Positions 1 through 41,847 of a stretch of 41,847 nt of DNA are shown piece after piece; the stretch's first letter is position 1, and every line of letters begins with the position of its first letter. Source of the DNA: an uncultured Roseiflexus sp. (lineage in GTDB: Bacteria; Chloroflexota; Chloroflexia; Chloroflexales; Roseiflexaceae); assembly GCA_937935075.1 (NCBI GenBank), contig CALGYB010000066.1, forward strand, positions 1 through 41,847, read 5' to 3'. Both the position numbers and the translations under genes were made by a program. A model generated the notes under the pieces. That model was not told the DNA's origin, made no database searches, and was given only the letters and a program-made list of their open reading frames with translations.

Positions 1-27
1 TTTTTGCCGTGAAGTCATGGAAGGCTC

Positions 28-437
28 AACCACCAAGGACACGAAGCACACGAAGGGGGATAAAGATGAAGCGCATGTCCTTCGTGTCCCTTGGCGACCT
101 TCGTGGTTGCTTGGTGCGGTGAAGTAACCACCAAGGACACGAAGCACACGAAGGGGAATAAAGATGAAGCGCATGTCCTTCGTGTCCCTTGGCGACCTTC
201 GTGGTTGCTTTTTGCCGTGAAGTCATGGAAGGCTCAACCACCAAGGACACGAAGCACACGAAGGGGGATAAAGATGAAGCGCATGTCCTTCGTGTCCCTT
301 GGTGACCTTCGTGGTTGCTTGGTGCGGTGAAGTCATGGAAGGCTCAACCGCCAAGGACCCGAAGTGCACGAAGGTGAATAAGAAGAGCATTTCCTTTGTG
401 ACCTTCGTGGTTTCGTGGTTGCTTTTTATGGTTTTCG
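28..437. repeat. Tandem CCAAGGACACGAAG hairpin repeat, four copies
   Basis: Four copies of a roughly 100-bp unit begin at 28, 126, 236 and 346 (spacings 98, 110 and 110). Each opens with AACCACCAAGGACACGAAG and closes with CTTCGTG...CCTTCGTGGTTGC, so the two halves are nearly complementary and a single strand could fold into a long hairpin. The fourth copy is the most diverged. Related copies occur at 37433-37552 and, inverted, at 41671-41847. Short ORFs cross these copies but only because the repeat lacks stops in some frames; no gene is supported. Confidence 0.85.
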
Positions 438-443
438 AGAAAA

Positions 444-523
444 GAATCCGGTATCGCCCGGTGAAGCTCGCGCAGGCGGGCTTTGCAACCGTAGCCTGCG
501 GCTTCAGCCGCAGTGCAGATGAG
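444..523. repeat. GC-rich hairpin repeat, inverted partner at 41561-41644
   Basis: The block contains short palindromes (a CGCGCAGGCGGGC-type stem and GCGGCTTCAGCCGC). It closely matches the reverse complement of 41561-41644 by eye. It adjoins the CCAAGGACACGAAG repeats at both places, so the two families form a composite block. The remaining bases to 635 show no gene. Confidence 0.75.
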
Positions 524-635
524 TGGATCGCTAATGCCAGGGCGCAGTCTGCGTCTTATCTGACTGATCGCACGTTAGTATCAGATGCCTGCACACGCCG
601 GGGGCGCCGCTCATTCCAGGTCGGGCGCGGCGCGG

Positions 636-1070
636 TCAGCCCTTCTCTCCCTGCCGACGCAGCCAGTCGCGGATCAGCGTGACAAAACGCTCCAGATCAT
701 CGAGGTTTGCCAGATTCCGGTACACCTCATCCCAGTCGATCAGCAGATATTCGTGGATCAGAATATTCCGAAAACCGGCGATCGGCGCCAGATTCGCAGC
801 GAATTCGGGCGGTAGAACGCCTAACTCTCCCATGCGCACAATAGCTTCGCGATAGTCGCGCGGTTTTCGGGCGCCTTCCAACGCGATGATCCGATGGCAG
901 ATGTCGATGCAGCATTGCGCAGCGACTTCCAGGTTGCGCTCGGCGATGTCGCGCAAATACGGATCGGCGTCGAAATCGGAGCGCGGACGCTCACGCAACG
1001 GGGTCAGACGCGCCAGGCGTTCGCTGAGTTCGTCTAAACGCCTCTCGATACCGCTGAACTCGACGCTCAT
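636..1070 (-). CDS. hepT: HepT-like ribonuclease toxin (DUF86)
   Basis: The 144-residue product is all-helical in character and carries the HepT signature R-X4-H-X-Y as R101, H106 and Y108 (RNILIHEY), in the typical C-terminal third. HepT proteins are HEPN-fold RNases that are inactivated when the partner MntA transfers AMP to the motif tyrosine. The ATG start is preceded by GGAG with 6-nt spacing. The gene lies directly downstream of the nucleotidyltransferase antitoxin gene and its start overlaps that gene by 80 nt, which suggests translational coupling. Length fits the family. The function is inferred from motif and neighbour, and I am fairly sure of it. Confidence 0.88.
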   Translation of the reverse strand: MSVEFSGIERRLDELSERLARLTPLRERPRSDFDADPYLRDIAERNLEVAAQCCIDICHRIIALEGARKPRDYREAIVRMGELGVLPPEFAANLAPIAGFRNILIHEYLLIDWDEVYRNLANLDDLERFVTLIRDWLRRQGEKG

Positions 1071-1479
1071 CGCCGGCTCCGTTTACAATATCCTGACGTT
1101 GCGCCCGTAGAACAGGCAGATAGTCACCGTAGCGGCTCAGCACATCCGCTTCATACTCGACTCGCTCAGCCAGTGAACGCTGATACAGCGCCGTTCCCTC
1201 AGCAATGACGGCATATGCCAGCTCAATCGGCGCCTGGTTCAGGAAGATAAGATCGATAGGACCATCATCGAGCGCCTCCGCGAAGCGATGCGCCAGTTCG
1301 TCGCGCAGATGCGGAATTGACGCATCCCAATCCAGCACTGCCGCCAGATCGATGTCGCTCATCGGACCGACCTCGCCGCCCATGCGCGATCCGAAGAGGT
1401 AAACCAGCCGCACCTGTGGATGCGCGGCTGCAATCGCTGCAATGCGTTGCTGAAGCGTCTGGAGATCGATGTCAGACAT
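991..1479 (-). CDS. mntA: MntA-like nucleotidyltransferase antitoxin
   Basis: This 162-residue protein has the minimal nucleotidyltransferase motif G30-S31-X10-D42-X-D44 (FGSRMGGEVGPMSDID), whose aspartates bind metal in the family. MntA antitoxins AMPylate the HepT toxin. The reading frame is open further upstream, but the ATG at 1479 is preceded by GAGG at 6-nt spacing and gives the family-like N-terminus, so I chose it. The C-terminal 26 or so codons overlap hepT in another frame. Gene order antitoxin then toxin is the usual one. The overlapped tail looks less conserved in character than the core and may be a lineage-specific extension. Confidence 0.87.
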   Translation of the reverse strand: MSDIDLQTLQQRIAAIAAAHPQVRLVYLFGSRMGGEVGPMSDIDLAAVLDWDASIPHLRDELAHRFAEALDDGPIDLIFLNQAPIELAYAVIAEGTALYQRSLAERVEYEADVLSRYGDYLPVLRAQRQDIVNGAGDERRVQRYREAFRRTQRTPGASDPVA

Positions 1480-1765
1480 CAGCGCCTCGCCGGAACGGGA
1501 TATGCTCACGGTGATTGTACCATGCCGGTCAATCACGCAGACGTGCGTCATCGCTCGCCATGAGCGCCCGCTGTGAACTGAATGGCGGCGCGCCATCATC
1601 CCACGTGCCGCCGAACATAGCGGCTTCGTCCTGAACATTGGCAAGAAGCCGCCCGACCATGAGCGATTGCTGCACTGCGCGCGCAAGAATGCCTGCCCCC
1701 TGATGATGCCGCCTCACGACACGTCCTCGTATGCTGCGAATTCTGCGAAAATTCGCAGATTCTGC
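1480..1765. other. Intergenic region between mntA and the mraZ promoter
   Basis: This divergent intergenic stretch of about 290 bp has no gene I can support. Open frames cross it on both strands but none has a convincing start, ribosome site or recognisable family. The promoter of mntA-hepT should lie here on the minus strand, but I could not pick a clear -10/-35 pair. Confidence 0.4.
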
Positions 1766-1831
1766 TTGATATGTGGGAATAAGTGGTATATAATCACCCT
1801 CAAGTGGGAGAAAGTGGGGCAAAGTGGGGGA
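1766..1831 (+). promoter_or_regulatory. dcw cluster promoter with phased MraZ-type GTGG boxes
   Basis: A near-consensus sigma70-type promoter is visible: TTGATA at 1766-1771, a 17-bp spacer and TATAAT at 1789-1794, predicting a start near 1801. GTGG boxes begin at 1773, 1783, 1804, 1814 and 1824, so they are spaced 10, 21, 10 and 10 bp and lie on one face of the helix. Two fall in the spacer and three lie just downstream of the expected start. MraZ of other bacteria binds tandem GTGGG/TGGGA direct repeats upstream of its own gene, so this is very likely its operator. It implies autorepression of the whole cluster. Confidence 0.85.
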
Positions 1832-1833
1832 AA

Positions 1834-1899
1834 ATGTCATCTGCGTCGCTGATCACGGTAAAAAAAGAAAACATATGTTCTATTATTTTCATCGGATAG
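1834..1899 (+). CDS. Possible 21-codon upstream ORF in the mraZ leader
   Basis: An ATG at 1834 opens 21 codons ending TAG at 1897-1899, about 33 nt after the predicted transcription start. The purine stretch GGGGGAAA just before the ATG is also part of the third MraZ box, so it is weak evidence for a ribosome site. The encoded peptide (MSSASLITVKKEN at its start) matches nothing I know. It could be a chance ORF in a leader of about 180 nt. Confidence 0.2.
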   Translation: MSSASLITVKKENICSIIFIG

Positions 1900-1982
1900 T
1901 TCAAATGGGTCGGGGAGATATAGTCACAGGGCGTCTCAAGCGATGATCCGTTGCAATCCGGTGACCAGTCAGGCGAACAACC

Positions 1983-2414
1983 GTGTTTCTCGGCGAATAC
2001 GAACATACAATCGATGACAAGGGTCGCCTGGCGATACCGGCTCGTTTTCGTGATGCACTCAGCGAAGGGGTAGTCATCACGCGCGGCTTCGATAAGTGTC
2101 TGGTAGGGTTTCCGCGCAGCGTCTGGGAGGAACTGGCGCGACAGGTGAGCAGCCTGCCGATCGGCAGCGAGGAAACGCGGCAATTGCAGCGTATGCTCTT
2201 TTCGGGCGCCGCCGATATGACGCTCGACCGACAGGGGCGCATTCTCATTCCGCAGAACCTGCGCGAATTTGCCGAACTTGGCGATCAGGCGATTATTGCC
2301 GGGCTGAATCGCCACTTCGAGATCTGGTCGCCGCGTCGCTGGCAGAATGTGCTGAGCGCAATGGACGCCAACGCGAGTATGTTTGCGCAAAAACTGGCAG
2401 AGTTGAGGTTCTAG
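1983..2414 (+). CDS. mraZ: Transcriptional regulator MraZ
   Basis: The 143-residue product has the two SpoVT-AbrB-like half-domains of MraZ, each with the D-X3-R signature: DDKGRLAIPARFRD near residues 10-23 and DRQGRILIPQNLRE near residues 79-92. MraZ forms a ring-shaped oligomer that binds tandem GTGG-type repeats and controls the dcw operon it heads. The start is GTG at 1983, giving the family-typical MFLGEY N-terminus; only a weak AGGCGA lies upstream. The phased boxes at 1773-1831 are its probable target. Length and position at the head of the cluster are typical. Confidence 0.97.
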   Translation: MFLGEYEHTIDDKGRLAIPARFRDALSEGVVITRGFDKCLVGFPRSVWEELARQVSSLPIGSEETRQLQRMLFSGAADMTLDRQGRILIPQNLREFAELGDQAIIAGLNRHFEIWSPRRWQNVLSAMDANASMFAQKLAELRF

Positions 2415-2415
2415 G

Positions 2416-2700
2416 GTTGGAGGCGAGAGACGAGAGGTGAGAGGTGAGAGGCGAGAGGTGCGAGGTGCGAGGTGAGAGGTGAGAGGTGAGAGGTGAGAGG
2501 TGCGAGGCGAGAGGTGCGAGGTGCGAGGCGAGAGGTGAGAGGTGCGAGGTGCGAGGTGCGAGGCGAGAGACGAGAGGCGAGAGGTGCGAGGGGTGAAGGT
2601 CTGATAGCTCGGCGCAAGCGCCCGGAACACGTCGGTTGAAGGCGAGAGACGAGAGGCGAGAGACGAGAGGCGTGAGGGGTGAAGGTTGCAGGTGGGAAGG
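2416..2700. repeat. Purine-rich heptanucleotide array (GAGAGGT / GCGAGGT)
   Basis: From the mraZ stop onward the plus strand is a run of seven-base units, mostly GAGAGGT, GAGAGGC, GCGAGGT and GCGAGGC, continuing almost unbroken to about 2600 and reappearing at 2639-2690. The strand is almost free of C and T except at the seventh position and the GCG variant, giving strong purine asymmetry. No gene is present, although the complementary strand is open in several frames because of the repeat. Confidence 0.9.
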
Positions 2701-2744
2701 TTACGGTTGAGAAGAGGGAAGGTTAACCCCTAACCCCAACCCCC

Positions 2745-2863
2745 TGGTTCTCGGTTCTTGGTTCTCAGTTCTTGGTTCTCAGTTCTTGGTTCTCAGTTCT
2801 TGGTTCTCAGTTCTTGGTTCTCAGTTCTTGGTTCTCAGTTCTCAGTTCTTGGTTCTCAGTTCT
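2745..2863. repeat. Pyrimidine-rich heptanucleotide array (GGTTCTC / AGTTCTT)
   Basis: A second array also has a seven-base period, alternating GGTTCTC and AGTTCTT for about 120 bp and ending directly at the TTG start proposed for rsmH. The same heptads recur, in the orientation leading into a start codon, at 26053-26078 upstream of the SpoIIM-like gene. The strand bias is opposite to the preceding purine-rich array. Confidence 0.88.
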
Positions 2864-3814
2864 TTGGACTACCATCACACGCCGGTACTGCTTCGAGAGG
2901 TGATTGCCGGGCTGCAACCGCGCTCTGGTGGTTGGTATATCGATGGAACGGTCGGCGGGGGCGGGCACGCAGCGGCGATCCTGGAAGCGTCGGCGCCGGA
3001 TGGTCGGCTCCTGGGGATCGACTGCGACCCGGCGGCGCTGAGTGCAGCAGCGGCGCGGCTGGCGCCGTATGGTGAGCGGGTGACACTGGTGCGCGGCGGT
3101 TTTCGTGAGATTGGACGGCTGGCAACCGACTCGGGGTTTATTCAGGTTCAGGGAGTGCTGCTCGATCTGGGGGTGTCATCGTATCAACTCGACACGCCGG
3201 AGCGCGGCTTTTCGTTTCAGGCGAGCGCACCGCTCGATATGCGGCTCGACCCGGACGCGCCGGTGACGGCGGCGCACCTGGTAAACAACCTGCCGGAACA
3301 GGAACTTGCCGATCTGATCTTTCGCTATGGTGAGGAACGCGGTTCGCGCCGGATTGCACGAGTGATCGTTGAAGCCCGGCAGCGCAAACCACTCACAACA
3401 ACCGACGAACTGGCAATGCTCGTCAGTCGGGCGCTTGGGGGGCGACGCGGCAGGATCCATCCCGCAACGCGCACATTCCAGGCGTTACGGATTGCGGTCA
3501 ACGACGAACTGGCGAGCCTGGAAGCGGCGCTGCCGCAGATCGTCGAACTGCTCGCAGCGGGTGGGCGAATGGCAATCATCTCGTTTCACTCGTTGGAGGA
3601 TCGGATTGTCAAACACTTTATGCGCGCCGAAGCGCAGGCAGGGCGTCTGCGCATCATCACACGCAAGCCGGTTGAGGCGAGCAATAAGGAACAACAGGAT
3701 AATCCGCGCAGTCGCAGCGCGAAACTGCGTGTGGCGGAACGGAGGAGAATAGATGGCTGTCACACTCAAACCGCTCTACCCGACCATTCGCGAAGCGAAG
3801 GAGCGTCGCCTTGA
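2864..3814 (+). CDS. rsmH: 16S rRNA (cytosine1402-N4)-methyltransferase RsmH
   Basis: RsmH (MraW) methylates N4 of C1402 in 16S rRNA using S-adenosylmethionine. The N-terminus [14 protein letters not shown], the SAM-binding [10 protein letters not shown] stretch, the [12 protein letters not shown] and RGFSF motifs, and the C-terminal [13 protein letters not shown] motif all fit. The frame is open through the upstream heptad array, but the array-encoded residues look like repeat translation; a TTG at 2864 gives the standard N-terminus and 316 residues. No Shine-Dalgarno sequence precedes any candidate start, which is odd. The last 62 nt overlap the ftsL-like gene. The tail after the conserved [10 protein letters not shown] is lineage-specific. 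Confidence 0.95.
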
Positions 3815-4151
3815 ACTGCTCCGCTACCTGCGGCTCGAAGGCGGACGGCGACTGATCGCTGCGGCGTTGCTGCTGGCGCTCATGAGCGGCTTGAATCTCG
3901 CTCAGACCGGGCGCCTGGCGACGCAAGGGCACGCTGTCGCTCAGTTACAGCGACAGCAAACCGCACTCCTGCGCGAGCGCAGCAACCTTCAGTTGCGTCT
4001 GGCGCGCGCTCAATCGCTCGCCGACATCGAGCGCCGCGCCGCTCGTCTCAACCTGCGCCCGATGGAACCGGAACAGGCGCGCTATATTACGATTGGTACG
4101 GTCGCCGACCGCGAACCGCCAATGCAAGACAATCTGGTTTTCAACCCGTAG
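3753..4151 (+). CDS. ftsL: FtsL-like division protein (septum formation initiator type)
   Basis: This 132-residue bitopic protein has a short basic cytoplasmic segment, one membrane helix near residues 30-50 ([16 protein letters not shown]) and a predicted coiled coil with heptads of Leu/Gln/Arg near residues 58-95. FtsL proteins link FtsI and FtsW to FtsQ/DivIB in the divisome. Sequence conservation in this family is very low, so the call rests on topology, length and position between rsmH and the transpeptidase gene, where ftsL sits in most dcw clusters. The ATG at 3753 follows GGAGGAG at good spacing and lies inside the end of rsmH. Confidence 0.85.
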
Positions 4152-4162
4152 AGGAACGTCGT

Positions 4163-6019
4163 ATGGCGGCACGGACCACGCGTAGCACGGTTGTCCAGCG
4201 TACTCCGGCGCGGCGTAGCGCTTCCACAATGCGCCCGGTCACGATCAGCCGCTGGCGGCTCAACCTGTTGCTGCTGCTCGCTGTCGTGATCATTGCCCGT
4301 ATTGCCGTGCATCTCGGCAGTATTCAGACTGGACAGGTGCGCATTAGCGGTCGAACGCTGGCGGAGATGGCGCGCGCCGAGGTGCATCAACGCCTGCCGA
4401 TCACCGCTCCGCGCGGCGTCATCCGCGACAGTAAAGGCAATATCCTGGCGCTCGACGTTGATCTGCAAAGTCTGTACGTCGTGCCGTCACAGATCGATCA
4501 GAAGAATGCACCACGGTTGGCGCTCACCCTTTCCGGTCTGCTCGGCGTTCCATCTCCCGACATTCTGGCGGCGATGCAGAATATGTCGCTCTACCAGGTG
4601 CGCATCAAGCGCTGGCTCGAACCGGAGATCGCCGAACGGGTCATGGCGCTCGATGAGCCAGGACTGGTGTTGCAGTACGAACCGCGGCGCGTCTATCCGC
4701 AAGGCGCCTTCGCTGCGCACGTGATTGGCGCGGTGAACTTCGAGCATACCGGCATCAGCGGCGTTGAGGGATATTACGATACCCTGCTGCGTGGCAGCAC
4801 CGGCGTCATCACGGCGGAAGTCGACTCACAGCGCAACCCGATCTGGATTGCGCCCCAGGAGGTGTATCCCGCCAGTCCCGGCGTTGATCTTCAGTTGACG
4901 ATTGATCCAACCGTTCAGCACATCATTGAGACTGAACTAAAGCGAGCAGTGGATGCGCACAATGCCGATGGCGGCGTGGTGATCGTCATGGATCCGCGCA
5001 CCGGCGCCATCCTGGGCATGGCCAGCTATCCGACGTTCGATCCGAACCGGTACTTTGAGTACACGCCGGAAACCTACAATCTGAACCCGGCGGTCGGGAC
5101 GCAGTATGAGCCGGGATCGACGTTCAAAATCTTCACCGTCGCCGCTGGCTTGCAGGCGCGCGCCTTCACTGCCGACACGGTGGTGGACGATCCGGGCAGT
5201 GTCTACCGCTACGGCTGGCGCCTGTCGAACTGGAACGGCGCCGGCAATGGTCCCATCAACCCGGAAAAGGTGCTCTACTATTCGAGCAATGTGGGCGCGC
5301 TGCAACTGGCGGAACTGATCGGCGCAGACCGTTTCTACGCGATGCTGGATGAGTTCGGCTTCGGTCGTCCGACCGGCATCGACATAGCCGGTGAAGCAGC
5401 AGGAATGGTGCAGACCCCTGCGCGCGCGGGGTGGAGTCCGCTGGTGCTCGATACCAACGGCTATGGTCAGGGCATTGCGGTAACACCGCTGCAAATGGTG
5501 CGCATGGTTGCCGCTCTTGGCAACGACGGCAAACTAATGCGTCCCTACATCGTCGAGCGGCGTTGCCGCGGCGATGATTGCGTCATCACCCAACCCAAGC
5601 AGATCGGGCAACCTATCGAACCCGGCGTTGCCTGGACGGTGCGCCGTATGCTGGTGAAATCCGCCAACCATTACGCGCCGGTCGTCTGGGCGGGGATGAC
5701 GGGCAATTACGGTGACACGTGGCTGGTTCCAGGGTACGAAGTATGCGCCAAAACCGGCACATCATCGATCCCCGATGGGCGCGGGGGATACGTCCCCGAT
5801 GCCACCATCGGCTCGGTGGCCGGTCTGGCGCCGGCCGACAACGCGCGCTTCGCCATTCTGGTGAAGGTGGATCGTCCTCGTGATGACTACTGGGCGGTGC
5901 GAACGGCCATCCCATTGTTCCAGTCGATTGCGACGCAACTGGTGCAGTATGCGCGCATCGCTCCCGATATGGATCTGGTCGATCCGGGACAAACCGTGGG
6001 CGGGCGCCTCAACCGGTAG
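4163..6019 (+). CDS. ftsI: Septal peptidoglycan transpeptidase (class B PBP, FtsI/PBP2-type)
   Basis: The 618-residue protein is a class B penicillin-binding protein that crosslinks septal peptidoglycan on the outer face of the membrane. It has an N-terminal membrane anchor near residues 32-52, a PBP dimerisation domain, and a transpeptidase domain with all three catalytic motifs: STFK near residue 318 (the acylated serine), SSN near 374-376 and KTG near 530-532. It starts 11 nt after ftsL with a GAGG ribosome site. No C-terminal PASTA domains are seen, unlike many Gram-positive homologues. Position after ftsL identifies it as the division enzyme rather than the elongation PBP. Confidence 0.95.
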   Translation: MAARTTRSTVVQRTPARRSASTMRPVTISRWRLNLLLLLAVVIIARIAVHLGSIQTGQVRISGRTLAEMARAEVHQRLPITAPRGVIRDSKGNILALDVDLQSLYVVPSQIDQKNAPRLALTLSGLLGVPSPDILAAMQNMSLYQVRIKRWLEPEIAERVMALDEPGLVLQYEPRRVYPQGAFAAHVIGAVNFEHTGISGVEGYYDTLLRGSTGVITAEVDSQRNPIWIAPQEVYPASPGVDLQLTIDPTVQHIIETELKRAVDAHNADGGVVIVMDPRTGAILGMASYPTFDPNRYFEYTPETYNLNPAVGTQYEPGSTFKIFTVAAGLQARAFTADTVVDDPGSVYRYGWRLSNWNGAGNGPINPEKVLYYSSNVGALQLAELIGADRFYAMLDEFGFGRPTGIDIAGEAAGMVQTPARAGWSPLVLDTNGYGQGIAVTPLQMVRMVAALGNDGKLMRPYIVERRCRGDDCVITQPKQIGQPIEPGVAWTVRRMLVKSANHYAPVVWAGMTGNYGDTWLVPGYEVCAKTGTSSIPDGRGGYVPDATIGSVAGLAPADNARFAILVKVDRPRDDYWAVRTAIPLFQSIATQLVQYARIAPDMDLVDPGQTVGGRLNR

Positions 6020-6105
6020 ATACGGCGTCGCTGCGATGCGCCTGAACAGATTATGTTACAATGCCGCCGGATTTCGTGAACCGTAAGGCTCGAGGGGAAA
6101 CGGCG

Positions 6106-7560
6106 GTGTTGCGACTGGACGAAGTGCTGCCCGGCGTACAGGAGGAGACGAATCGGCGCTTCCACGCGCTGCCTCCTGCGCTCACGCAGGTCGCCTTTAG
6201 CGAAGCGGTGATCGATTCGCGTCAGGCGACGTCAGCGTGCCTGTTCGTTGCGTTGCGCGGCGAGCGGGTCGATGGCCACGAATTTCTGGCGGACGCGGCG
6301 GCGCGCGGTGCACGCGGCGCCCTGGTGCGCCGCGAGAAAGTGTCGAACCTGTCGCTGGAACGACCCGTTGCCATCATCGATCCGGTGACCGGCGAGGGAC
6401 TCGAACGAGCGACGCCCGACACGATGCTGCTGATCGCGGTCGATGATCCGCAGGCGGCGCTGAACCGGCTGGCAGCCTATCACCGGGGGATGTACGATCC
6501 CGTGGTGATCGGCGTCACCGGGAGCGTGGGCAAAACCTCGACGAAAGAGGTGACGGCCAGCGTGCTTCAGCGCAGCTTTCGCACCTTAAAAAGCCCAAGA
6601 AGCTACAACAGTGAGGCGACACTGCCTATTGTGTTGCTCAAACTCACCGCCGACCATCAGGTGGCGGTGCTTGAGATGGGCATGTACGGTCCGGGCGAGA
6701 TCGCGCATCTTGCGGCTCTTGCCCGGCCCCGCCTCGGCATTGTGACCAATGTGGGACCTTCGCACCTGGAGCGCATGGGGAGCATCGACGCCATTCAGCG
6801 CGCCAAAAGCGAACTGCCGCAGGCATTGCCGGAGGATGGATTCGCCATTCTCAACATCGACGATCCGCGGGTGCGCGCTATGGCGGAGGTGACGCGCGCC
6901 AGACCGTTCTTCTACGGTCTCGATCCGGCAGCCGATCTATGGGCGGATGCGATCGAGAGCCGCGGGTTGCAGGGTATCGGGTTTCGGGTGCATTATCAGG
7001 GGGACAGTCTGCACCTGAATCTGCCGCTCCTTGGGCGTCACAGCGTGCATACGGCGCTTGCGGCGGCGTCTGCCGGGTTGCTGCTCGGCATGGAATGGGA
7101 AGCGATCATCGCCGGGTTGCGCAGCGAAGGAGCGCAACTCAGACTGCTGGCAGTTCCAGGGATAAGCCAGACGACGCTGATCGATGATTCCTATAACGCC
7201 TCACCCGCCTCGATGCTGGCGGCGCTCAACCTGCTGGCGGAACTCGATGGTCGCCGGATTGCCATCCTGGGCGATATGCTGGAATTGGGACGCATCGAAG
7301 AAGAGGCGCACCGGATGGTCGGGGTGCGTGCGGCGGAAGTCGCACAGATCCTGATTACGGTCGGGCAACGAGCGGCGTGGATCGCCGATGAGGCGCGGCA
7401 GGCAGGCATGTCGCCTGAACAGGTGCATAGCGTTGACGATAACGATGCGGTGGTGCGTCTGGCGCGCCATCTGCTGATGCCCGGCGATTTTGTGTTGATC
7501 AAGGGATCGCGCGGGATGTTTATGGAAACCATCGTGGCTCAGTTGCAGCACCATCCCTGA
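6106..7560 (+). CDS. murF: UDP-MurNAc-tripeptide:D-Ala-D-Ala ligase MurF
   Basis: MurF adds D-Ala-D-Ala to UDP-MurNAc-tripeptide using ATP. The central ATP-binding loop [14 protein letters not shown], the [11 protein letters not shown] stretch, [18 protein letters not shown] and the closing LIKGSRGM are characteristic of MurF rather than MurE. The frame is open from 6061, but GTG at 6106 is preceded by GAGGGGAAA at about 7 nt and begins at the conserved LRLDEVL region, so I prefer it (484 residues). It follows ftsI directly where murE would be expected; no murE is found in the cluster. Confidence 0.94.
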
Positions 7561-7624
7561 CGCTCCAGCGCCATTCGCAACCGATAATGATCGTTCTGAA
7601 CAACAACGTAGAGGGAGCAAACAC

Positions 7625-8716
7625 GTGCGCGAAACCCTCCAGGCGCTCCTAGTGCAGGATATGGCAAGGGCGCTGCTGCTGGCGGCAGCCGCCTTCATCC
7701 TGACGCTCGCAACGGGCGGGTACTGGATCCGGTTCCTGCGTCGCCATCGAATCGGTAAACAGATCCGCCTCGAAGGACCACAGAGCCACCTGGTCAAAAC
7801 CGGCACGCCAACTATGGGCGGGATCATCATCCTGTTGCCGGTCATCGCTCTGACAGTGGCGTTCAACCTCGTGGATCGCTGGTCGGTCCTGCTGCCGCTC
7901 GCTGTCTTGATCGCATTTGCGATCCTTGGCGCAATCGACGATTATATGTCGCTGGTCGGCAGCCGGTCGAAGACGTATGGATTTACCCCGCGCACGAAAA
8001 TGGCGCTTATGCTGCTGATCGCCTTCGGCGCCGCGCTGGCGCTCTACCTGCCGCCGCCGTTTGGTCTGGCGAACTTCGGTCAGGTGCGCGTCCCGTTCGT
8101 GGGGCAGTTCGACATCGGGCTGTGGTTCATTCCGTTCGCTATGCTGATCATCGTCGGCACAAGCAATGCCGTGAACCTTACTGATGGTCTCGACAGCCTG
8201 GCGGGTTGGAATCTGACGCTGGCGTTCGCGGCCTATGGTGTGATTACGTTCCTGAACGGCGAGTTTATCAACCTGATGGCGTTCTGTTTCACGCTGGTCG
8301 GGGCGTGTGCGGCGTTTCTCTGGTACAACGCGCATCCGGCGCAGGTGTTCATGGGCGATCTCGGTTCGCTGTCGCTCGGCGCTGCGCTGGGGGTGGTGGC
8401 ATTGCAATCGCAGCAGTGGCTGCTGTTGCCGGTCGTCGGTCTGGTCTTCGTTGCGGAAGCGCTCTCGGTCATCATTCAGGTCGGCTATTTCAAATGGACC
8501 AAACGGCGCACCGGCGTCGGGCGGCGGGTCTTCAAAATGTCGCCGCTGCACAACCACTTCGAGTTGCTGGGCTGGAGCGAAACGCAGGTGATGCAGCGCT
8601 TTGTGCTGGTGGGCATGGTGGCAGCGCTGGTCGGCATTTCGCTGGCATTGACGATCAATGATGCGCAACGGGCGCGGATGACGGTCGAACGTTCGGTGAT
8701 CACAGCGGAACGATAG
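7625..8716 (+). CDS. mraY: Phospho-MurNAc-pentapeptide transferase MraY
   Basis: MraY transfers phospho-MurNAc-pentapeptide to undecaprenyl phosphate, forming lipid I in the cytoplasmic membrane. The 363-residue product has about ten hydrophobic segments and the family motifs [35 protein letters not shown] and [13 protein letters not shown], covering the active-site aspartates and the histidine-rich loop. The start is GTG at 7625 with GAGGGAGC upstream. The last 20 or so residues after the final membrane helix are a hydrophilic tail. It is followed by murD after 5 nt. Confidence 0.97.
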
Positions 8717-8721
8717 GTTCT

Positions 8722-10134
8722 ATGCACCTGCAAGGGAAGCGTGCGCTGGTTATGGGGCTTGGCGTCCACGGCGGCGGGGTTGGCGTTGCGCGCTTCCTTG
8801 CGCTCCAGGGCGCAGAAGTGACTGTCACCGATCTGCGCACGCCCGACGACCTGCGCGCATCGCTCGATGCCCTCGCCGGTCTGCCGATCCGTTTCGTGCT
8901 CGGCGAGCACCGTGATGATGATTTCCGGCAGGCTGAGATTGTGGTGCGCAACCCGGCAGTGCCGTCTGCATCGCGGTACCTGCAGATCGCGCGTGAAGCC
9001 GGCGCAGCCGTCGAAATGGAAATGACCCTCTTCTTCCGGCTCTGCCCCGGACCGATCCTCGGCGTTACCGGCACGAAAGGCAAAACGACAACGACGTTGC
9101 TCCTGGGTGCGATGCTGCGCGAGCAGTTCCCGGAGACGGTCATCGCCGGCAATCTGCGCATTTCCGCCCTCGATCAACTGCCGTTGATCGACGTCGCTAC
9201 ACCTGTGGTGCTGGAACTCTCGTCATTTGCGCTCGAAGGGTTGGGCGAAGCCGGCTTAAGCCCGCAGATTGCCTGCATCACTTCGATTGCGCCGGATCAC
9301 CTCGACCGGTATGGAACGATGGAAGCGTATATTCAGGCAAAAGAGCAGATCTGGCGCCATCAGCGCCCCGGCGATGCGGTGGTGCTGAATGTCGGCTCCT
9401 CAGTGATGCGGAAGATGACGGTCGTTGACCATCGTCCGCTCGATGTGGTCTGGTTCGCCGGCGCGGACGAAGCGCGCCATCTGGAAGGGAAACGGGCAGC
9501 GTTCTGGCATGGCGACGAATTGATCTGGCATGATGCCTCTGCTGCGGGAGGTGCGACGCATACGGTCATCTGCGCCAGAGACGATGTGCGCCTGCCCGGA
9601 GCGCACAACCTGGCGAACATCGCAGCCGCCACCGCTGCCGCCTGCGCGTTTGGCGTCGCTCCAAAACATATTCGGCGCGCTGTGCAGACCTTTACCGGCG
9701 TTGAGCATCGCCTGGAGTTCGTGCGTGAACTCCATGGCGTGCGCTATGTCAATGATACCGCAGCGACCGCGCCTGAAGCGGCGATTGCCGCGCTCCGCGC
9801 GTTCGATGCGCCGATTGTGCTGATCGCCGGCGGCGCCGATAAGAATCTGCCATTCGACGCTTTTGCGCGCGAGATCGCGCGGCGAGTCAGAGCGGTGATC
9901 CTGCTCCAGGGAACAGCGACGCCGAAACTGCTGGCAGCGCTGCGCGCTGTGAGCGCTGATGCCGATGTTTTCGGTCCCTACGACGATTTCGAGCAAGCGC
10001 TCGACACGGCGCGCTGCATTGCCGCACCCGGCGACATTGTGCTCCTTTCGCCAGGATGCGCGAGTTTTGGCATGTTCCGCAATGAGTTCCATCGCGGCGA
10101 AGCATTTCGCCATATTATCCAGAGTTTTACGTGA
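8722..10134 (+). CDS. murD: UDP-MurNAc-L-alanine:D-glutamate ligase MurD
   Basis: MurD adds D-glutamate to UDP-MurNAc-L-Ala. The 470-residue protein has an N-terminal Rossmann-like UDP-binding domain beginning [17 protein letters not shown], the ATP loop [12 protein letters not shown] near residues 115-126, LSSFALEGL, the APDHLDRYG motif and a C-terminal domain with [12 protein letters not shown] and LIAGGADKN. All are typical. It ends in a GTGA overlap with the rhomboid gene, indicating translational coupling. Confidence 0.96.
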
Positions 10135-10976
10135 GCAACAACGATAACGACGCCGATTATCAGCGGATCCTGCGGAACCTCGAAGCCGCAGGACGCGCAC
10201 CGGAAGAACCATCGCCTGTGGAACCGGAGTCGCCGGCGATGGCGGTGCAGGTGCGGCTTCCGCTCTTTACGCCATGGGTGGCGCGCATTCTGTTGACGAT
10301 CAACATCGTCGTTTTTGCTGTTCCCTGGTTGCTCGATGTGGTGGGGATTCGGATCGCAGGCGGGGTGAGCATCTACGAATTCTCGTTGATCTGGGGCGCA
10401 AAAGATAATGCAGCGATTTTTGCCGGAAGCCAATACTACCGGTTCCTCACCGCTATGTTTCTCCACGGCGGGCTGGCGCACCTGTTCTTCAACTCGTTTG
10501 CGCTCTACTCGCTCGGTTTCGAGACGGAACGGCTCTTCGGCGCGCAGCGGTTCCTGGCAATCTACATGATTGCCGGTCTGGGAGGAGGAGTTGCTTCCTA
10601 TGCGCTCAACCCCAATCCTTCGGTGGGCGCGTCGGGCGCGATCTTCGGGCTGATCGGCGCATTGATCGCATTCTACACGGTTGCGCGTCGGGTATTGGGT
10701 GGAATTGCGCGCCAGCAACTGGGGAGCCTGATATTCATTACGCTGATTAACCTGGCGCTGGGATTGACTACGCCGTACATCGACAATAATGCGCATATCG
10801 GCGGGCTGGTGACCGGCGCACTGCTGGGGTGGCTGCTGGCGCCGCGGTTTGCGCTCGATACGCGATCCTACCCGCCGACCGTCGTGCGTCTCAGCCTGCG
10901 CAACGGATGGGCGCTGACCCTGGCGGTTCTGGTGATGTTGATCGTGCTGGTCGCGCTCATTACGCCGCCGATCTGA
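10131..10976 (+). CDS. Rhomboid family intramembrane serine protease
   Basis: The 281-residue protein has a hydrophilic, Pro/Glu-rich N-terminal segment of about 45 residues followed by roughly seven membrane helices. Rhomboid hallmarks are present: [13 protein letters not shown] with the oxyanion asparagine, the nucleophile in GASGAIFG (S168), and the partner histidine in NNAHIGGL (H222). The family cleaves substrates within the membrane; the substrate here is unknown. The GTG start overlaps the murD stop. Rhomboids are not normal dcw members, so its place between murD and ftsW hints at a role in envelope or division protein processing, which is inference only. Confidence 0.93.
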
Positions 10977-11009
10977 AGCGTTTGCTTACAAGGTTGAAAG
11001 CGAAAACCT

Positions 11010-12272
11010 ATGGCAGAAACGTTACCTCGCAAACCGGATTATGTTTTGTTCGCCGCTGTCGGCACGCTGGTGCTGCTGGGATTGGTGATGGTGTACAGCG
11101 CATCGTTTATGCGCGCTTATGCCGATACCGGCGATCAACTCTACTATACCTGGCGCCAGATGACGGCGGCGGTGATCGGTGTGGTTGCGCTCCTGGCGGC
11201 GCAACGCATCGATTACCGGATCTGGCGGCGCTTTTCGGTGCATCTGATGGCCGGCGCACTCTTTCTACTGCTGCTGACGCTCATCCTGCCTGCCTCGATG
11301 ACCGAAGCCAACGGTGCGCGTAGCTGGATCCGCGTCGGTTCGTTCAGCATGCAACCGTCGGAGATTGCCAAACTGGTGATGGTGATCTACTTTGCCGACT
11401 GGCTCTCACGGCGCGGCGAAAAACTGACGAATGTCACCTATGGGCTGGCGCCGTTTGCGCTGATGCTTGGCGTGGTTTGCGGTCTGGTGTTGTTGGGGCG
11501 TGATCTTGGAACCACAATTGTACTGGTCATCGTTGCGGGCGTGGTCTACTTTGCGGCTGGCGCCAGCCTGTTGCATATCATCGGAGCGGCAATCGTGGCA
11601 GGCAGCGCATTCTGGGGGTTGATCAACATCGCTACCTACCGGCTGGAACGGATTGCTGCCTGGATCGACCCGTTTGCGCACTATCAGGGCGCCGGGTATC
11701 AACCGGTTCACGCGCTCTACGCGCTGGGAAGCGGCGGGTTGTTTGGCGTCGGGATCGGGCAGGCGCGTCAGAAGTTCTTCTGGCTGCCCGAAGCGCATAC
11801 CGATGCCATTTTCGCCATCATTGGCGAGGAGTTCGGATTGGTCGGAACCCTCTTCGTCGTCACCTGTTTTCTGGTGATCGCCTATCGCGGCATGCGTATC
11901 GCCGGTCGTTCGTCCGATCCTTTCGCAGCGCTGCTCGCTACCGGCATCACCTGCTGGATCGTCAGTCAGGCGCTGATCAACATTGCCGTAGTGACGACGC
12001 TCATTCCGTTCACCGGGCTGACGTTGCCGTTCATCAGTTATGGCGGAACATCACTGACGGTGTGTATGGCAGCGGCTGGTATTTTGCTGAATATTTCGCG
12101 TCATACCGGCCATACGTCTCCAGGTGAGTCTCATGAAACGGTCGTCCAATCAGAACGTTCAGCGTCCTTTGCGCGTCTGGCTGGTTGGTGGCGGAACCGG
12201 CGGTCACGTCTATCCGGCGCTGACCGTCGCCGCGGCGCTCAACGCGCCTGGGGCGCCATCCGTCGCCGCTGA
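11010..12272 (+). CDS. ftsW: Septal peptidoglycan glycosyltransferase FtsW (SEDS family)
   Basis: FtsW polymerises lipid II into septal glycan strands together with FtsI. The 420-residue product has about ten membrane helices and SEDS motifs including GLVMVYSAS at the N-terminus, a GSFSMQPSEIAKL segment, LLGRDLGTT, HTDAIFAIIGEE and PFISYGGTS. After the last helix, ending near ILLNISRHT, there is an unusual hydrophilic tail of about 50 residues rich in arginine. That tail is encoded in the 140 nt overlapping the start of murG in another frame. The protein without the tail matches the usual length. Confidence 0.95.
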   Translation: MAETLPRKPDYVLFAAVGTLVLLGLVMVYSASFMRAYADTGDQLYYTWRQMTAAVIGVVALLAAQRIDYRIWRRFSVHLMAGALFLLLLTLILPASMTEANGARSWIRVGSFSMQPSEIAKLVMVIYFADWLSRRGEKLTNVTYGLAPFALMLGVVCGLVLLGRDLGTTIVLVIVAGVVYFAAGASLLHIIGAAIVAGSAFWGLINIATYRLERIAAWIDPFAHYQGAGYQPVHALYALGSGGLFGVGIGQARQKFFWLPEAHTDAIFAIIGEEFGLVGTLFVVTCFLVIAYRGMRIAGRSSDPFAALLATGITCWIVSQALINIAVVTTLIPFTGLTLPFISYGGTSLTVCMAAAGILLNISRHTGHTSPGESHETVVQSERSASFARLAGWWRNRRSRLSGADRRRGAQRAWGAIRRR

Positions 12273-13443
12273 GTCGCCGAACCGATTGGGTGGCGCAGGA
12301 TCGTTCGATGCACGATGGTCGGCGCTCTACGTGGGAAGTGTTGGCGGTATGGAAGCAGCGCTTGTAGCGCGTGAAAGCGCCCTGCCGTTCCAGGCAATAC
12401 CGGCAGCGGCGCTGCGTGGTCGCAATCCGTTGACGATGATGCGCAACCTGGCAACGCTGGCGCATGGAACTATCGCAGCACGTCGGCTTGCCGAATGGGA
12501 TCGACCGGTTGTGATCCTGGGCACCGGCGGGTATGTGTGCGTACCAGTCTTTCTGGCGGCGCGCCTCGCGGGCATACCCACGCTGATCTACCTGCCTGAT
12601 GTGGTTCCCGGTCTGGCAGTGCGGCTCCTGGCGCGCCTGTCCACCCTGGTCGCCTGTAGCGTGGCCGACTCTGGCCGTTATCTGGGGCTTGAACCGCTGG
12701 AGTATGACGAGGCTCTCGCGCGACTGAAGGCGGGGCATCGGACGGTTCGACTGGTGGTCACCGGCTATCCGGTGCGTCAGGAACTGTTCGTTGCCGACAG
12801 GCAGGCCTGTCGCGCGGCGTTTGGATTGCGTGATGACGTGCCGACGCTGCTGGTCGCCGGCGGCAGCCGCGGTTCGCGCAGCATCAATCGGGCGATTGCT
12901 GCGCTGTTGCCGGCATTGCTCCCGTTTATGGAAATTATTCACGTGTGTGGACGCGAAGGAGATGCGACATTTCTCAGAGCAGCGATACGGGAGTTGCCAG
13001 AAAACCTGCAAAAGCGGTATCATCTGTTTGAGTATCTCCACGGCGCATCGACGATACTCGTTCCGGGCGCCACGTCTCCCGCGCCGACCATGGTCGCAGC
13101 ACTCGCCGCCGCCGATCTGACGGTCTGTCGTAGCGGCGCTTCAACCCTTGGAGAGTTGCCTGCGGTTGGATTGCCGGCGGTGCTTGTGCCCTATCCGCAT
13201 GTGCATCAGGAGGAGAATGCCGATTACCTGACGCAGCGCGGCGCAGCGGTCAAAATCAGCGATGCTGCGCTTGCCCGCACCACAGAGGAAGGATTGCTCT
13301 TTCGCGAAATCCACCGGCTCATCCATCGCCGGGACGAACGATGCGCCATGGCAGAACGGATGCGGGCGCTGGCGCAACCCGACGCCGCCCGTCGGCTCGC
13401 GTTTCTGCTTCAGATGCTGGTGAGCAGGAGACTGATGGCATGA
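12133..13443 (+). CDS. murG: Lipid II synthase MurG (GT28)
   Basis: MurG adds GlcNAc to lipid I on the cytoplasmic membrane face, giving lipid II. The N-terminal loop VWLVGGGTGGHVYPAL, the second-domain LLVAGGSRGSRSIN, CRSGASTLGELPAVGLPAVLVPYP and HQEENADYL motifs fit. I chose ATG 12133, which has AGGTGAG 4 nt upstream, over the GTG at 12124, giving 436 residues. That is longer than usual, with an insertion after the first helix (around APGAPSVAAESPNRLGG) and expansions in the second domain. The first 140 nt overlap the end of ftsW. The stop overlaps the next start as ATGA. Confidence 0.95.
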   Translation: MKRSSNQNVQRPLRVWLVGGGTGGHVYPALTVAAALNAPGAPSVAAESPNRLGGAGSFDARWSALYVGSVGGMEAALVARESALPFQAIPAAALRGRNPLTMMRNLATLAHGTIAARRLAEWDRPVVILGTGGYVCVPVFLAARLAGIPTLIYLPDVVPGLAVRLLARLSTLVACSVADSGRYLGLEPLEYDEALARLKAGHRTVRLVVTGYPVRQELFVADRQACRAAFGLRDDVPTLLVAGGSRGSRSINRAIAALLPALLPFMEIIHVCGREGDATFLRAAIRELPENLQKRYHLFEYLHGASTILVPGATSPAPTMVAALAAADLTVCRSGASTLGELPAVGLPAVLVPYPHVHQEENADYLTQRGAAVKISDAALARTTEEGLLFREIHRLIHRRDERCAMAERMRALAQPDAARRLAFLLQMLVSRRLMA

Positions 13444-14090
13444 TAACGATCGATCTGAGCGGTCCGTTCGTTACGTATTCGATCCTTGTAGCGCTCGGCA
13501 TCCTCGGTTGGGTGTGGGGCTTCCGTTACTTCGTCAGCCTGGGGCTGATGACAACCCTGGCATATCTGATTGCCGTCCAGGGCGGTAATTTCGTCGTCGG
13601 GCTGATCAACCGAACGTACAGCAACTTGCCGCGACTGGCAGCGTTTCTGACCGGCGGCAGCACCGCTGATGTCGCGCCGCTGGGTCCGATTATTCCGGAG
13701 AATCTTGAGGCGCCGCTCTTGCTGCGTGTGCTGGTCTTTGTTGCGTTGGTAGCGGTAGGCATTGGATACTCGTTTCCGTGGGAAGGAAAGCCGCTTGGCG
13801 GATGGGGCGGCAAACGTCCGCTGCGTATCCTGGGAGCGCTGACCGGCCTGTACACAGCGGTGTTGTTGACCAGCGCCGTGGCGATTTTCTGGCGCGAATT
13901 CGCGCCAACTGCCAATGTTCCAGATATGCTGGCGACTGCGTTGAATAGCCTGCCGACGTGGGCTGGCATCATTCCGTCGACGATTACGGCATTTGTTATC
14001 ACCCTGCTGATCGTCACGGTCATTCGTTTCAATCGTGTTTGGGCGGTTGACGGCGGCGGCGGCGGTGGCGGCGGCGGTCCTAAAAAATAG
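13440..14090 (+). CDS. Unknown membrane protein within the dcw cluster
   Basis: I do not recognise this 216-residue protein with certainty. It starts with ATG overlapping the murG stop (ATGA). Five or so hydrophobic segments are visible: two or three in residues 10-60, one near 98-117, one near 135-157 and one near 180-203. The N-terminal pattern with a GF-R after the first helix faintly resembles CvpA-like proteins, but that is weak. The C-terminus is a run of about ten glycines followed by PKK. Tight coupling to murG and murC argues for a function in wall synthesis or division. Confidence 0.8.
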   Translation: MITIDLSGPFVTYSILVALGILGWVWGFRYFVSLGLMTTLAYLIAVQGGNFVVGLINRTYSNLPRLAAFLTGGSTADVAPLGPIIPENLEAPLLLRVLVFVALVAVGIGYSFPWEGKPLGGWGGKRPLRILGALTGLYTAVLLTSAVAIFWREFAPTANVPDMLATALNSLPTWAGIIPSTITAFVITLLIVTVIRFNRVWAVDGGGGGGGGGPKK

Positions 14091-14106
14091 TATCCAGGGC
14101 GCAGAG

Positions 14107-15525
14107 ATGCACTATCACATCGTCGGCATTGCGGGCGCAGGAATGAGCGCCATTGCTCATATTCTGCTGGATCAGGGGCATACGGTCAGCGGTTCGGATC
14201 TCCAGCAGAATACGCTTACCGTCACGCTTGCGCAGCGCGGCGCACAGATCTGGCACGGGCACGACCCGTCCCTCGTCGCGGGCGCTGACCGATTGGTGGC
14301 TACGTCTGCGGTGCGGGACGATCATGTCGAACTGATTGCGGCGCGCCGGCGTGGTATTCCGGTGTTGCGACGCGCTGACCTCTGGCGTGAATGGTCGCGC
14401 GCGCGGCAGGTGGTGGCAGTAGCCGGCGCTCATGGGAAAACGACCACGACGGCGCTGATAGCACTGATGCTGACCCACGCCGGCGTTAAACCTGGTTTCC
14501 TGATCGGCGGCGAAATCCCCGATCTTGGAACGAATGCGCGCTGGGGCGATCCTGCGGCGCCGCTCGTCGTGGAAGCCGATGAATATGACCGGACATTTCT
14601 GGCGCTCGCGCCCAATGTGGCGGTGATCACCAATGTCGAGTGGGAACACGTCGATATCTATCCATCGCCAGAAGCGTATGAAGCGGCATTCCGTGCGTTT
14701 GCCGGGAACGTTGCGCATCCGCAGCGCCTGATTGTGTGCAACGACGACCCTGGCGCTGTGCGAGTCGCAGATCATCCCGACGTTCAACTGTATGGCATCG
14801 AAGAAACTGTTGCGCGTAATCCGGCATCATGCCGTCTGGCGCTGATGGACTGGATGGCTGCGAATGTGCGCTATGACGGCGCCATGACAAGTTTTGATCT
14901 CTGGCGCTATGACCGTCGCACCTTTGGTACGCGGCTCGAAGGCACGTATGTGATGCGATTGGTCGGCGATCACCATGTGCGGAATGCGCTGGCAGCCATC
15001 GCAGTGGCGATGACGCTGGGAATTGATCGAGCGGCGATAGCCGCTGCACTCGCCGGGTATCGCGGCGCCCGCCGACGCTTCGATGTCAAAGGCGAGGTGA
15101 ACGGCATCATTGTGATTGACGACTACGCACATCACCCGACGGAAGTGCGCGCAACCCTGGCAGCGGCACGCGCTCGTTTTCCAGATCGTCGCATTGTCGT
15201 CTACCTGCAACCGCACACATTCTCGCGCACGTATGCGATGCTCGACGCCTGGGCGGATGCCTTTGATGTGGCGGATGTCGTTCGAGTTGGCGACGTCTAC
15301 CCGGCGCGCGAAACAGGCGATCCGCATGCGGCTGCGTGTGCGCTTGCGGCGCGCATTGTTCACCGTGATGTTCAGGTTGCAGGAGATGTAGCGACCGCAA
15401 CGGCAACAATTGTCGCATTGTTGCAACCCGGCGATGTGTTGTTGACCCTCGGCGCCGGTGATGGATACCGGGTCGGCGAGATGGCGATCCAGGCATTGGG
15501 GGCGGCGGGGCAGGCGTTGGCGTAG
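14107..15525 (+). CDS. murC: UDP-MurNAc:L-alanine ligase MurC
   Basis: MurC attaches L-Ala to UDP-MurNAc, the first peptide step of precursor synthesis. It has the N-terminal nucleotide fold IVGIAGAGMSAIAH, the ATP loop AGAHGKTTTTAL, EADEYDRTFL, the TNVEWEHVDIY motif and the C-terminal IDDYAHHPTEVRATL region. The frame is open upstream from 14035, but that portion is out-of-frame glycine-run sequence; the ATG at 14107 gives the standard N-terminus and 472 residues. A purine-rich GGGCGCAGAG precedes it. Confidence 0.96.
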   Translation: MHYHIVGIAGAGMSAIAHILLDQGHTVSGSDLQQNTLTVTLAQRGAQIWHGHDPSLVAGADRLVATSAVRDDHVELIAARRRGIPVLRRADLWREWSRARQVVAVAGAHGKTTTTALIALMLTHAGVKPGFLIGGEIPDLGTNARWGDPAAPLVVEADEYDRTFLALAPNVAVITNVEWEHVDIYPSPEAYEAAFRAFAGNVAHPQRLIVCNDDPGAVRVADHPDVQLYGIEETVARNPASCRLALMDWMAANVRYDGAMTSFDLWRYDRRTFGTRLEGTYVMRLVGDHHVRNALAAIAVAMTLGIDRAAIAAALAGYRGARRRFDVKGEVNGIIVIDDYAHHPTEVRATLAAARARFPDRRIVVYLQPHTFSRTYAMLDAWADAFDVADVVRVGDVYPARETGDPHAAACALAARIVHRDVQVAGDVATATATIVALLQPGDVLLTLGAGDGYRVGEMAIQALGAAGQALA

Positions 15526-15605
15526 GGCGGGTGTCGTAGTAGGGGCAGGTCTCAGACCTGCCCCTACGGTGACGACGATGACGACAACGACGACACCCTA
15601 CGCCC
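15519..15605. repeat. Nested palindrome after murC
   Basis: A perfect 14-bp inverted repeat with a single-base centre lies at 15539-15552 and 15554-15567 (GTAGGGGCAGGTCT and its complement). It is enclosed by a second, imperfect pair: GCGTAGGG...TGTCGT at 15519-15537 against ACGACACCCTACGCCC at about 15590-15605. It may be a dispersed repeat; there is no T run, so it is not a classical terminator. Confidence 0.75.
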
Positions 15606-15632
15606 CCAGGGATAATTGGAATTGAACGCAAC

Positions 15633-16925
15633 GTGACAAACGACGACACAACCACATTTCATCGACGCGTCGCCGAAGAATTGGGCGCCCGCTACGGCGG
15701 TGACGAATGCGCGCCCGAAGGATGGCGCGAAATTCAGACGTGGCACTGGGAACGGGCAGGCGCGTATACGGCTGCCATCGAGACGGCGCTGGCAATCACC
15801 GAGATGCGTGTTGCACGGCTCGACTTTGGCGGCGCGCGTCAGTGGACGGAGCGGGTGTTGACGCTGCTCGAGCGCATTGACGTGGAGTCCCGGCCGCCAT
15901 ACGAACTGCGCGCTTGCGCGCTGGCGCTGGCAGTGCTCGAATTCGGCGGTCAGTACCGCGAAGGACTCGAATATGCCCGTCGGATGTTGCGGGCGGCGCA
16001 GCGTACCCGAAATGCCGAGGCGGAGGCGCGCGCGTTGCTCGGAATCGGGCGTATGCAGCGTGAACTCGGACAACTGGTTCAGGCGGAAACGGTATTACAC
16101 AACGCACGCGATCTTGCCGCCCGTGGCGAGTTGAGCGATCTGGAAGCCGAAGCCCGTCTGCATCTGGCAAAAGTGCATCAGTTGCAAGGGCGGCATCTGG
16201 AAGCGCTACAAGAGTTGCAAATGGCGCGTGAGGAACATGAACGCGAGGAACATGAAACCATTGACGAAAAATTGAAACTTGCGCGCGTGCTGACGGGTAT
16301 TGGTGATGTGTATCGTGTTCTGGGAGCGAATCAGGAGGCTTTCACCTTCTATACTCGCGCATTGAGCCTGGAACAGGGACGCGGCAGCCTGATCGGGCAG
16401 GCGATCCTGAAAGATAAACTCGCACTGGTGCTGCTTAACCAGAATAAACCTGCCGATGCGCTGGTATCAGCCGAAGAGAGCCTCCACCTGCGGCGGCGGA
16501 TTAACGATATTGTCGGTCAGGCGCGCTCGTATACGGTGATTGGCACGGTGATGAGCTGCCTCGGGCGTCATGAACAGGCGATGGAGTCATACCGGCGCGC
16601 ATACGAATTGCAGGAGTGGACGCAAAATCCGCGTGGTCAGTGCATCGCCCTGATTCATCTGGGCGATGCTGCACGTGCGCTGCGTCAGCCACAGGCGGCT
16701 GTGCTGCATTACGAACAAGCGCTTGCGCTGGCGCGCCGCGATCGGGATCAGATTGGCATTGTGCGTGCGCTTGAGCGACTCGGCGATCTGCATTACGCTC
16801 AGGCGCAGCAGTCGCAGGCGCTGGCGCGCTGGAATGAGGCGCTTCAGATCCGCGAGGCGCTGCGCCACGTCGATGAAGCGGACAAATTGCGCTATCGCAT
16901 TCGTGCAATACAGCCAGCGGGATAA
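15633..16925 (+). CDS. TPR-repeat protein between murC and murB
   Basis: The 430-residue soluble protein has no signal peptide or membrane helix. From about residue 75 onward it is built of helical pairs with tetratricopeptide spacing, for example A-ALLGIGRMQRELGQ, LTGIGDVYRVLGANQEAFTFYTRAL, AYELQEW and LGDAARALRQPQAAVLHYEQALALAR. TPRs are protein-protein interaction scaffolds; no catalytic domain is visible. The GTG start at 15633 is the first good candidate but has no strong ribosome site. It is separated from murC by a palindrome and ends 3 nt before murB, so it is probably cotranscribed with it. Its role is unknown. Confidence 0.85.
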   Translation: MTNDDTTTFHRRVAEELGARYGGDECAPEGWREIQTWHWERAGAYTAAIETALAITEMRVARLDFGGARQWTERVLTLLERIDVESRPPYELRACALALAVLEFGGQYREGLEYARRMLRAAQRTRNAEAEARALLGIGRMQRELGQLVQAETVLHNARDLAARGELSDLEAEARLHLAKVHQLQGRHLEALQELQMAREEHEREEHETIDEKLKLARVLTGIGDVYRVLGANQEAFTFYTRALSLEQGRGSLIGQAILKDKLALVLLNQNKPADALVSAEESLHLRRRINDIVGQARSYTVIGTVMSCLGRHEQAMESYRRAYELQEWTQNPRGQCIALIHLGDAARALRQPQAAVLHYEQALALARRDRDQIGIVRALERLGDLHYAQAQQSQALARWNEALQIREALRHVDEADKLRYRIRAIQPAG

Positions 16926-16928
16926 GGT

Positions 16929-17816
16929 ATGCAGTATCTGGAAAACGAACCACTGGCGTCATACACCTCCTGGCGCATTGGCGGACCGGCGCGCTATTTC
17001 GTGCAGGCGACAGACGCCACTGATCTGGTGCAGGCGCTCGCGTGGGCCGATCAGCGCAATCTACCCGTCTTTGTGCTCGGCGGCGGTTCGAATGTTCTGA
17101 TACGCGACACCGGTTTTCCCGGATTGGTTGTTCGCATTCGCGCGCACAATCTGCGCCTCGAAACCCATGGGGACGAAGCGCGGGCGATGGTCGAGGCCGG
17201 AGCGCCAATGGCAGGCATCGCGCGCCGGCTGGCGCGCCAGGGGTGGGCGGGTCTGGAATGGGCGGAAGGATTGCCCGGAACGATCGGCGGCGCGCTGTAC
17301 GGCAATGCTGGCTGCTATGGCGGCGACATTGCAACGGCGCTCGAACGCGCCTGGGTGCTGGTCAATGGCGAAACGCAGGAATGGTCGGCAGAGCGCTTTG
17401 CATTCGGTTATCGAACGAGTGTGCTCAAGCGGATGCGCGCCGATGGCGTTGCCTGGCGCGATCAGCCGATCATCCTCGCCGCTGCGTTTCGCCTGCACCG
17501 CGACGATCTGACGGCGCTGGCGCGACGGATGGAGCGCACCTCGCACGAACGACGCGGTAAGACGCCGTGGGGCGCCAGTTGCGGCAGCGTGTTCAAGAAC
17601 CCGCCAGGAGAGAGCGCAGGGCGCCTGATCGAAGCCGCCGGCTTGAAGGGAACGCGCATTGGGAATGCGGAAATTGCTGCGCGCCATGCCAACTACATTA
17701 TCAATCTCGGCGGCGCGTCGAGTGATGATGTGCTGCGCCTGATCGACCTGGCGCGTGAACGGGTGCTGGCAATGACCGGGATCGAACTCGAACTCGAAAT
17801 TCAGATCGTCGGATGA
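16929..17816 (+). CDS. murB: UDP-N-acetylenolpyruvoylglucosamine reductase MurB
   Basis: MurB reduces UDP-GlcNAc-enolpyruvate to UDP-MurNAc using NADPH and FAD. The 295-residue product begins with the typical YTSWRIGGPARYF, followed by FAD-binding VLGGGSNVLIRD, GLEWAEGLPGTIGGALYGNAGCYGGD, the catalytic-serine motif SCGSVFKNP and GRLIEAAGLKG. Length fits the shorter Gram-positive-like type. The ATG is 3 nt after the TPR gene stop. Confidence 0.97.
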   Translation: MQYLENEPLASYTSWRIGGPARYFVQATDATDLVQALAWADQRNLPVFVLGGGSNVLIRDTGFPGLVVRIRAHNLRLETHGDEARAMVEAGAPMAGIARRLARQGWAGLEWAEGLPGTIGGALYGNAGCYGGDIATALERAWVLVNGETQEWSAERFAFGYRTSVLKRMRADGVAWRDQPIILAAAFRLHRDDLTALARRMERTSHERRGKTPWGASCGSVFKNPPGESAGRLIEAAGLKGTRIGNAEIAARHANYIINLGGASSDDVLRLIDLARERVLAMTGIELELEIQIVG

Positions 17817-17878
17817 ACAATCGGCGGTGTCCAATCAGGCGCGACGCCGCTTGAGATCGAGGACGGAGACTGACAACG

Positions 17879-18994
17879 ATGACGCGCAAAGTGCGAGTGG
17901 GGGTCCTGTTCGGCGGGCAATCGGGTGAACATGAGGTGTCGCTGGTCTCGGCGCGCGCGATTATGGATGGTCTCGACGCTGAACGCTATGATGTGACGCC
18001 AATTGGCATCACCAAGCAGGGGCGCTGGATCATTGCCCCCGATGCGCATGCCCGACTGCTGGCGCAGGCGGATCCGTCGAAGCTGCCAGGCGGTTTGCTG
18101 GCGACAACCACACCGGCGTCGGTTGATGTGCCTGACGAGACGACGACCGATCCGCTGACGCTGATGGTTGCCGGTGAACAGTCGCCGCTCAGGACGCTCG
18201 ATGTCGTTTTCCCGGTCCTCCATGGACCCATGGGCGAAGATGGCACGGTACAGGGAGTGCTGGAACTGATGGGGATTCCTTACGTGGGATGCGGCGTCCT
18301 GGCATCGGCGGTCGGCATGGACAAAGCGATGACGAAGGTCGCCTTTTCCGGCGCCGGGTTGCCGGTCGTGTCCTGGCTGCTTATTCGCCGGGGGGAATGG
18401 GAACGCGAACCGGCGCAGGTGCTCGATTGGGTCGAGCGGCGCCTCACCTATCCGCTGTTCGTCAAGCCGGCAAACCTGGGATCGAGCGTCGGGATCAGCA
18501 AGGCGACCGATCGTGCTGCGCTCGAACGCGGTATCGCCGCAGCCGTCGCCTATGATCGGCGGATTGTCGTCGAACAGGGTATTTCCGCGCGCGAGATCGA
18601 AGTCAGCGTTCTGGGCAATGACGAACCGGAAGTCAGTGTGCCCGGCGAAGTGGTTCCTTCCGGCGAATGGTACGACTACGAGGCAAAATACCTGAGCGGT
18701 GCGTCAAAGATTCTTATTCCTGCGCCGATTACGCTCGAACTTGCGGCACGGGTGCGCACACTCGCGGTGCAGGCGTTCAGAGCCATTGACGGAGCCGGGT
18801 TGGCGCGCGTCGATTTCTTGCTCGACCGCGAAACCGGCGACCTGTACCTGAATGAAGTCAACACCATGCCCGGTTTTACGCCGGTCAGCATGTATGCCAT
18901 GATGTGGGAAGCTAGCGGCATATCGTATCCACAATTGCTCGACCGCCTGATCGAACTGGCGCTCGAACGGCACAGGAGAGATCGGGATGCGTAA
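17879..18994 (+). CDS. ddl: D-alanine--D-alanine ligase
   Basis: Ddl joins two D-alanines for use by MurF. This 371-residue ATP-grasp enzyme shows VLFGGQSGEHEVSL at the N-terminus, FPVLHGPMGEDGTVQG, LFVKPANLGSSVGISK, the substrate-loop EWYDYEAKY and the metal-binding YLNEVNTMPGFTP. The loop tyrosine in YDYEAKY is the form seen in D-Ala-D-Ala enzymes rather than D-Ala-D-Lac ligases. It overlaps ftsQ by 8 nt. Confidence 0.97.
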   Translation: MTRKVRVGVLFGGQSGEHEVSLVSARAIMDGLDAERYDVTPIGITKQGRWIIAPDAHARLLAQADPSKLPGGLLATTTPASVDVPDETTTDPLTLMVAGEQSPLRTLDVVFPVLHGPMGEDGTVQGVLELMGIPYVGCGVLASAVGMDKAMTKVAFSGAGLPVVSWLLIRRGEWEREPAQVLDWVERRLTYPLFVKPANLGSSVGISKATDRAALERGIAAAVAYDRRIVVEQGISAREIEVSVLGNDEPEVSVPGEVVPSGEWYDYEAKYLSGASKILIPAPITLELAARVRTLAVQAFRAIDGAGLARVDFLLDRETGDLYLNEVNTMPGFTPVSMYAMMWEASGISYPQLLDRLIELALERHRRDRDA

Positions 18995-19817
18995 TGATTT
19001 TCAGTACAACCAGCCCAACACCCGTGCGCGCATTGCTGCACGGCGCAACCGTCGGCGCAACGCCGCCGGCGCCATGCCGGGTCCGCGCCGCGCTATTGGC
19101 GGCTGGCTGGCATCCGGGCGCATTGTTAGCCTGATCCTTTTCCTGGCATCACTTGGCGGACTGATCGCCATCGCCGTTTCGCCGCAGTTTGTTGTGCGCA
19201 ATCTCCAGATCAACGGCGCTCAGATCCTCGATGAATCCGACATTGAGGAGATGGCGAGCGTGACGGGCGCCTCGATCTGGCTGGTGCAGACTGACGACGT
19301 CGAAGCGCGCGTTGCACAGAGCGCATATGTCGAGCGTGTCGAAGCATCACTGGCCCTGCCCGACGTGCTGATCATCAATCTGGTGGAACGTCAACCCGAT
19401 GTGCGCTGGCAAGTCGGCGACATGCGGTTCCTGGTCGATGCCGAGGGGCGTGTGCTGGGTCTCGACAACGCTGCATTCGTGACCGATACATTGATCATTG
19501 AAGACCGTAGCGGGCGCGCGGTTGAGCCTAACGACCGGATCGATCCCGACGTGCTATCGCTTGTCCGCGCCCTGGCGCTGCGTCTGCCCAACGAGGCGGG
19601 CGTGACGCCAGCCGGTGTCAGTTGGGATATGGAACGCGGCATCACGGTGACCACTGCCGATGGGCGCACGATCGTCTTTGGCCGGAAAGATCGCCTGGAT
19701 GAAAAGATCCAGATACTGCATTTTCTGACGATCCAGGAGCCGACAGAGTATATCTGGCTCGATTTGCGACCGGCGACGCCGTACTATCGAAACGATACGC
19801 CGCCGCAACAACCGTAG
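18987..19817 (+). CDS. ftsQ: Cell division protein FtsQ/DivIB
   Basis: The 276-residue bitopic protein has a basic cytoplasmic N-terminus of about 45 residues, a membrane helix near residues 48-70 (IVSLILFLASLGGLIAIAV), and an extracytoplasmic POTRA domain starting FVVRNLQINGAQILDESDIEE. The following beta domain contains INLVERQPDVRWQVGD, typical of FtsQ/DivIB. FtsQ bridges FtsL and other divisome proteins. The ATG lies inside the end of ddl with AGGAGA upstream. Order ddl-ftsQ-ftsA-ftsZ is the widespread one. Confidence 0.94.
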   Translation: MRNDFQYNQPNTRARIAARRNRRRNAAGAMPGPRRAIGGWLASGRIVSLILFLASLGGLIAIAVSPQFVVRNLQINGAQILDESDIEEMASVTGASIWLVQTDDVEARVAQSAYVERVEASLALPDVLIINLVERQPDVRWQVGDMRFLVDAEGRVLGLDNAAFVTDTLIIEDRSGRAVEPNDRIDPDVLSLVRALALRLPNEAGVTPAGVSWDMERGITVTTADGRTIVFGRKDRLDEKIQILHFLTIQEPTEYIWLDLRPATPYYRNDTPPQQP

Positions 19818-19834
19818 GAACGACGAGGCTGAGT

Positions 19835-21082
19835 ATGGCACACCGCACGATAGTCGGAATCGATGTTGGCACGACCAAGGTCTGCACCATTGTGGGACAG
19901 GTGTACGACAGTGGGCGCGTCAATGTGCTTGGCGTCGGGCTGACGCCATCGAAAGGACTGGATAAGGGGGTTGTTGTCAATATCGACGATGCTGTGAATG
20001 CGATTGCAACCAGCATTGAAAAAGCCGAACGGCTGTCCGGCTATCGGGTGAGTGCTGCATTTGTGGGGATTGCCGGTCGGCACATCCAGTCGCTCAACAG
20101 TCGTGGCGTTGTTGCAGTGGCGCGCAGCGATCATGAAATCACCCGCCACGATGTTGCACGTGCCGTCGAGGCGGCGCAGGCAGTGGCAATTCCCACGCAG
20201 CGTGAAGTCATCCATGTCATCCCGCGCGCCTATGTGGTAGACGGCAACGAGGGCATTCGCGATCCGATCGGTATGTCCGGTTTTCGTCTCGAAGTGGAAA
20301 CCCACATCATCACGGGCGAGGTGATGGCGATCCAGAACCTGATCAAGAGTGTGCAGAAAACCGGCGTCGAGATCGACGACCTGGTGCTGCAACCGCTGGC
20401 AGCCGGCGAAGCGGTGCTCAGCGCCGACGACAAAGACCGGGGCGTGGTGCTGGTGGACATCGGCGGGGGCACAACCGATATCGCCGTTTTTGCCCAGGGG
20501 GGCATCTGGCATACCAGCGTCATTCCCGTTGGCGGCAACCATTTCACTAACGATATCGTGATCGTTCAGCAGACGCCCCACAACACCGCCGAGTATTTGA
20601 AACTGAAATATGGCGCAGCGATCGCCGAAGAAACGGAGGAAGAACCGGATGTGATCGAAGCCGAAGGGTTTGCGCCTGGCGAGCGGCAGCAGATCAGCCG
20701 CACTATGCTGAATCAGGTGCTTCAGGCGCGCGCCGAAGAATTGACGGAACTGATCTACAACGAAATCCGGCGCAGCGGCTACGAAGGTCTCCTGCCGGCA
20801 GGCATCGTTCTGACCGGCGGCGCCGCGCAGTTGCTGCGCCTCGACGAGTTGATGCGCGACATGCTCGGCATTCCGGTGCGCATCGGCATACCCGCCGATC
20901 TCACCGGGCTGGCGGATACGCTCAACAGCCCCGCGTATGCCACTGCGATCGGGTTGTTGCGCTGGGGCATGCGCCATGGCATGAGCGGTCTTCATTCCAG
21001 CAGCGGACCACCGTCTGATCACGGTGGTTGGGTTTCGACCTACGAACGATTCAAACGATGGCTGAAAGAGTTTCTGCCATAA
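19835..21082 (+). CDS. ftsA: Cell division protein FtsA
   Basis: FtsA is an actin-like ATPase that tethers FtsZ to the membrane. The 415-residue protein has the phosphate-1 motif [15 protein letters not shown], the SHS2-type 1C insertion after about residue 85, phosphate-2 [17 protein letters not shown] and the adenosine motif [11 protein letters not shown]. The C-terminal [17 protein letters not shown] can form the amphipathic membrane-targeting helix expected of FtsA. It ends 17 nt before ftsZ. Confidence 0.97.
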
Positions 21083-21099
21083 CGCAAGGAGAGGGATCA

Positions 21100-22293
21100 A
21101 TGATCGATTACGACAGTTTGAGCCAGGCCGCAGAGAACTTCGCGGTCATCAAAGTGGTCGGCGTCGGCGGCGGCGGGTCCAACGCCGTTGACCGCATGGT
21201 CGACGAAGGTGTGCACGGGATTGAGTTTATCACAATCAATACCGACGCACAGGCGCTCCTGCATTCGCGCGCATCGACTCGCATTCGGATCGGTGACAAA
21301 CTCACCAAAGGGCTTGGTTCGGGCGGCAACCCGGTTATCGGGCAAAAAGCCGCCGAAGAGACGACCGAGGAGATCTACGAGGCGCTCAAGGGCGCCGATA
21401 TGGTGTTCATTACGGCAGGCATGGGAGGGGGCACCGGCACCGGCGCTTCGCCGGTCATCGCCAGCATCGCGCAGGACCTGGGGATGCTGACGGTTGGCGT
21501 GGTGACGAAGCCGTTCAGTTTCGAGGGCAACCATCGTCGCAAGACCGCCGAACAGGGCATCGAGCAACTCCGTCCGATGGTCGATACGTTGATCGTCATC
21601 CCCAACGACCGACTTCTGCAAACGGCGAGCAAGAACACGTCGATGCTTCAGGCGTTTCAGATGGCGGACAACGTGCTGCGCCAGGGCATTCAGGGCATTT
21701 CGGACCTGATCACGCAGCGCGGGTTGATCAATGTCGACTTTGCCGACGTGAAGACGATCATGGCGCGCCAGGGGTCGGCGCTCATGGCGCTGGGCGTCGG
21801 CAGTGGCGATAACCGCATGGTCGATGCCGTCAACGAGGCGATTGCGTCCCCGCTGCTCGAAGTGTCGATCGACGGTGCGAAGGGTGTGCTGTTCAACGTC
21901 ACCGGCGGCGAAGACCTCGGCATCCTCGAAGTATACGAAGCAGCGGACATTGTGGCGAAGGCGGTGGATCCGGAGGCGAACATTATCTTTGGCGCGGTGA
22001 TCGATCCGACGTTCCCGCCTGGCCAGGTGAAGATCACCCTGATTGCCACCGGCTTTGACGCCAGCCGTCCGGCGGAGGCGCGCAAGCGCATCTATATGTC
22101 CGGTTCGCAGCCGCAGCAACCTGCCCAACCCAAGCGTGACATGGCGTATGCCGAACCACATCCGCCAGCGGCAAGCCCGCCAGCCGCGCCTCGACCGCAG
22201 CCGTCGCAACCTGCGCGGCCGCAGAGCGCCAGCATCAGCCCCGACGACCTGGACATCCCGCCGTTCCTGCGCAACCGCCGAAAGAACGGATAG
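21100..22293 (+). CDS. ftsZ: Cell division protein FtsZ
   Basis: FtsZ is the tubulin-like GTPase forming the division ring. It has [15 protein letters not shown], the GTP signature [13 protein letters not shown], the T7-loop region [11 protein letters not shown], a proline/glutamine-rich linker from about residue 345, and the C-terminal peptide [12 protein letters not shown] that binds FtsA and other partners. The frame is open upstream through the end of ftsA, but ATG 21100 with AAGGAGAGGG upstream is clearly the start (397 residues). It is the last gene of the plus-strand cluster. Confidence 0.98.
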
Positions 22294-22297
22294 CCGC

Positions 22298-23050
22298 CTA
22301 TGGCAACGTCAGTACTTCCGGCTCGCCCTCGGTTATCGCAATGGTATGCTCGAATTGCGCCGAGAGCGAGCCATCGGCGGTGCGCACCGTCCAGCCGTCG
22401 GTTTTGTCCAGCACTGCCTCGGGCTTGCCAGCGTTGACCATCGGCTCAATCGTAAAGGTCATACCGGGATGCAACCGCTTCCCCGTGCCGGGCTTGCCAT
22501 AGTGCAGCACGGTTGGTTCCTCGTGCAACAGTTGCCCGACGCCGTGCCCGGTCCATTCCCGCACGACCGAGAAGCCATTGGCTTCAACGTAGGTCTGTAT
22601 CGCTGCGCCGATGTCACCCAGGCGTGCGCCGCCGCGCGCCGCGCGAATGCCGCGCCACATTGCCTCTTCGGTCACCTCCAGTAACCGCTGCGCTTCCGGC
22701 GAAATCTTCCCCACCGGCACCGTGATGCACGAATCGCCATACCAGCCGTTCAACCGCACCCCCATGTCGATACCGATGATGTCTCCTTCTTTCAGGCGCT
22801 CGTTGCCCGGAATGCCATGGCAGACGACATTGTTGATGGCAACACAGATCGTGGCGGGAAAGCCGCGATACCCCTTGTATGCCGGTATTGCGCCACGTTT
22901 TCGCACAAACTGCTCGGCAATGCGATCGAGTTCTCTGGTCGTTACACCAGGACGCACATGCTCGCGCAGCACCTCGAACGTTTCGGCTACCAGACGGCCA
23001 GCAGCGCGCATGAGCGCAATCTGCTGCCGTGTACGCAAGACGACTGACAT
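22298..23050 (-). CDS. map: Methionine aminopeptidase, type I
   Basis: This 250-residue enzyme removes the N-terminal methionine from nascent proteins. The metal- and substrate-binding motifs are visible: NNVVCHGIPG (histidine), GDIIGIDMGVRLNGWYGDSC (two aspartates), GHGVGQLLHEEPTV (histidine) and the glutamates in FTIEPMVN and QFEHTIAI. The frame extends upstream, but ATG 23050 with AGGAAC upstream gives the usual N-terminus MSVVLRTRQQIALMRAAG. Its stop lies 4 nt from the ftsZ stop, tail to tail. No zinc-finger extension is present. Confidence 0.97.
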   Translation of the reverse strand: MSVVLRTRQQIALMRAAGRLVAETFEVLREHVRPGVTTRELDRIAEQFVRKRGAIPAYKGYRGFPATICVAINNVVCHGIPGNERLKEGDIIGIDMGVRLNGWYGDSCITVPVGKISPEAQRLLEVTEEAMWRGIRAARGGARLGDIGAAIQTYVEANGFSVVREWTGHGVGQLLHEEPTVLHYGKPGTGKRLHPGMTFTIEPMVNAGKPEAVLDKTDGWTVRTADGSLSAQFEHTIAITEGEPEVLTLP

Positions 23051-23153
23051 AGACTGAATGTTCCTGGCGCCTGCGGTGGCGCACAATAGATGCAAAGAGC
23101 GGCGCTTTGCGCAGCGTCGCCGATTGCTGTCTGCAATGATGAATCTTCCTGTT

Positions 23154-23162
23154 ATTATAGCA
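23154..23162 (-). promoter_or_regulatory. Extended -10 promoter for map
   Basis: On the minus strand TGCTATAAT matches an extended -10 element (TGN followed by a perfect TATAAT). No convincing -35 is seen, as is usual for extended -10 promoters. The predicted leader of map would be about 95 nt. The same TGCTATAAT stands on the minus strand at 37571-37579. Confidence 0.55.
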
Positions 23163-23164
23163 CA

Positions 23165-23312
23165 ATGCCTGCACACACTCGTTTATCCTCGCACAAAGGC
23201 ACAGAGGCTCTTTTCTCTCTGCGCCGATGCCGTTGTGTGCATCTCGACCGTGGTAGCATTGCGCCTTGTACAACGGTACGGAGGCACGAAGGTTTTTTTA
23301 TCTTCTTTTTGC
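23165..23312. repeat. Single diverged copy of the 87-bp repeat family
   Basis: This stretch contains GCACAAAGGCACAGAGG, TTTCTCTCTGC and the run GTGCATCTCGACCGTGGTAGC, matching the tandem units at 24841-25060. It fills most of the intergenic space between map and the MFS gene. It encodes nothing recognisable. Confidence 0.75.
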
Positions 23313-23324
23313 GCCTCCGAAATA

Positions 23325-23333
23325 TGCGATAAT
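23325..23333 (+). promoter_or_regulatory. Possible extended -10 promoter for the MFS gene
   Basis: TGCGATAAT at 23325-23333 fits an extended -10 (TGN plus GATAAT), 33 bp before the ATG of the transporter gene. The T-rich stretch upstream offers only a poor -35. Confidence 0.4.
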
Positions 23334-23366
23334 GACGGCTCGCAATAGAGAGAGGGCCTCGCTGCC

Positions 23367-24776
23367 ATGGTCGAAGAAACGATCGCTTCCTCACCTGCCC
23401 GCCGCTCAGGCATCTGGGTCGCCGGACGGCGCGTGCTTACCGTCGGGCTGGTTCTGATCATCATTGCTACTGCCTTTGAGATGCTGGCGGTCGCTGCCAC
23501 GATGCCCGCCACCGCACGCGATCTTGGCGGACTGGCGTGGTACGGCTGGGCATTCAGCGCCTTCATGCTGGCGAACATGGTCGCTGCGACCGTCGCCGGA
23601 CCAGAAGCGGATCGCCGGGGAGTCGCCATGCCGTTCATTGTCGGAACGTTGCTCTTTGTTGCAGGCTTGCTTCTCGCAGGGCTGGCGCTGACCATGCCGT
23701 TGCTGATCGTCGGGCGGGCAGTGCAGGGGTTGGGCAGCGGCGTCATCGGCGCGGTGGTGTACATCATCGTTGGGCGCGGCTACGAGGCGGAGGCGCGTCC
23801 ACGCATGCTGGCAATCATTTCGAGCGCCTGGGTTGTGCCGGGCATGGTCGGTCCTGGTCTGGCGGGGATCATCACCGAGCACATCGGCTGGCGCTGGGTC
23901 TTCCTGGGGCTGATTCCGCTGCCGCTCGTCGCCGCGCTCATGGCGTTGCCGTCGTTGCGTCGTCTTGCGCCTGCACCGCAATCGTTCGATATTGACGATC
24001 ATCGAGCGCGCAACAACGATGTTCGAATGGCGCTTGTGCTCGCCACCGGCGCAGCGATGACGATCAGCGGACTGGGCCAGGTGAGCGCCGCGCCGGTCGC
24101 CGGAGTCGCGCTGGTCGTCACCGGCGCCATCATAACCGTTGTGGCGCTACGGAATATTCTGCCGCCGGGGACGCTTCGCGCTGCGCCCGGACTGCCTGCC
24201 GTGATTGCTGCTATGGGGTTGCTTAACCTCTCGTTCTTTGGCGTCGATGCCTTCGTGCCGCTGACCCTCACCGCAGTGCGCGGCTTGAGCGTCGTGCTTG
24301 CCGGGTTGGCGCTGACCGCCGCAACTCTGACGTGGACGGCGGGCGCCTGGATGCAGGCGCGCCTGGTGCGCCGCCATCCACCCGGTTTGATCGCAGCCGC
24401 CGGTTTGTTTGTGATGCTGATCGGGATTGGCGCGACGATCGCCACGATTGCGCCGGTTGTCCCGCCGCTGCTCAGCATTGTCACGTGGGGTGTTGCGGGT
24501 TGCGGCATCGGTCTGGCGTATTCCGCCCTGTCGCTCGCTATGCTGCAGAACGCAACACAGGGACGTGAAGGTCGCGCGTCATCGGCGTTGCAGATCGCCA
24601 GTCAACTGGGAACGGCGCTTGGCGCAGGAATCGGCGGTGTGATCATCGGCTCAGGAGAACAGAGTGATATGGTCGAAGCCGGACGGGTTGCGCTGCACTT
24701 TGTGTTGATGGCGGCCGTTGCTGGATTGGCTATTCTGATTGCGTATCGTATCCATATCTCGAACGCGCGTCATTGA
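23367..24776 (+). CDS. MFS transporter, multidrug exporter type
   Basis: The 469-residue protein has 13-14 hydrophobic segments, as in the DHA2-like drug:proton antiporters. Visible features are the motif AATMPATARDLGG near the first helix, GPEADRRGVAMPF as the loop 2-3 motif, LIVGRAVQGLGSGVIGAVVYIIVGRGY, and the antiporter-like VVPGMVGPGLAGIITEHIGWRWVF. These suggest export of small compounds, but the substrate cannot be told from sequence. ATG 23367 follows AGAGAGGG at about 11 nt. It stands alone, flanked on both sides by the 87-bp repeat family. Confidence 0.92.
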   Translation: MVEETIASSPARRSGIWVAGRRVLTVGLVLIIIATAFEMLAVAATMPATARDLGGLAWYGWAFSAFMLANMVAATVAGPEADRRGVAMPFIVGTLLFVAGLLLAGLALTMPLLIVGRAVQGLGSGVIGAVVYIIVGRGYEAEARPRMLAIISSAWVVPGMVGPGLAGIITEHIGWRWVFLGLIPLPLVAALMALPSLRRLAPAPQSFDIDDHRARNNDVRMALVLATGAAMTISGLGQVSAAPVAGVALVVTGAIITVVALRNILPPGTLRAAPGLPAVIAAMGLLNLSFFGVDAFVPLTLTAVRGLSVVLAGLALTAATLTWTAGAWMQARLVRRHPPGLIAAAGLFVMLIGIGATIATIAPVVPPLLSIVTWGVAGCGIGLAYSALSLAMLQNATQGREGRASSALQIASQLGTALGAGIGGVIIGSGEQSDMVEAGRVALHFVLMAAVAGLAILIAYRIHISNARH

Positions 24777-24840
24777 GCATGCCGGTGGTTCTGGCGGCAT
24801 CAAACGGCAACCGATGTGCGTGCTTACTGTTGCTCACACG

Positions 24841-25060
24841 AAGGCGTATTGTTTTCCGCACCGTTGCGCCTTTGTGCGCATCTCGACCGGGTCAGGATTG
24901 CGCCTCGCACAAAGGCGCGGAGGCGCAAAGGCGTATTGTTTTCTGCACCGTTGCGCCTTTGTGCGCATCTCGACCGTGGTAGCATTGTGTCTCACACAAA
25001 GGCACAGAGGCGCAAAGGTTCATTTCTCTCTGCACCGTCGTGTGCATTTCACAACGCAAG
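24841..25060. repeat. Three tandem 87-bp repeats
   Basis: Units begin at 24841, 24928 and 25015, an exact 87-bp period. Each includes a GCACCGT...GTGCGCATCTCGACCG segment and a CACAAAGGC-type segment followed by AGAGGCGCAAAGG. The parts CCTTTGTGCG and CACAAAGG are complementary, so each unit can form a hairpin. The third copy is truncated. No gene lies between 24777 and 25081. Confidence 0.85.
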
Positions 25061-25081
25061 CAGGCAGAAGAGGAGCAGACG

Positions 25082-26050
25082 CTAATCTCTTTTGCGCTCC
25101 CGCCCTGCCAGCAGGAGATAGGCGTACAGCGCAACGCCGCTGAGCAGGGCAACCGCATATTTGACTGTCAGCGGCAGATCCGACGGCGAGATAAACCCCT
25201 CGATCACGCCTGCAATGACCAGCAGCAGGGCACACCCCAAAAGAAGACGAACCGCTCGACGTGCCGCCAGCGCGAGCGCGGCGCGCCGGGTCATCAGACC
25301 CGGACGTGCGACAGCCCATCCGAGTTGTAGCCCTGCTCCGCCGGCAATGATGATCACGCTCAGTTCAACAACGCCGTGCGCTGCAACGAAGCCCCACAGG
25401 TTGCTGCTGAACCCATACGCCTGCGCCGCGCCTGCCACGACGCCGAGCAGCAAGCCATTCTGCGCCAGGACGAATAACGTCAGTGCGCCAAGAAGCACAC
25501 CGCCGGCAAATGCCAGGATTGCCACCCGGATGTTGTTCGTGGCAATTAACGCTGCCGATGCTGACCGTCCTTCGTCGTTGATTGCCTTCCACCACTCACG
25601 TCCGGCGCGAATATCGCTGATGACGCCGTCGACCCCTGGAACCAGCAGCGCGCCGGCAGCCGGATCGTTGAGGGTGATGAAGAAGCCGATCAACGCCGGG
25701 ATTAGAAACATGAGCAGCGATGCCAGCGTGTAGAGCCATGTCTCGCGGAAGGTGCGCGGCAGATCGGTGGTGAAATAGCGCACCAGAGCACTGCTGCGAT
25801 CTGCGCGGCGTTGATACACTTCTGCGTGCGCGCGCGCGACCAACCCGTTGAGATAATCCACCACCCGATGGTTGGGAAAATCGCGCCGCGCTACTGCCAG
25901 ATCTGAGGTTGCGCTACGGTACAGTCGCCCAAGTTCGGTGATTTCCTCGTCTTCCAACGCCGCCAGACCGCCGCGCCGCGAACGCTCCACGATGGCGCTC
26001 AGTCGCTCCCAGGAGGTTTTCTTCCGGTTGATGAAATCTTCGACTAACAT
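25082..26050 (-). CDS. SpoIIM-like integral membrane protein (DUF95 family)
   Basis: The 322-residue product has a hydrophilic helical N-terminal half (about 100 residues) and then five to six membrane helices. The segment AAHGVVELSVIIIAGGAGLQLG is the characteristic stage II sporulation protein M-type signature. Homologues occur widely outside spore formers, often near RDD or MoxR genes, and their biochemical role is not known. I chose ATG 26050 (MLVEDFINRKK); upstream codons run into the heptad repeat and look non-coding. No sporulation genes are nearby, so the name should not be read as a sporulation function. Confidence 0.88.
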   Translation of the reverse strand: MLVEDFINRKKTSWERLSAIVERSRRGGLAALEDEEITELGRLYRSATSDLAVARRDFPNHRVVDYLNGLVARAHAEVYQRRADRSSALVRYFTTDLPRTFRETWLYTLASLLMFLIPALIGFFITLNDPAAGALLVPGVDGVISDIRAGREWWKAINDEGRSASAALIATNNIRVAILAFAGGVLLGALTLFVLAQNGLLLGVVAGAAQAYGFSSNLWGFVAAHGVVELSVIIIAGGAGLQLGWAVARPGLMTRRAALALAARRAVRLLLGCALLLVIAGVIEGFISPSDLPLTVKYAVALLSGVALYAYLLLAGRERKRD

Positions 26051-26052
26051 TG

Positions 26053-26078
26053 TGAGAACCGAGAACTGAGAACTGAAG
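26053..26078 (-). repeat. Heptad repeat (AGTTCTC / GGTTCTC) at a gene start
   Basis: Reading the minus strand, AGTTCTC, AGTTCTC and GGTTCTC lead directly into the ATG of the SpoIIM-like gene. This is the same heptad family as the array abutting the rsmH start at 2745-2863. Confidence 0.75.
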
Positions 26079-26109
26079 GGTAGGGGTTTGGAGTTCATTC
26101 TTCCATGTC

Positions 26110-26202
26110 CCCTGTCACCTTTGCGCCTGCAACAGTGGTAGTGCCGCCTGCCAGAGACGGTGCGTACCACATTCTTACCCGTACCCTGTCACCTTTGCGC
26201 CT
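26110..26202. repeat. Two copies of a 19-bp direct repeat
   Basis: CCCTGTCACCTTTGCGCCT occurs at 26110-26128 and 26184-26202, 74 bp apart, in the intergenic region between the SpoIIM-like gene and manA. No gene is seen here. Confidence 0.7.
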
Positions 26203-26219
26203 TTGTGTTATCAATACGT

Positions 26220-27281
26220 TCAACATTCAATGACTGTTTGCGCCACCCGTAGCACATCCACGCCACGCTGTGCGAATTCGCGCCGCAGTGCATCCAGGTC
26301 TGGCACGTATGCCCGCAAGATCCGCGCTTCCCCAGTTGGCACGAGCGCATACGAACCAAGGCGTGCCGGGATCACAACTGCTACGCCGCGTCGCAACTCA
26401 CGCACTCCGGTGTCCCACTGTAATGTCGCTGATCCCTCGATGATCGTCAGAATCTCGAATGTCGCTGGATCGACGGCGCGTTTGACGGCGCTTGCGAGCG
26501 CCAGGCGTTCAAGCGCAAAGGATCGGCACGCCACCAGCAGATCGCGCCCTGTTTCCAATGGCAGCGGCGGCACGATGCCACGCGGAGCAGGTGAATAGTC
26601 GGTCACATCGAGCGCTTGCTCGACGTGTAACTCGCGCGGTTTGCCGGTTGCGGCATCGACCCGGCCGTAATCGTAGACGCGGTAGGTGAGATCTGATTTC
26701 TGTTGAATCTCAAACAGCACGATCCCTGCATTGATTGCGTGCAGTGTCCCTGCCGGAACAAACACCGTATCACCGGCCGCTATCGGCAGACGCCGCAGCA
26801 ACGGTTCGAGCGCGCCGGCGGCAATCGCGGCAGCGAGTTCGTCGCGGCTGACGGTGCGCGTCAGCCCATACACCACATCGGCGCCCGGAATGGCGCGCAG
26901 AATGTGCCATGACTCGGTTTTGCCGTGGAAACCGGTGGCGGCCTCGCGCGTATGTGCATAGGCGTCATCAGGATGCACCTGGATCGACAGACGATCCGCC
27001 GCATCGATGAATTTGGCCAGTAATGGGAAATCGGCGCCGTATTGTGCGATAGTGCGCTCGCCAACCAGCGCTGCGCCGTAGTCGTGCGTCACCTGCGCCA
27101 GCGTCCGCCCCGCCAGCGGTCCTTCAATGATCGGGTTGGTGTCATACACCAGCCAGATCTCGCCAAGGCGTTCAGGACGTGGCTGCGGCAGTTCCAGCCA
27201 GTTGGCGAGGAACGTTCCGCCCCAGAGCGGATGGGCAAGACGTGGTTGAGTAATCAGCGGGTACAGATCGATTGAAGGCAC
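26220..27281 (-). CDS. manA: Mannose-6-phosphate isomerase, type I (class I PMI)
   Basis: This 353-residue cupin enzyme interconverts mannose 6-phosphate and fructose 6-phosphate, feeding GDP-mannose synthesis or mannose catabolism. The zinc ligands are visible in LSIQVHPDDAYAH (Gln and His), KTESWHIL (Glu) and GTLHAINAG (His). The GTG start at 27281 has AAGGTGA upstream. The shorter length resembles the Bacillus-type enzyme. It is not in an operon with other sugar genes, although a GH130 mannoside-type enzyme is encoded at 37594-38640. Confidence 0.93.
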   Translation of the reverse strand: MPSIDLYPLITQPRLAHPLWGGTFLANWLELPQPRPERLGEIWLVYDTNPIIEGPLAGRTLAQVTHDYGAALVGERTIAQYGADFPLLAKFIDAADRLSIQVHPDDAYAHTREAATGFHGKTESWHILRAIPGADVVYGLTRTVSRDELAAAIAAGALEPLLRRLPIAAGDTVFVPAGTLHAINAGIVLFEIQQKSDLTYRVYDYGRVDAATGKPRELHVEQALDVTDYSPAPRGIVPPLPLETGRDLLVACRSFALERLALASAVKRAVDPATFEILTIIEGSATLQWDTGVRELRRGVAVVIPARLGSYALVPTGEARILRAYVPDLDALRREFAQRGVDVLRVAQTVIEC

Positions 27282-27429
27282 GGCATCACCTTGCTGATGA
27301 GCGACAGTATCCGGCGTCGCTACTATCGTAAAGCCTCACCAGCGACAGTATACACGATTCGCGCCGCGATAGCGGGTATCACCACCCCGGGAGCGCGGGT
27401 GTCGCGCCTGCAACGCTGGGAAGGCGCGT
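27282..27429. other. Intergenic region upstream of manA
   Basis: This part of the 680-bp gap between manA and the methyltransferase gene shows no ORF or structure I can support. The manA promoter should lie here. Confidence 0.3.
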
Positions 27430-27600
27430 CGCCCGACGCTCAAGCGTCGGGCTGAGGGAACGAAGGGCGCTGAAGCGCCCTCACCCGCTGGCGGGTCGGT
27501 ATGCGTGACGCCCCCGCCCGCCCGACGCTCAAGCGTCGGGCTGGGGGAGCGAATGGCGCTGAAGCGCCCTCATCCGGGCAGGTCGGTATGCGTGACGGCG
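27430..27600. repeat. Two tandem ~89-bp units with paired hairpins
   Basis: Copies start at about 27430 and 27519 with an 89-bp period. Each contains the palindrome CCCGACGCTCAAGCGTCGGG (9-bp arms, 2-base loop; at 27432-27451 and 27521-27540), then a smaller palindrome around GGCGCTGAAGCGCC, then GGTCGGTATGCGTGACG. Such paired hairpins resemble REP/BIME-type elements. Confidence 0.85.
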
Positions 27601-27800
27601 CGTTGCCTGGCGGCTGAAGGGATGGGGGAGGGGACGCGCCGCCCGCCTACGCGGGTGACGCACTCCTGCGCCAGTACACGCCGCGCCAGCCCGGCGGGGT
27701 TGCTCCTGGGAGTTCAGGCGTCTCGCCGAGGCTTCGCCTCGCCCCAACGCTCCCTTCTCCCCTTGTGGGAGAAGAGGGGCAGAGGGTGAGGGAAAACAGA
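27601..27800. repeat. Cluster of short dispersed-type palindromes
   Basis: Short inverted repeats include CCCGCCTACGCGGG, CGAGGCTTCGCCTCG and CTCCCCTTGTGGGAG followed by AAGAGGGGCAGAGGGTGAGG. They look like fragments of dispersed intergenic repeats. An open frame crosses the region but has no gene-like features. Confidence 0.55.
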
Positions 27801-27872
27801 ATGAGCGTGTCGAACCGCCGACGTATTCAAACTCCTACCAGTGCACGATCACACCCACACGCCGCTATCATC

Positions 27873-27901
27873 TTGCGCTGGCGCCCGAAATCCTGTATAG
27901 T
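27873..27901 (+). promoter_or_regulatory. Probable promoter of the DNA methyltransferase gene
   Basis: TTGCGC at 27873-27878 and TATAGT at 27896-27901 are separated by 17 bp, about 60 bp before the ATG. Confidence 0.5.
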
Positions 27902-27962
27902 CGCAAAGAACCCGTCCGAAAATAATGGTTCAGCGTCATTGCGAACGAAGCGATCTTCTCTT

Positions 27963-28841
27963 ATGATCGATCTCAATGCAACTGGCATTATCTGTCTGGC
28001 GAACAATCTTGATGTTCTGCGCGCCCTTCCCTCCGAGTCGGTCGATCTGATCTACATTGATCCGCCCTTCAACACCGGCAAGGATCAGCAGCGCGTCCAA
28101 CTCAAAACGGTACGCTCCGATGATGGAGATCGGGTCGGATTCCAGGGACAGCGGTACAAAAGCATTACTCTGGGATCCCGGCGATTCAGCGATGTCTTCG
28201 ACGACTATCTGGCATTCCTGGAGCCGCGCCTGATCGAAGCGCATCGCGTACTGGCGCCGCACGGGTCGTTCTACTTTCATGTGGATTATCGCGAGGTCCA
28301 CTATTGCAAAGTGCTGCTCGACGCAATTTTCGGGCGCGCTTCGTTTTTGAACGAGATTATCTGGGCGTATGATTACGGTGGACGACCGAAGAACCGCTGG
28401 CCCCCCAAACACGACAACATTCTGCTCTACGTCAAAAACCCTGCCCGGTATGTGTTCAATGTCGATGAGATTGAACGCATCCCATACATGGCGCCTGGTC
28501 TCGTCGGTCCTGAAAAGGCGGCGCGCGGCAAACGCCCCACCGACTGCTGGTGGCACACCATCGTACCAACCAATGGCGCCGAAAAGACCGGCTACCCGAC
28601 GCAGAAGCCGCTCGGCATCCTGCGCCGGATCGTTCAGGCGTCGTCGAAGCCCGGATCGCTGGTGCTCGATTTCTTCGCCGGCAGCGGTACAACCGGCGTG
28701 GCGGCGCTCGAATTCGGGCGGCGATTTATCCTGGTGGACAACAACCCCGAAGCACTGACAGTCATGGCGCGCCGTTTCGATGGCGTGCAGGGAATCAGGT
28801 GGATTGGATTTGATCCGGCGCAGGTATACGCCATTCAATAA
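27963..28841 (+). CDS. Site-specific DNA adenine methyltransferase (beta class)
   Basis: The 292-residue protein has the catalytic motif DPPF within DLIYIDPPFNTGKDQQR near residues 32-45, followed by a target-recognition region, and the SAM-binding motif LDFFAGSGTTGVAALEFGRRF near residues 240-258. The order motif IV, recognition region, motif I is that of the beta class, and DPPF points to N6-adenine. The frame is open upstream from 27765, but ATG 27963 gives the family-like start. No restriction endonuclease gene is adjacent, so it may be an orphan regulator-type methyltransferase. Target site unknown. Confidence 0.92.
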   Translation: MIDLNATGIICLANNLDVLRALPSESVDLIYIDPPFNTGKDQQRVQLKTVRSDDGDRVGFQGQRYKSITLGSRRFSDVFDDYLAFLEPRLIEAHRVLAPHGSFYFHVDYREVHYCKVLLDAIFGRASFLNEIIWAYDYGGRPKNRWPPKHDNILLYVKNPARYVFNVDEIERIPYMAPGLVGPEKAARGKRPTDCWWHTIVPTNGAEKTGYPTQKPLGILRRIVQASSKPGSLVLDFFAGSGTTGVAALEFGRRFILVDNNPEALTVMARRFDGVQGIRWIGFDPAQVYAIQ

Positions 28842-28850
28842 GGGTGCGCC

Positions 28851-29435
28851 TTACCGTGCCGGCTCATAGCACGCACGGCAGCGTGCTTCGTACAATTCCT
28901 GCCCGCCGACCACAATCGTCGGTGCGTTGGCAGGCGCCGGTTTGCCGTTGATCAGGCGCTGTGAGCGGGTTGCATATGCGCCACAGCGCACGCAAATGGC
29001 GTACAGCTTATCCACCTGCTCGGCGACCGCCATCAACTGCGCCATTGCCGGGAACGGTTGCGCTCGAAAGTCCTGATCCAGCCCGGCGACGATCACGCGC
29101 AGTCCACGGTCTGCCAGTTCCTGACACACCTCCCGTGCCGCGTCGGGCGGGTCGTCGAGCAGGTGCAGTTCGTCGATTGCCACCACATGAACATCGACAT
29201 CGAGATGGGCTGGAATATCGCGAATCGAGTCGATCACGCGCGCTTCGACCGAGAGACCATTGTGGCTGACCAGGCTGCCGAGCCGGTAGCGGGTGTCGCG
29301 GCGCGGTGTGAAGGCGATCAACCGCTGGCGCGCCAGGCGCACATGGTTCAGGCGACGGATCAGTTCTTCGGTCTTTCCGCTGAACATACAGCCGCAGATC
29401 ACTTCAATGCGGCCCCCTGACGAAAGGCGTGTCAT
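28851..29435 (-). CDS. tdk: Thymidine kinase, type II
   Basis: Thymidine kinase salvages thymidine to dTMP. The 194-residue enzyme has the P-loop [11 protein letters not shown], a Walker-B-like [11 protein letters not shown], and the zinc-binding lasso cysteines in [10 protein letters not shown] and CRACYE. The length is typical of type II enzymes. GAGGAG precedes the ATG, which lies 6 nt after the stop of the upstream deacetylase gene, so the two are probably cotranscribed. Confidence 0.95.
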
Positions 29436-29441
29436 GCCGGT

Positions 29442-30479
29442 TTACTCCTCGAGACCTTGCAATAGCCCCACGACATTGTCGCCGAGCGCGTCGATGGCGT
29501 ATCCTCCCTCTTGAACGACCAACGTCGGCAGGTTGAGCGCAGCGATGCGCCGCCCGATCACCGGGTAGTCTGCTGTACTGAGGGCAAAACCGCTGCCATG
29601 ATTGGCGACCGGATCGCCCTCGAAGGTATCGAACCCTGCCGAGAGCACCAGAAAGCGCGGCGCGAACTCCGCAATGGCATCGAGCGCCCGGTCGAGCGCC
29701 GCCAGATACTCACGGTTTCCCGCGCCTGGATCCAGCGGCAGGTTCAGATTGTATCCCTCTCCGGCGCCGGCGCCGCGTTCTTCGGCATAGCCAAGAAAGA
29801 AGGGGTACTGGTACACCGGTGAGGCGTGGATCGAAACGAACAGCACATCGCTGCGTTCGTAAAAGATCTGCTGGGTCCCATTCCCATGATGGAAATCGAT
29901 GTCCAGGATCGCACACCTCGTGCCGGTGGCATGGACCAGATACTCTGCTGCAATCGCGGCGTTGTTGAGGAAACAGTACCCGCCGCCCAGGTCGCGCCCC
30001 GCATGATGCCCTGGGGGACGGCAGAGCGCATACGCAGCACGATGGCCTGTCACGAGCAACTCAGCGCCGGTCAGCGCAATATCGGCGGCGGCGCGCGCGG
30101 CGGCATACGTTCCTGCCACAATTGGGGCGCAGGTGTCGAAGGTATAATACCCGGGCGCCGCCAGGGGATGATCGTGCGGACGGGACATCCAGCGCACTGC
30201 CAGTGTTCCGGGAATGACGGCCTCCGATGCGCCGCCTGCAACAATCCAGCGGGTGTAGATCGTCTCAAGATAGGACAGATATCCGTCATCGTGAATGGCG
30301 CGCACCGGCTCGATGCCGAAGGCGCGTGGTTCAACGATGGTTCCAATGGCGGCGCGTTCGAGCGCAGCGCGAATAATTGTAACGCGCGCGGGCGTTTCGT
30401 AGATCGGGATGAGCGCGCCGTCGAGAAACTCATGCGGCGGGTTGTGCCGGAAATGGTCATCGGACGCAACAACGATCAT
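29442..30479 (-). CDS. Histone-deacetylase-fold acetylpolyamine amidohydrolase
   Basis: The 345-residue protein is a zinc-dependent deacetylase of the arginase/HDAC fold. Visible features are CRPPGHHAGRDLGGGYCFLNNAA with the catalytic His pair, the zinc ligands in ILDIDFHHGNGTQ, LSAGFDTFEGDP and the glycine-rich VVQEGGYAI. The N-terminal region (SDDHFRHNP...GALIPIYETPAR) and the inserted FPFFLGYAEERGAGAGEG-like loop match acetylpolyamine amidohydrolases rather than acetoin-utilisation AcuC. The expected role is removal of acetyl groups from acetylated polyamines; exact substrate is inferred. It forms a pair with thymidine kinase. Confidence 0.88.
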   Translation of the reverse strand: MIVVASDDHFRHNPPHEFLDGALIPIYETPARVTIIRAALERAAIGTIVEPRAFGIEPVRAIHDDGYLSYLETIYTRWIVAGGASEAVIPGTLAVRWMSRPHDHPLAAPGYYTFDTCAPIVAGTYAAARAAADIALTGAELLVTGHRAAYALCRPPGHHAGRDLGGGYCFLNNAAIAAEYLVHATGTRCAILDIDFHHGNGTQQIFYERSDVLFVSIHASPVYQYPFFLGYAEERGAGAGEGYNLNLPLDPGAGNREYLAALDRALDAIAEFAPRFLVLSAGFDTFEGDPVANHGSGFALSTADYPVIGRRIAALNLPTLVVQEGGYAIDALGDNVVGLLQGLEE

Positions 30480-30721
30480 CGGTGGCAGCCTTCAGGCGCG
30501 CGAACAGCAGACTGCTCGAATCGCGCGAGAAATGTCTTGTTTAGCGGACCAGAGATGGTGCACGGAATATCCTGCGATGCACCGTCGTCTGTTTGGTGGC
30601 ATGCGGGCAATTATAACGCAAACGTTCTTCTCACGAACAAGCGCCGTTTCGCCCCCTGCCCCGACGATAGATACGGCAGATACGGCAGGTCGCTGACCAG
30701 CCGTGACAGAAAGGAAAAAGC

Positions 30722-30982
30722 ATGGGTCCTCTTTCCTGGATCATTTTCGGCGCACTGGCCGGATGGGTGGCGAGCCTGCTGGTCGGCATCGAGGAACGCC
30801 AGGGATGCCTGATGAATATCATCATCGGCATCCTGGGAGCGTTTGTTGGCGGGTTGATCATGGATCTGCTGGGATTCGGCGGAACCAATTTCGGCTGGGA
30901 TGTACGCAGTTTTGGTGTGGCCGTGTTGGGCGCCATTGTGCTGTTGGCAATCACCGGACAGATCCAGAAGCGCCGGCGCTAA
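30722..30982 (+). CDS. GlsB/YeaQ/YmgE family membrane protein
   Basis: This 86-residue protein has three hydrophobic segments and the family pattern SWIIFGALAGWVASLL...GCLMNIIIGILGAFVGGLI followed by a final helix VLGAIVLLAI. These small proteins were named transglycosylase-associated and are often stress-induced; their molecular role is unresolved. ATG 30722 follows AGAAAGGAAAAAGC with SD-like AAGGA. A strong terminator begins 6 nt after the stop, so this is a single-gene transcript. Confidence 0.93.
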   Translation: MGPLSWIIFGALAGWVASLLVGIEERQGCLMNIIIGILGAFVGGLIMDLLGFGGTNFGWDVRSFGVAVLGAIVLLAITGQIQKRRR

Positions 30983-30987
30983 AAAAC

Positions 30988-31020
30988 CGGGGCAGGCGAT
31001 TGATCGCCTGCCCCGTCTTT
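30988..31020 (+). terminator. Rho-independent terminator
   Basis: Perfect 13-bp arms CGGGGCAGGCGAT (30988-31000) and its complement (31003-31015), 2-base loop, followed by TCTTT and preceded by six A, so it may work in both directions. Confidence 0.85.
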
Positions 31021-31326
31021 AGTCCCAGGCTTCTGTCCAGCATTCCGGCTCGCACACCAGGGGAACGCGAGAGGAACTCGGAGGAGCCAGAGGAAGTGAA
31101 CGGGAAGAGTATCAAGGAAGAGAGCCGGTATGTTTCCTCTGGACAGCGCCTTTTCTGAGTCTAAGCATATGCGATGGCACGCTCATCCGCAATAGCACCA
31201 ACATCCCATTTGCGTATGCCCCTTTTGGTGTTGAGGTACCAGAGAGAGGGATGACCTGCCCACCGATTTTCTGATTTTCTGGTATCATGCGTAGCAATCG
31301 ATAACACTGCGCATACCCTGTTTTCA
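31021..31326. other. Intergenic region with a probable rarA promoter
   Basis: No gene is supported in this stretch of about 300 bp. The part from about 31141 is more AT-rich than its surroundings. TGGTATCAT at 31280-31288 fits an extended -10 element 38 bp before rarA. Open minus-strand frames cross the region but lack a start with a ribosome site. Confidence 0.4.
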
Positions 31327-32844
31327 ATGCCCAGGAACCAGAAAACTTTGTTCGACACGCAGCGCGAGGAGGCGTTGAGCCGTCAGGCGCCGCTTGCTGC
31401 GCGCATGCGCCCGCGCACGCTCGATGAGTTCGTCGGGCAGGATCATATCGTCGGTGAAGGCAAACTGCTGCGGCGCGCCATCAGCAATGATGCGCTCTTC
31501 TCGATCATTCTCTGGGGTCCGCCCGGCTCCGGCAAAACGACCCTGGCACGGATCATCGCCGATACGACGCATGCCCATTTCGAGCAGCTTTCGGCGGTGT
31601 CCGCCGGAGTGGCCGATCTGCGTCGCGTGGTGAAAGAAGCGCAGGACCGCCTCGGCATGTTCCAGCAGCGCACGATTGTCTTCATCGACGAGATCCATCG
31701 CTTCAACAAGGCGCAGCAGGACGCCATCCTGCCATATGTCGAAGATGGCACGATCATTCTGATCGGCGCCACCACCGAAAATCCGTCGTTCGAGGTCAAC
31801 CCGGCGCTGCGCTCACGGGCGCGCGTCTTCGTCCTCGAAGCGCTGACCGACGAGCAGATCGGCGTGATTGTCGATCGCGCGCTGAACGACACCGAACGCG
31901 GGCTTGGCGATCTCAACGTGTTGCTGGTTGCCGATGCGCGCGGTTACCTGATCACCATGTCGAACGGTGATGCACGCACAGCGTTGAACGCGCTTGAAGC
32001 CGCCGCGCTTGCCAAATCGCCGGGGATCGGCGGGAAGCGCCTGATCACGGTGGACGACATTCGTGATGCGCTGCAAACCCGCGCGGTGCGGTACGACAAG
32101 AACGGCGAGCTGCACTACGATGCCATCTCAGCGCTTCACAAAAGCGTCCGCGACAGTGATCCCGACGCCGCATTGTACTGGCTCGGACGCATGCTCGACG
32201 GCGGTGAAGACCCGCTGTACGTTGCGCGACGGGTGGTGCGCATGGCGGTCGAGGACATTGGCATGGCGGATCCGCATGCCCTGCCGTTGACCATTGCCGC
32301 GCAACAAGCGGTGCACTTCCTCGGTCAACCCGAAGGTGATCTGGCGCTGGCGCAAGCGGTCGTCTATCTGGCGCAGGCGCCGAAGAGCAATGCGGTCTAT
32401 GCCGCATACGCTGCGGCGCTCAAAGATGTGACGGAGACCCGCAACGAGCCGGTGCCGCTCCATCTGCGCAATGCACCCACGGCGCTGATGAAAGGACTTG
32501 GATATGGGCGCGACTACAAATATGCGCACGATTATGAGGATGCGCAGGTGGAACAGGAACATTTCCCGCCCAACCTGCGCGGACGGCGCTACTATGAGCC
32601 GACTGGGCGCGGGTTTGAGGTGACAGTACGCGAGCGCCTCGCCTGGCGCGATGCGCGTATGTCGCATACATCCGCCAGGGGGATGCATAAAGAAGAAAAC
32701 ACCGGGTCAGCAACAGCGCGGAGCAACACCCCATCCGCTGTCGATCCGCAGGCGCTTGCCGGCGAAGAGCCGCAAATCCCGGCGGACGACATGGCTGAAA
32801 CGCCACAGTTGCCCCGCACATTATCACGTCGTCGGTCGAAATAA
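31327..32844 (+). CDS. rarA: Replication-associated recombination ATPase RarA/MgsA
   Basis: This 505-residue AAA+ ATPase belongs to the RarA/MgsA/WRNIP1 family, which acts at stalled replication forks. It shows LAARMRPRTLDEFVGQDHIVG, Walker A GPPGSGKTTLARII, Walker B IVFIDEIHRFNKAQQD, sensor GATTENPSFEVNPALRSRARV and the C-terminal tetramerisation region with DGGEDPLYVARRVVRMA and YKYAHDYEDAQVEQEHFP. After about residue 440 there is a Ser/Thr/Pro-rich, probably disordered tail of about 60 residues not usual in the family. The FAD oxidoreductase gene follows after 24 nt. Confidence 0.95.
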   Translation: MPRNQKTLFDTQREEALSRQAPLAARMRPRTLDEFVGQDHIVGEGKLLRRAISNDALFSIILWGPPGSGKTTLARIIADTTHAHFEQLSAVSAGVADLRRVVKEAQDRLGMFQQRTIVFIDEIHRFNKAQQDAILPYVEDGTIILIGATTENPSFEVNPALRSRARVFVLEALTDEQIGVIVDRALNDTERGLGDLNVLLVADARGYLITMSNGDARTALNALEAAALAKSPGIGGKRLITVDDIRDALQTRAVRYDKNGELHYDAISALHKSVRDSDPDAALYWLGRMLDGGEDPLYVARRVVRMAVEDIGMADPHALPLTIAAQQAVHFLGQPEGDLALAQAVVYLAQAPKSNAVYAAYAAALKDVTETRNEPVPLHLRNAPTALMKGLGYGRDYKYAHDYEDAQVEQEHFPPNLRGRRYYEPTGRGFEVTVRERLAWRDARMSHTSARGMHKEENTGSATARSNTPSAVDPQALAGEEPQIPADDMAETPQLPRTLSRRRSK

Positions 32845-32868
32845 GGTCTGAAACATCGGGACACGTGT

Positions 32869-34026
32869 ATGCCACCTCAAACCGCTGATGTCGTCATTAT
32901 CGGGGCCGGTATCATCGGTGCATCAATCGCCTATCATCTGGCAGTCCGCGGTTGCACTAACGTTGTTGTTCTGGAAAAGGAAGAGACCGAGATCAGCGGT
33001 TCGACCGCCCGATCTGTCGCCGGTGTGCGTCATCAGTTCTCCACCGAAGTCAACATCCGCCTGTCGCTCTACAGCATCGAGCGCTTGAAACATTTTACCG
33101 AGGAGGTCGGCGGTCACTCGGGCTTGCAGCAGATCGGCTATCTCTTTCTGATCAACAATCAGGCGGACTGGGACGCCTACCGCGCCAATGTTGCGCTGCA
33201 GCGCGGCTTGGGGGTGCGTGTCGAGCTGTTATCGCCTGAGGAGGCTGCGCGCTTCATCCCTGGCATGCGCATCGACGATCTGATCGGCGCTACCTTCGGT
33301 CCCGACGATGGCTTCTGCGATCCGCACGGCATCGCCATCGGATACCTGAACCGCGCACGTGATCTTGGCGTCGTGCTGGAGCGGGCTGCGCCCGCCATCG
33401 GCATTCGGGTGGTTGGCGATCATGTCGCGGGTGTCGAAACGCCAACCGGCGTCATCAATTGCCCGATTGTCGTGAATGCTGCCGGACCGTGGGCAGGCGA
33501 GGTGGGGATGCTCGCGGGGTTAGAGATACCGGTGCGCCCGTATCGCCGCTGCGTCTATGTCACTGAACCGTTCCCTTCCATTCCCGGACCGATCCCGCTG
33601 ACCATCGATGTTGGCACAGGCTTCTACATGCGCAAAGAACACGAGAATATCATCTTTGGCAAATCGAACTATGCCGAGCCGCCGGGTCACAACCTGACCG
33701 TCGACTGGGAGTGGCTCGACACCGTGCTTGAAGCCGGGTTACGGCGCTTTCCGATCCTGGAGCGCGCCGGGCTGGCGGAAAAGCTCTGCTGGGCAGGCGC
33801 GTATGAAATCACGCCCGATCATATGCCGATTCTGGGGAAACATCCCGAACTCGAAGGGTATGTCGATGCCAGCGGGTTCAGCGGACATGGCATCATGCAC
33901 GCGCCTGCCACCGGTCTGCTGATCGCCGAAGAGATCCTCGACGGGCGCGCCCATACGATCGACATCGATCCGCTGCGCATCAGCCGTTTCCGTGGCGTCT
34001 TACGCCGTGAACTGAACGTCATCTAG
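32869..34026 (+). CDS. FAD-dependent oxidoreductase (DAO / sarcosine oxidase-like)
   Basis: The 385-residue protein begins with a Rossmann dinucleotide-binding motif VVIIGAGIIGASIAYHLA and a glutamate ending the second strand (VVLEKEE). The later pieces GSTARSVAGVRHQFS, FCDPHGIAIGYL, VVNAAGPWAGEVG and ITPDHMPILGKHPELEGYVDASGFSGHGIMHAPATG fit the D-amino acid oxidase family, nearest to sarcosine oxidase beta or glycine oxidase-like members. The substrate is probably a secondary or N-methyl amino acid, but this cannot be decided from sequence. Its TAG stop overlaps the plsY stop on the other strand within CTAG. Confidence 0.9.
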   Translation: MPPQTADVVIIGAGIIGASIAYHLAVRGCTNVVVLEKEETEISGSTARSVAGVRHQFSTEVNIRLSLYSIERLKHFTEEVGGHSGLQQIGYLFLINNQADWDAYRANVALQRGLGVRVELLSPEEAARFIPGMRIDDLIGATFGPDDGFCDPHGIAIGYLNRARDLGVVLERAAPAIGIRVVGDHVAGVETPTGVINCPIVVNAAGPWAGEVGMLAGLEIPVRPYRRCVYVTEPFPSIPGPIPLTIDVGTGFYMRKEHENIIFGKSNYAEPPGHNLTVDWEWLDTVLEAGLRRFPILERAGLAEKLCWAGAYEITPDHMPILGKHPELEGYVDASGFSGHGIMHAPATGLLIAEEILDGRAHTIDIDPLRISRFRGVLRRELNVI

Positions 34027-34631
34027 AACAGTTTCTCGAAACGGTTCTCGGTTCCTGTGCGCAGGCGACGAATATTCGAGCGGTGAAGGAAAACAATCGC
34101 CACAGTTGCGCCCCATACAAAGAGCGCATAGGCGAGCGGCAGCGTGCCAAGCGCAACCAGGATGGCGGCAACCAGAGCGCAGGCGGCTGCGGCTGCCAGT
34201 GACGCGACAGATGAAATGCGCGTGATGCCGAATATCACTCCCCAAGTCGCCAGCCCGGCGAGCGCCACTGGCGGCGCCATCGCCAGCAGCGCCCCGCCGC
34301 CGGTGGCTACTGCTTTGCCGCCACGAAACCCGAGAAAGAGTGACCGGGCGTGTCCGAGCATCGCCGCTGCGCCGACCGTCACAACCGCGAGCGGCGGCAA
34401 GTTGAGCATGTGCGCGGCAACGGTTGGCAAAGCGCCTTTCAGCATATCGCCGCTCATCGCCAGCGCAAACGCCGTGAAACCGCAGGTACGCCAGACATTC
34501 GCCGCGCCGATGTTGCCGCTGCCCGCGACGCGCAGATCAGCGCCCCATGCACGCGCCACCAGCAGACTGAAGGGAATGGAACCGGCCAGATAACCGAGCA
34601 GCACCAGCGCCAGGTGAGGGATCGTCAGCAT
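34023..34631 (-). CDS. plsY: Glycerol-3-phosphate acyltransferase PlsY
   Basis: PlsY acylates glycerol 3-phosphate from acyl-phosphate, the first step of phospholipid synthesis. The 202-residue membrane protein has the family motifs GYLAGSIPFSLLVAR, the glycine/asparagine loop VAGSGNIGAANVWR, GDMLKGALP and the FLGFRGGKAVATGGGALLA phosphate loop. A TTG further upstream is possible, but ATG 34631 with GGAAGGCGG before it is better. It follows lexA by 30 nt and is probably transcribed with it. Confidence 0.95.
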   Translation of the reverse strand: MLTIPHLALVLLGYLAGSIPFSLLVARAWGADLRVAGSGNIGAANVWRTCGFTAFALAMSGDMLKGALPTVAAHMLNLPPLAVVTVGAAAMLGHARSLFLGFRGGKAVATGGGALLAMAPPVALAGLATWGVIFGITRISSVASLAAAAACALVAAILVALGTLPLAYALFVWGATVAIVFLHRSNIRRLRTGTENRFEKLF

Positions 34632-34661
34632 GGGTTTGCCGCCTTCCAATAAGGTCAGGCA

Positions 34662-35318
34662 CTACCACATTGATCGAATCACTCCGACGACGCGCCCCTG
34701 AATGTGAACTTTTGCAGCATCGACGTAGATTGGCTCCATCGTCACGTTGGCGGGTTGCAGGCGCACCTTATCGCCTTCGCGATAGAAACGTTTGAGTGTC
34801 ACCGCATTATCGTCCTCGATGCGCACCGCGACCATCTGACCGTTTTCAGCCGTCTCCTGGTAGCGCATCAGTACGATGTCCTCATTGTCGATCAGCGCAT
34901 CGATCATCGAATACCCGCGCACTTTCAAGGCGTAAACATCCTGCAACTTCTCAGGCGGCGCCACGTCGGGCGGCACCTCGATCATTTCGACTGCGGCGGT
35001 GCTGGTGTCCTCTGGGTTGGGCAGCGGTTGACCGGCGGTAATGACGCCCAGTAACGGGACCCTCCCGCCTCGCGCCTGACTGAGGACCGTCGGCAACATA
35101 TTCTTAATCTTGATCCCCCGCGACACTCTGCCATCGCGGTCGATCAACCCCTTGCTCTCCAGCGCGCGAAGATTGTAGGCGACGACTGAGGTCGAGGAAA
35201 TGCGCAGACCATCCTGGATCTCGCGGATGGACGGCGGATATCCGTGCTCCTGGGTGAACTCTTCGATGAACGCAAGGATATCGCGCTGCCGCGCTGAAAG
35301 TTGATCTGACGATCTCAT
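34662..35318 (-). CDS. lexA: SOS repressor LexA
   Basis: The 218-residue protein has an N-terminal winged helix (SARQRDILAFIEEFTQEHGYPPSIREI, recognition helix SSTSVVAYNLRALESKG) and a C-terminal S24-type autoprotease with the cleavage site A95-G96 in GVITAGQP, nucleophile S137 in RGYSMIDAL and general base K176 in AVTLKRF. DNA damage-activated RecA triggers self-cleavage. The frame is open far upstream, but ATG 35318 gives the standard start. Two GTTCTANNGAAC palindromes between promoter and start codon suggest autorepression. Confidence 0.97.
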   Translation of the reverse strand: MRSSDQLSARQRDILAFIEEFTQEHGYPPSIREIQDGLRISSTSVVAYNLRALESKGLIDRDGRVSRGIKIKNMLPTVLSQARGGRVPLLGVITAGQPLPNPEDTSTAAVEMIEVPPDVAPPEKLQDVYALKVRGYSMIDALIDNEDIVLMRYQETAENGQMVAVRIEDDNAVTLKRFYREGDKVRLQPANVTMEPIYVDAAKVHIQGRVVGVIRSMW

Positions 35319-35342
35319 GCGTGCTGCCCTTTCTCTGGCGCC

Positions 35343-35375
35343 GTTCCTTAGAACCGCAAGCCTGTTCGATAGAAC
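35343..35375 (-). promoter_or_regulatory. Tandem palindromes, probable LexA operators
   Basis: GTTC-N4-GAAC occurs at 35343-35354 (GTTCCTTAGAAC) and 35364-35375 (GTTCGATAGAAC). On the lexA coding strand both read GTTCTANNGAAC. They are exactly 21 bp apart, two helical turns, and lie between the predicted transcription start and the lexA ATG. GAAC/GTTC half-sites are known from Gram-positive LexA operators, but there the order is GAAC-N4-GTTC; here it is reversed. Confidence 0.65.
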
Positions 35376-35390
35376 TTTTGTAGTAAAATC

Positions 35391-35420
35391 ATTATCCCAT
35401 AACACGCTTGTTCTTGTCAA
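35391..35420 (-). promoter_or_regulatory. lexA promoter
   Basis: On the minus strand a perfect TTGACA (35415-35420) and GATAAT (35391-35396) are separated by 18 bp. The predicted start lies near 35384, just upstream of the two palindromes. Confidence 0.75.
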
Positions 35421-35638
35421 GCCCATATTTTCTACTTTCTCGCGTGCCTGTTCACGCGCTTCCTGAGAGCGCCGGCGCTGTGTGCGGCGTCCCGGGGCGG
35501 CGGGACGCCGTGCGTTGGCGCTTGCTGAGGCTATTCCGCCGCCGCTTCTCCTTTTCAGGGACTGCCCCCGAACCCCTGTTTTGGGCGACCGGCGGTATCG
35601 GTTCCCCTGACTGTGAACAGTTACTTTCTCGCTATCGC
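35421..35638. other. Divergent intergenic region between lexA and rplY
   Basis: No gene is supported here. An open plus-strand frame joins in frame with rplY from 35408, but it lacks protein-like character and the rplY promoter lies within it. Confidence 0.4.
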
Positions 35639-35667
35639 TTGCATGTCGCTGCGCCGTATAGTACAAT
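35639..35667 (+). promoter_or_regulatory. rplY promoter
   Basis: TTGCAT (35639-35644) and TACAAT (35662-35667) with a 17-bp spacer lie about 80 bp before the rplY ATG. Confidence 0.65.
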
Positions 35668-35746
35668 GCGCGACTCGGAGCTACCGGGCAATGCCCTTAG
35701 CTTTTGGCGAAGGTATTTGCATTCTCAGAAGGAGTATCATCTCGTT

Positions 35747-36397
35747 ATGTCGGAAAAGCATACGTTGTCGCTCGAACCACGCGCCGTTTTGGGTAAGAAG
35801 GTCAGAAGGTTGCGGCGCAGCGGCGTTCTTCCTGCCACGGTGTATGGCAAAGGCGTCGATCCGATTGCTGTGCAGGTCGATGCACGCAGTTTCAATACCG
35901 TCTACCGTCGCGCCGGGCGCACGTCGCTGGTGGAACTGCATATTGCCGGTCGTCAGCCGCTGGCGGCGTTCATTCACGCATTGCAGCGTCATCCGGTGAC
36001 GCGCGACATCATTCACGTCGATTTTCGCGCAGTCGATTTGACACGGGCGGTGGAAGTCGCTGTGCCGCTGCACATCGAGGGCGAGTCACCCCTCGTTGAA
36101 AGCGGTGAAGCAGTGTTGAACCAGGTGTTGAATGCAGTTGAGATCCAGGCGTTGCCCGCCAATATTCCTGCATACATTGCGGTGAATATCAGCGGTCTCG
36201 ATGCATTCGATAAGAGCATCCATGTTCGTGATCTGACGCTGCCTCCAGGAGTGACGCTGGTAACTCCTGGTGACGAACTGGTCGTCAGTCTGGCGCATGT
36301 GCGCGCTGCGGAGGAGGAAGAGGCGGCAGCGGAAGCGGAGACCGCCGAGCCAGAACTGGTGCGCGAACGCCGTGAGCCGAAGGAAGAAGAGGAATAG
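35747..36397 (+). CDS. rplY: 50S ribosomal protein L25 (general stress protein Ctc type)
   Basis: L25 binds 5S rRNA in the large subunit. The 216-residue product is the long Ctc/TL5 form: an N-terminal 5S-binding domain ([36 protein letters not shown]) and a C-terminal beta domain ([29 protein letters not shown]), ending in an acidic Glu/Ala-rich tail. The frame is open upstream, but ATG 35747 with AAGGAG at 35729-35734 and a promoter at 35639-35667 sets the start. It is a single-gene transcript closed by the terminator at 36425-36447. Confidence 0.96.
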
Positions 36398-36418
36398 GCG
36401 CACGTCCTCGACAGAATC

Positions 36419-36447
36419 AAAAAACCCTCGCGTAAGCGAGGGCTTTT
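36419..36447. terminator. Bidirectional rho-independent terminator
   Basis: Arms CCCTCGC (36425-36431) and GCGAGGG (36436-36442) with loop GTAA. Plus strand: followed by CTTTTT after rplY. Minus strand: followed by six T (36419-36424), ending the small-ORF transcript. Confidence 0.92.
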
Positions 36448-36457
36448 TGTTTTCCCT

Positions 36458-36532
36458 GGGCATCACCACGGGTGAGCTTACCGCGCCACCTCGATGGTGA
36501 TGCCCTTACGCTCATTACTCATGGGCATCACC
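36458..36532 (-). promoter_or_regulatory. Alternative-stem RNA element around the 14-codon ORF
   Basis: On the minus strand GGTGATGCCC occurs at 36523-36532 (a) and 36458-36467 (a'), and its exact complement GGGCATCACC at 36496-36505 (b). Stem a-b traps part of the Shine-Dalgarno sequence and puts the start codon in a 17-nt loop. Stem b-a' frees it, and can extend by one A-T and one G-T pair. The two 10-bp stems exclude each other, as in an attenuator or translational switch. No known riboswitch family is recognised. Confidence 0.6.
36478..36522 (-). CDS. 14-codon small ORF with near-perfect ribosome site
   Basis: ATG at 36522 opens 14 codons (MSNERKGITIEVAR) ending TAA at 36478-36480. AAAGGAGGTGAT at 36527-36538 matches the anti-Shine-Dalgarno end of 16S rRNA over 11 nt (AAGGAGGTGAT), with GGAGG 8 nt from the ATG. 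A strong promoter lies 53 nt upstream and a strong terminator about 35 nt downstream, so the ORF has its own transcript of about 150 nt. No homologue is known to me. It could be a functional micropeptide, a leader peptide whose translation sets the RNA fold, or a relic of a longer gene. Confidence 0.55.
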   Translation of the reverse strand: MSNERKGITIEVAR

Positions 36533-36574
36533 TCCTTTACGCCTGAACGGCAATTTTGAAGGATTGACATGAGC

Positions 36575-36603
36575 AATATACCGAAAATCATGGCGTCTGT
36601 CAA
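36575..36603 (-). promoter_or_regulatory. Near-consensus promoter of the small-ORF transcript
   Basis: Perfect TTGACA (36598-36603), 17-bp spacer and TATATT (36575-36580) on the minus strand. Predicted start near 36568, giving a leader of about 46 nt. Confidence 0.8.
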
Positions 36604-36700
36604 GCGCCAATCCCGGTAGGAGGATCTTGACTGGCCTGAGCAAAAGTCGCATACCGCAGCGCTGCCGGCTGATACTGCGCCTGGACCTTCTCGGCATCGA

Positions 36701-37183
36701 TCACGGTGTCGCCAGCGTCGGCGTGACGGGCGCCGGCGTGTCCTCCGTCAGGCCGGAAACGACAGTCGGTGATGCCCGCAGCGACGGCGACGTGTCAACC
36801 AGTGAGGGGATGATGAGCGGTTGCCCAACCTGAAGCGAGTCGGGATCGGTCAATCCATTGGCGGCTATAATGTCGGCGACGGTTGTGCCAAACCTGATTG
36901 CTAGATCACTCAACGTATCGCCGGGCTGGACGATGTACAACCCGGCTGGCGTCGGCGAGGGCGCCAGCAGGCTGGCGTATGCAGTTGCCGTTGCATCAGC
37001 ATCAAGCGTTGGCGCCGGGGTGATTTCGAGGATCACCGGCGCCGTCGGGCGCGGGGTCGCCGGTTGCGGCGTCGCCGGGAGCGTACAGGCTGCAATGCCC
37101 GTGGCTAGACCGATCAGCAAAAAGGTGCGCAGCAGATGGTACACCATGGAGGGGTTGATCATTGCTGAGCGAAGTGGCTTCAT
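36701..37183 (-). CDS. LysM-domain lipoprotein
   Basis: The product is a secreted, lipid-anchored protein. A basic N-terminus and hydrophobic stretch (LLRTFLLIGLATG) end in the lipobox-like GIAAC, placing the lipidated cysteine about 33 residues from the chosen ATG. A Pro/Thr/Ala-rich linker follows, then one LysM domain (YIVQPGDTLSDLAIRFGTTVADIIAANGL...LQVGQPLIIPS), which binds peptidoglycan or chitin-like glycans, and a Pro/Thr/Ser-rich tail. Several in-frame ATGs lie at 37195, 37183, 37162 and 37147, none with a clear ribosome site. The long open frame upstream covers a repeat and a separate small gene and is not part of it. Confidence 0.85.
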   Translation of the reverse strand: MKPLRSAMINPSMVYHLLRTFLLIGLATGIAACTLPATPQPATPRPTAPVILEITPAPTLDADATATAYASLLAPSPTPAGLYIVQPGDTLSDLAIRFGTTVADIIAANGLTDPDSLQVGQPLIIPSLVDTSPSLRASPTVVSGLTEDTPAPVTPTLATP

Positions 37184-37301
37184 CAGTCGTACCATTTTGA
37201 CATGCGTCGTGAGGCGTGCTATCCTCAGCCGCACGCCAGAAGCGCGAGGAAGATAGACGCTCTGTATGACTATCTTCCTCACGAGCCGATCAGCAGAGCA
37301 G

Positions 37302-37379
37302 TTATTTCTTGCCGGGGCCCTTCTTCGATGCTGCCTGTTTCTTCTGCTTGCTGACGTTTTTCGGACTTTTGTCCCCCAT
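37302..37379 (-). CDS. 25-residue lysine-rich small protein
   Basis: ATG at 37379 is preceded by AGAAGGAG with 6-nt spacing and opens 25 codons ending TAA. The peptide starts MGDKSPKNVSKQKK and is almost entirely Lys, Gln, Ser, Ala and Gly. Very short MGDKSPK-type lysine-rich proteins of unknown function are, as I recall, encoded in many bacteria, so it is probably a real gene overlooked by length cut-offs. The LysM gene lies downstream on the same strand, possibly cotranscribed. Nucleic-acid binding is plausible from charge alone. Confidence 0.72.
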   Translation of the reverse strand: MGDKSPKNVSKQKKQAASKKGPGKK

Positions 37380-37432
37380 ACACGGCTCCTTCTGCGTTCA
37401 TGGCGTCTTTGCCGATTGTTGGTATTGAGTCC

Positions 37433-37552
37433 ACTGCAAAAAGGCTTCGCCACCAAGGACACGAAGCGCACGAAGGTGAAGAAACATGAAGCGCATTTCC
37501 TTGGTGTCCCTTTGTGACCTTCGTGGTTGCCTTCGTGGTTGCTTTTTGCAGT
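37433..37552. mobile_element. Intact 120-bp MITE-like element
   Basis: The element has perfect 11-bp terminal inverted repeats, ACTGCAAAAAG (37433-37443) and CTTTTTGCAGT (37542-37552). The interior has the CCACCAAGGACACGAAG...CCTTCGTGGTTGC hairpin of the family seen at 28-437 and 41671-41847. It encodes nothing. No target-site duplication is obvious. Confidence 0.75.
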
Positions 37553-37575
37553 GAAGACTATATTATTATTATTAT
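37546..37575 (+). promoter_or_regulatory. Possible GH130 gene promoter using the repeat end
   Basis: TTGCAG (37546-37551), inside the right terminal repeat of the MITE-like element, and TATTAT (37570-37575) are 18 bp apart. The gene starts 18 bp after the -10. Confidence 0.4.
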
Positions 37576-37579
37576 AGCA
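37571..37579 (-). promoter_or_regulatory. Minus-strand extended -10 (TGCTATAAT)
   Basis: TGCTATAAT reads toward the MITE-like element and the 25-residue protein gene, about 190 bp away. The same motif serves map at 23154-23162. Confidence 0.35.
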
Positions 37580-37593
37580 CGAGGTTAACAACT

Positions 37594-38640
37594 ATGGGTG
37601 CTACGTTAAACCCGCAGATGCGCCGCCTGTCTGTCATTATGCGCGGCGATCCCGAAAACCCCGATGAGGTTCTCGGTGTGCTCAATCCTGCCGCCGCCCG
37701 GTCGTCGGATGGGACGCTCTATCTTTTCCCGCGCGTCGTGGCGGCAGGCAACTATTCGCGTATTGGGATTGCTCGCGTGGTCTTCGATGATCATGGCGAT
37801 CCGGTCACGGTCGAACGGATGGGGTATGTTCTTGAACCAACCGAGTCGTATGAACGGAATGCGCGCACCGCCGGTTGCGAAGACCCGCGTATTACCTATG
37901 TGGAGGCAATCGGGCGCTACGTGATGGCGTACACGGCGTATGGTCCACTGGGACCGCGCATTGCGCTGGCGCTGTCGACCGATCTGCTGCACTGGGAACG
38001 GCTTGGTCCGGTCATGTTTGCCTTCGAGCCGCATCTGCGGACTGACTTCAATCTGTATGACAACAAGGATGCCTTTCTCTTTCCTGAACCGGTGCGCGAC
38101 CCGCAGGGGCGCCCGGCGCTGGCGCTGATCCATCGTCCGGCGCATGTGCAGGGCGGTATGCCGGTCGTTCCCGCTGGCGTGGCCGAACAGCGCGCCAGTA
38201 TCTGGATATCGTACTGCCCGCTTGACCGTGTAAAGTCCGATCTGGCGGAGTTGCTGATCTGGCGCAGCCATTCGTTTCTTGCCGGTCCGCAGGCGTCGTG
38301 GGAGGAGGTGAAGATCGGCGGCGGCGCACCGCCAGTCTATACACCGTATGGGTGGATGATGGTCTATCACGGCGTTTCCGGGCGAATTGTCGAGCAGATG
38401 GATCACCAACCATTCGTGCATTACTGCGCCGGTGTCATGATCCTCGATACTGATGACCCACGCAAGGTGGTCTATCGCTCGCCAACGCCGATCCTGGCGC
38501 CGGAGATCGAGGAAGAGCGCAGTGGCGTCGTGCCGAACGTTGTCTTCCCGACTGCGGTCGATCAGCGTGAGGATGGCACATTCGATGTGTACTACGGCAT
38601 GGCCGATGCCGCCATTGGTGTGGCGCGATTGACGCTGTGA
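37594..38640 (+). CDS. GH130-family beta-mannoside phosphorylase/glycosidase
   Basis: The 348-residue protein has the five-bladed propeller pattern of GH130 enzymes: LNPAAARSSDGTLYLFPRVVA, SRIGIARVVFDD, the hallmark GCEDPRITYVEAIGRYVMAYTAYG with the catalytic-region aspartate, NLYDNKDAFLFPEPV and PYGWMMVYHGVSG. GH130 members phosphorolyse beta-1,2 or beta-1,4 mannosides, releasing mannose 1-phosphate; some are hydrolases. Substrate linkage cannot be told here. ATG 37594 has a weak AGG upstream. The neighbouring GT4 gene suggests a glycan-related pair. Confidence 0.9.
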   Translation: MGATLNPQMRRLSVIMRGDPENPDEVLGVLNPAAARSSDGTLYLFPRVVAAGNYSRIGIARVVFDDHGDPVTVERMGYVLEPTESYERNARTAGCEDPRITYVEAIGRYVMAYTAYGPLGPRIALALSTDLLHWERLGPVMFAFEPHLRTDFNLYDNKDAFLFPEPVRDPQGRPALALIHRPAHVQGGMPVVPAGVAEQRASIWISYCPLDRVKSDLAELLIWRSHSFLAGPQASWEEVKIGGGAPPVYTPYGWMMVYHGVSGRIVEQMDHQPFVHYCAGVMILDTDDPRKVVYRSPTPILAPEIEEERSGVVPNVVFPTAVDQREDGTFDVYYGMADAAIGVARLTL

Positions 38641-38749
38641 GGTTAGGGGTTAGGGGTTGTTCCGTCCGCTTCCTTATGGTTGCGGCGGGATCACGATGAC
38701 GATACGTTCTTCACAGTGGGGCATTGCGCACCCGATCCCGGCATTTCCT

Positions 38750-39871
38750 ATGAATATTGCGCTCGATCTGCGCTTCGTCAATGATCATTTTCCAGGCATT
38801 GGGCGTTACGCCTTCAGCCTGGCGTCGGCATTCGCTGCGCTCGATACGTCGCACAGATTTATTTTCGTTGTCACGCAGGATGTTCCAGCCCGTCGCTCTG
38901 TCCCGAACACGCGCTATGATCTGAGGGGTCTGCTGCGTTTCTCGCGGGTGCGGGCGCTCGCTGCGCCTCCGCCTTTCAGCGTCGCCGGGCAGATCGCTTT
39001 GCCTGCGTTGCTGCACCTGGCACGCGTCGATGTCTACCACGCGCCGTACTATGTGTTTCCCTACGTCGGTCTCCCATGTCCTGTCGTTGTGACGCTGTAC
39101 GACATCATTCCGCGTCTCTTTCCGCGCGAGTCGTCGCTGCGCGCGCGCCTGTTCTTTGATGTCTCGATCAGAGCGGCGCTGCGCTCAGCGCAGCGGATTG
39201 TCACGTCGTCGCGTTGTTCTCGTGACGATGTTGTGCGTGTGTACCGCGTGCCGGCGGCGCGGATCGATGTGGTGTATGGTGCAGCGGACGAGCGCTTCCG
39301 TCCTGTGGAACCGAAGACCGTGGCGACGGTGCGAGCGCGGTATCGGCTGCCGGAAGTGTTTGCGCTCTGTGTGACATCCGACAAGCCGCACAAGAACGTT
39401 GATACACTGGTGAAGGCGTGGCATCTGTCGGCGACCGGGCAACGGGACGAGGCGCCCTGGTTGATCCTGGCAGGTCACCGTGGGCGCGGGTCGCTGACGT
39501 TTGACCACCCGCGGATCCGCGACCTGGGACCCGTCGTCGAATCTGATCTGCCCGTGTTGTACGCCAGCGCCACGCTTTTCGTCTACCCGTCGCGCTACGA
39601 GGGGTTTGGATTGCCGCCGCTGGAAGCCATGGCATGCGGCGTGCCGGTGATCTGTAGCTATGCCGGGAGTCTGCCGGAGGTCGTCGGCGATGCAGCGCTG
39701 CTGGTAGACCCGGACGACCCACAGGCGCTGGCAGTGGCCATCGACCAGGCATTTGCCGATCCGACGTTGCGCGCCGCACTACGCGCCGCCGGTCTCAAAC
39801 GCGCGGCATCCTTCTCCTGGCAGCGCGCAGCACAGGAGATGATGGCGGTCTATGAGCGGGTAAACAGGTAA
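38750..39871 (+). CDS. Glycosyltransferase family 4 protein
   Basis: This 373-residue GT-B enzyme transfers a sugar from an activated donor; neither donor nor acceptor can be told. It starts NIALDLRFVNDHFPGIGRYAFSLA, has a central linker, then the donor domain with TSDKPHKNVDTLVKAW and the nucleotide-sugar motif SRYEGFGLPPLEAMACGVPVICSYAGSLPEVVGDAALLVDPDDP. ATG 38750 gives the usual N-terminus but no ribosome site; ATG 38696, 18 codons upstream with GGCGGGA before it, is an alternative. A short run of GGTTAGGGGTTAGGGG lies between it and the GH130 gene. Confidence 0.92.
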   Translation: MNIALDLRFVNDHFPGIGRYAFSLASAFAALDTSHRFIFVVTQDVPARRSVPNTRYDLRGLLRFSRVRALAAPPPFSVAGQIALPALLHLARVDVYHAPYYVFPYVGLPCPVVVTLYDIIPRLFPRESSLRARLFFDVSIRAALRSAQRIVTSSRCSRDDVVRVYRVPAARIDVVYGAADERFRPVEPKTVATVRARYRLPEVFALCVTSDKPHKNVDTLVKAWHLSATGQRDEAPWLILAGHRGRGSLTFDHPRIRDLGPVVESDLPVLYASATLFVYPSRYEGFGLPPLEAMACGVPVICSYAGSLPEVVGDAALLVDPDDPQALAVAIDQAFADPTLRAALRAAGLKRAASFSWQRAAQEMMAVYERVNR

Positions 39872-39893
39872 GATGCGAGGTTCCGGCAGGCGG

Positions 39894-39914
39894 AGACGCT
39901 GCACCGCAGCGTCT
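39894..39914. repeat. Hairpin between the GT4 gene and pdxH
   Basis: Perfect 9-bp arms AGACGCTGC and GCAGCGTCT around a 3-base loop. No T run follows, so it is a palindrome of unknown use rather than a clear terminator. Confidence 0.6.
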
Positions 39915-39951
39915 GTAGCGCCGCTGCATGCTGAACGAGGTGTCGAACAAT

Positions 39952-40587
39952 ATGTCCATCGCCGATCTGCGAAAAGAATACACCCGGCACGGTTTGAGCG
40001 AGTCCGAAGTCAGTTCTGATCCGTTGATCCAGTTTCAGCGCTGGTTCGACCAGGCTATCGAAGCGGGGTTGATTGAACCAAATGCCATGACGCTTGCGAC
40101 CACCACGCCTGACGGCAAACCTTCGGCGCGGATGGTGCTGCTCAAGGGCGTGGATGCGGGCGGGTTCGTCTTTTTCACCAACTACGAGAGCCGGAAGGGC
40201 CTGGAACTGGCGGCGAACCCGTGGGCGGCGCTTGTGTTCTACTGGCCCGAACTGGAGCGCCAGGTTCGCATTGAGGGGCGCGTCGAGCGCATCTCACCCG
40301 AGGAATCCGACGCTTACTTCGCTTCACGACCAAATGGCAGCCGCATTGGTGCGTGGGCGTCGCGCCAGAGCAGCGTCATCGGCAGCCGCGCCGAACTGGA
40401 ACAGCGCGTCGCCGAACTGGAACAGTTCTATGCCGACCGCCCGATCCCGCGCCCGCCGTTTTGGGGCGGTTTTCGCGTCATTCCCGATACCATCGAGTTC
40501 TGGCAGGGGCGCCCGAATCGCCTGCACGACCGTCTGCGCTACCGGCGCGACGCCGGTGGCTGGATTATTGAACGTCTGTCGCCATAG
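39952..40587 (+). CDS. pdxH: Pyridoxine/pyridoxamine 5'-phosphate oxidase
   Basis: PdxH oxidises PNP or PMP to pyridoxal 5'-phosphate using FMN. The 211-residue product matches closely: [80 protein letters not shown] and the C-terminal [30 protein letters not shown] signature. An ATG 8 codons upstream is possible; I prefer 39952, which has GAGG at 11 nt and the family-like start. Confidence 0.97.
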
Positions 40588-40602
40588 TAATGGAGCATGC
40601 TC

Positions 40603-41490
40603 ATGCATCCCATCCTCGCACGTCTTGGTTTTCGTGCTGATGATCGGGTAGTGATTATCCACGCCGACGATCTTGGTATGTGCCAGGCGACGCTCCCCGC
40701 TGTCGCCGAACTCTTCGATGCCGGGCTGGTCTCATCGGCAGCAACGATGGTTCCCTGTCCCTGGTTTCCGGCAGTCGCTGCGTATGCCCGCACGATGCCA
40801 TCCGCCGATATTGGCGTCCATACGACGCTCACCTGTGAGTGGGATGCGTACCGCTGGGGACCGCTCAGCACCCGTGATTCTGCGTCGGGACTGCTGGACG
40901 ATGAGGGATATCTGCCGCGCACAACGTCTGCGGTTCAGGCGCAAGCCGATCCGTCCGCTGTCGCCGCAGAACTGAATGCTCAACTCGATAGGGCGCTTGC
41001 CGCTGGTATTGATGTCACTCATATCGACTCGCATATGGGTGCGGCATTTGCGCCGCATTTTCTGCCTGCGTACCTTGCCGCCGCCGCCCGCGTGCAAGTG
41101 CCGCCGCTCGTGCCGCGTCTGAGCGAGGAGCGTATGCGCGAACAGGGCATGCCGGAAGAGATGATTGCCTTTGCGCGCAAGGCGATTCCGCAGCTGGAGG
41201 CGCAGGGCGTTGTGATGGCGGATCATCTGGTCGGCATGCCGCTCGGCCGGCACGAGGATCGGGTGGAGACCGCGAAACAACTGCTTGGTTCCCTGCCGCC
41301 GGGTCTGATCTATTTCATCATTCACCCGGCGATCGATACGCCGGAATTACGCGCAATTGCAAGCGACTGGCGCGCTCGCGTGGCGGATTACCAGGCATTC
41401 TGTAGCGCCGAACTGCGCGCCTGGGTTCGCAATCAGGGGATTCATGTCATTGGCTGGCGCCCGATACGCGACGCGCTGCGGGGAGCGTAG
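40603..41490 (+). CDS. ChbG/YdjC-like carbohydrate deacetylase
   Basis: The 295-residue protein has the YdjC-fold metal-binding signature VVIIHADDLGMCQAT near the N-terminus, IGVHTTLTCEWD and DVTHIDSHMGAAFAPHF with further ligand histidines, as in ChbG, which removes an acetyl group from chitooligosaccharides. The actual substrate here is unknown. ATG 40603 is 7 nt after GGAG; the ATG at 40597 is too close to that site. It follows pdxH by 15 nt and may share its transcript. Confidence 0.88.
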   Translation: MHPILARLGFRADDRVVIIHADDLGMCQATLPAVAELFDAGLVSSAATMVPCPWFPAVAAYARTMPSADIGVHTTLTCEWDAYRWGPLSTRDSASGLLDDEGYLPRTTSAVQAQADPSAVAAELNAQLDRALAAGIDVTHIDSHMGAAFAPHFLPAYLAAAARVQVPPLVPRLSEERMREQGMPEEMIAFARKAIPQLEAQGVVMADHLVGMPLGRHEDRVETAKQLLGSLPPGLIYFIIHPAIDTPELRAIASDWRARVADYQAFCSAELRAWVRNQGIHVIGWRPIRDALRGA

Positions 41491-41560
41491 TAAGACCACG
41501 GTGGGCAGCAACACCCGCGGCCTGCCTGGCGACTGATGAACATGTGCAAAATAATCCGGC

Positions 41561-41644
41561 ATTCGCTCTGCGCCCGGCGGCTGAAGCCGCGGGCTGCGGG
41601 TGCAAAGCCCGCCTGCGCGGGCTGCACCGGGCGATACCGGATTC
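41561..41644. repeat. GC-rich hairpin repeat, inverted partner of 444-523
   Basis: It contains GCGGCTGAAGCCGC and a GCAAAGCCCGCCTGCGCGGGCTGCACCG-type stem. Its reverse complement is very similar to 444-523, including the flanking GAATCCGGTATCGCCCGGTG. Confidence 0.8.
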
Positions 41645-41670
41645 TTTGCTCAAACCATTATTGACTTCAC

Positions 41671-41847
41671 TGCAAAAAGCAACCACGAAGGTCACAAAGG
41701 GACATAAAGGAAATGCGCTTCATGTTTATTCACCTTCGTGCGCTTCGGGTCCTTGGTGGTTCAGTCTTCTATGACTTCACGGCAAAACGCATCCACGAAG
41801 GTCACCAAGGGACACGAAGGAAATGCGCTTCATGTTTATTCACCTTC
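41671..41847. repeat. Two copies of the CTTCGTG / CACGAAGG repeat, inverted orientation
   Basis: Two units of about 105 bp begin with TTCACTGCAAAAAGC and TTCACGGCAAAACGC and contain ACGAAGGTCAC..AAGGGACA and ATGCGCTTCATGTTTATTCACCTTC. They are the reverse-complement relatives of the units at 28-437. The second is cut by the window end. Confidence 0.82.

Follow-up and report, generated by a model that had tools for sequence, protein, structure and literature searches.

In leader-peptide attenuators, both translational (ermC) and transcriptional (trp, leu), translation of a short open reading frame (ORF) selects between mutually exclusive stems, one of which masks a Shine-Dalgarno sequence (SD). 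A metastable stem also masks the SD of the hok mRNA and is later replaced by another, and SR1/SR1P of Bacillus is a dual-function small RNA that additionally encodes a peptide. The AapA1 mRNA is reported to fold, as it is being transcribed, into a stem that covers the SD until another stem takes its place (PMC6733600). The odc1 motif (uORF-25-1) of the Alphaproteobacteria has a short ORF (11-aa peptide) with a sequestered ribosome site, precedes a main ORF and has a conserved peptide (PMC8632094). Among candidate RNAs, the Downstream-peptide motif/yfr6 is a conserved RNA beside a short ORF, with conservation suggested to extend to the 5′ UTR only, and Chloroflexi-1 (RF01698) comes from Chloroflexus aggregans (PMC2864571). 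Here we describe a locus on a contig of an uncultured Roseiflexus sp. (41,847 nt, referred to as the window) that we consider, with barely better than even confidence, to be a stand-alone regulatory RNA gene of the Chloroflexota acting as a two-state switch read by the ribosome.

The locus occupies positions 36603 to 36419 of the minus strand and reads, 5′ to 3′, promoter, small hairpin, SD (AAAGGAGGTGAT), ATG, 14 codons, TAA and intrinsic terminator. The predicted promoter is of the sigma-70 type (36575–36603) and matches 11 of 12 consensus positions, with TTGACA at 36603–36598, a 17-nt spacer and TATATT at 36580–36575; the 5′ end of the putative transcript was placed from it. Just 5′ of the SD is a leader hairpin, GCC-GTTCA-GGC (36541–36551), which is kept in Chloroflexales (~91% of cells paired among 40 Chloroflexales sequences) and is variable or absent outside the class. 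The extended SD (36527–36538) is complementary to the 3′ tail of 16S rRNA; the initial annotation had recognized this match and had given its length as 11 nt, whereas it extends over 12. The tail sequence, TGGATCACCTCCTTT, occurs in G003, a complete genome from this genus, as well as in seven of eight other relatives, while a slightly longer version of the pattern had no match in the draft assembly from which the window derives. Segment a (GGTGATGCCC, 36523–36532) shares positions with the SD and ends directly before the start codon of the ORF (MSNERKGITIEVAR, 14 codons and TAA stop, 36478–36522), and it can pair with segment b (GGGCATCACC, 36496–36505), which lies within the ORF. The alternative partner of b is segment a′, a second GGTGATGCCC located 3′ of the stop codon (36458–36467), and the hairpin formed by these two spans the stop codon. 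The terminator (36419–36442) consists of a 7-bp hairpin at 36442–36425 followed by T6 at 36424–36419. Each of the minus-strand elements proposed in the initial annotation, from the promoter through the ORF and the three segments to the T6 terminator, lies where it had been placed.

Two further features overlap the locus. The terminator (36425–36442) is symmetric with T-rich tails on both strands, and so may also serve the gene for ribosomal protein L25, which is convergent in the window. Also, a promoter-like sequence (TTGACA-16-AATCAT) is found on the plus strand at 36564–36591, within the leader, and could drive an antisense RNA. The other flank, upstream and on the same strand as the locus, is a gene for a LysM-domain protein, and lexA is nearby.

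The predicted RNA of 151 nt has a calculated folding energy of −72.7 kcal/mol (z = −7.8 relative to dinucleotide shuffles). When compared with Rfam 15, the window gave no match at the gathering score, including to RF01698, and six homologous loci searched without thresholds gave only sub-threshold matches at the level expected by chance. In the open-access literature we found no description of the element and no RNA family of such an arrangement, and it seems to be undescribed.

Outside the window, identity over the whole unit is 84–88% for further genomes of this genus and for one neighboring genus, and by BLAST its core is present in nearly all Chloroflexales genomes. A covariance model built from 40 Chloroflexales sequences, with the b:a′ stem and the leader hairpin as its structure, identified the element in 136 of 158 Chloroflexia genomes, nearly always as a single copy; when only assemblies of good completeness were counted, the figure was 89 of 93. 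E-values in these searches are rough and draft genomes were used. Members in other classes of Chloroflexota were sparser and scattered; a broader model (R2) gave 85 of 400, and several divergent members outside Chloroflexia that we inspected have the same layout. A few weak model matches outside the class, such as L132, proved false, and a match in viral_contigs, which would have pointed to a phage origin, was dismissed because it lies inside a long ORF. A pattern scan for the SD plus b across 84,980 species genomes returned 110 stretches, of which ~100 were from Chloroflexota and had a short ORF; among the matches listed, those from other phyla lacked the unit and are probably due to chance only. 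As an a:b-like match is built into the scan pattern as a requirement, the scan serves only to gauge organismal spread and not as evidence for pairing. Taken together, these searches indicate an element of the Chloroflexota that spans much of the phylum, usually at one copy per genome. The relatives suggested by the initial annotation, Roseiflexus and Chloroflexus, were correctly chosen, although the true range is much wider, and the promoter, ribosome site and stems, whose loss in close relatives it had named as counting against it, are retained there.

Some individual copies were unusual. The copy in a record labeled Candidatus Gracilibacteria SM1_231_1 (L239) is typical of Chloroflexales, and the label of that record is probably wrong. 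Close to the end of a Thermomicrobiales contig, two copies converge and overlap (L109, 1961–2114, and L191, 5812–5933), possibly either an assembly chimera or a real pair. In Herpetosiphon-like genomes (f3; L055) only a few kb separate the element from the end of a 16S rRNA gene; on contig C1 of genome G042, for example, it is near 5443395 and the 16S end is at 5447186, with a weak 5S-like match nearby.

The signals at either end of the unit are widely shared. A promoter score of at least 9 of 12 was obtained for 117 of 144 homologs, compared with ~8.5% of shuffled upstream regions, and a terminator-like hairpin follows 127 of 144 homologs relative to 14 of 144 shuffled controls. The 144 homologs take in matches from the GTDB pattern scan; more generally our counts for promoters, terminators, codons and neighboring strands include pattern-selected loci, but these features lie outside what the pattern selects. 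The initial annotation had judged such an assembly of signals unlikely by chance, and the identity among relatives and the class-wide occurrence bear this out. Conservation in more than 100 species with compensatory changes refutes a chance origin, to which we give next to no credence.

The alternating stems around a short ORF have the anatomy of a leader-peptide attenuator, raising the question of whether the element covertly attenuates the gene that follows it or serves as its translation-coupled leader. A same-strand ORF does lie within 400 nt downstream in 48 of 122 cases. However, the strand of the next downstream gene is random (same strand 59, opposite strand 63), the nearest downstream gene in the window is the convergent L25 gene, a terminator nearly always follows the element, and both the identity and the strand of the downstream gene largely differ among lineages. 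We consider control of a neighbor to be very unlikely, and because the neighbors vary and their strands are random we regard the element as a gene in its own right. The element also has no paralogs in its own genome and is not a mobile repeat there.

Both stems predicted by the initial annotation are conserved, and b:a′ shows the stronger signal of compensatory change. In the alignment of 40 sequences, 98.8% of a:b cells are paired (0 of 500 shuffles were as high), and pairing falls to 31–61% when the partner is slid by 1–3 columns; in a set of 30 sequences drawn across classes the value is 98.0%. Two-sided changes occur at only 3 of 10 a:b pairs, and the changes in this stem are mostly G-C to G-U or A-U to G-U, which we attribute to a being nearly fixed by the 16S tail, the SD match being the most invariant part of the family. 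The b:a′ stem is paired in 93% of cells in the 40-sequence alignment and 93.1% in the cross-class set, with two-sided compensatory changes at 9 of 11 and 7 of 10 pairs, respectively. Nine rows of the cross-class set (L150, L159, L162, L168, L179, L192, L218, L230, and L238) originate from the pattern scan, which biases that set toward a:b and not toward b:a′. Duplex energies for a with its own b average −21.0 kcal/mol, compared with −12.9 kcal/mol for shuffled b. In a swap test each b fitted its own a′ better than most others, while a:b was not singled out; given how little a varies, the test says nothing about a:b. As kinship among the sequences inflates shuffle tests, the slid controls carry more weight, as do the very divergent classes in which b has been rewritten and still complements its own SD (GGCGTCACCTCC in f65 and CTGCACCACCTC in f33). 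It is feasible that part of the conservation of b could stem from b:a′ alone. In f2 (L029, L036, L043, and L045), and less clearly in f4 (e.g., L020 and L023), a pyrimidine stretch, CCTCCTT or similar, lies directly 3′ of a′; it could possibly pair with the SD as a third way of masking it.

Calculated folds are consistent with an exchange between the stems. In the RNA of the window ending just after b, a is paired at 10 of 10 positions, and adding a′ raises the calculated probability that the SD is unpaired from 0.02 to 0.21. The a:b and b:a′ states are near each other in calculated energy, with a gap of ~1–11 kcal/mol across 22 homologs, and b:a′ is favored in most lineages but not in all: the calculation gives a slight advantage to a:b in certain members of f2, f3, f4, and f20, and the default state may therefore differ among lineages. 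An SD that is covered while the RNA is being made and then released by refolding, as in the hok and AapA1 mRNAs (for AapA1, PMC6733600), would also suit a type I toxin-like mRNA with metastable SD masking. That the peptide by inspection is short, polar and variable and has no hydrophobic span, and that each genome has one fixed chromosomal copy, makes a toxin of this kind highly improbable.

The ORF is nearly always kept, in most members at 12–18 codons, with its start at SD spacing and its stop between b and a′. Within Chloroflexia the distance from the start to b is 17, 20, 23 or 26 nt, indicating insertions in threes. The stop codon is TAG in 72, TAA in 29 and TGA in only 4 of 105 members (related sequences that are not independent), yet TGA is the commonest stop in sampled genes of Roseiflexus (56%) and of the Thermomicrobia-like f13 (59%). 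In two members (L041 and L248) the usual stop has changed from TAG to CAG, giving ORFs of 21 and 24 codons that extend through part of the b:a′ hairpin. An internal SD-like GAGGT is located 5–11 nt 5′ of the stop; since it also pairs in the b:a′ hairpin, we draw no inference from it as to a ribosome-parking signal.

The initial annotation had left the choice between a translational switch and a regulated micropeptide. If the latter were correct, the product would be the peptide of 13–18 aa and the stems would only set its amount. The strong promoter, the extended SD and the retention of ORF and stop nearly everywhere agree with such a peptide, as do the length changes in threes 5′ of b and a loose pattern, MS-S...G[IV][TA].E[VA], within Chloroflexia. 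However, this pattern is lost in other classes (MDVSCKSRAASVRSR, MSTHFGVTSAAA, MSSNKPSAVTSLLKI), the peptides otherwise share little except M-[SD]-x-S, and G-[IV]-[TA] is itself imposed by b. In Ardenticatenia (L150, L159, L162, and L168) b lies in another reading frame and the peptides are unrelated (e.g., MDASTRCLSPWASPEGRR). In addition, serine in the first codons after the start is encoded by AGT in 221 of 253 instances (87%), compared with 6–20% in sampled genes, so that nucleotides are conserved beyond the amino acid; this bias suggests that the RNA, or the process of translating it, is under constraint. The kept ORF, the codon and stop biases and the varying peptides suggest selection on translation and RNA rather than on the peptide. 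Switch architecture, in the form of the two stems in a stand-alone unit, is thus well supported at the sequence level, whereas a regulated micropeptide is the less likely of the two options and, as an explanation of the locus, unlikely overall. Because no conserved peptide is shared among classes, and b is even found in another frame, we favor a regulatory RNA over a peptide gene.

What can be read from the genomes is the layout of the element and how well it is conserved, the two stems, the retained ORF and the lack of a fixed neighbor; transcription, translation, the order of folding and any sensing role we infer from them. In our model of the regulatory RNA, pairing of b with a would hide the SD and start codon (state 1), and pairing of b with a′ would form the hairpin over the stop codon and leave the SD open (state 2). 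State 1 would be possible once b is transcribed and could be replaced by state 2 once a′ is made, and a 30S subunit bound at a would favor state 2. A ribosome at the stop codon, between b and a′, would then open the hairpin and free b to shut the SD behind it, leading us to propose that the RNA responds to the supply of ribosomes or to how fast initiation and termination proceed. The ORF would be translated to move the switch and not for a particular peptide. The output of the RNA might be an action on other RNAs, binding of 30S subunits or a change in its own stability. In its fullest form, with the ribosome as ligand, translation as input and the fold as output, the element would sense unengaged 30S subunits or how rapidly initiation and termination occur and relay this in trans or through RNA stability, with a dispensable ORF sequence, across the phylum; we put this forward tentatively, as a proposal that could well be wrong.

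A simpler role for the SD would be as a decoy or parking RNA, in which a very strong SD holds small subunits and the stems only set the number of open SDs. The 12-nt complementarity to the 16S tail in the most invariant part of the family, the repeat of the SD-like sequence in a′ and a promoter suggestive of high expression would all fit such a role. A pure decoy, however, has no need of a kept ORF with a UAG or UAA stop between b and a′, nor of a b segment inside that ORF, and we think it quite improbable.

That a single-copy element in most genomes of a class lies outside Rfam and is too short to be picked up by gene callers suggests a housekeeping function that has been overlooked. The element also uncouples translation as a signal from the peptide product, in that an ORF is retained even as sequence and frame vary. 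If the switch does act as a sensor, an RNA of ~150 nt would constitute a sensor of ribosome supply that is usable as a reporter.

Neither the window nor the six homologous loci matched RF01698 in Rfam, which sets the element apart from Chloroflexi-1. The likeness to leader-peptide attenuators lies in a short, presumably translated ORF with mutually exclusive stems; in contrast to them, the element controls no downstream gene, its hidden SD is that of the ORF itself, it ends at once in a terminator after a′, and its peptide is unconserved, with no diagnostic codons, conserved arrest peptide or common run of a single amino acid type across classes. It differs from odc1 in being neither upstream of a main ORF nor endowed with a conserved peptide. 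With hok and AapA1 the element might share, going by calculated folds, an SD-masking stem formed at the time of transcription and its later exchange; it has, however, no toxin-like peptide and no known antisense RNA, and is a single fixed chromosomal copy in most genomes of the class. It resembles dual-function small RNAs such as SR1/SR1P in being stand-alone and intergenic, with its own predicted promoter and terminator and a small ORF, but that ORF has only 13–18 codons, encodes an unconserved peptide and has pairing segments inside and around it. Unlike the Downstream-peptide motif/yfr6, the pairing of the element spans the ORF and the 3′ end.
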